Assembly (NCBI GenBank): GCA_022799175.1
Contig: JAAWNY010000032.1
Coordinates: forward strand, 1 to 32,243
Direction of reading: 5' to 3'
Length of the DNA stretch: 32,243 nt
Source of the DNA: Lachnospiraceae bacterium
GTDB taxonomy: Bacteria > Bacillota > Clostridia > Lachnospirales > Lachnospiraceae
Both the position numbers and the translations under genes were made by a program. The notes under the pieces are model-generated. The model saw only the letters and a list, made by a program, of their open reading frames with translations, was not told the origin of the DNA and did no database searches. Shown piece after piece: positions 1 through 32,243 of this stretch; the first letter of the stretch is position 1; every line of letters begins with the position of its first letter.

Positions 1-1
1 T

Positions 2-103
2 GTAATGTTATCAGAAGATGTAATAATAAAAAAGTTAAAGGAAAAATTTCGAGTAACAGAAGAAGCAGCAAAAATATACTTGAAAGAAGTGGAAAAGGCA
101 TAG
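2..103 (+). CDS. C-terminal fragment of an Rpn/PD-(D/E)XK nuclease-like small protein (partial at left edge)
   Basis: An open frame enters from the left edge and ends at TAG 101-103. About 33 residues are visible, with an internal ATG at 5. The sequence ends in VTEEAAKIYLKEVEKA, closely matching the end of the next gene (LTEETAETYLKEIC). A tail of the form DVIxKxLxEKxxxTEExAxxYLKE is common at the C-terminus of Rpn-type transposase-like nucleases and of the many small orphan proteins derived from them in Clostridia. No catalytic region is visible, so activity cannot be judged. Without sequence to the left I cannot tell whether this is the end of a full-length protein or a short remnant. Confidence 0.45.
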   Translation, partial: VMLSEDVIIKKLKEKFRVTEEAAKIYLKEVEKA

Positions 104-147
104 CCTTCATTTTTCAACTGATATTCTCAGAAAGTGAGGTGTCGCTT

Positions 148-333
148 ATGTGTAATTTAAGTAAGGGTGTGGAGGAGAAAGAAATTCAAAAGGGAATTGA
201 TAAAGGAATAACAGCTATGATTTTAACACTGAAAGAGCTACAAATATCAAGTGACGTTATTCTGAAACAAATCTGTGAAAAGATTGGTCTGACAGAAGAA
301 ACAGCAGAAACGTACTTAAAAGAAATATGTTAA
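148..333 (+). CDS. Small Rpn-tail-like protein, 61 aa
   Basis: The protein begins MCNLSKGVEEKEIQKGIDKG and ends LTEETAETYLKEIC. I chose ATG 148 because GAGGT at 136-140 lies about seven bases upstream; a GTG at 139 in the same frame overlaps that site. The charged glycine-containing stretch (EEKEIQKGIDKGI) followed by a small helical tail is the pattern seen at the end of Rpn-family PD-(D/E)XK proteins and of short Clostridial orphans derived from them. It has no nuclease core. It is probably a diverged tandem copy of the fragment just upstream. Function is unknown; it could be a decayed remnant or a small regulatory or dimerising protein. Confidence 0.5.
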   Translation: MCNLSKGVEEKEIQKGIDKGITAMILTLKELQISSDVILKQICEKIGLTEETAETYLKEIC

Positions 334-336
334 ATA

Positions 337-371
337 TTTCAGGCAGAGCATTTTTTGTGTTCTGTCTGAAA
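337..371 (+). terminator. Hairpin after the Rpn-tail genes
   Basis: TTTCAGGCAGA (337-347) pairs with TCTGTCTGAAA (361-371) through one G-U pair, giving an 11-bp stem over a T-rich loop. There is no clean T-run afterwards, so it may stabilise the 3' end or terminate weakly. Confidence 0.45.
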
Positions 372-439
372 TAATATTACGAGATTTTTCGCACTTAGTT
401 ACATTATGGAGAGAGGCAAGTGGCTTCTAAAAGATATTC

Positions 440-468
440 TTGTTTTTCCTCGCCTTCCGTGGTATAAT
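440..468 (+). promoter_or_regulatory. Sigma-A type promoter for the secreted protein at 567
   Basis: TTGTTT (440-445), a 17-base spacer and a perfect TATAAT (463-468) lie about 100 bases before the start codon at 567. AAGGAG at 550-555 is the ribosome site. Confidence 0.6.
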
Positions 469-566
469 ATGGCAATAATTGTTGCCCAATAAGATAAAAT
501 TGTTACCTATAAATCTAACAATCACCTGTGAATCGGTGAATGTAAAAACAAGGAGATACAAAAATT

Positions 567-1214
567 ATGAGAAGAACAGTAAAGTATGCCACAGTTCTGA
601 TGGCAGGATTGATGATGACAGTCTGGGGAGGTACAGTCGCCCTGGCTGGTGAGTGGAATTTTACAGGGCCGGAGAGTTGGCAGTGGGAATACCGTGACGA
701 TAACGGAAGCCGGGCAGGCGCCGGATGGAAAGAGATTGACGGATCCTGGTATCATTTTGACGCCAATGGTTATCTCGATACCGGCTATCGGCGGTTTGAG
801 GAAAGTGGCCCCTGGTATTATCTTTCTGCAACAGATGATGAGAATATCGGGAAAATGGCCACATCAGGTGAGTGGGAATTTGGATCTATTCAGCCAGACG
901 GAACCTTCTACTGTCTGATTCCCATGCTTGACGGACAATCGGGAGTTGTTCTGTGCAACTACCAGGAAGAAACCGGATTCCAGCCAGTGAAGACGAGCAG
1001 CCTTGGCTGGTATAATGATATCTTTAAAGTACTTGCTACCATGGAACCGGCGGACGGAGAACAAATTACCCGGCAGTTTCAGCTTCCGGCAGATTGGAAG
1101 ACCCTATGCCCCAATCCATTCCTGCATGCAATGGTCAGAGGTGGTAACTACGACGCTTATACGTGGTCTGTCAGTGAAGAAAATGTGCTGACAGTTACCG
1201 GATACTACTATTAA
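567..1214 (+). CDS. Secreted protein with choline/cell-wall-binding-type repeats, 215 aa
   Basis: A typical signal peptide (MRRTVK, a hydrophobic core, then ALAGEW) occupies residues 1 to about 28. Residues 29-100 carry aromatic-glycine modules (GWKEIDGSWYHFDANGYLDTGY, then PWYYLSA) of the CW_binding_1/glucan-binding type, which attach proteins to choline-bearing or other wall polymers. The remaining 115 residues have no domain I recognise. The protein is probably exported and wall-associated. It has its own promoter and ribosome site, and a second wall-binding-repeat gene lies directly downstream with its own promoter. Few repeats are present, so tight anchoring is uncertain. I infer no enzymatic activity. 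Confidence 0.75.
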   Translation: MRRTVKYATVLMAGLMMTVWGGTVALAGEWNFTGPESWQWEYRDDNGSRAGAGWKEIDGSWYHFDANGYLDTGYRRFEESGPWYYLSATDDENIGKMATSGEWEFGSIQPDGTFYCLIPMLDGQSGVVLCNYQEETGFQPVKTSSLGWYNDIFKVLATMEPADGEQITRQFQLPADWKTLCPNPFLHAMVRGGNYDAYTWSVSEENVLTVTGYYY

Positions 1215-1307
1215 GACAGAACAAAACAGACCAGATTGCATTTTTCTGAAATCGGTGAACTGCAATTTTGACCTATAAAATTATAAGAAAAGAAAAGGAA
1301 GAAATAG

Positions 1308-1336
1308 TTGAATTTGTGGTAAAGCTGTTTTATACT
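1308..1336 (+). promoter_or_regulatory. Promoter for the FN3/wall-binding protein
   Basis: TTGAAT (1308-1313), a 17-base spacer and TATACT (1331-1336) lie 40 bases before ATG 1376. This placement argues against the longer frame beginning at 1268, because that start would lie upstream of the promoter. Confidence 0.6.
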
Positions 1337-1375
1337 GGAAAGTATCAGATTATTAAAGAAACAGGAGGAGTAAAG

Positions 1376-2368
1376 ATGAAACTGCAACAGATGGGAAAGC
1401 GTCTGGTAGTTGTCTCAGCAGTGATGATTTTGTCGGCAGTGACAGCGATGACTGTGTGGGGGAAGACAAGGTTAGAGACGGTGTCAGATGTTTATTGGAA
1501 CGATGAGGACGATAATGAAAGTAAGATAACGGAGGCAGTCTGGGAGCCGGTGGAGGATGCCAGCCAGTATGAGATTTATCTTTATCGAGATGGAAGTAAA
1601 GTAGGGGAAGTTACAGTTAAGTCCAGCAAGAATAGCTACAATTTTAAGCGCAAGATGGATAAGGAAGGGGAATACACTTTCCGGGTACGTGCGCTACCAA
1701 AGAAAAACAGCAGTGAATATTCGAATAGTGCATGGTCAGAATATTCAGACGGGCTCTACATCACAGAGGCTCGTGCGGAATATAATAAGAGCGGAAAGCA
1801 AGAAGATACCAGCAAAAGTGGACCAGGAATGCCTGTAGGGGGGGAGACTTCTCCAGAAGGAAGCGGAGAAACCACGGCAGAAACGAACAACGAAGTCCTG
1901 GCCGAGAACAGCAAAAAGCCTGTTGAAGAGAATACTAGTGATGAAAAAGTGCTAGCTGAGAACAGCAAAAAGCCTGTTGCTGGAGACGGCAGCAACACTT
2001 CGGGAGCGGATAGTCAGCAGCAGTCTCAGACTTCAGATTCCCAGCCCAAGACCGGTGCATGGGTGGAGGATAATACAGGCTGGTGGTATCGTTGGTCTGA
2101 TGGCAGTTATCCGGCGGGTAGCTGGTTCCAGGATCCGGCAGATGGAAAGTATTATATGCTTGATGGTCAGGGATATATGAGAACGGGCTGGATTGATTGG
2201 AATGAGAAACGCTATTATTGCGATCGGGCAGGAGTTCCTTCTGGCGCTATGGTGACAGGAGAACATTATATCGATGGCATGCTTTATCGTTTTGATGACT
2301 CTGGAGCCATGATCGATGAATCCATCACATCTGGAGGCTCTTCTTCTCGGGTAGACGATGAGGATTAA
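1376..2368 (+). CDS. Secreted fibronectin-III-like protein with C-terminal wall-binding repeats, 330 aa
   Basis: ATG 1376 is preceded by AGGAGG (1363-1368) and starts a signal peptide (MKLQQMGKRLVVV, hydrophobic stretch, AMTVWGKT). Residues about 45-130 form an FN3-like beta module with WEPVEDASQYEIYLYRDG and the ending FRVRALPKKN. A low-complexity Ser/Thr/Glu linker follows, with two AENSKKPV units spaced 18 codons apart. Residues about 230-320 are choline-binding-type repeats (NTGWWYRWSDGSYPAGSW, KYYMLDGQGYMRTGW, RYYCDRAGVPSGAM). The architecture of exported FN3, flexible spacer and wall-binding tail suggests a surface adhesin or scaffold. No catalytic motif is visible. Confidence 0.8.
   Translation: MKLQQMGKRLVVVSAVMILSAVTAMTVWGKTRLETVSDVYWNDEDDNESKITEAVWEPVEDASQYEIYLYRDGSKVGEVTVKSSKNSYNFKRKMDKEGEYTFRVRALPKKNSSEYSNSAWSEYSDGLYITEARAEYNKSGKQEDTSKSGPGMPVGGETSPEGSGETTAETNNEVLAENSKKPVEENTSDEKVLAENSKKPVAGDGSNTSGADSQQQSQTSDSQPKTGAWVEDNTGWWYRWSDGSYPAGSWFQDPADGKYYMLDGQGYMRTGWIDWNEKRYYCDRAGVPSGAMVTGEHYIDGMLYRFDDSGAMIDESITSGGSSSRVDDED
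1904..1979 (+). repeat. Two 22-bp direct repeats, period 54 bp
   Basis: The same 22 bases, beginning GAGAACAGCAAAAAGCC, occur at 1904-1925 and 1958-1979. The 54-bp period equals 18 codons, so gain or loss of a unit would keep frame. They encode ENSKKPV in the linker of the surface protein. Confidence 0.85.
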
Positions 2369-2424
2369 TTTTTAATCATATTTAAATAACAAGTGGAATC
2401 AGGCAAGTAGCAGAATCGCTGTAC

Positions 2425-2450
2425 ATATTTTGCCCCTCTCTTCATATATT
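2425..2450 (+). promoter_or_regulatory. Probable sigma-E promoter of the spoIIIA operon
   Basis: ATATTT (2425-2430) and CATATATT (2443-2450) resemble the mother-cell sigma-E consensus (ATA, about 16 bases, CATACANT). The site lies about 75 bases before the first gene of an operon that sigma-E transcribes in Bacillus subtilis. Confidence 0.5.
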
Positions 2451-2524
2451 GTATTAGAAGCAGAAATACCGCATGGTATTGGCAGAGCTGTTTGTAAGAC
2501 AATTAGGAAGGGAGGGGTATTTTT

Positions 2525-3496
2525 ATCGACAAACGGGACGAGTTAATCCGAATTTTTTCTAAAGATATCAGAAATATTCTCAGGCAGTTACCTGTGGATT
2601 TCCAGGAAGTACAAGAAATCCGTATGCGGGTGCATGCGCCGCTTCTTATCATTCATAATAATCATGAATTTTATATTACTCCTGAAGGAAAATTAAGTAG
2701 AAATTCTGGCGAAGCCTGCCAGGTCAGCAAAAAGGATCTGAAAGAAACTCTAGAATATATGAGTGATTATTCTTTATATGCTTTTGAAGAAGAGTTGAAG
2801 CAAGGATTTATCACGATTCAAGGAGGTCATCGGATTGGTATTGCGGGAAAGACGATAACAGATGAAAAAGGAATCCGAAGCATGAAGTTTATTTCCTTTC
2901 TTAATATTCGACTGTCTCATCAGATTCGAGGATGCGCGGATCGGGTATTGCCTTATCTGTATGAGAAACAGGAGGTTTTACATACGTTGATTGTATCGCC
3001 TCCCCGCTGTGGAAAGACGACTCTTTTGCGAGATGTGATCCGACAGATATCCAATGGTACCGGACAAGAAGCTGGGATGACGGTAGGAGTGGTGGATGAA
3101 CGATCCGAGATTGGCGCTTGCTATCAGGGAGTGCCGCAGAATGAGTTGGGCATCCGTACGGACATTTTGGATTGTTGTCCAAAGGCATTGGGAATGATGA
3201 TGCTGATTCGGACCATGTCTCCCCAGGTGATTGCTGTGGACGAGATTGGCAGCCGGGAAGATCTAGAGGCCATGGAATATGTGATGAATTGTGGTTGTAA
3301 GCTGATTGCCACAGTACATGGAAATTCCATTGATGATATTCGTCAGAAGCCGGTTCTGCGCAGGCTGATACAAGAGCGTTGGTTTGAACGCTATGTGGTG
3401 TTAAACGGTCGCAAAAGACCTGGTAATGTGGAGCAGATCTACGATGCCCGAGGAACGAGGTTGTACCCGTCCGGAGAGAATGCTTATGGCAATTAG
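2525..3496 (+). CDS. spoIIIAA: Stage III sporulation protein AA (ATPase), atypical start
   Basis: SpoIIIAA is the mother-cell ATPase of the SpoIIIA-SpoIIQ channel between mother cell and forespore. It is a secretion-type AAA ATPase. The protein shows EIRMRVHAPLLI near the N-terminus, a Walker A loop (PPRCGKTTLLRD) about 160 residues in, and an acidic Walker B-like strand (VIAVDEIGS). The nearest standard start is GTG 2594, but the frame stays open upstream. It encodes IDKRDELIRIFSKDIRNILR, which looks like the normal family N-terminus with ATC at 2525 where Met is expected. GGGAGGGG (2510-2517) sits seven bases before that ATC. I therefore give 2525 as the likely biological start; 2594 is the conservative alternative. 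It overlaps spoIIIAB. Confidence 0.88.
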   Translation: MDKRDELIRIFSKDIRNILRQLPVDFQEVQEIRMRVHAPLLIIHNNHEFYITPEGKLSRNSGEACQVSKKDLKETLEYMSDYSLYAFEEELKQGFITIQGGHRIGIAGKTITDEKGIRSMKFISFLNIRLSHQIRGCADRVLPYLYEKQEVLHTLIVSPPRCGKTTLLRDVIRQISNGTGQEAGMTVGVVDERSEIGACYQGVPQNELGIRTDILDCCPKALGMMMLIRTMSPQVIAVDEIGSREDLEAMEYVMNCGCKLIATVHGNSIDDIRQKPVLRRLIQERWFERYVVLNGRKRPGNVEQIYDARGTRLYPSGENAYGN

Positions 3497-4019
3497 TTTT
3501 TTTCTGAAAACGACAGGCGCCGTAATGATGGTGATGGGATCCTCTGGCTATGGGGCTTGGATGGCCGGAAATTACCGAAACCGTCTTTTGCTACTAGAGC
3601 AGCTCCGACAGATGATTTTTCTTTTGAAGGGACAGATCACCTATGCGAATGCTCCTTTGCCGGAGGCTTTTGAAGCAGTGGGAAAGCGCACCAAAGGAGT
3701 GCTGGCGGATCTGTTTATGCGGGTTTCGGAGCGCATGGAAGATCAGCAGGGAGAACCATTTTGTCAGATCTGGAAAGAAGAAGTAGAAAAGATGAATGTA
3801 GAGGGGACATTGACAAAAGAGGACAGGCAGTCACTGGCCGGGTTGGGGGAGCATCTAGGATTTATGGATTGTGAGATGCAGGAAAGAAATTTGCTGCTTT
3901 ATTTGGAGCAGCTGGATCTGGTGATTGAAGAATTGCGGAGTCATCGACAAGAACGATGCCGGTTGTACACTAGCCTGGGCGTGATGGCTGGAATATTTTT
4001 GGCAGTCCTGCTGTTGTGA
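3486..4019 (+). CDS. spoIIIAB: Stage III sporulation protein AB
   Basis: This is a 177-residue membrane-anchored SpoIIIAB, a mother-cell component of the SpoIIIA transport complex that resembles GspF-type proteins. An N-terminal membrane segment (MAISFFLKTTGAVMMVMG) is followed by a long helical region (RNRLLLLEQLRQMIFLLKGQ, then YANAPLPEAFEAVGKR) and a C-terminal hydrophobic anchor ending GIFLAVLLL. ATG 3486 fits GGAGAG at 3473-3478 better than ATG 3480, which is too close. The start overlaps the end of spoIIIAA by 11 bases, implying translational coupling. Confidence 0.93.
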   Translation: MAISFFLKTTGAVMMVMGSSGYGAWMAGNYRNRLLLLEQLRQMIFLLKGQITYANAPLPEAFEAVGKRTKGVLADLFMRVSERMEDQQGEPFCQIWKEEVEKMNVEGTLTKEDRQSLAGLGEHLGFMDCEMQERNLLLYLEQLDLVIEELRSHRQERCRLYTSLGVMAGIFLAVLLL

Positions 4020-4030
4020 CAGGTGTATCT

Positions 4031-4077
4031 TTTCCTGACACGATCTGGATTTGCTCAGAGAATGGTGGTTCAGGAAA
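4031..4077 (+). other. Intra-operon inverted repeat between spoIIIAB and spoIIIAC
   Basis: TTTCCTGA (4031-4038) and TCAGGAAA (4070-4077) are perfect complements around a 31-base loop in the 85-base gap. It may form a processing or attenuation hairpin; no T-run follows. Confidence 0.35.
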
Positions 4078-4104
4078 GGAAACACGGGGAAAGGAGGAAA
4101 ATCT

Positions 4105-4299
4105 ATGGGAGTCAATCTGATTTTCAGAATCGCAGCAGTAGGAATCCTGGTTTCGGTGATTTGTCAGGTATTAAAACATAGTGGGCGGGAGGAACAGGCA
4201 TTTCTGACCAGTCTGGCAGGTCTGATATTAGTACTCTTCTGGATGGTGCCCTACATTTATGAACTGTTTGATACTATTAAAAATCTGTTTGCATTGTAG
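4105..4299 (+). CDS. spoIIIAC: Stage III sporulation protein AC
   Basis: This 64-residue protein has two membrane helices (LIFRIAAVGILVSVICQVL and FLTSLAGLILVLFWMVPYIY), as expected for SpoIIIAC, a tiny integral membrane part of the feeding-tube complex. ATG 4105 follows a strong GGAGGA site, whereas an upstream in-frame start at 4051 would add non-homologous residues. The order between AB and AD supports the call. Confidence 0.92.
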   Translation: MGVNLIFRIAAVGILVSVICQVLKHSGREEQAFLTSLAGLILVLFWMVPYIYELFDTIKNLFAL

Positions 4300-4310
4300 A
4301 GGAAAAGCTT

Positions 4311-4697
4311 ATGACAGTGATTACTATTGGGGTTGTGGGAATAATAACCGTGATGCTGGCAGTACAGATGAAAGGAGTCAAAGGAGAATATGCCACTTAT
4401 CTGGCAGCAGCCGGGGGGTGTCTGATATTTTTTTATGGTGTGGGGAAGCTGGAAACTATTTTGGATGCCATGAGACAGATTCAGGAGATGGTCCGGATTA
4501 ATCGGGTATATTTGACTACACTGCTAAAAATCACCGGAATTACATATATTGCCGAATTTGCTTCGGGAATCTGCCGGGATGCTGGTTATGGGGCAATCGG
4601 AAGTCAAATTGAGATATTTGGAAAATTGTCGATTTTGGCAGTCAGTATGCCGATTGTACTGGCGTTACTGGAAACCCTGCAGAGGCTGCTGATATGA
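4311..4697 (+). CDS. spoIIIAD: Stage III sporulation protein AD
   Basis: This is a 128-residue integral membrane protein. It opens with MTVITIGVVGIITVMLAVQM and has three or four hydrophobic helices. The segment ITYIAEFASGICRDAGYGAIG matches the most conserved part of SpoIIIAD and SpoIIIAC-like proteins. It starts 11 bases after spoIIIAC, and its stop overlaps the spoIIIAE start in an ATGA arrangement, so translation of AD and AE is probably coupled. Confidence 0.93.
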   Translation: MTVITIGVVGIITVMLAVQMKGVKGEYATYLAAAGGCLIFFYGVGKLETILDAMRQIQEMVRINRVYLTTLLKITGITYIAEFASGICRDAGYGAIGSQIEIFGKLSILAVSMPIVLALLETLQRLLI

Positions 4698-5872
4698 GAG
4701 GATTCGGGAGAAAAAAGAAAGTATGGAAAATTAGATGTCTGCCGGGACTAATTTTGTTGGGGATGCTGTTGTTTTGTTTCCCGGTTTTTGGCTCAGAATG
4801 GTTGCCGGTGGACGGGATACCAGGCGAAGACTGGAGTGAGCTGGATCAATTTTTACAACAGCAAAGGGGAGAGCAAGAAGAATTCCTTACTTTTCGTGAT
4901 CTGGTAAAAGCATTAATGGAGGGAGACGGGAAAAAGGCAGGAAGAGGAATTCTGACTAGTTTGCATCGCGCTCTTTTTCAGGAGATTTCCCATGGCACGC
5001 AGCTGTGGGGAGAACTATTGGCGGTAGGGTTGGTTGGGGCGGTATTTGCGAATTTTTCTCACATTTTTACGGGAAGCCAAATATCAGAGACAGCATTTTT
5101 TATGACATATTTGCTAGCTCTTACACTTTTGGTTTCCATTTTTTCAGACAGCATGGAGATTGCACAATCGGTATTGGTCCGGCAGATAGAATTTCTTAGA
5201 GTACTGCTTCCCTGCTATTTTTCGGCAGCAGCATGGTCTGGAGGAAGTCTTTCGGCAGCGGCCTGGATGGAGTTTTTTCTTTTTTTGATTGCAGCAGTAC
5301 AATGGTTGTATTTGCGTTTGCTGATACCGATGACCCGGGTATATATTCTGCTGGTAATGGCGGGAAATATGGCAAAGGAGGACATGCTATCCCGCTTGAC
5401 TCAGCTTTTGCAATCGGGGATTCGCTGGGCAACCCGCTCTCTGATCGGTTTAGTAGCAGGTTTTCAACTGGTTCAGGGATTTGTACTGCCTTATGCAGAT
5501 TCGGTACAAACTGCCGGGGTTCAGAAACTTTTACAGGCGATTCCTGGTGTGGGAGACGGTGTGGGAGCTGTGACCAAAATGCTCTTGGGGAGTGGAGTAC
5601 TGCTGAAAAATACAATGGGCGCTGCGGCAGTTGTAATATTGGTGATTTTAAGTGCGGCTCCTCTGCTTAAATTGCTGCTTTTGTTGTTTTTGTATCGAAC
5701 AGCAGCAGGCATCTTGCAGCCGGTGGGAGATAAACGGTTGGTAGCTTGTATTGAAAGTGTGGCAGAGGGACAAAAGATGCTGCTGGGACTGGCAGCAGCC
5801 GGACTTTTGCTGTTCTCTGTCACGATCGGACTGGTTTGCGCAGGGACGAACGGAGCTTATCTGGGAATATAG
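4694..5872 (+). CDS. spoIIIAE: Stage III sporulation protein AE
   Basis: This 392-residue polytopic membrane protein has a probable signal sequence or first helix (residues about 10-30, ending CFPVFGSEW) and a soluble segment. Seven or so hydrophobic helices follow, among them VGLVGAVFANFSHIFTGSQI and the C-terminal LLGLAAAGLLLFSVTIGLV. It is the largest membrane component of the SpoIIIA complex. The start ATG overlaps the spoIIIAD stop by four bases. Length and order are standard for the family. Confidence 0.94.
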   Translation: MRGFGRKKKVWKIRCLPGLILLGMLLFCFPVFGSEWLPVDGIPGEDWSELDQFLQQQRGEQEEFLTFRDLVKALMEGDGKKAGRGILTSLHRALFQEISHGTQLWGELLAVGLVGAVFANFSHIFTGSQISETAFFMTYLLALTLLVSIFSDSMEIAQSVLVRQIEFLRVLLPCYFSAAAWSGGSLSAAAWMEFFLFLIAAVQWLYLRLLIPMTRVYILLVMAGNMAKEDMLSRLTQLLQSGIRWATRSLIGLVAGFQLVQGFVLPYADSVQTAGVQKLLQAIPGVGDGVGAVTKMLLGSGVLLKNTMGAAAVVILVILSAAPLLKLLLLLFLYRTAAGILQPVGDKRLVACIESVAEGQKMLLGLAAAGLLLFSVTIGLVCAGTNGAYLGI

Positions 5873-5918
5873 AATTTAAAGGTGGCAGAGATAAGAAAAC
5901 GGTCAGGAGGAAACGTAG

Positions 5919-6602
5919 TTGTATGAGTGGGTCAAAAATATTACAGGATATTTTTTATTTTTGGCAGTAGTGGAACATCTAATTCCAGGAAAGAAGTATG
6001 AAAAATATTTTCATTTATTTGCGGGTATGATAGCTATCTTGTTAGTACTCCAGCCTTTCGGTAAAAATCTGGGACTGGATGAAAGAATTGCCCATTTTTA
6101 TGAGACTCTGGTATTTCAATATCAGGCAGAAGACTTGCGGGAACAGTTTTTAGGAATCGAGCAGGAACGTCTAGAACAGATGATATCCCGATATGAAGAA
6201 GCTGTGGCAGATGATATCCGTCAGATGGCCAGGGAGTTGGGTTTGACAACGTTTCACTGTCAGGTGCAAATTGAGCAGGAGGAGGGAACGGAGCAATTTG
6301 GGAAAGTAGTCAAGATTTGGCTGGTTGTTAGTGCAGAAGAAGAGGAAAGAGAGGGAACGCTGGCAGAAGAGAGGGAAGCAGTATCAGAGAATGGGGAGAT
6401 AATCCGGCCAGAAGATGTGGTAGTAATAGAGCCGATCACGATTCCGGCGGGGGAGGGGGGAAAAGCAACGAAAGAAGAACAAAAGGAATCCCGAAGAAAG
6501 CAAGAAGTGGAGTATTCCATTATTAGAAGGCTGCGCAGGAAAATTGCATCCTATTATGATCTGGAGGAGGCTTATGTGGAAATTCAAACAATGGAAGGGT
6601 AA
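5919..6602 (+). CDS. spoIIIAF: Stage III sporulation protein AF (TTG start)
   Basis: The frame starts with TTG at 5919, eight bases after AGGAGG (5905-5910), encoding MYEWVKNITGYFLFLAVVEH. Two N-terminal membrane helices (residues about 8-25 and 33-48) precede a soluble charged region. A family hallmark is GKKYEKYFHLFAGMI. The C-terminal half is rich in Glu and Lys. SpoIIIAF is a minor membrane component of the mother-cell complex. Its 3' end overlaps the start of spoIIIAG by 29 bases. Confidence 0.9.
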   Translation: MYEWVKNITGYFLFLAVVEHLIPGKKYEKYFHLFAGMIAILLVLQPFGKNLGLDERIAHFYETLVFQYQAEDLREQFLGIEQERLEQMISRYEEAVADDIRQMARELGLTTFHCQVQIEQEEGTEQFGKVVKIWLVVSAEEEEREGTLAEEREAVSENGEIIRPEDVVVIEPITIPAGEGGKATKEEQKESRRKQEVEYSIIRRLRRKIASYYDLEEAYVEIQTMEG

Positions 6603-7272
6603 GGACAAATGGCTGTTTTTGCTGACAATCGGGATTATTTTATGTATTTTAGCGTTTCCGGCAGAACGGTTGACAAAGAAAAAGGCAGGAGAAGAATACA
6701 GTGCGTCAAGAGGCAGCTTTTTCGCCGAAGATCGACTAGAGGGAGAGAACCAGAAAAACGGGCAATACCAAACGGCTGCAGGAGGTGAAGTTGGTAAAAA
6801 GGAAGATAGAGATACACAAGCCTCAGATTCGGATATGGCAGAGAATGCCCTAGCGGTTATGGCTCGGGTCAGTGACAGTTATGAGGCAGAGTTGGAACAA
6901 CGGGTACAAGAGATTTTGAAAAACGTAGAGGGAGTAGGGAAAGTAGATGTGATGATTGTATTGAAATCTTCCGGTGAGAAGGTGGTACAAGTGGATGGAA
7001 AAAATTCGCATTCTTTGACAGAAGAACAGGACAGCACTGGTGGAACACGTAGAATTGAGAATCAGGAACAAGAACAGAATACGGTGATGGTTTCTGGTAA
7101 TGGGGAAAACGTTCCTGTAATAGCCAAAGAATTGCGTCCAGAGCTTTCTGGAATCATCATTAGTGCGGAGGGTGGAGGAAATCCTGCTATTCAATCAGAA
7201 ATTTCTGCGGCAATGGAAGCATTATTTGGCTTGCCCGCTCATAAGATAAAAGTACTAAAGCGGGTGGAGTAA
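6574..7272 (+). CDS. spoIIIAG: Stage III sporulation protein AG
   Basis: This 232-residue protein has one N-terminal membrane anchor (KDKWLFLLTIGIILCILAFP) and an extracytoplasmic domain reaching into the space between mother cell and forespore. The C-terminal ring-building domain shows VGKVDVMIVLKSSGEKVV and GIIISAEGGGNPAIQSEI, typical of SpoIIIAG, which forms a large ring in B. subtilis. ATG 6574 was chosen because GGAGGAGG lies just before it; a TTG at 6544 lacks a ribosome site. It is embedded in the end of spoIIIAF. Confidence 0.93.
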   Translation: MWKFKQWKGKDKWLFLLTIGIILCILAFPAERLTKKKAGEEYSASRGSFFAEDRLEGENQKNGQYQTAAGGEVGKKEDRDTQASDSDMAENALAVMARVSDSYEAELEQRVQEILKNVEGVGKVDVMIVLKSSGEKVVQVDGKNSHSLTEEQDSTGGTRRIENQEQEQNTVMVSGNGENVPVIAKELRPELSGIIISAEGGGNPAIQSEISAAMEALFGLPAHKIKVLKRVE

Positions 7273-7286
7273 AGGAGTGTTAGATT

Positions 7287-8066
7287 ATGAGAGAACGAAA
7301 ATTTGGAATGAAGCTGAAGGATGGCAACATGAAGAAGTTGTTCCGCAGAAATCAGATTATTATTACAACCCTGGCCATTATGATTGCGGCAGCGGGATAT
7401 CTGAACTATGCGGGAAAAAAGGAACTGGAGGCCAGCAGTGATGATATGGTCTACGAAGCAGGGCTGATGGAAATCTCCGACGAAGATCTGCTGCGGGAGA
7501 ATCAGGCAGCCGGATATGGTTATACCGATGAGATTGAGGAGGCGGAGTCCCTGGCAAATGAGGAATATCCGGTTTCTGCAGACGGGCAGACAGGCGATGC
7601 CTCCTACTCTGCAGGCCAACAATACGCGGAGATTGACAGCTGGGATGAAGGCGAGGATGCCGGTATGGAAAATCCCGGTGAGGCTGTGCTGACCAGTGGG
7701 ATGACTGTGTCTGATTACATAGCAAATGTACAATTGAATCGAGAACAGATCCGTGCGAAAAATAAGGAAACACTCAATAATATTATCAACAACACGAATA
7801 TCCAAGAAGCTGCCAAACAGGAGGCGATACAGAATATGATCGCGATGACGGCTGTGGCGGAGAAGGAAAATGCGGCCGAGACTTTATTGCAGGCAAAAGG
7901 TTTTTCGGATCCGGTAGTCAGTTTGACAGATGGAAAAGTGGATGTGGTAATCAATGCCACGGCGATTACTGATCAGCAGCGGGCACAAATCGAGGATATT
8001 GTCAAAAGAAAAACAGAAGTTCCGGCAGATGGGATTGTGATTACACTACTGAATCTGGCAGAATGA
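7287..8066 (+). CDS. spoIIIAH: Stage III sporulation protein AH
   Basis: This 259-residue protein is the mother-cell partner of SpoIIQ. After a short basic leader, the family signature KKLFRRNQIIITTLAIMIAA forms the single membrane anchor. An acidic variable linker follows, and the C-terminal YscJ-like domain holds NREQIRAKNKETLNNIINN, VVSLTDGKVDVVINA and the final DGIVITLLNL. ATG 7287 follows GGAGTG. It closes the spoIIIA set 14 bases after spoIIIAG. Confidence 0.94.
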   Translation: MRERKFGMKLKDGNMKKLFRRNQIIITTLAIMIAAAGYLNYAGKKELEASSDDMVYEAGLMEISDEDLLRENQAAGYGYTDEIEEAESLANEEYPVSADGQTGDASYSAGQQYAEIDSWDEGEDAGMENPGEAVLTSGMTVSDYIANVQLNREQIRAKNKETLNNIINNTNIQEAAKQEAIQNMIAMTAVAEKENAAETLLQAKGFSDPVVSLTDGKVDVVINATAITDQQRAQIEDIVKRKTEVPADGIVITLLNLAE

Positions 8067-8122
8067 GAAAATAACCATAAAATCATATAAAAGAAAGAGC
8101 AAAAGAAAACCCAAAGATTCCC

Positions 8123-8151
8123 TATGCAAAGCTGCCGGAATTTGATATAAT
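8123..8151 (+). promoter_or_regulatory. Possible promoter for the Asp23-family gene
   Basis: A perfect TATAAT at 8146-8151 lies 75 bases before GTG 8226. The -35 region (TATGCA, 8123-8128) is poor, so expression may also come by read-through from spoIIIAH. Confidence 0.35.
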
Positions 8152-8225
8152 AAGAATATCGTTTTGAGAAGACAGTTCCGATGGGACTGCCAGGAATCAG
8201 AGAATGTTCAGGAGGTAGCGCAACA

Positions 8226-8612
8226 GTGGAAAACAGAGATGAGAGAAATACTCATAAGGTATATGAGACAAGTACGATTGGAGAAGTACAGATTGCGGAT
8301 GAGGTAGTGGCAATTATTGCCGGACTGGCGGCCACTGAGGTGAGTGGCGTGGATTCTATGGCAGGCAATATTACCAACGAGTTGGTTGGTAAGTTGGGCA
8401 TGAAAAATTTATCCAAAGGCGTCAAGGTGGAGGTGACGGAAGAACACGTGTCCGTGGATCTATCCCTGAACATTAAATATGGCTATAATATTCCGGAAGT
8501 CGGTGAAAAGGTGCAGGAAAAGGTAAAGTCGGCGATTGAGAATATGACTGGGTTGACGGTGCTGGATGTGAATATCAAGATTGCCGGGGTGAATCTAACA
8601 GAAGAAAAGTAG
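8226..8612 (+). CDS. Asp23/Gls24 (YqhY-like) family protein
   Basis: This 128-residue Asp23-domain protein contains IADEVVAIIAGLAATEVSGV, GVKVEVTEEHVSVDLSLNI, YGYNIPEVGEKVQEKVKSAI and the final TVLDVNIKIAGV, which together are the whole family core. Members are abundant cytoplasmic or membrane-peripheral proteins linked to envelope stress and, for YqhY, to fatty-acid metabolism. GTG 8226 is preferred over ATG 8181 because AGGAGG (8210-8215) lies ten bases before it. In many Clostridia this gene sits between spoIIIAH and nusB, but here nusB is absent. Confidence 0.9.
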   Translation: MENRDERNTHKVYETSTIGEVQIADEVVAIIAGLAATEVSGVDSMAGNITNELVGKLGMKNLSKGVKVEVTEEHVSVDLSLNIKYGYNIPEVGEKVQEKVKSAIENMTGLTVLDVNIKIAGVNLTEEK

Positions 8613-8625
8613 ATAAAAAAGAAAT

Positions 8626-8658
8626 CAGGGAGCGGCCGCGTGTGGCGGAAGCTCCCTG
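8626..8658 (-). terminator. Terminator for the minus-strand transporter
   Basis: CAGGGAGC (8626-8633) pairs perfectly with GCTCCCTG (8651-8658), with an inner CCGC/GCGG pair. Read on the minus strand the hairpin is followed by a T-rich tail (TTTCTTTTTTATC); on the plus strand the tail is weak. Confidence 0.65.
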
Positions 8659-8688
8659 TGTTGTTGGAGAGTTCAGGTAGAAAATGAC

Positions 8689-9123
8689 TTAGCTTCCCCA
8701 GCGAAATACAAGAATTCCGGCGATGGCAATAGCAGCACCGATCAGCTTTTTCCATTCGAAGGGGACTTTTTCGACGCCAAAAATACCAAACAGTTCGATT
8801 CCATAGGCGACAATGATCTGGGTGACTACGATCAATAAAGTTGCTCTGGCAGGACCTAAACCGTCCATACTTTTGATGACGGTAAAGGTAATGAAAGCGC
8901 CGATAAGACCTCCCAGCAGCATGTACCAGGGACGCACTTGAAAGATAGCTCCTATGGGGCTTTTGTCAGCAAAGAACCACAGGATGATACAGGTGAAAAA
9001 GGCAGTCAGCTGAACCCAACCGGCAGCAACCCAGATTCCGGTCTGCTTGGTGGCTTCCGTATTCAATACGCCCTGGATACTCATCAGAGCGCCGGAAAGC
9101 AATGCGATCAGAAATCCCCACAT
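8689..9123 (-). CDS. DMT-superfamily YdcZ (DUF606) membrane transporter
   Basis: This 144-residue protein has four or five hydrophobic helices. It has the DUF606 pattern: MWGFLIALLSGALMSIQGVL at the N-terminus, WVQLTAFFTCIILWFFA, PWYMLLGGLIGAFITFTVI, and a C-terminal LIGAAIAIAGILVFRWG. It is half the size of a usual EamA exporter, as expected for YdcZ proteins, which probably work as dimers. Substrate is unknown. A strong AGGAGG precedes the ATG on the minus strand. The gene interrupts the usual downstream neighbours of the Asp23 gene. Confidence 0.82.
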   Translation of the reverse strand: MWGFLIALLSGALMSIQGVLNTEATKQTGIWVAAGWVQLTAFFTCIILWFFADKSPIGAIFQVRPWYMLLGGLIGAFITFTVIKSMDGLGPARATLLIVVTQIIVAYGIELFGIFGVEKVPFEWKKLIGAAIAIAGILVFRWGS

Positions 9124-9240
9124 AGAGAAAACCTCCTGATTTTTTAATATTTTACTTGTTTTTAGTTTTCTCAGAGCAGGGAAAATTATTCATCTATCGA
9201 TTATATCAATAAAAAATCAACAGAGAAAAGAGAAAAAATC

Positions 9241-9861
9241 ATGAATACAAAAGTGATTCTGGCCTCTGCGTCGCCCAGGCGCAGGGAGCTTTTGCATCAA
9301 GTAGGCTTAGAGCCGGAGATTATTCCCAGTCAGATAGAGGAGATCATTACTTGTGAGGAACCGGAGCAGATTGTAAAAGAGTTGTCCCGGCAAAAGGCAG
9401 AACGAGTGGCAGATAAACTGTCCTGGATGACAGAGACGGCGCACGGGGATGATAAATCTCAAATTGTGGTGCTAGGTGCGGATACTGTGGTGGCTGTGAA
9501 TGGCAAGATTCTGGGAAAGCCCGCAACCAAGGAAGAAGCCGTGCAGATGATTGCGCTTTTGCAGGGCAGAGCGCATCAAGTATATACAGGAGTTACGATG
9601 ATCTTTGGGGCAAAGGGAGAACGTTTGACTTTTGCGGAGCGGACGGATGTTCATGTGTGTTCCATGAGTCAGGAACAGATGGAGCGCTATGTGATGACTG
9701 GAGAACCGATGGACAAGGCCGGCGCCTATGGAATTCAGGGATGTTTTGCCGCTTTCATTTTGGGAATTGAGGGAGATTACAACAATGTGGTCGGTCTGCC
9801 AGTAGGACGAGTCTGCCGGGAGCTGATGGCAAGAGGCTGGGAAGTATGGAATTCTCAATGA
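9241..9861 (+). CDS. maf: Maf-like nucleoside-triphosphate pyrophosphatase
   Basis: This 206-residue cytoplasmic Maf/HAM1-fold enzyme hydrolyses non-canonical nucleoside triphosphates (for dTTP/UTP or modified-base types) and is linked to septum formation. Seen are the start motif ILASASPRRRELL, GADTVVAVNGKILGKP with Asp at residue 81, LLQGRAHQVYTGV, and the C-terminal YGIQG followed by GIEGDYNNVVGLP. The ribosome site is weak (an A/G-rich stretch only). Substrate preference cannot be assigned from these motifs. Confidence 0.92.
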   Translation: MNTKVILASASPRRRELLHQVGLEPEIIPSQIEEIITCEEPEQIVKELSRQKAERVADKLSWMTETAHGDDKSQIVVLGADTVVAVNGKILGKPATKEEAVQMIALLQGRAHQVYTGVTMIFGAKGERLTFAERTDVHVCSMSQEQMERYVMTGEPMDKAGAYGIQGCFAAFILGIEGDYNNVVGLPVGRVCRELMARGWEVWNSQ

Positions 9862-9971
9862 GTGTTTAGCAGATAGAAAATAGGGCATACTGTCAGAAAA
9901 GAAAGCCTTTGCAGGTGAGCAGGAAAGGTGATGTAACAGAAAAGAGATCAAAGCTGTTACAGGGTGACAGG

Positions 9972-11135
9972 ATGCGCAGGAAAAATTATATCAGTCGGTA
10001 TCTGCAGGAGTTGATTCCAGTGGCTTTTGAGCTGGAAACAGCACAGGAATTTCAGACGATGGGAACAGGGCCAGCACAGTTTAAGATTAAATTGAACCGG
10101 GAGATTCCCAAAAAAGAATTGCTAAAGAGCACTTCTCTGGCTTTGGGAGAAGCATATATACGAGGAGATATTGAGTTAGATCGGGATCTTTATGAAGTTC
10201 TGGATATGTTTCTTGGACAGATGGATCACTTTCGGTTGAATCCCACGGCGCTTTATGGGCTGCTACATTCCTCCTTGACAGAGAAGAACCAGCAGCAGGA
10301 AGTTTCTTTCCATTATGATATAGGAAATGATTTTTACCGGTTATGGCTGGACGAAACGATGAGTTATTCTTGTGGTTATTTTAAGAATTCAGAAGATACA
10401 TTGTTTGAGGCACAAGTGGCAAAGGTGGATCATATTCTAAAAAAGTTAAATCTGGAAATGGGTATGACACTTTTAGATATTGGCTGTGGCTGGGGATTTT
10501 TGTTGATGCGGGCGGCCAGACGTTATGGTGTGAAAGGAGTAGGCATTACTCTGAGTGAGGAGCAGTATCAACATTTTTCCCGGGAGATTCGAGAGCAAAA
10601 TCTGGAGGATCGATTGGAAGTGCGGCGGATGGATTACCGTGAGCTAGAGAAGAGTGACATGCAGTTTGATCGGGTGGTCAGTGTAGGGATGATCGAGCAT
10701 GTAGGACGCGGAAATTATGAACGGTTTCTGAAAAATGCTGTGGATGTGCTGAAACCAGGTGGCTTGTTTTTGCTACATTTCATTAGTGCACAAAAAGAGC
10801 ATGCAGGGGATCCGTTTATTCGCAAATATATCTTTCCGGGGGGAGTGATTCCTAGTCTGCGGGAAATGGTCAACCTGCTGCCGGAGTATGAGTTGCGGAC
10901 GTTGGATGTGGAGAGTCTGCGACGGCATTATACAAAGACACTATTGTGCTGGCGGAAGAACTTTCAAAGGCACAAGGAGACGCTCGCCACAGAGCGGGGA
11001 GAGGAATTTGTGAGAATGTGGGAGCTGTATTTGGCTTCATGTGCAGCAGCATTTCATCAGGGAATAGTGGATCTGCATCAAATTTTGATGTCGAAAGGAG
11101 TGAATAATGAATTGCCGATGGTGAGAGCAAAATAA
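9972..11135 (+). CDS. cfa: Cyclopropane-fatty-acyl-phospholipid synthase family methyltransferase
   Basis: This is a SAM-dependent enzyme that adds a methylene bridge to unsaturated acyl chains of membrane lipids. The 387-residue length with ATG 9972 matches the roughly 380-residue E. coli enzyme; a TTG at 9909 would add 21 unlikely residues. Visible are VSFHYDIGNDFYRLWLDETM and SYSCGYF, the SAM loop LLDIGCGWGFLL, EEQYQHF, VSVGMIEHVG and FPGGVIPS. It begins 110 bases after Maf. An AGGGTGA element may be the ribosome site. Cyclopropanation of an unsaturated lipid is the likely but unproved reaction. Confidence 0.88.
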   Translation: MRRKNYISRYLQELIPVAFELETAQEFQTMGTGPAQFKIKLNREIPKKELLKSTSLALGEAYIRGDIELDRDLYEVLDMFLGQMDHFRLNPTALYGLLHSSLTEKNQQQEVSFHYDIGNDFYRLWLDETMSYSCGYFKNSEDTLFEAQVAKVDHILKKLNLEMGMTLLDIGCGWGFLLMRAARRYGVKGVGITLSEEQYQHFSREIREQNLEDRLEVRRMDYRELEKSDMQFDRVVSVGMIEHVGRGNYERFLKNAVDVLKPGGLFLLHFISAQKEHAGDPFIRKYIFPGGVIPSLREMVNLLPEYELRTLDVESLRRHYTKTLLCWRKNFQRHKETLATERGEEFVRMWELYLASCAAAFHQGIVDLHQILMSKGVNNELPMVRAK

Positions 11136-11165
11136 CAACTTAATGGTAAAAATTCACATTTGTAC

Positions 11166-11195
11166 TTGACATATCCAAAGATTTCATGGTAGTAT
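11166..11195 (+). promoter_or_regulatory. Promoter of the glpK operon
   Basis: TTGACA (11166-11171) and TAGTAT (11190-11195) are separated by 18 bases. The layout matches the promoter at 13681 in both spacing and -10 type, suggesting co-regulation. Confidence 0.65.
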
Positions 11196-11216
11196 TAAAC
11201 ACATAAAAAAATAACG

Positions 11217-11276
11217 CCTTAGAGATGACAGAGCAGGTAGATGAATGCGGGTGACCGTTCATCCCCCTGCTTTTCT
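11217..11276 (+). promoter_or_regulatory. glpK leader: conserved motif plus intrinsic terminator (putative GlpP antitermination site)
   Basis: The leader carries CCTTAGAGATGACAGAG (11217-11233), which recurs at 13727 with one mismatch. A stem follows: GCAGG (11233-11237) with CCTGC (11266-11270), and GATGAA (11240-11245) with TTCATC (11258-11263), then TTTTCT. In B. subtilis GlpP with G3P relieves termination in glp leaders. The sequence shows motif and terminator; GlpP binding is inferred. Confidence 0.6.
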
Positions 11277-11373
11277 AGATCGGTTGAGAAAAAATTAACA
11301 AAGCTCTTGCCGCAGAGAAAGTCATGCAGGGAATGGTGAGGTCATTGAAAAGGTGAAATAGGAGGAGAAGGAT

Positions 11374-12870
11374 ATGGGCAAGTATGTAATTGCACTGGAT
11401 CAGGGAACTACCAGCTCCCGGTGTATCTTGTTCGATGAACAGGGAACCATCTGCAGCGTGGCGCAGAAGGAATTTACGCAGATTTATCCGCAACCTGGCT
11501 GGGTGGAGCACAACCCGATGGAGATCTGGTCTTCGCAGCTTTCGGTGACAATGGAGGCTATGGGAAAGATCGGTGCCCATTATAGTGATATTGCTGCCAT
11601 TGGCATTACAAACCAGAGAGAGACAACGATTGTCTGGGACCGGGATACCGGAGAGCCCGTGTACAATGCGATCGTCTGGCAGTGCCGCCGCACGGCAGAT
11701 CGTATTGAGAAGTTAAAAGAAGATGGGTTACAGGAGAAGATTATCGACCGCACAGGGCTGATTCCGGACGCTTACTTTTCAGGAAGTAAGATTGCATGGA
11801 TTCTGGATCATGTGGAGGGAGCCAGGGAGCGGGCAGAGCGGGGGGATTTGCTGTTCGGTACGGTGGATACATGGTTGATCTGGAACCTGACCAAAGGCTG
11901 CATCCATGTAACCGATTATACCAATGCGGCACGTACCATGTTGTTTGACATTCACAAAAAATGCTGGGATGAGGAGATTCTGGAATATTTCAGGATTCCT
12001 AAATGTATGCTTCCAGATGTGAAGCCGTCTAGTTGTGTCTATGGCTACACCTCTTCGGATGTTATGGGGGGCAAGATCCCGATTGCCGGAGCGGCTGGAG
12101 ATCAGCAGGCGGCGTTGTTTGGCCAGTGCTGTTTTGATGCTGGGGAGATGAAAAATACCTACGGCACCGGATGCTTCTTGCTGATGAATACTGGAAATGC
12201 GGCCGTAAAGTCCCATCATGGTCTGTTGACTACGATTGCGGCCAGCAGTCAGGATGAGAGTCAATATGCGCTTGAGGGAAGTGTGTTTGTGGCAGGGGCT
12301 GCCGTCCAGTGGCTGCGGGATGAAATGCGCATGGTGCGTACAGCCGGACAGACGGAAGAGTATTGCAATTCGGTGGAGGATACAGGTGGCGTATATGTGG
12401 TACCGGCCTTTGCCGGGTTAGGAGCACCTTATTGGGATCAATATGCTCGGGGTACGATTGTGGGGGTGACTCGCGGGACCAACAAGGAGCATTTTATTCG
12501 GGCGACAGTAGAGTCTATGGCCTATCAGGTATCTGACTTGATTGAGGCGATGCAGCAGGATTCCGGGATTCCTCTAAAGCAGCTGAAAGTAGACGGCGGA
12601 GCCTGCGCCAATAATTTTCTTATGCAGTTCCAGTCAGATATTGTGAATGCTGAAATTGTCCGTCCGGAGTGTATCGAGACAACGGCTCTGGGTGCGGCTT
12701 ATCTGGCAGGGCTGGCAGTGGGCTACTGGAAGAGCAAGGAAGAGATCCGCAGAAATTGGCAGATTTCCCGCTCTTTTGTGAGCACTATGGAAGAGGAACG
12801 CCGACAGAAGCTGGTGAAAGGTTGGAAGCGGGCAGTGAAATGTGCGCTTTGTTGGTCGGAAGAGGAATAA
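11374..12870 (+). CDS. glpK: Glycerol kinase
   Basis: GlpK phosphorylates glycerol with ATP to sn-glycerol 3-phosphate in the cytoplasm. The 498-residue FGGY-family protein has all hallmarks: DQGTTSSR at the N-terminus, [52 protein letters not shown] and [30 protein letters not shown] lies just before ATG 11374. No glycerol facilitator gene lies in the window. Expression is probably controlled by the leader terminator upstream. The next gene encodes an MgtC-like protein 62 bases downstream, so the two are probably one operon. Confidence 0.96.
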
Positions 12871-12932
12871 CCGTAACCGCTTAATTGTTTGGCATGGTTG
12901 CAAATAATTATAAAAAGCAGGAGGGAATACAT

Positions 12933-13634
12933 ATGACAGTTGATTCACTGGGAGTGGCAATCCGGGGTCTGACCGATCCGATGTTTCTGCTGAGTGAGGC
13001 GGAATTGATCTTTCGTGTAGGTCTGGCCTGCATTTTGGGTTGGATGATCGGAAATGAGCGGAAGAACCGCAATAAGTCTGCAGGAACCCGTACCCATGCG
13101 ATTGTGGCGTTGGGGTCAGCCTTGGCTATGGTGGTATCCAAGTATGGGTTTATGGATATGCCGGATCATGATGCGGCCCGGGTGGCAGCACAGGTGGTCA
13201 GTGGAGTGGGCTTTTTAGGCGCAGGAATTATTTTTGTCAGAAATAATCTGGTCAACGGACTCACAACAGCGGCTGGAATGTGGGCGACGGCCAGCGTTGG
13301 TTTGACTGTGGGTTCTGGACTTTATGTGATCGGGATTGCTTCAACACTGATTCTGGTGGTGATGCAGATCATCACCCACCGGATCGCTTATCTGGCAAAG
13401 GTGGCTTCTGCCGGAATGATTCGTATGACTCTTGTTCAGGAAGCGGATGCCGTCAAAAATATGCGGAAATATTTGGAAGATTCCCGGGTGGATGTGGCTT
13501 CCGTTAAGATTCATAAAAATAAAAAGGAGGAGGTCAAGCTGGAGTTTGAGGTGATTTATCCTCCGGGTTTTGACAAGGCAACATTATTCTCCCATCTGGC
13601 GGAGATGCCAGGACTCATTACTATTAGTGAATAG
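12933..13634 (+). CDS. MgtC/SapB-family membrane protein
   Basis: This 233-residue protein has four N-terminal membrane helices with the MgtC core (AELIFRVGLACILGWMIGNERK, GTRTHAIVALGSALAM, AAQVVSGVGFLGAGIIF, NGLTTAAGMWATA). A C-terminal soluble ACT-like domain spans about residues 160-233. Members are linked to Mg2+ homeostasis or act on the F-type ATPase in some pathogens; here the role is unknown. ATG 12933 follows AGGAGGG. It is an odd companion for glpK and sits between glpK and the glpA-like operon; Mg-ATP or membrane-energy adjustment is only speculation. Confidence 0.85.
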   Translation: MTVDSLGVAIRGLTDPMFLLSEAELIFRVGLACILGWMIGNERKNRNKSAGTRTHAIVALGSALAMVVSKYGFMDMPDHDAARVAAQVVSGVGFLGAGIIFVRNNLVNGLTTAAGMWATASVGLTVGSGLYVIGIASTLILVVMQIITHRIAYLAKVASAGMIRMTLVQEADAVKNMRKYLEDSRVDVASVKIHKNKKEEVKLEFEVIYPPGFDKATLFSHLAEMPGLITISE

Positions 13635-13680
13635 TAACAATATAGTTAAAAACTTAACAAAAAGAAATAGTAGAATTGTC

Positions 13681-13710
13681 TTGACAATTCCTGTAGAACT
13701 GTGATAGCAT
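13681..13710 (+). promoter_or_regulatory. Promoter of the glpA-like operon
   Basis: TTGACA (13681-13686), an 18-base spacer and TAGCAT (13705-13710) give the same architecture as the glpK promoter. The 310-base gap 13635-13944 is otherwise filled by the leader terminator and a second small hairpin. Confidence 0.65.
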
Positions 13711-13726
13711 TAAGACAGTTAAAAAA

Positions 13727-13791
13727 CCTTTGAGATGACAGAGTAAGGTGAAGGAAGCGGACAGACCGTTTATTCTCCTTACTCTTTTTTT
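13727..13791 (+). promoter_or_regulatory. glpA-like leader: conserved motif plus intrinsic terminator (putative GlpP site)
   Basis: CCTTTGAGATGACAGAG (13727-13743) matches the glpK leader at 16 of 17 bases. Its last bases form the terminator stem: AGAGTAAGG (13740-13748) pairs perfectly with CCTTACTCT (13777-13785), followed by a run of T. Motif and terminator overlap, so protein binding to the motif could prevent the stem from forming. A second stem, ATAACCG/CGGTTAT, follows at 13792-13816. Confidence 0.65.
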
Positions 13792-13944
13792 ATAACCGAT
13801 GGGAAAAGGCGGTTATAAGGGATCGGAGGGGGAAGTAACTGATGGGATAACCGTTCGGACTGTTTGGGCTGTTATCTGACTGGTAGGTGCGGCTATGCCT
13901 ATGCATGGCTGCAGAGGCGCAAAAATGTATATGGAGGAAGAGAC

Positions 13945-15381
13945 ATGAAGGAATGGAATTTCGATGCGGTGATTATCGGCGGCGGCGTGACCGGCTGTGC
14001 GATAGCGAGAGAGCTTTCCCGCTATGAGATGCACACAGCGCTGATTGAGCGGGAGGAGGATGTCTGTTCTGGCACATCCAAGGCCAATAGCGCCATTGTC
14101 CATGCCGGACATGACGCAGTTCCCGGCTCAGTGAAGGCACGGTTTAATGTAGAAGGCAACCGCATGATGGGCGAACTTGCAGAAGACTTGGATTTTGAAT
14201 TTGACAGGAATGGTTCTTTGATCTTGTGCTTTGCTGAGGAGGACAGACCAGCATTGCAGGAATTGTATGATAAAGGGGTAAAGAACGGGGTACCGGATCT
14301 GAAAATCATTACCGGAGATGAGGCAAGGGCGATGGAGCCTAATGTCAGCGATGCAGTGGTGGCAGCACTGTACGCACCTACCGGCGGTATTGTATGTCCC
14401 TTTGGCTTGACGATTGCGCTGGCTGAGAATGCCTGTGATAATGGGGTGGAATTTATTTTTCATGAAGAAGTAAAAAAGGTGGTAAAGACAGAGAATGGCT
14501 ATGACTTAGAGACGACAAATGGCGTGGTACATACGACTTATGTCATCAATGCGGCTGGAGTCTATGCCGATGAGATTCATAATATGGTTAGCGAAGAAAA
14601 GCTGCACATCACTCCTCGTAAGGGTGACTATTGTCTGCTGGACAAAGAAGCAGGAAATCATGTAAAGCACACGATTTTCCAGCTGCCGGGCAAACTGGGC
14701 AAAGGGATTCTGGTAACTCCCACCATTCATGGAAATCTTTTGACGGGACCGACAGCTAAGAATATCGAGGACAAAGAATCTACGGCTACTACAGCAGAGG
14801 AACTGGCAGAGATCATGGAAAAGGGAAGTATCAGTGTGAAGAACGTGCCGTTCCGCCAGGTGATCACTTCCTTCTCCGGATTGCGTGCCCATGAGGACGG
14901 GGATGACTTTATTGTGGGAGAGGCCAAGGATGCTCCAGGTTTCTTTGATGCGGCAGGTATTGAGTCACCGGGGCTGACCAGTGCACCGGCGATCGGCGTT
15001 TATCTGGCTGAGAAGGTAGCCGAGAAGGCAGGGGCTGCTAAAAAGGCAGAGTGGAACGGCCAGCGTAAAGGTTTTGTTCGTCCGGAGAAACTGAGTATGG
15101 AGGAGCGGGCGGCTTTGATCAAGGAGCGTCCGGAGTATGGAACCATTATCTGCCGTTGTGAAGGCGTCAGTGAGGGCGAGATTGTGGATGCGATCAACCG
15201 TACTTTAGGAGCCGTATCCTTAGATGGCATTAAGCGTCGGGTACGTCAGGGTATGGGACGGTGTCAGGCAGGCTTCTGCACCCCGAGAACCATGGAGATT
15301 CTGGCAAGAGAGCGTGGCATGGAGATGGAAGATATTTGTAAAAATGCACCCGGTTCCAATATGTTGACCGGTCAGAAATAG
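13945..15381 (+). CDS. glpA: Anaerobic glycerol-3-phosphate dehydrogenase-type FAD protein (GlpA/GlpO-like) with C-terminal [2Fe-2S] domain
   Basis: This 478-residue DAO-family flavoprotein probably oxidises G3P to dihydroxyacetone phosphate. VIIGGGVTGCAIARELSRY is the FAD-binding fold. SGTSKANSAIVHAGHDAVPG and VINAAGVYADEI are typical of this family. GLRAHEDGDDFIVGE fits the C-terminal part of the oxidase fold. The last 75 residues hold C403 and C405 (ICRCEG), then C440 and C445 (GRCQAGFC), a BFD-like [2Fe-2S] site. ATG 13945 follows GGAGGAAGAG; the frame extends upstream but has no better site. Two redox partners follow at 12 bases and then 1 base spacing. Confidence 0.9.
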   Translation: MKEWNFDAVIIGGGVTGCAIARELSRYEMHTALIEREEDVCSGTSKANSAIVHAGHDAVPGSVKARFNVEGNRMMGELAEDLDFEFDRNGSLILCFAEEDRPALQELYDKGVKNGVPDLKIITGDEARAMEPNVSDAVVAALYAPTGGIVCPFGLTIALAENACDNGVEFIFHEEVKKVVKTENGYDLETTNGVVHTTYVINAAGVYADEIHNMVSEEKLHITPRKGDYCLLDKEAGNHVKHTIFQLPGKLGKGILVTPTIHGNLLTGPTAKNIEDKESTATTAEELAEIMEKGSISVKNVPFRQVITSFSGLRAHEDGDDFIVGEAKDAPGFFDAAGIESPGLTSAPAIGVYLAEKVAEKAGAAKKAEWNGQRKGFVRPEKLSMEERAALIKERPEYGTIICRCEGVSEGEIVDAINRTLGAVSLDGIKRRVRQGMGRCQAGFCTPRTMEILARERGMEMEDICKNAPGSNMLTGQK

Positions 15382-15393
15382 GAGGGCGGCGAG

Positions 15394-16659
15394 ATGGCAA
15401 AGCATGATATCGTAATTATCGGCGGGGGCCCTGCGGGGCTTGCGGCAGCAGTGGCTGCGAGAAAGGCAGGCATTCAGGACATTCTGATTCTGGAGCGTGA
15501 CGGCTGTCTGGGTGGAATCTTAAATCAGTGTATCCACAATGGCTTTGGCCTTCATACCTTTAAGGAGGAACTGACTGGGCCGGAGTATGCGGCACGTTAT
15601 ATTGAGATGGTGGAGGCGGAGAAGATTCCGTATAAGTTAAACACCATGGTTATTGACATCAATAAAGATAAGGAAGTCACAGTCATCAATAAAGAGGACG
15701 GCTTGACGACCATCCAGGCCAAGGCGATCATCCTGGCTATGGGATGTCGGGAGCGTCCGAGAGGCGCCCTCAACATTCCGGGCTACCGTCCGGCAGGTAT
15801 TTATTCTGCTGGTACTGCTCAGCGCCTGATGAACATTGAGGGATTCAGTGTGGGCAGAGAAGTTGTGATCTTGGGTTCCGGCGATATTGGGCTGATTATG
15901 GCAAGAAGAATGACTTTAGAGGGAGCCAAAGTAAAGGTAGTGGCAGAGCTGATGCCTTATTCTGGCGGCTTAAAGAGAAATATCGTACAGTGCCTGGATG
16001 ATTATGGCATTCCGCTGAAATTGAGTCATACAGTTGTCAACATTGAGGGCAAGGAACGGGTGACCGGAATTACGATTGCCCAGGTGGGGCCAGACCGTAA
16101 GCCGATTCCGGGGACAGAAGAGCATTATACCTGCGATACGTTATTGCTGTCGGTTGGCTTGATCCCAGAGAACGAGCTGAGTCGTAGCATTGGTATTGAT
16201 ATGAGTCGGATCACCTCTGGCCCAGAAGTGAATGACCAGCTGGAAACAAGTGCGGAAGGTGTATTTGCCTGCGGTAATGTGCTCCATGTGCATGATCTGG
16301 TAGACTACGTGTCTGAGGAAGCAACTCTGGCCGGAACCAATGCGGCGGAGTACGTAAAGAGCGAAGAACAGAAAGGTAATTGCCATCTGGTTGAACTGAA
16401 GGCAGAGAATGGCGTTCGCTATACGGTGCCGCAGACCTTAGATATTCATAACATGCAGGAGAAGGTGACGGTTCGTTTCCGCGTGGCAGATGTATATAAG
16501 GACCGGTATATCAGTGTGTACTATGATGGAGTTCAGATTTCCAAGAAGAAGAAAAAGGTGTTGGCGCCTGGAGAGATGGAGCAGGTAGTCCTGAAAAAGG
16601 ACAGCTTTGGAGAGTATCCGAATTTGAAGAATATCGTGATTTGTACGGAGGTGGAATAA
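15394..16659 (+). CDS. FAD/NAD(P)-dependent oxidoreductase, second subunit of the G3P oxidation complex
   Basis: This 421-residue pyridine-nucleotide-disulfide-type flavoprotein has an FAD loop (IVIIGGGPAGLAAAVAAR) and a second Rossmann loop (VVILGSGDIGLIMARRMTLEG). Also visible are a Cys-containing stretch (GGILNQCIHNGFGLHTF), ILAMGCRERPRG, and the flavin-contact end GVFACGNVLHVHDLVDYVSEE. It probably passes electrons from the GlpA-like subunit to NAD or another carrier, replacing classical GlpB. It starts 12 bases after the dehydrogenase, and the small four-Cys gene follows after one base. Confidence 0.85.
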   Translation: MAKHDIVIIGGGPAGLAAAVAARKAGIQDILILERDGCLGGILNQCIHNGFGLHTFKEELTGPEYAARYIEMVEAEKIPYKLNTMVIDINKDKEVTVINKEDGLTTIQAKAIILAMGCRERPRGALNIPGYRPAGIYSAGTAQRLMNIEGFSVGREVVILGSGDIGLIMARRMTLEGAKVKVVAELMPYSGGLKRNIVQCLDDYGIPLKLSHTVVNIEGKERVTGITIAQVGPDRKPIPGTEEHYTCDTLLLSVGLIPENELSRSIGIDMSRITSGPEVNDQLETSAEGVFACGNVLHVHDLVDYVSEEATLAGTNAAEYVKSEEQKGNCHLVELKAENGVRYTVPQTLDIHNMQEKVTVRFRVADVYKDRYISVYYDGVQISKKKKKVLAPGEMEQVVLKKDSFGEYPNLKNIVICTEVE

Positions 16660-16660
16660 T

Positions 16661-17023
16661 ATGGAGACGAGAGAACTGATCTGTATCGGGTGCCCATTAG
16701 GATGCCCATTGACAGTCCGTATAGACGGGGAGAACGTGGAAGTAAATGGAAATACCTGCAAAAGAGGCGATGATTATGCCCGGAAAGAGGTTTTGAGTCC
16801 CACCAGGATTGTGACTTCCAGTGTACATGTAAACGGCGGAGAGCTGGAGATGGTATCCGTTAAGACTAAAGAAGATATTCCGAAAGGTAAGATTTTTGAG
16901 ATCATGGAGGAGATTCGCAAAACCACAATCAATGCACCTGTGGCTATCGGAGATGTGGTGATTGAGAATTGTGCCGGGACCGGAATTCCTGTGATTGCCA
17001 CTAAGAATGTGGCCAGTGCATAA
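16661..17023 (+). CDS. DUF1667 small redox protein with four Cys, third subunit
   Basis: This 120-residue protein opens with CIGCPLGC: Cys at 8, 11 and 15, then Cys 33 (GNTCKRG). The CxxCxxxC...C pattern resembles the [4Fe-4S] site of molybdopterin oxidoreductase N-termini, so it may carry an iron-sulfur cluster. It belongs to DUF1667, regularly found next to GlpA-like and FAD oxidoreductase genes in Clostridia and Thermotogae. The role in electron transfer is inferred from context. It begins one base after the previous gene, implying equal expression. Confidence 0.82.
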   Translation: METRELICIGCPLGCPLTVRIDGENVEVNGNTCKRGDDYARKEVLSPTRIVTSSVHVNGGELEMVSVKTKEDIPKGKIFEIMEEIRKTTINAPVAIGDVVIENCAGTGIPVIATKNVASA

Positions 17024-17047
17024 TTGAGATTGTCAGAAAAGTAAGCA

Positions 17048-17080
17048 ACCGCCGGAGATTTTTCTCCGGCGGTGTGTTTC
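17048..17080 (+). terminator. Terminator of the G3P dehydrogenase operon
   Basis: CCGCCGGAGA (17049-17058) pairs perfectly with TCTCCGGCGG (17063-17072) around a 4-base loop. A short T-containing tail follows. It may also end minus-strand transcripts from 17162. Confidence 0.75.
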
Positions 17081-17161
17081 ATGGATTATTTTGGGGGAAT
17101 GAGTCGGAAGTTATTGAGCATTTGGTACAGATGAAGAAGTGGCGGCTCTGCTAGTCTGCTA

Positions 17162-17866
17162 CTAGCGGAATGGTTCTGGCGGAAGGTAATAGGCATAACG
17201 CAGGAAGGATATCATGGCTTGCGCGTGGGATGTGTGGGAAAGCACTAAGAGGCAGTAGGAATCGGAGCCGTCATAGGCCGGATTCTGGAGAAACCGACTA
17301 GTGTCAAGCTCCAAGCAGCAGGTTTTTTTTGTTCCGGTTCCATCCGTTGTGGAGATGAGATGGTTTTGGACTTTAGTTAAAAGCTGAGGCTCATCGGCTA
17401 AGAGAAGCTCTAAGTCATATAAAGGAAAAGATTCCGCATAGTAGAACGCCAGCTCTTTGGGAGCGACTAAAAAGTCTAGTTCCCGGGCGGCGGTGTAGGC
17501 TACGATTTTCCCCTGGCTGGCGGCGTGGTATTCGCTGCCGGAATCCAGGTCTACATAGAGAGAGTCCTCGAAAGCAATACGGTGTCCATGGGGAGTGCCA
17601 TAGTAAGAGGAGAAGTCAAGGATTAGTTCCTTAGCAGGGAAGAGATTTTGCCGATCGTTGACAAAGAAGCCTTGTAGGTCAATGACCTGGTGACTCTGCC
17701 AGATCATGTCTCCGATATAAAACAGAAGGAGAAAAAAAGCGAAAGCAAGGAAAAAAAGGCCCCGATAGTAGTCGAAAATGAAGCGCAGCTTCTGACGGGG
17801 GGAAAGGGTTTTTAGTGTCTCTCGATCCTTTTTCCAGCTGCGGACAAAGCGATTGTCTGTGAACAT
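17162..17866 (-). CDS. Membrane-anchored protein of unknown function, 234 aa
   Basis: The protein has a basic N-terminus (SWKKDRETLKTLSPRQKLRFI, then FDYYRGL), one membrane helix at about residues 36-54 (FFLAFAFFLLLFYIGDMIW) and a soluble C-terminal part with no motif I recognise. Similar anchored proteins with a KLRFIFDYY-type start are common in Lachnospiraceae, but no function is known to me. Its own promoter is at 17930-17958 and AGGAGG precedes the ATG. It is divergent from the YesL-type gene, and its 3' end faces the glp operon terminator. Confidence 0.7.
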   Translation of the reverse strand: MFTDNRFVRSWKKDRETLKTLSPRQKLRFIFDYYRGLFFLAFAFFLLLFYIGDMIWQSHQVIDLQGFFVNDRQNLFPAKELILDFSSYYGTPHGHRIAFEDSLYVDLDSGSEYHAASQGKIVAYTAARELDFLVAPKELAFYYAESFPLYDLELLLADEPQLLTKVQNHLISTTDGTGTKKTCCLELDTSRFLQNPAYDGSDSYCLLVLSHTSHAQAMISFLRYAYYLPPEPFR

Positions 17867-17929
17867 GGCAAAAACCTCCTCATTTATAAAATAGGAAATT
17901 TAGTTTGTAAATTCTTGTTGAGTGTTGCC

Positions 17930-17958
17930 ATTATATCACATTTAAAAAAAATACGCAA
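17930..17958 (-). promoter_or_regulatory. Promoter for the anchored protein (minus strand)
   Basis: On the minus strand TTGCGT (17953-17958), a 17-base spacer and a perfect TATAAT (17930-17935) point towards the gene ending at 17162. The same 113-base gap must also drive the plus-strand YesL-type gene, whose promoter I cannot identify. Confidence 0.6.
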
Positions 17959-17979
17959 AAATGAAAGAAGGAGAAAATT

Positions 17980-18627
17980 ATGAACTTTAACGTGAACGGC
18001 TTGTTCAACCCAGAGAATCGTTTCTGGTCATTTATGGATAAAATCATGAATTTGTGTGTGGCCGGTATTTTGTGGTTCTTATTTTCTCTGCCACTCATCA
18101 CAGTTGGGGCGGCAACTAGTGCGCTTTTTGGGTATACATTAAAGCTGGCACGGAATGAAGAGGGGTATCTGTTGAAAAGTTTCTGGAAGGGGTTTTGGGA
18201 AAATTTTGTTACATCTACTTTGTTATGGCTGGGAACTTTAGCGGTAGGTATGTTTTTGGCGGCCGATCTGTTTGCCTGTCAATTTTTGCCGGCGGTAGGA
18301 GCGTTGCGGTGGGGCGTGCGAGCTTTGTTGGTGAGCTTGATTTTTGTGTATTTTTTAACGATTATTTATCTATTTCCGTTGGTTGCTACCTTTCGAGTTT
18401 CCTGGAAAAAGGTGGTAAGGGATGCTTTGGTGATGGGCGTAGGGAATCTGTATGTCTCGGTGACAGTGTTGGTGATTTATGGATTTTTTGGAGTGATTAC
18501 TTGGTTTTTTCCGATTCTTTTTATGGTATGGTTTGCACTGGCAGCTTATTTTTCCTCGCATCTGTTATATTCCGTGTTTATGCGGTATTTACCGGAGAAG
18601 GATGAATTATACAATAGTGAGCGGTGA
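17980..18627 (+). CDS. YesL-family (DUF624) membrane protein
   Basis: This 215-residue integral membrane protein has about five hydrophobic helices and the DUF624 start pattern NPENRFWSFMDKIMNLCVAGILWFLFSLPL. YesL proteins are typically encoded beside sugar ABC importers in Firmicutes, as here, where a binding-protein gene follows. Their biochemical role is unknown. GAAGGAGAAAATT precedes ATG 17980. Confidence 0.85.
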   Translation: MNFNVNGLFNPENRFWSFMDKIMNLCVAGILWFLFSLPLITVGAATSALFGYTLKLARNEEGYLLKSFWKGFWENFVTSTLLWLGTLAVGMFLAADLFACQFLPAVGALRWGVRALLVSLIFVYFLTIIYLFPLVATFRVSWKKVVRDALVMGVGNLYVSVTVLVIYGFFGVITWFFPILFMVWFALAAYFSSHLLYSVFMRYLPEKDELYNSER

Positions 18628-18750
18628 AAAAAGAAAGAATATTGTTAAAGATTAATCAATAATTTTTGGGGTAAGTGACAAAAACAGTCAGAATAGTGAA
18701 AAATAGAAAGTAAGAATGATAAATTAATGTAAAAAATAACAAAAAAGTAC

Positions 18751-18779
18751 TTGCGGGATTGTAGGGTTTGTGGTATCAT
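18751..18779 (+). promoter_or_regulatory. Promoter of the UgpB-like ABC operon
   Basis: TTGCGG (18751-18756), a 17-base spacer and TATCAT (18774-18779) precede a 178-base leader. The upstream part of the 330-base gap (18628-18750) is AT-rich and holds nothing else I recognise. Confidence 0.55.
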
Positions 18780-18819
18780 AAGGATACAACAATTAAATAT
18801 GGTCTGCTGCAGAGAGAAT

Positions 18820-18883
18820 GAGATAAAGCAAAGCAATGAATGCATATACGGATGTATTTAGTGTTGGCGGTATCTCTTTTTTT
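18820..18883 (+). terminator. Leader terminator/attenuator of the ABC operon
   Basis: GAGATA (18820-18825) pairs with TATCTC (18871-18876), followed by an unbroken T-run to about 18883. The 45 bases between can form smaller stems. It sits between promoter and first gene, so it must be read through or regulated for expression. The glp leaders share only TGAGAT with it. Confidence 0.5.
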
Positions 18884-18957
18884 GTGTGCTTTTTCGGAAA
18901 AAAAGGAAGGGTAGGCGGATCATAGGAAAGTAAAAACTAAGAAAGGGGAAATTTATT

Positions 18958-20331
18958 ATGAGAAAAAAAGTGGCATTGCTTCTGGCAGCAGCGATGGTAG
19001 CAGGAGCAGTATCCGGGTGCAGCGGTGGCGGCTCTACGGGAAAAGCGGCAGTAAATGCAGGAGGTGGATCCTCGGATAATGGGGGAGCTGAGGCGTCAGA
19101 GGCGGCACCGGTGGATCCGGCTAACTATGAGGTGACAGAGCCAATCACAATCAAGTGGTGGCATGCGTTGGAGGATCAGTATTCTGCCACTGTGGATAAG
19201 GTGGTCAGTGATTTTAATAATTCCCAAGATCTAATTACCGTGGAGGCAGAGTACATCGGAAGCTATTCTAAGCTCAATGAGGCGCTGGTGGCGGCTCATG
19301 CGGCGGGCACCGATCTTCCTGCACTTACGGTTGCGAATACGCCTTATGTGGCTGAATATGGTGCAGGCGGTCTGACAGAAGATTTAACCCCATACATCGA
19401 GGCATCAGGCTATGATGTGGAAGACTTTGGAGACGGTATGATTGAAGCGGCCAAATATAACGGAAAACAGGTTTCGCTGCCGTTTCTGATTTCTACTCAG
19501 ATCATGTATTATAATAAAGATATGGCGGATGAGATGGGAATTACTATGCCGACTACCTGGGACGAGATGGATGCATTCATGGAGAAGGGCACCAAGAAGG
19601 CGGCAGACGGGACCACTGAGGTATATGCGAGCATCATTCCTGGCTGGGATCAATGGTATTTTGAAACTTTTTATTTGAATCAGGGTGTGAAGATCATCAA
19701 CGACGATCAGGTAACCACAGATTTGGGAGATGAGAAGGCAGTGGCAATTGCACAGAAGATTCAGGACTGGTGTAATGCCGGGTATACTTACTGGACGGGG
19801 ACGGCTGAGGATGCATCCTCCAACATGAGACAAAACTTTATCTCTGGCAAGGCGCTGTCGGTTGTGCATACCAGTTCTTTGTATAACAACTATGTCGATC
19901 AATGTGATTTTGAGATTGGTATGGCTTGGCTTCCAGGAGCAGATACCAAGAAGCAGGAGATCGGTGGCTGTGTATTGTTGATCCCGTCTAAAAATGACCA
20001 GGCAACCAAAAATGCGGCATGGCAGTTCTTGCAGTATCTGTGCAGCAAGGACGTCAATATGACTTGGGCAGAGGGCACCGGTTATATGCCTACCAGAAAG
20101 TCTGTGCTGGAGACCGAGGAGGGCAAGGCATTTTTGGAGAAGAAACCGGCGTTCCAGGCAATCTTTGATAATCTGGATTTGATTTATCCGAGAATTCAGC
20201 ACAAGGGCTGGTCTCAGCTGGCTACCATCTGGAAAAACATCATGGCTGAGGTGATGATGGAGAATGGGGATGTGCCAGCAGGCATGGAGCAGATGGCAGA
20301 TGAGATCAATGATGTGCTGGCAGATGCATAA
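18958..20331 (+). CDS. ugpB: UgpB-like ABC transporter substrate-binding lipoprotein
   Basis: This 457-residue family 1 extracellular solute-binding protein has a lipoprotein signal (residues 1-21; AVSGC with lipid-bearing Cys21) and a Gly/Ser linker. Features resembling E. coli UgpB are PFLISTQIMYYNKDMADE, IPGWDQWYFETF (UgpB has GWQGWIQLENF), HTSSLYNN, EIGGCVLLIPSK and WAEGTGYMPTRKS (UgpB WHQKTGYLPITKA). These suggest G3P or a glycerophosphodiester as ligand, in keeping with the glp genes around it; another sugar is possible. AAAGGGG precedes ATG 18958. The permeases follow, but no ATPase. Confidence 0.82.
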   Translation: MRKKVALLLAAAMVAGAVSGCSGGGSTGKAAVNAGGGSSDNGGAEASEAAPVDPANYEVTEPITIKWWHALEDQYSATVDKVVSDFNNSQDLITVEAEYIGSYSKLNEALVAAHAAGTDLPALTVANTPYVAEYGAGGLTEDLTPYIEASGYDVEDFGDGMIEAAKYNGKQVSLPFLISTQIMYYNKDMADEMGITMPTTWDEMDAFMEKGTKKAADGTTEVYASIIPGWDQWYFETFYLNQGVKIINDDQVTTDLGDEKAVAIAQKIQDWCNAGYTYWTGTAEDASSNMRQNFISGKALSVVHTSSLYNNYVDQCDFEIGMAWLPGADTKKQEIGGCVLLIPSKNDQATKNAAWQFLQYLCSKDVNMTWAEGTGYMPTRKSVLETEEGKAFLEKKPAFQAIFDNLDLIYPRIQHKGWSQLATIWKNIMAEVMMENGDVPAGMEQMADEINDVLADA

Positions 20332-20385
20332 ATAGGGGGTTTCATTGCAATCTGTGCGAATGATGAGGAACCGATAAATAAAAGT

Positions 20386-20420
20386 CCGGCTGCCCGCTCC
20401 ATAACGGATAAGGTGGCCGG
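20386..20420 (+). other. Intercistronic hairpin between binding protein and permease genes
   Basis: CCGGC (20386-20390) and GCCGG (20416-20420) can pair, with CC/GG extending inside. There is no T-run. In other ABC operons such a stem protects the binding-protein mRNA and lowers permease output. Confidence 0.4.
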
Positions 20421-20440
20421 GGAATGTGAGGGGGCGCTAT

Positions 20441-21346
20441 ATGAAAGAAAAACGAATTAACCCCAGAAAGCTTTCTGCAGTGAAGGATTTTAGTTGTGTG
20501 CTTCCAGTTCTGATCTTTCTGGCAGTATTTACCTACTATCCGATTGTGGAGTTGCTGCGGATTAGCTTTACGGACTGGAATCTTTTAAATGATACCTGGC
20601 AGTATGTGGGGCTTAAAAACTGGACCTGGTTGTTTGCTGGTTCCGGCACTAAATATTTGTGGAATTCTCTGAAGGTTACCGTGTTGTACTCCATTGGTGA
20701 GTTGAGTATCACTTTGATTGGTGGTATGATCTTTGCCTTGATTTTTAACCGGATGACCAACAGCTTTGCTGCTATGAGAGCGATTATTTTTATGCCCAAG
20801 TATGTGGCAATGTCCTCGGCTGCAGTGGTATTTTTGTGGATTCTCAACACGGACAGCGGTATTTTTAATTACTTGCTTTCTCTGGTGGGGATAAAGGCAG
20901 TGGATTGGCTGGGCGATAGAAATATGGCACTGATTTCGGTACTAATGTTGACTGGGTGGCGCTGTATTGGTTATGGCATGATGGTGTATCTGTCGGCAAT
21001 GATGGGCATTGCCACGGATTATTATGAGGCAGCGGCGCTGGACGGGGCCAATGCGGTGCAGCGGTTTTTTAAGATTACGTTGCCGATGTTGTCACCTACG
21101 ACCTTGTTCTTGTTTGTGACAACTTTCTTGTCTTCCATGAAAGTATTCCAGTCCGTTGATATCCTGACCCAGGGAGGGCCATATCGTTCCACAGAAGTGT
21201 TTGTGTATAATATTTACCGTTATGCAATGGTGGATTTCCGTATGGACCGTGCCTCTACGGTAGGTATTTTCTTCTTCATTTTGCTGCTGATCGTGACGGT
21301 GGCGACGATGAAGATTTCCAACGGCAACGTTACTTACGATTCATAA
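20441..21346 (+). CDS. ugpA: ABC transporter permease, UgpA-like
   Basis: This 301-residue permease has six hydrophobic helices. Near residue 200 it has the EAA loop EAAALDGANAVQRFFKITLP that contacts the ATPase. FSCVLPVLIFLAVFTYYPIV and ISFTDWNLL are usual for MalF/UgpA-type subunits. ATG 20441 follows GAGGGGG; a GTG at 20426 is less likely. It pairs with the next gene to form the membrane channel for the solute delivered by the binding protein. Confidence 0.88.
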   Translation: MKEKRINPRKLSAVKDFSCVLPVLIFLAVFTYYPIVELLRISFTDWNLLNDTWQYVGLKNWTWLFAGSGTKYLWNSLKVTVLYSIGELSITLIGGMIFALIFNRMTNSFAAMRAIIFMPKYVAMSSAAVVFLWILNTDSGIFNYLLSLVGIKAVDWLGDRNMALISVLMLTGWRCIGYGMMVYLSAMMGIATDYYEAAALDGANAVQRFFKITLPMLSPTTLFLFVTTFLSSMKVFQSVDILTQGGPYRSTEVFVYNIYRYAMVDFRMDRASTVGIFFFILLLIVTVATMKISNGNVTYDS

Positions 21347-21358
21347 GGGGGGACAGAT

Positions 21359-22240
21359 ATGAGTGTACAGGCAGCAGCCAATACAAACGCGCGAAATGAA
21401 TCAGCAAAGAGAAAAAGGAAGATTATGGCGGGTATTCAGTGGGCTCTGGCGATTATCGTACTGATCATTATCGTCTTCCCAATTTACTGGATGCTGGTGT
21501 CCTCCGTTAAATCCCAGGAAGAGATTTTGCTGGCGATTCCGACTTTGTGGCCGAAGGAATTTCATTTTGAAAACTATATCAATGTATTGAACCGGGGAAA
21601 TTTTGCAAAATATTATTGGAACACCTCGGTGATGACGGCAGGGATTTTGATTGCTCAGGTAGTTACTGGCATATTTGCGGGTTATGGCTTTTCCAAGGGC
21701 AAATTTAAGGGGCAGGGACTTTGTTTTATCATTGTTCTTGGTGCTTTGATGATTCCTCTGCAAGTTACGTTTATCCCGATTTATATTATGATGGCGAATT
21801 GGGGAATGTCGGATACGTTTTTGGGATTGATTCTCCCAGAAGCAGTATCTCCCTATTATATCTTCATGCTGCGGCAGACCTTTATGTCCATTGACGACAG
21901 CTATATTGAAGCAGCTCGTATGGATGGTCTGGGACGGGTGGGGATTATCACCAGGATTTTGGCGCCAATGTGTAAATCGACTTTGTTCACCGTGACCTTG
22001 GTGACGTTTACTAATGGCTGGAATGCATATTTCTGGCCGAAGATTATTGCTAAAGGTGAGTCCAGGCGGGTATTGACCGTTGGCTTGGCTTACTTAAAGA
22101 ACACCTTTGCTGGCGGCGAGTCTATGAATAACCATGAGATCATGGCAGGTGCGGTGTTAGCAGTGGTGCCGGTTATTATCCTATTCTTTATCTTCCAGAA
22201 ATATATGCTGACCGGATATTCGAAAGCAGCAATGAAGTGA
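21359..22240 (+). CDS. ugpE: ABC transporter permease, UgpE-like
   Basis: This 293-residue permease has six helices and the MalG/UgpE-type pattern: IVLIIIVFPIYWMLVSSVKS, ENYINVLNR, the EAA loop EAARMDGLGRVGIITRILAP, and the end QKYMLTGYSKAAMK. It begins 12 bases after ugpA with AAGGGGGG as ribosome site. No MsmX/UgpC-type ATPase follows; a shared ATPase elsewhere in the genome is the usual solution in Firmicutes. Confidence 0.9.
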   Translation: MSVQAAANTNARNESAKRKRKIMAGIQWALAIIVLIIIVFPIYWMLVSSVKSQEEILLAIPTLWPKEFHFENYINVLNRGNFAKYYWNTSVMTAGILIAQVVTGIFAGYGFSKGKFKGQGLCFIIVLGALMIPLQVTFIPIYIMMANWGMSDTFLGLILPEAVSPYYIFMLRQTFMSIDDSYIEAARMDGLGRVGIITRILAPMCKSTLFTVTLVTFTNGWNAYFWPKIIAKGESRRVLTVGLAYLKNTFAGGESMNNHEIMAGAVLAVVPVIILFFIFQKYMLTGYSKAAMK

Positions 22241-22266
22241 TGAATTGGTAGAGGATATGAAAGGAT

Positions 22267-22425
22267 ATGGTATCAGGCTGTAAAAAAAGGGGAAAGAAAA
22301 CCGTTCAGATTGTCGGAAGGGCTACGGGAAAACAGCCAGATAACAAGAATGAAAATGGAGAAGGTATTTATAGGTATATGAAAACAGCGAGACGGCAAAG
22401 GGAAAAGCTGTCTGCTGGTAAATAA
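22267..22425 (+). CDS. Possible small basic protein, 52 aa
   Basis: An ATG frame encodes a Lys/Arg-rich peptide beginning MVSGCKKRGKKTVQIVGRAT in the 326-base gap between ugpE and glpP. AAAGG lies too close to be a clear ribosome site, and I recognise no family. The purine-rich composition of the gap may keep the frame open by chance. I list it only so that the gap is not empty. Confidence 0.2.
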   Translation: MVSGCKKRGKKTVQIVGRATGKQPDNKNENGEGIYRYMKTARRQREKLSAGK

Positions 22426-22444
22426 AAGAATAAAAAGGGAAAAC

Positions 22445-22499
22445 AATCGGTACAGTGGAAAACGTTTTGCGTTTTGACTGTACCGATTCTTGAGTTTTT
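22445..22499 (+). terminator. Terminator of the ABC operon
   Basis: AATCGGTACAGT (22445-22456) is perfectly complementary to ACTGTACCGATT (22477-22488), with an inner AAAACG/CGTTTT stem. A tail with TTTTT follows. This is a strong intrinsic terminator just before glpP. Confidence 0.85.
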
Positions 22500-22518
22500 G
22501 ATGAAATACCTTTATAAT
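22490..22518 (+). promoter_or_regulatory. Promoter of glpP
   Basis: TTGAGT (22490-22495), a 17-base spacer and a perfect TATAAT (22513-22518) lie directly in and after the tail of the ABC-operon terminator. Confidence 0.6.
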
Positions 22519-22566
22519 AGAAGAAAAAAATAGGGATTTATGGAAGCAGGAAGGGGGATTACGAAT

Positions 22567-23127
22567 ATGAAAGCAATTGAGTTATTGGAGACATCGCCAG
22601 TGATTGCAGCAGTGAAGGATGATAAGGGACTGCAGCGCTGTTTTGAATCAGAGTGCCAGGTGGTATTTGTCCTATATGGGAATATCTGTAATATCGGGGG
22701 GATTGTACAACAGATTCAGGAGCATGGGAAGGTGGCGATTGTCCATGTAGATTTGACAGCGGGATTGAGTGCCAAAGAGGTGGCGGTGGATTTTATCAAA
22801 CAGACCACCAGTGCGGATGGGATCATCAGTACAAAGCCATTGCTGGTGAAACGGGCATTGGAGTTAGGGTTGTATGGGGTGCAGAGAACCTTTATGATTG
22901 ATTCTATGGCAGTGAATACCATGAAGAAGCAGATTGATACCTTTCACCCGGATTTGGTGGAGGTGATGCCGGGGATTATCCCGAAAGTATTAAAGGAGAT
23001 TCGGGACTATACAGATATTCCGATCATTGCTGGAGGACTGATTTCGGACAAAAAGGATATTATGGCAGCGTTTGCGGCTGGGGCGGATGCTATCTCTACA
23101 ACGAAGGAGGAGCTGTGGTTTGCATAA
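22567..23127 (+). CDS. glpP: Glycerol uptake operon antiterminator GlpP
   Basis: GlpP is a TIM-barrel-like RNA-binding regulator that, with G3P, prevents termination in glp mRNA leaders. The 186 residues (family about 190) include LLETSPVIAAVKDD, QVVFVLYGNICNIGGIV, GKVAIVHVDLTAGLS, ADGIISTKPLLVKRALE, QRTFMIDSMAV, DLVEVMPGIIPKV and DIPIIAGGLISDKKDI, the core of the family throughout. ATG 22567 was chosen because AGGGGG lies about nine bases upstream. The next gene begins 14 bases on. Its likely targets are the leaders at 11217 and 13727. Confidence 0.93.
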   Translation: MKAIELLETSPVIAAVKDDKGLQRCFESECQVVFVLYGNICNIGGIVQQIQEHGKVAIVHVDLTAGLSAKEVAVDFIKQTTSADGIISTKPLLVKRALELGLYGVQRTFMIDSMAVNTMKKQIDTFHPDLVEVMPGIIPKVLKEIRDYTDIPIIAGGLISDKKDIMAAFAAGADAISTTKEELWFA

Positions 23128-23140
23128 AGGGAGAACTACA

Positions 23141-23818
23141 GTGTATCTGCGAAAAGAGGAACCGTTTGTAAATATTGAGGGAGAAAAAGGGTGGCATTAT
23201 GGTGGGAACCAGGCATGGTTTACCTGGGAGGGGCGTCAGTGGCAGAGCCATGTGGCTAGACAGGGCGCTTGTGGGACCGTGGCATTAGCCAATATTGCAG
23301 CATACTTGGCGAGGAGCAATCCGGTGTATGCGGGGCTCTATCCGTATCCGGATTACAGGAAGGTTAATTTTCTGACACATATGGCAGAGCTGTATAGGTA
23401 TGTAAAGCCGTTTCATATTGGAAAGTTTCCTCTGGGAATTTGGCCGGTCAGTCGGTTAGCTGGTGGTATGGAGCGTTTTGCCAGGGAACGGGGGGTGAAA
23501 TTGCAGGCAGTATGGCGGGATTGGGGGTTTAGTCGGGAGAATGTGCTGCGATATATGCTCGAAGGGATCGGGAAAGATCGGCCAGTGGCGATGTTGGTGG
23601 GCACGCATAAGCTAAGACAGGTAGAAATAGTGCTTCCTGGTGGAGGTGCTTATGAGGAGGATATTTCGTTGCATTGGGTAACCGTGACAGGAGTAGAATT
23701 GGATGCCAAGGAGGAGACGACTAAACTGGTAGTGTCCACCTGGGGCGGACGGGCGTTGTTGGATTTGAATGAATATATGAAGGAGAAGGTTTATGCGGGG
23801 GTAGTGTATTTTGAGTAG
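23141..23818 (+). CDS. C39-like papain-fold cysteine peptidase, cytoplasmic
   Basis: This 225-residue protein lacks a signal peptide and resembles the Peptidase_C39_2 fold. The likely nucleophile is Cys44 (RQGACGTVALANIAAYLA) and the likely base is His178 (LHWVTVTGVE), with a following strand (LVVSTWGG). GTG 23141 follows AGGGAG (23128-23133). A TTG at 23120, preceded by GGAGG inside glpP, is an alternative that would overlap the glpP end. Function is unknown. Placement suggests co-transcription with glpP, but no peptide substrate or transporter fusion is present. Confidence 0.75.
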   Translation: MYLRKEEPFVNIEGEKGWHYGGNQAWFTWEGRQWQSHVARQGACGTVALANIAAYLARSNPVYAGLYPYPDYRKVNFLTHMAELYRYVKPFHIGKFPLGIWPVSRLAGGMERFARERGVKLQAVWRDWGFSRENVLRYMLEGIGKDRPVAMLVGTHKLRQVEIVLPGGGAYEEDISLHWVTVTGVELDAKEETTKLVVSTWGGRALLDLNEYMKEKVYAGVVYFE

Positions 23819-23847
23819 TTGTGTAAACAGATGGCTTCTGCTATAAT
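23819..23847 (+). promoter_or_regulatory. Promoter for the YheO-type regulator
   Basis: TTGTGT (23819-23824), a 17-base spacer and a perfect TATAAT (23842-23847) leave a leader of nearly 190 bases before the TTG start at 24044. I see no clear riboswitch in it. Confidence 0.5.
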
Positions 23848-24043
23848 ATTTTATAGTGATTCTTTTATACGTCATTTGTACGGAAAGGGTATTGCAAGCG
23901 GGTTTTGATAGCTTTTTCTGTATAAATTGACAGATGGCGGATGAAAAAAATTGCTTTTATGTTATAAAAAACAAGAAGATGCATGGCTGGAATAGTTACA
24001 TGTTTTCAAAGAAAATACAGTCATACAGAAGAGGAGAAGGATT

Positions 24044-24709
24044 TTGGATACGCTGGATTATTACAAAAAGCTGGTAGATTTTCTGGGACAGGTTCTGGGG
24101 GAACACGGGGAGGTGGTGTTGCGGGACTGCAGGAAGCCGAATCATGATATCATTGCCATTGCCAATGGACATGTCAGCGGACGGACGATAGGGGCGCCGA
24201 TTACAGATTTTACTTTATCTGTGTTGGCGAATGAAGAGTGGAAGGAAAAGGATTATGTGGTAAATTATGTAGGAAAAGCGGCTCCTAATAAGAATCTGCG
24301 TTCTTCCACTTTTTTTATCCGAGAAGAGGGAGAGCTGATTGGACAGCTCTGTATTAATATTGATATGGGCCCCTATGAGCAGGTGATGAATAGTATTCGT
24401 GCTTTGAGTGGGATTGGGCTGATACATGGTCTGGATACAGAGGGTGTGGTCTGCGAGGGGCCAGTGGAGAACTTTTCAGCAGATGTAACCGGGGATATGA
24501 TGAGTAAAGCAGTGGTACAGGTGGTGGGATCTAGCGACGCCATTGTGCGGGAGCGGCTGACGCAAGAAGATCGGATTCAGATTGTAGAGGGATTAAATCA
24601 GGCAGGGCTGTTTCAGATCAAAGGGGCGGTGAGTCAGGTAGCGGAGTATTTATATTGCTCGGAGGCCAGTGTATATCGATACTTAGCGAAGATACAGAGA
24701 AAATTGTGA
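24044..24709 (+). CDS. YheO/DauR-type PAS-HTH transcriptional regulator
   Basis: This 221-residue protein has a YheO-like PAS domain (residues about 1-115; LGEHGEVVLRDCRKPNHDIIAIANGHVSGR, then STFFIREEGELIGQLCINID). A C-terminal helix-turn-helix (about 180-221; FQIKGAVSQVAEYLYCSEASVYRYL) follows. Members sense small molecules and control amino-acid catabolism, such as D-arginine in Pseudomonas for DauR. The start is TTG 24044 with GAGGAGAAGG ahead. It lies upstream of a desulfidase-transporter-peptidase cluster, which it probably regulates. Confidence 0.85.
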   Translation: MDTLDYYKKLVDFLGQVLGEHGEVVLRDCRKPNHDIIAIANGHVSGRTIGAPITDFTLSVLANEEWKEKDYVVNYVGKAAPNKNLRSSTFFIREEGELIGQLCINIDMGPYEQVMNSIRALSGIGLIHGLDTEGVVCEGPVENFSADVTGDMMSKAVVQVVGSSDAIVRERLTQEDRIQIVEGLNQAGLFQIKGAVSQVAEYLYCSEASVYRYLAKIQRKL

Positions 24710-24736
24710 GAAGCATTCATTTATCTTAGGGAAAAG

Positions 24737-24800
24737 CCTTGGAGGAAGGAGCAAAACAGCGGTCAGTTGGGAGCTTTTTCCTCCAAGTTTGAGTTTTGAC
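24737..24800 (+). terminator. Terminator after the YheO-type regulator
   Basis: TTGGAGGAA (24739-24747) pairs perfectly with TTCCTCCAA (24778-24786), with GAGC/GCTT extending it, followed by a T-containing tail. Confidence 0.65.
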
Positions 24801-24898
24801 AAAATTTAATTAAGAGGGAATAGCTTGCATATTTTTAATGTTTTTGATTTCCCGTGAATAACAACTATATTTTTATTATTGTAAAAAAAAATTATCAT

Positions 24899-24932
24899 AA
24901 TGATTGACAAAATCATTTCAACGTACTATATT
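24899..24932 (+). promoter_or_regulatory. Promoter with overlapping dyad operator for the desulfidase operon
   Basis: TTGACA (24904-24909), a 17-base spacer and TATATT (24927-24932) form a strong promoter. AATGATT (24899-24905) and AATCATT (24911-24917) form a perfect dyad with a 5-base centre across the -35 box, a likely repressor or activator site. The YheO-type protein upstream is the obvious candidate. Confidence 0.6.
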
Positions 24933-24995
24933 CTATTTATAAATATTCAATAAATTTCCCATAAATAAAATATGAATTGCATAGGAGGACAGGTA

Positions 24996-26273
24996 ATGGA
25001 ACGTACAAGTATTCAGTATCAGACTTATGTACAAATTCTGAAGGAAGAATTAGTTCCGGCTATGGGGTGTACAGAGCCTATCGCATTGGCGTATTGTGCG
25101 GCAAAGGCTAAGGAAGTGCTGGGCGTGCTGCCGGAGCGGTGTGTGGTGGAAGCTAGTGGCAACATTGTGAAAAATGTCAAGAGTGTGATTGTGCCAAATA
25201 CCGGCGGACTCAAAGGAATCGAAGCGGCTGCGGCTGCCGGCGTGGTGGCAGGAGATGCAGGGAGGGTTCTGGAGGTAATCGCTGGAGTGACTCAGGAGCA
25301 GAAGATTCAGATCAAGGAGTATATGGAAAAGACGCCGATTCAGGTAAAGCCTTTGGAAACGGATGAGCTTTTGGATATGATTGTGACTCTGTATAGAGAT
25401 GGTTCCTATGCGAAGGTGCGGATTGCCAATTACCATACCAATATTGTATTGATTGAGAAGGATGGGGAAAAGCTGTATGAGATGGGGGTCATGGCCACAG
25501 AAGAGGCGCAGATGGCGGACCGAAGTCTTTTAAATGTGAAGGATATCGATGATTTTGCCAGGACGGTGGAGCTGGAGGATGTAAAGGAGCTGATCGGCCG
25601 TCAAATCGAGTACAACAGTGCGATCTCTAAGGAAGGCTTGGAGCATGACTGGGGCGCTAATATCGGAAGTGTGTTATTAAAGGCTTATGGGGATGATATC
25701 CGGGTGCGGGCAAGAGCCGTTGCCGCTGCTGGGTCAGATGCTAGAATGAGTGGTTGTGAGATGCCGGTGATCATCAATTCCGGAAGTGGAAACCAGGGGA
25801 TGACGGCTTCTTTGCCAGTGATTGAGTATGCAAAAGAGCTGAAGGTTTCTGAGGAGGAGTTGTACCGGGCACTGGTGCTTTCTAATCTGGTGACAATTCA
25901 TCAGAAAACGGGAATCGGACGGTTATCAGCGTATTGTGGTGCGGTCAGTGCCGGGTGTGGCGCTGGATGTGGGATCGCCTACCTTCTGGGTGGGGATTAT
26001 GCCACTATCGCTCACACATTAGTCAATGCTCTGGCGATTGTCTCGGGAATCATCTGTGATGGAGCAAAGCCCTCTTGCGCCGGGAAGATTGCAGCGGCAG
26101 TCGATGCGGGAATCTTGGGATATCAGATGTACATTAACGGACAGCAGTTTCGAGGTGGGGACGGGATCATTTCTAAAGGTGTGGAGAATACGATTCGCAA
26201 TGTTGGCCGCCTAGGCAAGGAAGGTATGAAGGAGACGGATAAGGAGATTATCCAGATTATGACAGATTGCTAA
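24996..26273 (+). CDS. UPF0597/L-cysteine desulfidase-family protein
   Basis: This 425-residue protein is of the YhaM/CyuA type, whose characterised members convert L-cysteine to pyruvate, ammonia and sulfide with an iron-sulfur cluster. Likely cluster ligands and motifs are Cys25 (PAMGCTEPIALAY) and Cys314, 321 and 325 (YCGAVSAGCGAGCG). Also seen are VVEASGNIVKNVKSV and NSGSGNQGMTASLPV. ATG 24996 follows AGGAGG (24983-24988). The substrate could be cysteine or another amino acid such as serine, as the fold is related to serine dehydratase. A symporter gene follows. Confidence 0.85.
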   Translation: MERTSIQYQTYVQILKEELVPAMGCTEPIALAYCAAKAKEVLGVLPERCVVEASGNIVKNVKSVIVPNTGGLKGIEAAAAAGVVAGDAGRVLEVIAGVTQEQKIQIKEYMEKTPIQVKPLETDELLDMIVTLYRDGSYAKVRIANYHTNIVLIEKDGEKLYEMGVMATEEAQMADRSLLNVKDIDDFARTVELEDVKELIGRQIEYNSAISKEGLEHDWGANIGSVLLKAYGDDIRVRARAVAAAGSDARMSGCEMPVIINSGSGNQGMTASLPVIEYAKELKVSEEELYRALVLSNLVTIHQKTGIGRLSAYCGAVSAGCGAGCGIAYLLGGDYATIAHTLVNALAIVSGIICDGAKPSCAGKIAAAVDAGILGYQMYINGQQFRGGDGIISKGVENTIRNVGRLGKEGMKETDKEIIQIMTDC

Positions 26274-26348
26274 ATTGGGAGCGTGTTTGAAAATTTATTC
26301 TTGTCATTTGCATGTTCCCTTTTGCGGAAGAGGAGGAATGAGACAGCG

Positions 26349-27698
26349 ATGAGTGGAAACGATATTCTCAGACTTTTGAATATAGCCGAGGGGCATGGAG
26401 AGTGTCTGATCGGTGTGGCACTGTTTTTCGTCATGCTGGTGGGGCTTTCTCATCTGCCGAAGAAAAAATTCAGCTTTGCTGTGCGGGTGCTGATGGGAAC
26501 GGGGGCCGGGACGTTATTCGGATTGGCCGCTTGGGGCTATAGTCAGGTAGACCGGGATCCGATTCTGGAGAGCTTAAATGCTTGGTTTGGACTGGTGGCG
26601 CGGGGATATTTGTCCTTGTTTGTGTGCTTGATTCTGCCGATGGTGTTTCTGGCTTCGCTTCGGTTGGTGCTTCACACGCCGGCAGAGAAACAAGTATCGC
26701 CGCTGACCCGTTGGAAAAAACGAGTCAATACCGGAATGATGGCTATGAGTGCTTTGATTGCCGTGTGTTTAGGATTGATATTTAAAATCGGGGTAATGCC
26801 TGGCGAAGAGGCAGTGGTGTTTTCCTGGGCTGTGGAAAACGGTGAAGGAATTGCGGAGCTGATTGCAGATGCGATTCCGGCGGGAATCGCCTGGGACTTG
26901 TTAGCGGCAAATGTGGTAGGAATCTTTGTTCTTGGCATTTATGTGGGAATCGCGGCGCGAAGGATGTCGGGGAAATATATGGATACAGTAAAGCCGGTGT
27001 TTGATCTTACCGAGGGGGCATTTTCGGTGGGAACTAGCGTTTGCAAGACGATCATTGCCTATAAACCGATGGGAGCGGCAGCAATTATGGCGTCTCTGAC
27101 TGTGCGATATGGGGGAATGGTGATCGTCATGTTAGTGAAAATGCTGCTGGTACTTTGTCTAGGAGCGGTGCTGATGTTGGTGGTGCAGTTGATTTTGGCA
27201 GGTATCTCTGGTGTGGGACCAGTGTCATTTTTGAAAGCAGGGAAGGCGGCGATGACGAAAGCTCTAAAGACGCGATCTGGTTCGGCATGTCTGCCGGAAG
27301 CACAGAAAGCGCTTGCAGAAGAACTGGGGCTGAATCGGGAGGTGACGGATTTGGTGTCGGCGTATGCGATTTCTTCTGGAATGCAGGGCTGTGGGGCGCT
27401 TTTTCCGGCAATGGCAGTAGTGTTTGCCGCCGGATTGTCCGGCGTAGTAATGACGCCAGGGATGGTGATTTTGTTGGTAGTGGTGATTGTTCTGATGTCT
27501 TATGGAATTACAGATCTTCCGGGCACAGCAACTATGGCGGAATTTGCGGCGATTCTGGGGACTGGTCTGACAGAAGCGGTGCCGGGATTGGGGGCTATGA
27601 TTGCGATTGACCCGATTGGAGACGTACCAAGGACATTGATCAATGTAACTGGTTGTATGGCGAACGCAATATTTGTAGAGAGGAAGGTGAGAAAGTGA
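26349..27698 (+). CDS. Dicarboxylate/amino-acid:cation (SDF) symporter, TcyP-like
   Basis: This 449-residue membrane protein has about ten helices. Motifs corresponding to the SDF core are TRSGSACLP (about residue 308) in place of the hairpin serine run, GMQGCGALFPAMAV in TM7, and PRTLINVTGCMANA near the C-terminus. TcyP-type cystine importers show a similar RTALNV end, so cystine is a plausible substrate given the desulfidase before it. ATG 26349 is chosen although its GAGGAGG site (26329-26335) is 13 bases away; a GTG at 26283 is alternative. Its stop overlaps the next start by four bases. Confidence 0.78.
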   Translation: MSGNDILRLLNIAEGHGECLIGVALFFVMLVGLSHLPKKKFSFAVRVLMGTGAGTLFGLAAWGYSQVDRDPILESLNAWFGLVARGYLSLFVCLILPMVFLASLRLVLHTPAEKQVSPLTRWKKRVNTGMMAMSALIAVCLGLIFKIGVMPGEEAVVFSWAVENGEGIAELIADAIPAGIAWDLLAANVVGIFVLGIYVGIAARRMSGKYMDTVKPVFDLTEGAFSVGTSVCKTIIAYKPMGAAAIMASLTVRYGGMVIVMLVKMLLVLCLGAVLMLVVQLILAGISGVGPVSFLKAGKAAMTKALKTRSGSACLPEAQKALAEELGLNREVTDLVSAYAISSGMQGCGALFPAMAVVFAAGLSGVVMTPGMVILLVVVIVLMSYGITDLPGTATMAEFAAILGTGLTEAVPGLGAMIAIDPIGDVPRTLINVTGCMANAIFVERKVRK

Positions 27699-29050
27699 AG
27701 GTAGTGATTATCGGCGGCGTGGCGGCAGGTATGTCAGCGGCATCCAAGATGAAACGGCTTTTGAAAGATCAGGTAGAGATCGTGGTGTACGAAAAAGGAG
27801 AAGAGGTATCCTATGGCGCATGTGGGATTCCCTTTTATATCTCCGATCACATCCGCCAGGGAAGTGAGCTGATTGCCCGGACGGCAGAGGAATTTGCAAA
27901 GAGCGGGATTCCGGTAAAGACCTGGCATGAGGTGACGGGTGTGGACACGGAGGCAAAGACAGTAACCGTGAAGAATTTAAAGAGCGGTGAGGTGTTTACT
28001 GACAGTTATGATAAGCTGATTGTAGGCAGCGGTGCTGGGGTGCGGCATTTCCCGCCTTTTGATAAGGAATATGGGAATTTGTATGAGATTCGGAATGTGG
28101 CAGACGGAACGCGCGTGAAAACTGCATTATTGGATGAGAAAACAAAAAATGTGGTGATTGTTGGCGCGGGATTTATCGGTTTGGAGGTGTCGGAAGCCTG
28201 CCGCCATTACGGGAAACAAGTGACAGTAGTGGAATTGGCGCCCCATATTCTGCCTGCTTTTGACACGGAGGTCAGTGAGGCTTTGGAAGCAGAGCTGGCA
28301 AAAAGCGGCGTGATGGTGCGGACAGGGACTATGGTGAAAGAGCTGGTGGCAGAAAATGGAGTCATCACAGCGGCCCGCCTGGAACGAAAAGAAACGGATG
28401 GGCAGGTGACGGTGGATGAGATTCCGGTGGATTTTTTGATCAATAGTGCAGGGATTGCACCGAGCACGGACTTCATTAAGAATGTGGAGAAGGCGAAAAA
28501 CGGTGCTATCTGTGTCAATGAGCGGATGGAGACCAGCGTGAAGGATGTGTATGCGGCAGGGGATTGCAGCATCATGCGCTCGGCCATTACAGGTCAGTAT
28601 CAATACGCACCGTTAGGAACCAATGCCAATAAGCAGGGACGGATCATCGGGGATATCTTAGGAGGAGCTACGCCGAAGCCTTTTAAACTGATCGGTAGCT
28701 CGGCGTTGCGACTGTTTGGGATGGATGCGGCCAAGGTGGGATTGTCAGAGAAGGAGGCACAGGCTGCCGGGATAGATTTTAAGGTGAATACGATTACAGG
28801 TAACAGCTATGCTTCTTATTATGGGACTGAGAAATTGAATATCAAGTTGATCTATGATGCCAAAACCCGGGTGGTGCTGGGGGCAGAGACCTGGGGACAG
28901 GGGATTGTGGTACCCCGGGCAAATTATTATGCCATTGCCATTTATGCGGGACTGACAGTGGATGAGATGGGATTTATGGATCTGTGCTATTCGCCGCCAT
29001 TTTCTGGGGTATGGGATGCGGCGCTGATCGCCTCGAATACAGCGAAGTGA
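27695..29050 (+). CDS. CoA-disulfide reductase-family flavoprotein
   Basis: This 451-residue class III pyridine-nucleotide-disulfide reductase has an FAD loop (VVIIGGVAAGMSAASKMKR) and a single catalytic Cys43 (YGACGIPFY), as in S. aureus CoA-disulfide reductase. It also has an NAD loop (VVIVGAGFIGLEVSEACRHYG), DVYAAGDC, and the C-terminal dimer domain (GLTVDEMGFMDLCYSPPFS). It could reduce CoA disulfide or a low-molecular-weight disulfide such as cystine, or be an NADH oxidase. GTG 27695 overlaps the symporter stop, so the two are translated together. Confidence 0.87.
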   Translation: MKVVIIGGVAAGMSAASKMKRLLKDQVEIVVYEKGEEVSYGACGIPFYISDHIRQGSELIARTAEEFAKSGIPVKTWHEVTGVDTEAKTVTVKNLKSGEVFTDSYDKLIVGSGAGVRHFPPFDKEYGNLYEIRNVADGTRVKTALLDEKTKNVVIVGAGFIGLEVSEACRHYGKQVTVVELAPHILPAFDTEVSEALEAELAKSGVMVRTGTMVKELVAENGVITAARLERKETDGQVTVDEIPVDFLINSAGIAPSTDFIKNVEKAKNGAICVNERMETSVKDVYAAGDCSIMRSAITGQYQYAPLGTNANKQGRIIGDILGGATPKPFKLIGSSALRLFGMDAAKVGLSEKEAQAAGIDFKVNTITGNSYASYYGTEKLNIKLIYDAKTRVVLGAETWGQGIVVPRANYYAIAIYAGLTVDEMGFMDLCYSPPFSGVWDAALIASNTAK

Positions 29051-29154
29051 AAGATAGAGATTGTGGAAAGAAGTAAAAGACCGCAAGAAAAGAAAGTAAT
29101 AGGAAGCAGCAAAAATAGTACGAAGAAGCAAGAAAAGCAGTAAAATACGCAGGA

Positions 29155-29176
29155 CAGGTAATGCTACAATTACCTG
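29155..29176 (+). other. Perfect dyad before the AbgT transporter gene
   Basis: CAGGTAAT (29155-29162) and ATTACCTG (29169-29176) form a perfect inverted repeat with a 6-base centre, 32 bases upstream of ATG 29208. It could be an operator or an mRNA hairpin; I see no good promoter in the A-rich gap 29051-29207. Confidence 0.4.
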
Positions 29177-29207
29177 AAATATAAACCCAAAAAGGAGAAC
29201 TTGAAGT

Positions 29208-30782
29208 ATGAAAGACAAGACTCAGACAACAAAGCGTTCCTTTATTCTCCGCTTTCTTGACAGGATCGAGGTGGCGGGAAACAAGCTGCCGACTCCCCTG
29301 ACGATTTTTTTCTATCTGGCAGTGTTTGTAGTAGTGCTTTCCGGGATCGGTGCTGCTATGGGGTGGAGTGCCACTGGTGAAATGTACAATTCTGGAAGTG
29401 GAACGGTAGAGGAGACTACAGTAAGCGTGGTGAGCCTGTTCAGTATCTCGGGGCTGCAGTATATGCTGACATCGGCTGTGACCAACTTTACTGGCTATGC
29501 GCCTTTGGGCTTTACGGTAGTGATCATGTTGGGAATCGGTGTGGCGGAAAGCTCTGGTTGGTTGAATGGACTGATTCACAAGGTGGTGAAGATCACTCCG
29601 GCACAGCTGGTGACGCCTATGGTGGTATTTATCGGGGTTATGACTAATGTGGCGGAAAATGCGGGATATGTAGTATTTATTCCTCTGGCCGCCATGATCT
29701 TTAAGGCTTATAAGAAACATCCGCTGGCGGGCGTGGCAGCAGGTTTTGCCGGAGTGTCCGGTGGCTTTTCAGCCAATCTTTTGATCGGCTCGGCAGATGC
29801 GACTTTGTCCGGTTTTTCCACAGCGGCAGCGCAGACATTGGATCCAGCATACAATGTGACGCCATTGTCCAACTGGTTTTTCATGATTGCCTCTACGATT
29901 TTGATTACCATTGTGGGAACTCTGATCACTGAGTTGGTGATTATTCCCAGATTGGGGCCGTATAAGGAGAACGGAGACGGCACGTTGGTAGAGGTTTCCA
30001 ATGAACTGACGGGTAAGGAAGAGAAGGCGTTGCGAGTGGCTAACTTGGTATTTGTAGCGATTGTAGCCGTTTATGTGATCTGCTGCATTCCAAAGGGATC
30101 CTTTATGAGAAATCCGGAGACGGGAAGCCTGATCGAAGGTTCCACGCTGATGAATGCGATTATTCCGCTGTTTACGCTTTTGTTCTTTATTCCTTCTTTT
30201 GTATATGGCAAGCTTTGCGGCAGCTTTAAGAGCGATAAGGATGTGGTGGCCTCCTTTAATAAATCTATTGCTTCTATTTCCGGGTTTATTGCCATGGCAT
30301 TTGTGGCGGCACAGTTTACCAATTATTTTGGAAAGACGAATATCGGGCGGATTCTGTCCTTTAAGGGGGCGGAATTTTTGCAGAGTCTGAATATTAATTC
30401 TGTGGGACTCATGATGTGCTTTATTTTAGTGGCCGGATTTGTCAATCTGTTTATGGCTTCTGCTTCTGCTAAGTATGCGATCTTTGCACCAGTGTTTGTG
30501 CCAATGTTTATGAAGATGGGACTGTCGCCAGAACTGACGCAGGTAGCATATCGAATTGGTGATAGTACCACCAATATTATCGCTCCGGTTATTGCCTGGA
30601 TTCCGTACATATTGACAGTTATGAAGAAGTATGATAAGGATACGGGATGGGGAACCCTGGTTTCTTCCATGTTACCGTACTCTATGGCGTTTTTGGTGAG
30701 CTGGGCTATTATGCTGGCGATCTGGATGATCTTGAATCTGCCGCTGGGACCGGGGGCGCCCGTGTTCTATACCATTGGATGA
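29208..30782 (+). CDS. AbgT-family transporter
   Basis: This 524-residue integral membrane protein has about 11 helices and AbgT hallmarks: FLDRIEVAGNKLPTPLTIFF, APLGFTVVIMLGIGVAESSG, FAGVSGGFSANLLIGSADAT, and the last-helix region YRIGDSTTNIIAPVIAW. The family takes up p-aminobenzoyl-glutamate in E. coli, while others act as exporters. Here a dipeptide or aminoacyl substrate may be imported, as an M24 peptidase follows 57 bases on. GGAGAACTTG precedes the ATG. Confidence 0.9.
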   Translation: MKDKTQTTKRSFILRFLDRIEVAGNKLPTPLTIFFYLAVFVVVLSGIGAAMGWSATGEMYNSGSGTVEETTVSVVSLFSISGLQYMLTSAVTNFTGYAPLGFTVVIMLGIGVAESSGWLNGLIHKVVKITPAQLVTPMVVFIGVMTNVAENAGYVVFIPLAAMIFKAYKKHPLAGVAAGFAGVSGGFSANLLIGSADATLSGFSTAAAQTLDPAYNVTPLSNWFFMIASTILITIVGTLITELVIIPRLGPYKENGDGTLVEVSNELTGKEEKALRVANLVFVAIVAVYVICCIPKGSFMRNPETGSLIEGSTLMNAIIPLFTLLFFIPSFVYGKLCGSFKSDKDVVASFNKSIASISGFIAMAFVAAQFTNYFGKTNIGRILSFKGAEFLQSLNINSVGLMMCFILVAGFVNLFMASASAKYAIFAPVFVPMFMKMGLSPELTQVAYRIGDSTTNIIAPVIAWIPYILTVMKKYDKDTGWGTLVSSMLPYSMAFLVSWAIMLAIWMILNLPLGPGAPVFYTIG

Positions 30783-30839
30783 TGCGATTTATTTAAGTGA
30801 TTTCTGGTGTGTATTCTAAATCGTATAAGGAGGATGGAG

Positions 30840-31916
30840 ATGTTTGAAGAGAGAGTAGCAAAGGTGCTGAAAAATATGGAGGAGAAGGGGCTGGAGCAGA
30901 TGATTGTCAGCGACCCGCCTTCGGTGTATTATCTGACGGGGAGATGGATTTTGCCGAATGAGCGTTTGCTGGCTCTTTATTTAAATAAGAGTGGGAATCA
31001 TAAGCTATTTGTAAATAAGTTGTTTACGGTCGATGGGGATATTGGGATTGAAAAAGTTTGGTTTTCGGATACGGATCCCGGGTGTGAGATTATTGCCAGA
31101 TATACAGATTCGGATAAGGTGCTGGGAATTGATAAGAAGATGGCGGCCAAATTTTTGCTAGAGTTGATGGAGCTGGGGGCGGGAAACGGTTATAAAAATG
31201 CCTCTGAGTGCGTGGATAAAGCTCGCCGGATTAAAGATGAGGATGAGAAGGAAAAAATGATTCTGGCATCTCAACTGAACGATGCGGCTATGCTTAAGTT
31301 TCGTGGGCTGATTCAAGAGGGCGTGACGGAGCTGGAGATTGCAGCGGGGATGAACGCCATCTATAAGGAGCTGGGAACCGAGGGCCCATCGTTTGGACCA
31401 CTGGTCAGCTTTGGGGCGAATGCAGCGATTGGGCATCATAAACCAGATGGGACTGTGCTGAAGGAAGGGGACTGCGTGCTCTTTGATGTAGGATGCAAAA
31501 AAAATGGGTATTGTTCGGATATGACACGGACGTTTTTTTATAAAAGCGTCAGTGATAAAGGCCGGGAAGTTTATGAGGTGGTGAAAAAGGCGAATCTGGC
31601 GGCACAGGCGGTGATGAAGCCAGGGATGCGGTTCTGCGATATTGATAAGGTGGCGCGGGATATTATCACTGAGGCAGGGTATGGACCTTATTTTACGCAC
31701 CGGCTGGGTCATTGTATCGGGATTGAGGTTCATGATGCAGGGGATGTATCAGCAGTGAATACGGATGTAGTGGAGGAAGGGATGATTTTCTCTTGTGAAC
31801 CGGGGATTTATCTGCCCGGTGAGTTAGGGGTACGGATCGAGGATCTAATGTTGGTGACGAAAGACGGGGCGGTGAGTCTCAACCAGGATTCGAAAGATTT
31901 GGAGATTATAGAGTAA
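30840..31916 (+). CDS. M24-family (Xaa-Pro type) metallopeptidase
   Basis: This 358-residue creatinase-N plus pita-bread peptidase has all five metal ligands in order with normal spacing: Asp216 (LFDVGC), Asp227 (CSDMTR), His291 (LGHCIGIEVHD), Glu320 (SCEPGIYLPG) and Glu334 (RIEDLM). A conserved His-containing GHHKPDG lies upstream. It should cleave Xaa-Pro or another dipeptide in the cytoplasm using Mn or Co. ATG 30840 has AAGGAGG (30827-30833) six bases before it; the extended frame from 30807 lacks one. It probably works on what the AbgT transporter brings in. Confidence 0.9.
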   Translation: MFEERVAKVLKNMEEKGLEQMIVSDPPSVYYLTGRWILPNERLLALYLNKSGNHKLFVNKLFTVDGDIGIEKVWFSDTDPGCEIIARYTDSDKVLGIDKKMAAKFLLELMELGAGNGYKNASECVDKARRIKDEDEKEKMILASQLNDAAMLKFRGLIQEGVTELEIAAGMNAIYKELGTEGPSFGPLVSFGANAAIGHHKPDGTVLKEGDCVLFDVGCKKNGYCSDMTRTFFYKSVSDKGREVYEVVKKANLAAQAVMKPGMRFCDIDKVARDIITEAGYGPYFTHRLGHCIGIEVHDAGDVSAVNTDVVEEGMIFSCEPGIYLPGELGVRIEDLMLVTKDGAVSLNQDSKDLEIIE

Positions 31917-31923
31917 GAATGGG

Positions 31924-31989
31924 AAAATCCGAAGGAGCACAGGGATTGACAGTTTTCAATGTTAGTCTCTGTGCTTCTTTGGATTTTTG
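31924..31989 (+). terminator. Terminator between the peptidase and the aldo/keto reductase
   Basis: AAAATCC (31924-31930) pairs with GGATTTT (31981-31987), and inside it GGAGCACAGGGA (31934-31945) pairs with TCTCTGTGCTTC (31966-31977) with G-U pairs. The flanking A and T runs allow termination in both directions, fitting the convergent genes. Confidence 0.75.
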
Positions 31990-32013
31990 TGCTTATTTAT
32001 GGTATGAATCCAT

Positions 32014-32211
32014 TTATGTATCGGCAGATAAAAAGGCAATATCTTCCGGAGAGAGGATCAAATCGGCGCCTTCTAAAGAGTCTTTTAGGTGAGAAAGATT
32101 TTTGGCGCCTAAGATAGCTAAACCATGGATTGTGTGGTTGATCAGGTAGGCGTGGCAGAGCTGGGAAGGCGTGGCTTGGTATTTTTGGCATAGTATTTCC
32201 CTGGTCGACGG
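32014..32211 (-). CDS. Aldo/keto reductase, C-terminal part (partial, frame broken at right edge)
   Basis: On the minus strand an uninterrupted frame ends at TAA (32014-32016) and encodes a C-terminus like that of the aldo/keto reductase family: REILCQKYQATPSQLCHAYL, then LAILGAKNLSHLKDSLEGAD. It probably belonged to an NADPH-dependent oxidoreductase, with no substrate to suggest. A TGA lies in the same frame at 32212-32214, in a stretch of much higher GC than the rest of the window. The frame up to about 32200 looks genuine; beyond that it is probably not the same gene. Confidence 0.7.
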   Translation of the reverse strand, partial: PSTREILCQKYQATPSQLCHAYLINHTIHGLAILGAKNLSHLKDSLEGADLILSPEDIAFLSADT

Positions 32212-32243
32212 TCACCCGCGCCAGCGTCTCGTAGGGGGTGGTC

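Follow-up and report, generated by a model that had tools for sequence, protein, structure and literature searches.

A candidate GlpP antiterminator with two GAGA boxes in the glp leaders of a Lachnospiraceae bacterium and its counterparts in other phyla

The window analyzed here, that is, the whole 32,243-nucleotide stretch of contig JAAWNY010000032.1 of a Lachnospiraceae bacterium (GCA_022799175.1), contained, in this order, glpK, an MgtC gene, a glpA-like operon, ugp-like genes and glpP (Table 1). The true start of the glpA-like gene is likely a later ATG, at 13945. The gap between ugpE and glpP was 300 bases and held a long inverted repeat (about 22445–22488, by eye) and a promoter-like sequence TTGAGT-17-TATAAT (22490–22518). 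The regulator GlpP of the window matched PF04309 and showed no match to the CAT or PRD families; its closest named relatives were from Lachnospiraceae. Sequence similarity links the GlpP family to barrel enzymes such as HisF, and two structures of GlpP relatives are available (3KTS, 1VKF); to our knowledge, the mode of RNA recognition by GlpP is not settled. In B. subtilis, according to passages of PMC9604022, GlpP with G3P relieves the leader terminators of glpD, glpFK and glpT, each of which has a GlpP site in its 5' UTR. The window leaders have the features of such B. subtilis-type GlpP leaders, namely, a promoter, a leader terminator, a glp gene and a glpP gene in the same genome.

Table 1. 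Genes and leader features of the window.
Feature	Positions	Strand	Details and basis
Promoter-like TTGACA-18-TAGTAT, glpK leader	11166–11195	+	consensus scan
Candidate antiterminator hairpin, glpK leader	11216–11238	+	arms GCCT 11216–11219 / AGGT 11235–11238; sequence, descriptor match
Boxes, glpK leader	AGAGA 11221–11225, AGAG 11230–11233
Intrinsic terminator, glpK leader	11230–11274	+	GCAGG/CCTGC then TTTT; 5' side common with antiterminator; folding, descriptor
glpK, glycerol kinase	11374–12870	+	TIGR01311, 742.7 bits
Promoter-like TTGACA-18-TAGCAT, glpA-like leader	13681–13710	+	consensus scan
Candidate antiterminator hairpin, glpA-like leader	13726–13749	+	arms ACCTT 13726–13730 / AAGGT 13745–13749; sequence, descriptor
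Boxes, glpA-like leader	TGAGA 13731–13735, AGAG 13740–13743
Intrinsic terminator, glpA-like leader	13740–13791	+	AGAGTAAGG/CCTTACTCT, T tract; folding
glpA-like G3P oxidoreductase (DAO + BFD [2Fe-2S])	13864–15381	+	Pfam, NCBIfam; below glpA equivalog cut-off
Genes 3' of glpA-like ORF	15394–16659, DUF1667 16661–17023		glpA-like operon = 13864–17023
Promoter-like TTGCGG-17-TATCAT, third leader	18751–18779	+	by eye; absent from consensus-scan list
Candidate antiterminator, third leader	18805–18830	+	arms TGCT 18805–18808 / AGCA 18827–18830; descriptor
Boxes, third leader	AGAGA 18811–18815, TGAG 18819–18822
Intrinsic terminator, third leader	18820–18883	+	GAGATA/TATCTC, T7 tract; sequence, folding
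ugpB, ugpA, ugpE-like G3P ABC transporter genes	18958–22240	+	ugpB, ugpE by NCBIfam, below equivalog cut-offs; ugpA by Pfam BPD_transp_1
glpP, predicted G3P-responsive antiterminator	22540–23127	+	PF04309, 225.7 bits

The initial annotation had described a 17-base motif, CCTTwGAGATGACAGAG, common to the leaders of glpK and the glpA-like gene, and exact copies were indeed located at 11217–11233 and 13727–13743. As it had stated, a promoter of the form TTGACA-18-TAGyAT was found by the consensus scan ahead of each copy, the copies lay between these promoters and intrinsic terminators ahead of the two genes, and glpP, given as about 9 kb away, was 8.8 kb downstream of the second motif site. Both leaders folded with z of about −3. 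The only other match in the window at up to three mismatches was at 19124, inside the ugpB ORF; 0.18 matches were expected in the shuffled window, and none of 100 shuffles reached three. In the whole genome, only the two window copies were found at fewer than two mismatches. Overlap of the motif with the terminator stem held for the second leader, as proposed, but was not unique to it, because the last base of the motif in the first leader also opens the stem (GCAGG/CCTGC); the AGA before this base is able to pair with the U tract. The hairpin arms of the window glpK leader comprised just 4 bp, one G–U among them.

Among 61 near-relative genomes, the motif occurred in 24 places at no more than one mismatch; 16 of these, in 10 genomes, were followed by a terminator, and eight (L013, L018, L019, L020, L024, L027, L028 and L029) were excluded as leaders, no terminator being visible by eye in the stretch inspected. 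Both sites, about 2.5 kb apart, were present in six of the 10 genomes. All 10 carried glpP (PF04309 above the Pfam cut-off), compared with 25 of the 61 overall, which supported the proposed reading of the motif as a GlpP target. The other 15 of the 25 glpP-bearing relatives had no 17-mer in a leader. Thus, for the exact sequence, the absence from glpP-bearing genomes that the initial annotation had named as evidence against its proposal was literally observed. Meanwhile, in the 1.5 kb flanking glpP on each side, eight of these 15 relatives showed two boxes and a terminator ahead of a glp gene, some with weak arms, which indicates that the element is wider than the 17-mer. In named genomes of Hungatella, Lacrimispora and similar bacteria, the motif read CCTTTGAGACGAAAGAGTAAGG or near it; GAGA and AGAG were therefore the constant parts and the spacer the variable one, pointing to the bases that matter.

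The 17-mer is a local form of a wider element, GAGA-N1..7-RGAG, with complementary arms around it. The leaders of 80 named GlpP loci kept one plan despite sequence change, namely, GAGA, a spacer and RGAG, with the second box on the 5' foot of the terminator; examples are TTACCGAGAGACATGAGCAAGGTAA (Roseburia type), ATTACTGAGAGATGAAGAGCAGAGTGAT (Blautia type) and TGTCAGGAGAAGAGATGACA (Listeria). The spacer was 2–4 bases in 53 of the 60 filtered elements. The bases directly 5' of the first box were complementary to those directly 3' of the second, with arm pairs elsewhere such as GAGGACTT/AAGTCCTC, TTGGTTC/GGACCAA, TATGGC/GCCATG and TGTGGT/ACCGCA. The CCTT of the 17-mer is the 5' arm of this second hairpin and not a free recognition or contact sequence.

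The arms covaried. Removal of redundancy reduced 132 labelled elements to 102 and then to 60. In the 102 non-redundant glp leaders, pairing of a leader's own arms scored 9.77 versus 7.51 (sd 0.24) for permuted arms (0 of 2000 permutations), and in the 60 leaders with less than 60% identity, 9.43 versus 6.1–7.4 for upstream stretches shifted by 12–36 bases (p = 3e-7 to 0.002) and 6.71 for shuffled letters (0/500). By label, the signal was found for glpA (n = 47, 0/500), glpP (n = 34, 0/500) and glpF (n = 7, 6/500); the permutation test on glpK-labelled leaders alone (n = 11) was not significant (55/500). Two-box matches away from labelled glp genes also paired above controls (67 elements, 1/2000; 57 elements in a second test), which means that many of them are genuine sites without a label or, alternatively, that the statistic extends beyond glp leaders. 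In 71 of the 81 leaders with an arm score of at least 8, all of the 3' arm but at most one base was contained in the paired part of the terminator's 5' side. Since the 3' arm of the antiterminator is part of the terminator, the two folds are mutually exclusive. The median stability was −25.8 kcal/mol for the terminator and −2.7 kcal/mol for the antiterminator; a hairpin so much weaker than its competitor calls for a stabilising factor.

The full descriptor, whose design drew on some of the loci in which it was then counted, gave 46 matches on the GlpP strand and three on the other in the 80 named loci (1.35 Mb), compared with four and none in the reversed sequence and 0–10 on the GlpP strand for seven other box patterns. 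A labelled glp gene lay within 600 bases of 31 of the 46 matches and of none of the other 15, and 42 of the 80 loci had no match on the GlpP strand. At a stricter setting (arms of at least 6 bp, −15 kcal/mol), five matches remained in four of the 80 loci, with none on the other strand and one in the reversed sequence. The first two-box pattern, which misses TGAGA-type boxes such as that of the window's second leader, was found at 22 of 87 terminators before glp genes versus 9 of 1243 other terminators (−15 kcal setting); the reversed pattern was likewise enriched in this test (9/87 versus 8/1243) and in a further count (21 versus 2), an effect due partly to true elements that fit both patterns. 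This enrichment, together with the occurrence of other purine patterns, is what would be expected if purine-rich leaders had merely met ordinary terminators by chance; the strand bias and the reversed-sequence counts of the full descriptor, as well as the arm covariation, make such an origin hardly credible. The window itself gave five descriptor matches, whereas 200 first-order random sequences averaged 0.185, which also speaks against chance, two of the five (30106 and 31901) being probably fortuitous.

It should be noted that a covariance model built from 24 leaders (R1) fitted near relatives and was dropped as too narrow. At E ≤ 0.1, 48 of 250 genomes of the family had a match, and glpP was present in 21 of these 48 (66 of the 250 overall); at E < 0.001, eight genomes had one, and seven of these carried glpP; in the eighth (G140), the better of two matches fell in sequence without glp genes. 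A broad covariance model was abandoned because MAFFT displaced the boxes relative to each other, and a fixed-register pair count because arm offsets vary among leaders.

Two boxes and a terminator were found upstream of glpK in 16 of 50 glpP-positive Lachnospiraceae genomes versus 1 of 40 glpP-negative ones (p = 0.0003); these genomes were taken from 66 with glpP and 184 without (no PF04309 match at E ≤ 1e-10), mostly by order of GlpK score and not at random. The region compared was about 1.3 kb upstream but shorter in some genomes, for example where a contig ended (as in L259 and L269). In several of the 16, the element stood ahead of a glpP that precedes glpK, and the match in L243, which overlaps the glpK start, looks like chance; one glpP-negative assembly (L207) had the element ahead of glpK. 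Four unrelated control patterns were found in 0–3 of the 50 and 0–3 of the 40 genomes, and the reversed pattern in 12 and 2, respectively; with arms required, the count was 5/50 versus 0/40 (p = 0.063). Elsewhere in the phylum, 90 genomes of other families had a glpP gene, and the 29 best-scoring of these loci were compared. Fourteen carried the element on the glpP strand, mostly just downstream of the gene, and none carried it on the opposite strand; the reversed pattern gave six and none. Such genome counts are not independent, as species share ancestry. Overall, the site was common to the leaders and linked to glpP in the relatives, with the counter-results given above. This linkage, which is also kept with GlpP homologues in other phyla, makes it highly improbable that the leader RNA is a riboswitch sensing G3P or glycerol by itself, without GlpP. 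A compact conserved structure with two exclusive folds would suit a riboswitch, as would the lack of an Rfam match in the window, at the elements of nine other loci and, at E ≤ 1, in 11140–11380; against it, the loop of about 11–18 nt with just two conserved boxes is small for a ligand pocket.

A third leader of the same kind, absent from the initial annotation, was found at approximately 18751–18883, ahead of ugpB. Its element reads TGCT-GC-AGAGAGAATGAG-ATAA-AGCA, and folding of 18800–18892 gave z of −4.3. In six further loci, the same leader stood ahead of ugpB, followed by ugpA, ugpE and glpP. If this leader is controlled by GlpP, the protein would govern the import of its own ligand or of the ligand's source and, if glpP is co-transcribed with the ugp genes, also itself. 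Such control of glpP by its own product is likely, but the inverted repeat and the promoter-like sequence of the window stand between ugpE and glpP.

With a probability of about 0.85, judged from sequence comparison, the leaders are transcription attenuators under GlpP control, and the hairpin with two GAGA boxes is very likely what GlpP grips. Transcription would start at a constitutive-looking promoter and stop by default at the leader terminator. The nascent RNA would first present a weak hairpin with both purine boxes in its loop (GAGA and RGAG, most often 2–4 bases apart). We infer that GlpP is the binder, G3P the trigger and the two boxes the contacts: with G3P present, GlpP would bind both boxes and keep the hairpin closed, the closed hairpin would withhold the 5' arm needed by the terminator, and RNA polymerase would then read into glpK, the glpA-like operon and the ugp genes. 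With its two conserved boxes in about 25–30 nt, the minimal hairpin is a defined RNA on which binding, mutants and structure can be studied, and the element enables prediction of GlpP regulons from sequence.

Outside Clostridia, leaders fitting by eye were found for Cytobacillus glpF and glpD, Listeria glpF, and Paenibacillus glpP and glpD. The strict descriptor matched in 9 of 17 named loci (L141, L142, L143, L144, L146, L147, L301, L302 and L305), of which the match in L143 and one of the two in L147 (strand opposite glpP) look like chance. It gave no match in the other eight, namely, Fusobacterium (L145 and L306), Peptoclostridium (L148), Listeria (L149), Eubacterium eligens (L150), Paenibacillus (L151) and the loci of the more distant homologues in Klebsiella (L303, GlpP identity 24%) and Cupriavidus (L304, GlpP identity 26%); the leaders of L149 and L151, visible by eye, were missed by the descriptor (spacer of 0; 3-bp arms). 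In Streptomyces clavuligerus and two Enterococcus plasmids, the element was found in clusters with SDR and FAD oxidoreductase genes, like the ygc genes; the Streptomyces cluster also had an FGGY kinase, and in E. gilvus the element preceded an MFS transporter gene.

In E. coli K-12, the ygcW–yqcE interval, which belongs to the gene cluster of the PF04309 homologue ygcP and lies about 5.5 kb from that gene, contained two elements. The element before ygcW reads AGTTACC-AGAGATAATGAG-AAA-GGTAACT and that before yqcE ATTACT-AGAGACCTGAG-AAA-AGTAAT, both running into a terminator. The strict descriptor had no match in 300 random sequences with the base steps of this interval. The notion of paired boxes came before the E. 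coli, Streptomyces and Enterococcus matches; the descriptor took its final form once the E. coli sites were known. A published set of constitutive RpoD promoters (PMC3946193) places one such promoter on each side of the interval, which is what an attenuator would need. Among 5426 E. coli genomes, the interval was present in 5018 and ygcP in 5068. In six strains (K-12 and five others), 2 of 129 bases inside the elements were polymorphic versus 12 of 202 in the rest of the interval, a difference that was not significant (p = 0.089). It seems fairly probable, on these comparisons, that PF04309 proteins across Bacillota, Actinomycetota and Pseudomonadota inherited the twin-GAGA loop antiterminator as their ancestral RNA target, and that the orphan YgcP of E. 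coli K-12 controls ygcW-ygcU-ygcS-ygcR-ygcQ and yqcE-ygcE by antitermination in response to a phosphorylated metabolite. If true, ygcP, whose regulon is unassigned in the literature so far as found, would turn from an orphan into a testable regulator in the laboratory species with the richest set of tools. The occurrence of the element in PF04309 gene loci of Bacillota, Streptomyces and E. coli also bears on the idea that the boxes are recognised by some other RNA-binding protein of the BglG/LicT, TRAP or HutP kind, glpP being merely co-inherited. Such a regulator would account for an architecture equal to that of RAT antitermination and for boxes recalling the GAG of TRAP. NAG repeats, in turn, are typical of HutP (as given in passages of PMC7430163). 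Set against the distribution with PF04309, this explanation was considered quite improbable, and control by GlpP is retained as the reading of the leaders.

Among the openly accessible papers listed for GlpP antitermination and leaders and for the ygc/yqcE genes, none was found to describe this shared hairpin or an E. coli YgcP target. So far as found, the definition of the hairpin across phyla and the easily tested prediction for E. coli are new, while GlpP antitermination itself is known in Bacillus. A passage of a 2020 review has G3P-bound GlpP binding "the antiterminator" (PMC7430163), wording which suggests that a drawing of such a structure may already exist for B. subtilis.

The system described here is like the GlpP system of B. 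subtilis in its PF04309 regulator, promoter, leader terminator and kinds of target genes, and differs from it in that the candidate site is set by sequence and by covariation across taxa and that a ugp leader is added. The sites of TRAP consist of repeated GAG boxes near the terminator. Those of HutP hold repeated NAG boxes, likewise near the terminator (passages of PMC7430163). Unlike both, the present element has just two boxes, and these sit in a hairpin loop that covarying arms close. In RAT systems, the 3' arm of the protein-stabilised hairpin is the 5' arm of the terminator. The overlap and mutual exclusion seen here resemble those of RAT/BglG-SacY-LicT, whereas the linked regulator is a PF04309 protein and not a CAT-PRD protein. 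The boxes are two GAGA in the loop, whereas LicT, as described in passages of PMC7430163, contacts two bulges and the intervening stem.

A third leader of the kind found before glpK and the glpA-like gene was located upstream of ugpB in the window, and it is followed by ugpB, ugpA, ugpE, and glpP, in that order; leaders of this ugpB type were also present in six further loci. Between ugpE and glpP, the stretch 22445–22518 holds a long inverted repeat and, after it, a promoter-like TTGAGT-17-TATAAT sequence, which may give glpP a promoter of its own. The weak match to the covariance model and the search descriptor at 31892–31985, with a terminator, lies at the end of ORF 30807–31916 and is probably an ordinary terminator. 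The ORFs beside glpP (23072–23818) and behind the glpA-like operon (17162–17866, minus strand) had no Pfam or NCBIfam match.

In genome G160 (92% complete, 210 contigs), the element, a predicted antiterminator hairpin, was found upstream of glpK (locus L207), although no PF04309 (GlpP family) gene was detected in the assembly; this is either an exception to the element–glpP linkage or an assembly gap.

Coordinates of the third leader and of elements in fetched loci
Feature	Sequence	Position	Strand	Location
Third leader	Window	18751–18883		upstream of ugpB
Element	L301	18299–18364	−	E. coli K-12, ygcW–yqcE interval
Element	L301	18505–18567	+	E. coli K-12, ygcW–yqcE interval
Element	L302	8773–8836		
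Element	L146	7632–7691	−	
Element	L305	~9647	−	

The two E. coli elements are arranged back to back in the cluster of ygcP, an orphan GlpP homologue. The elements of L302, L146, and L305, which represent Streptomyces clavuligerus and Enterococcus plasmids, are close to glpP homologues, in clusters similar to the ygc cluster of E. coli.
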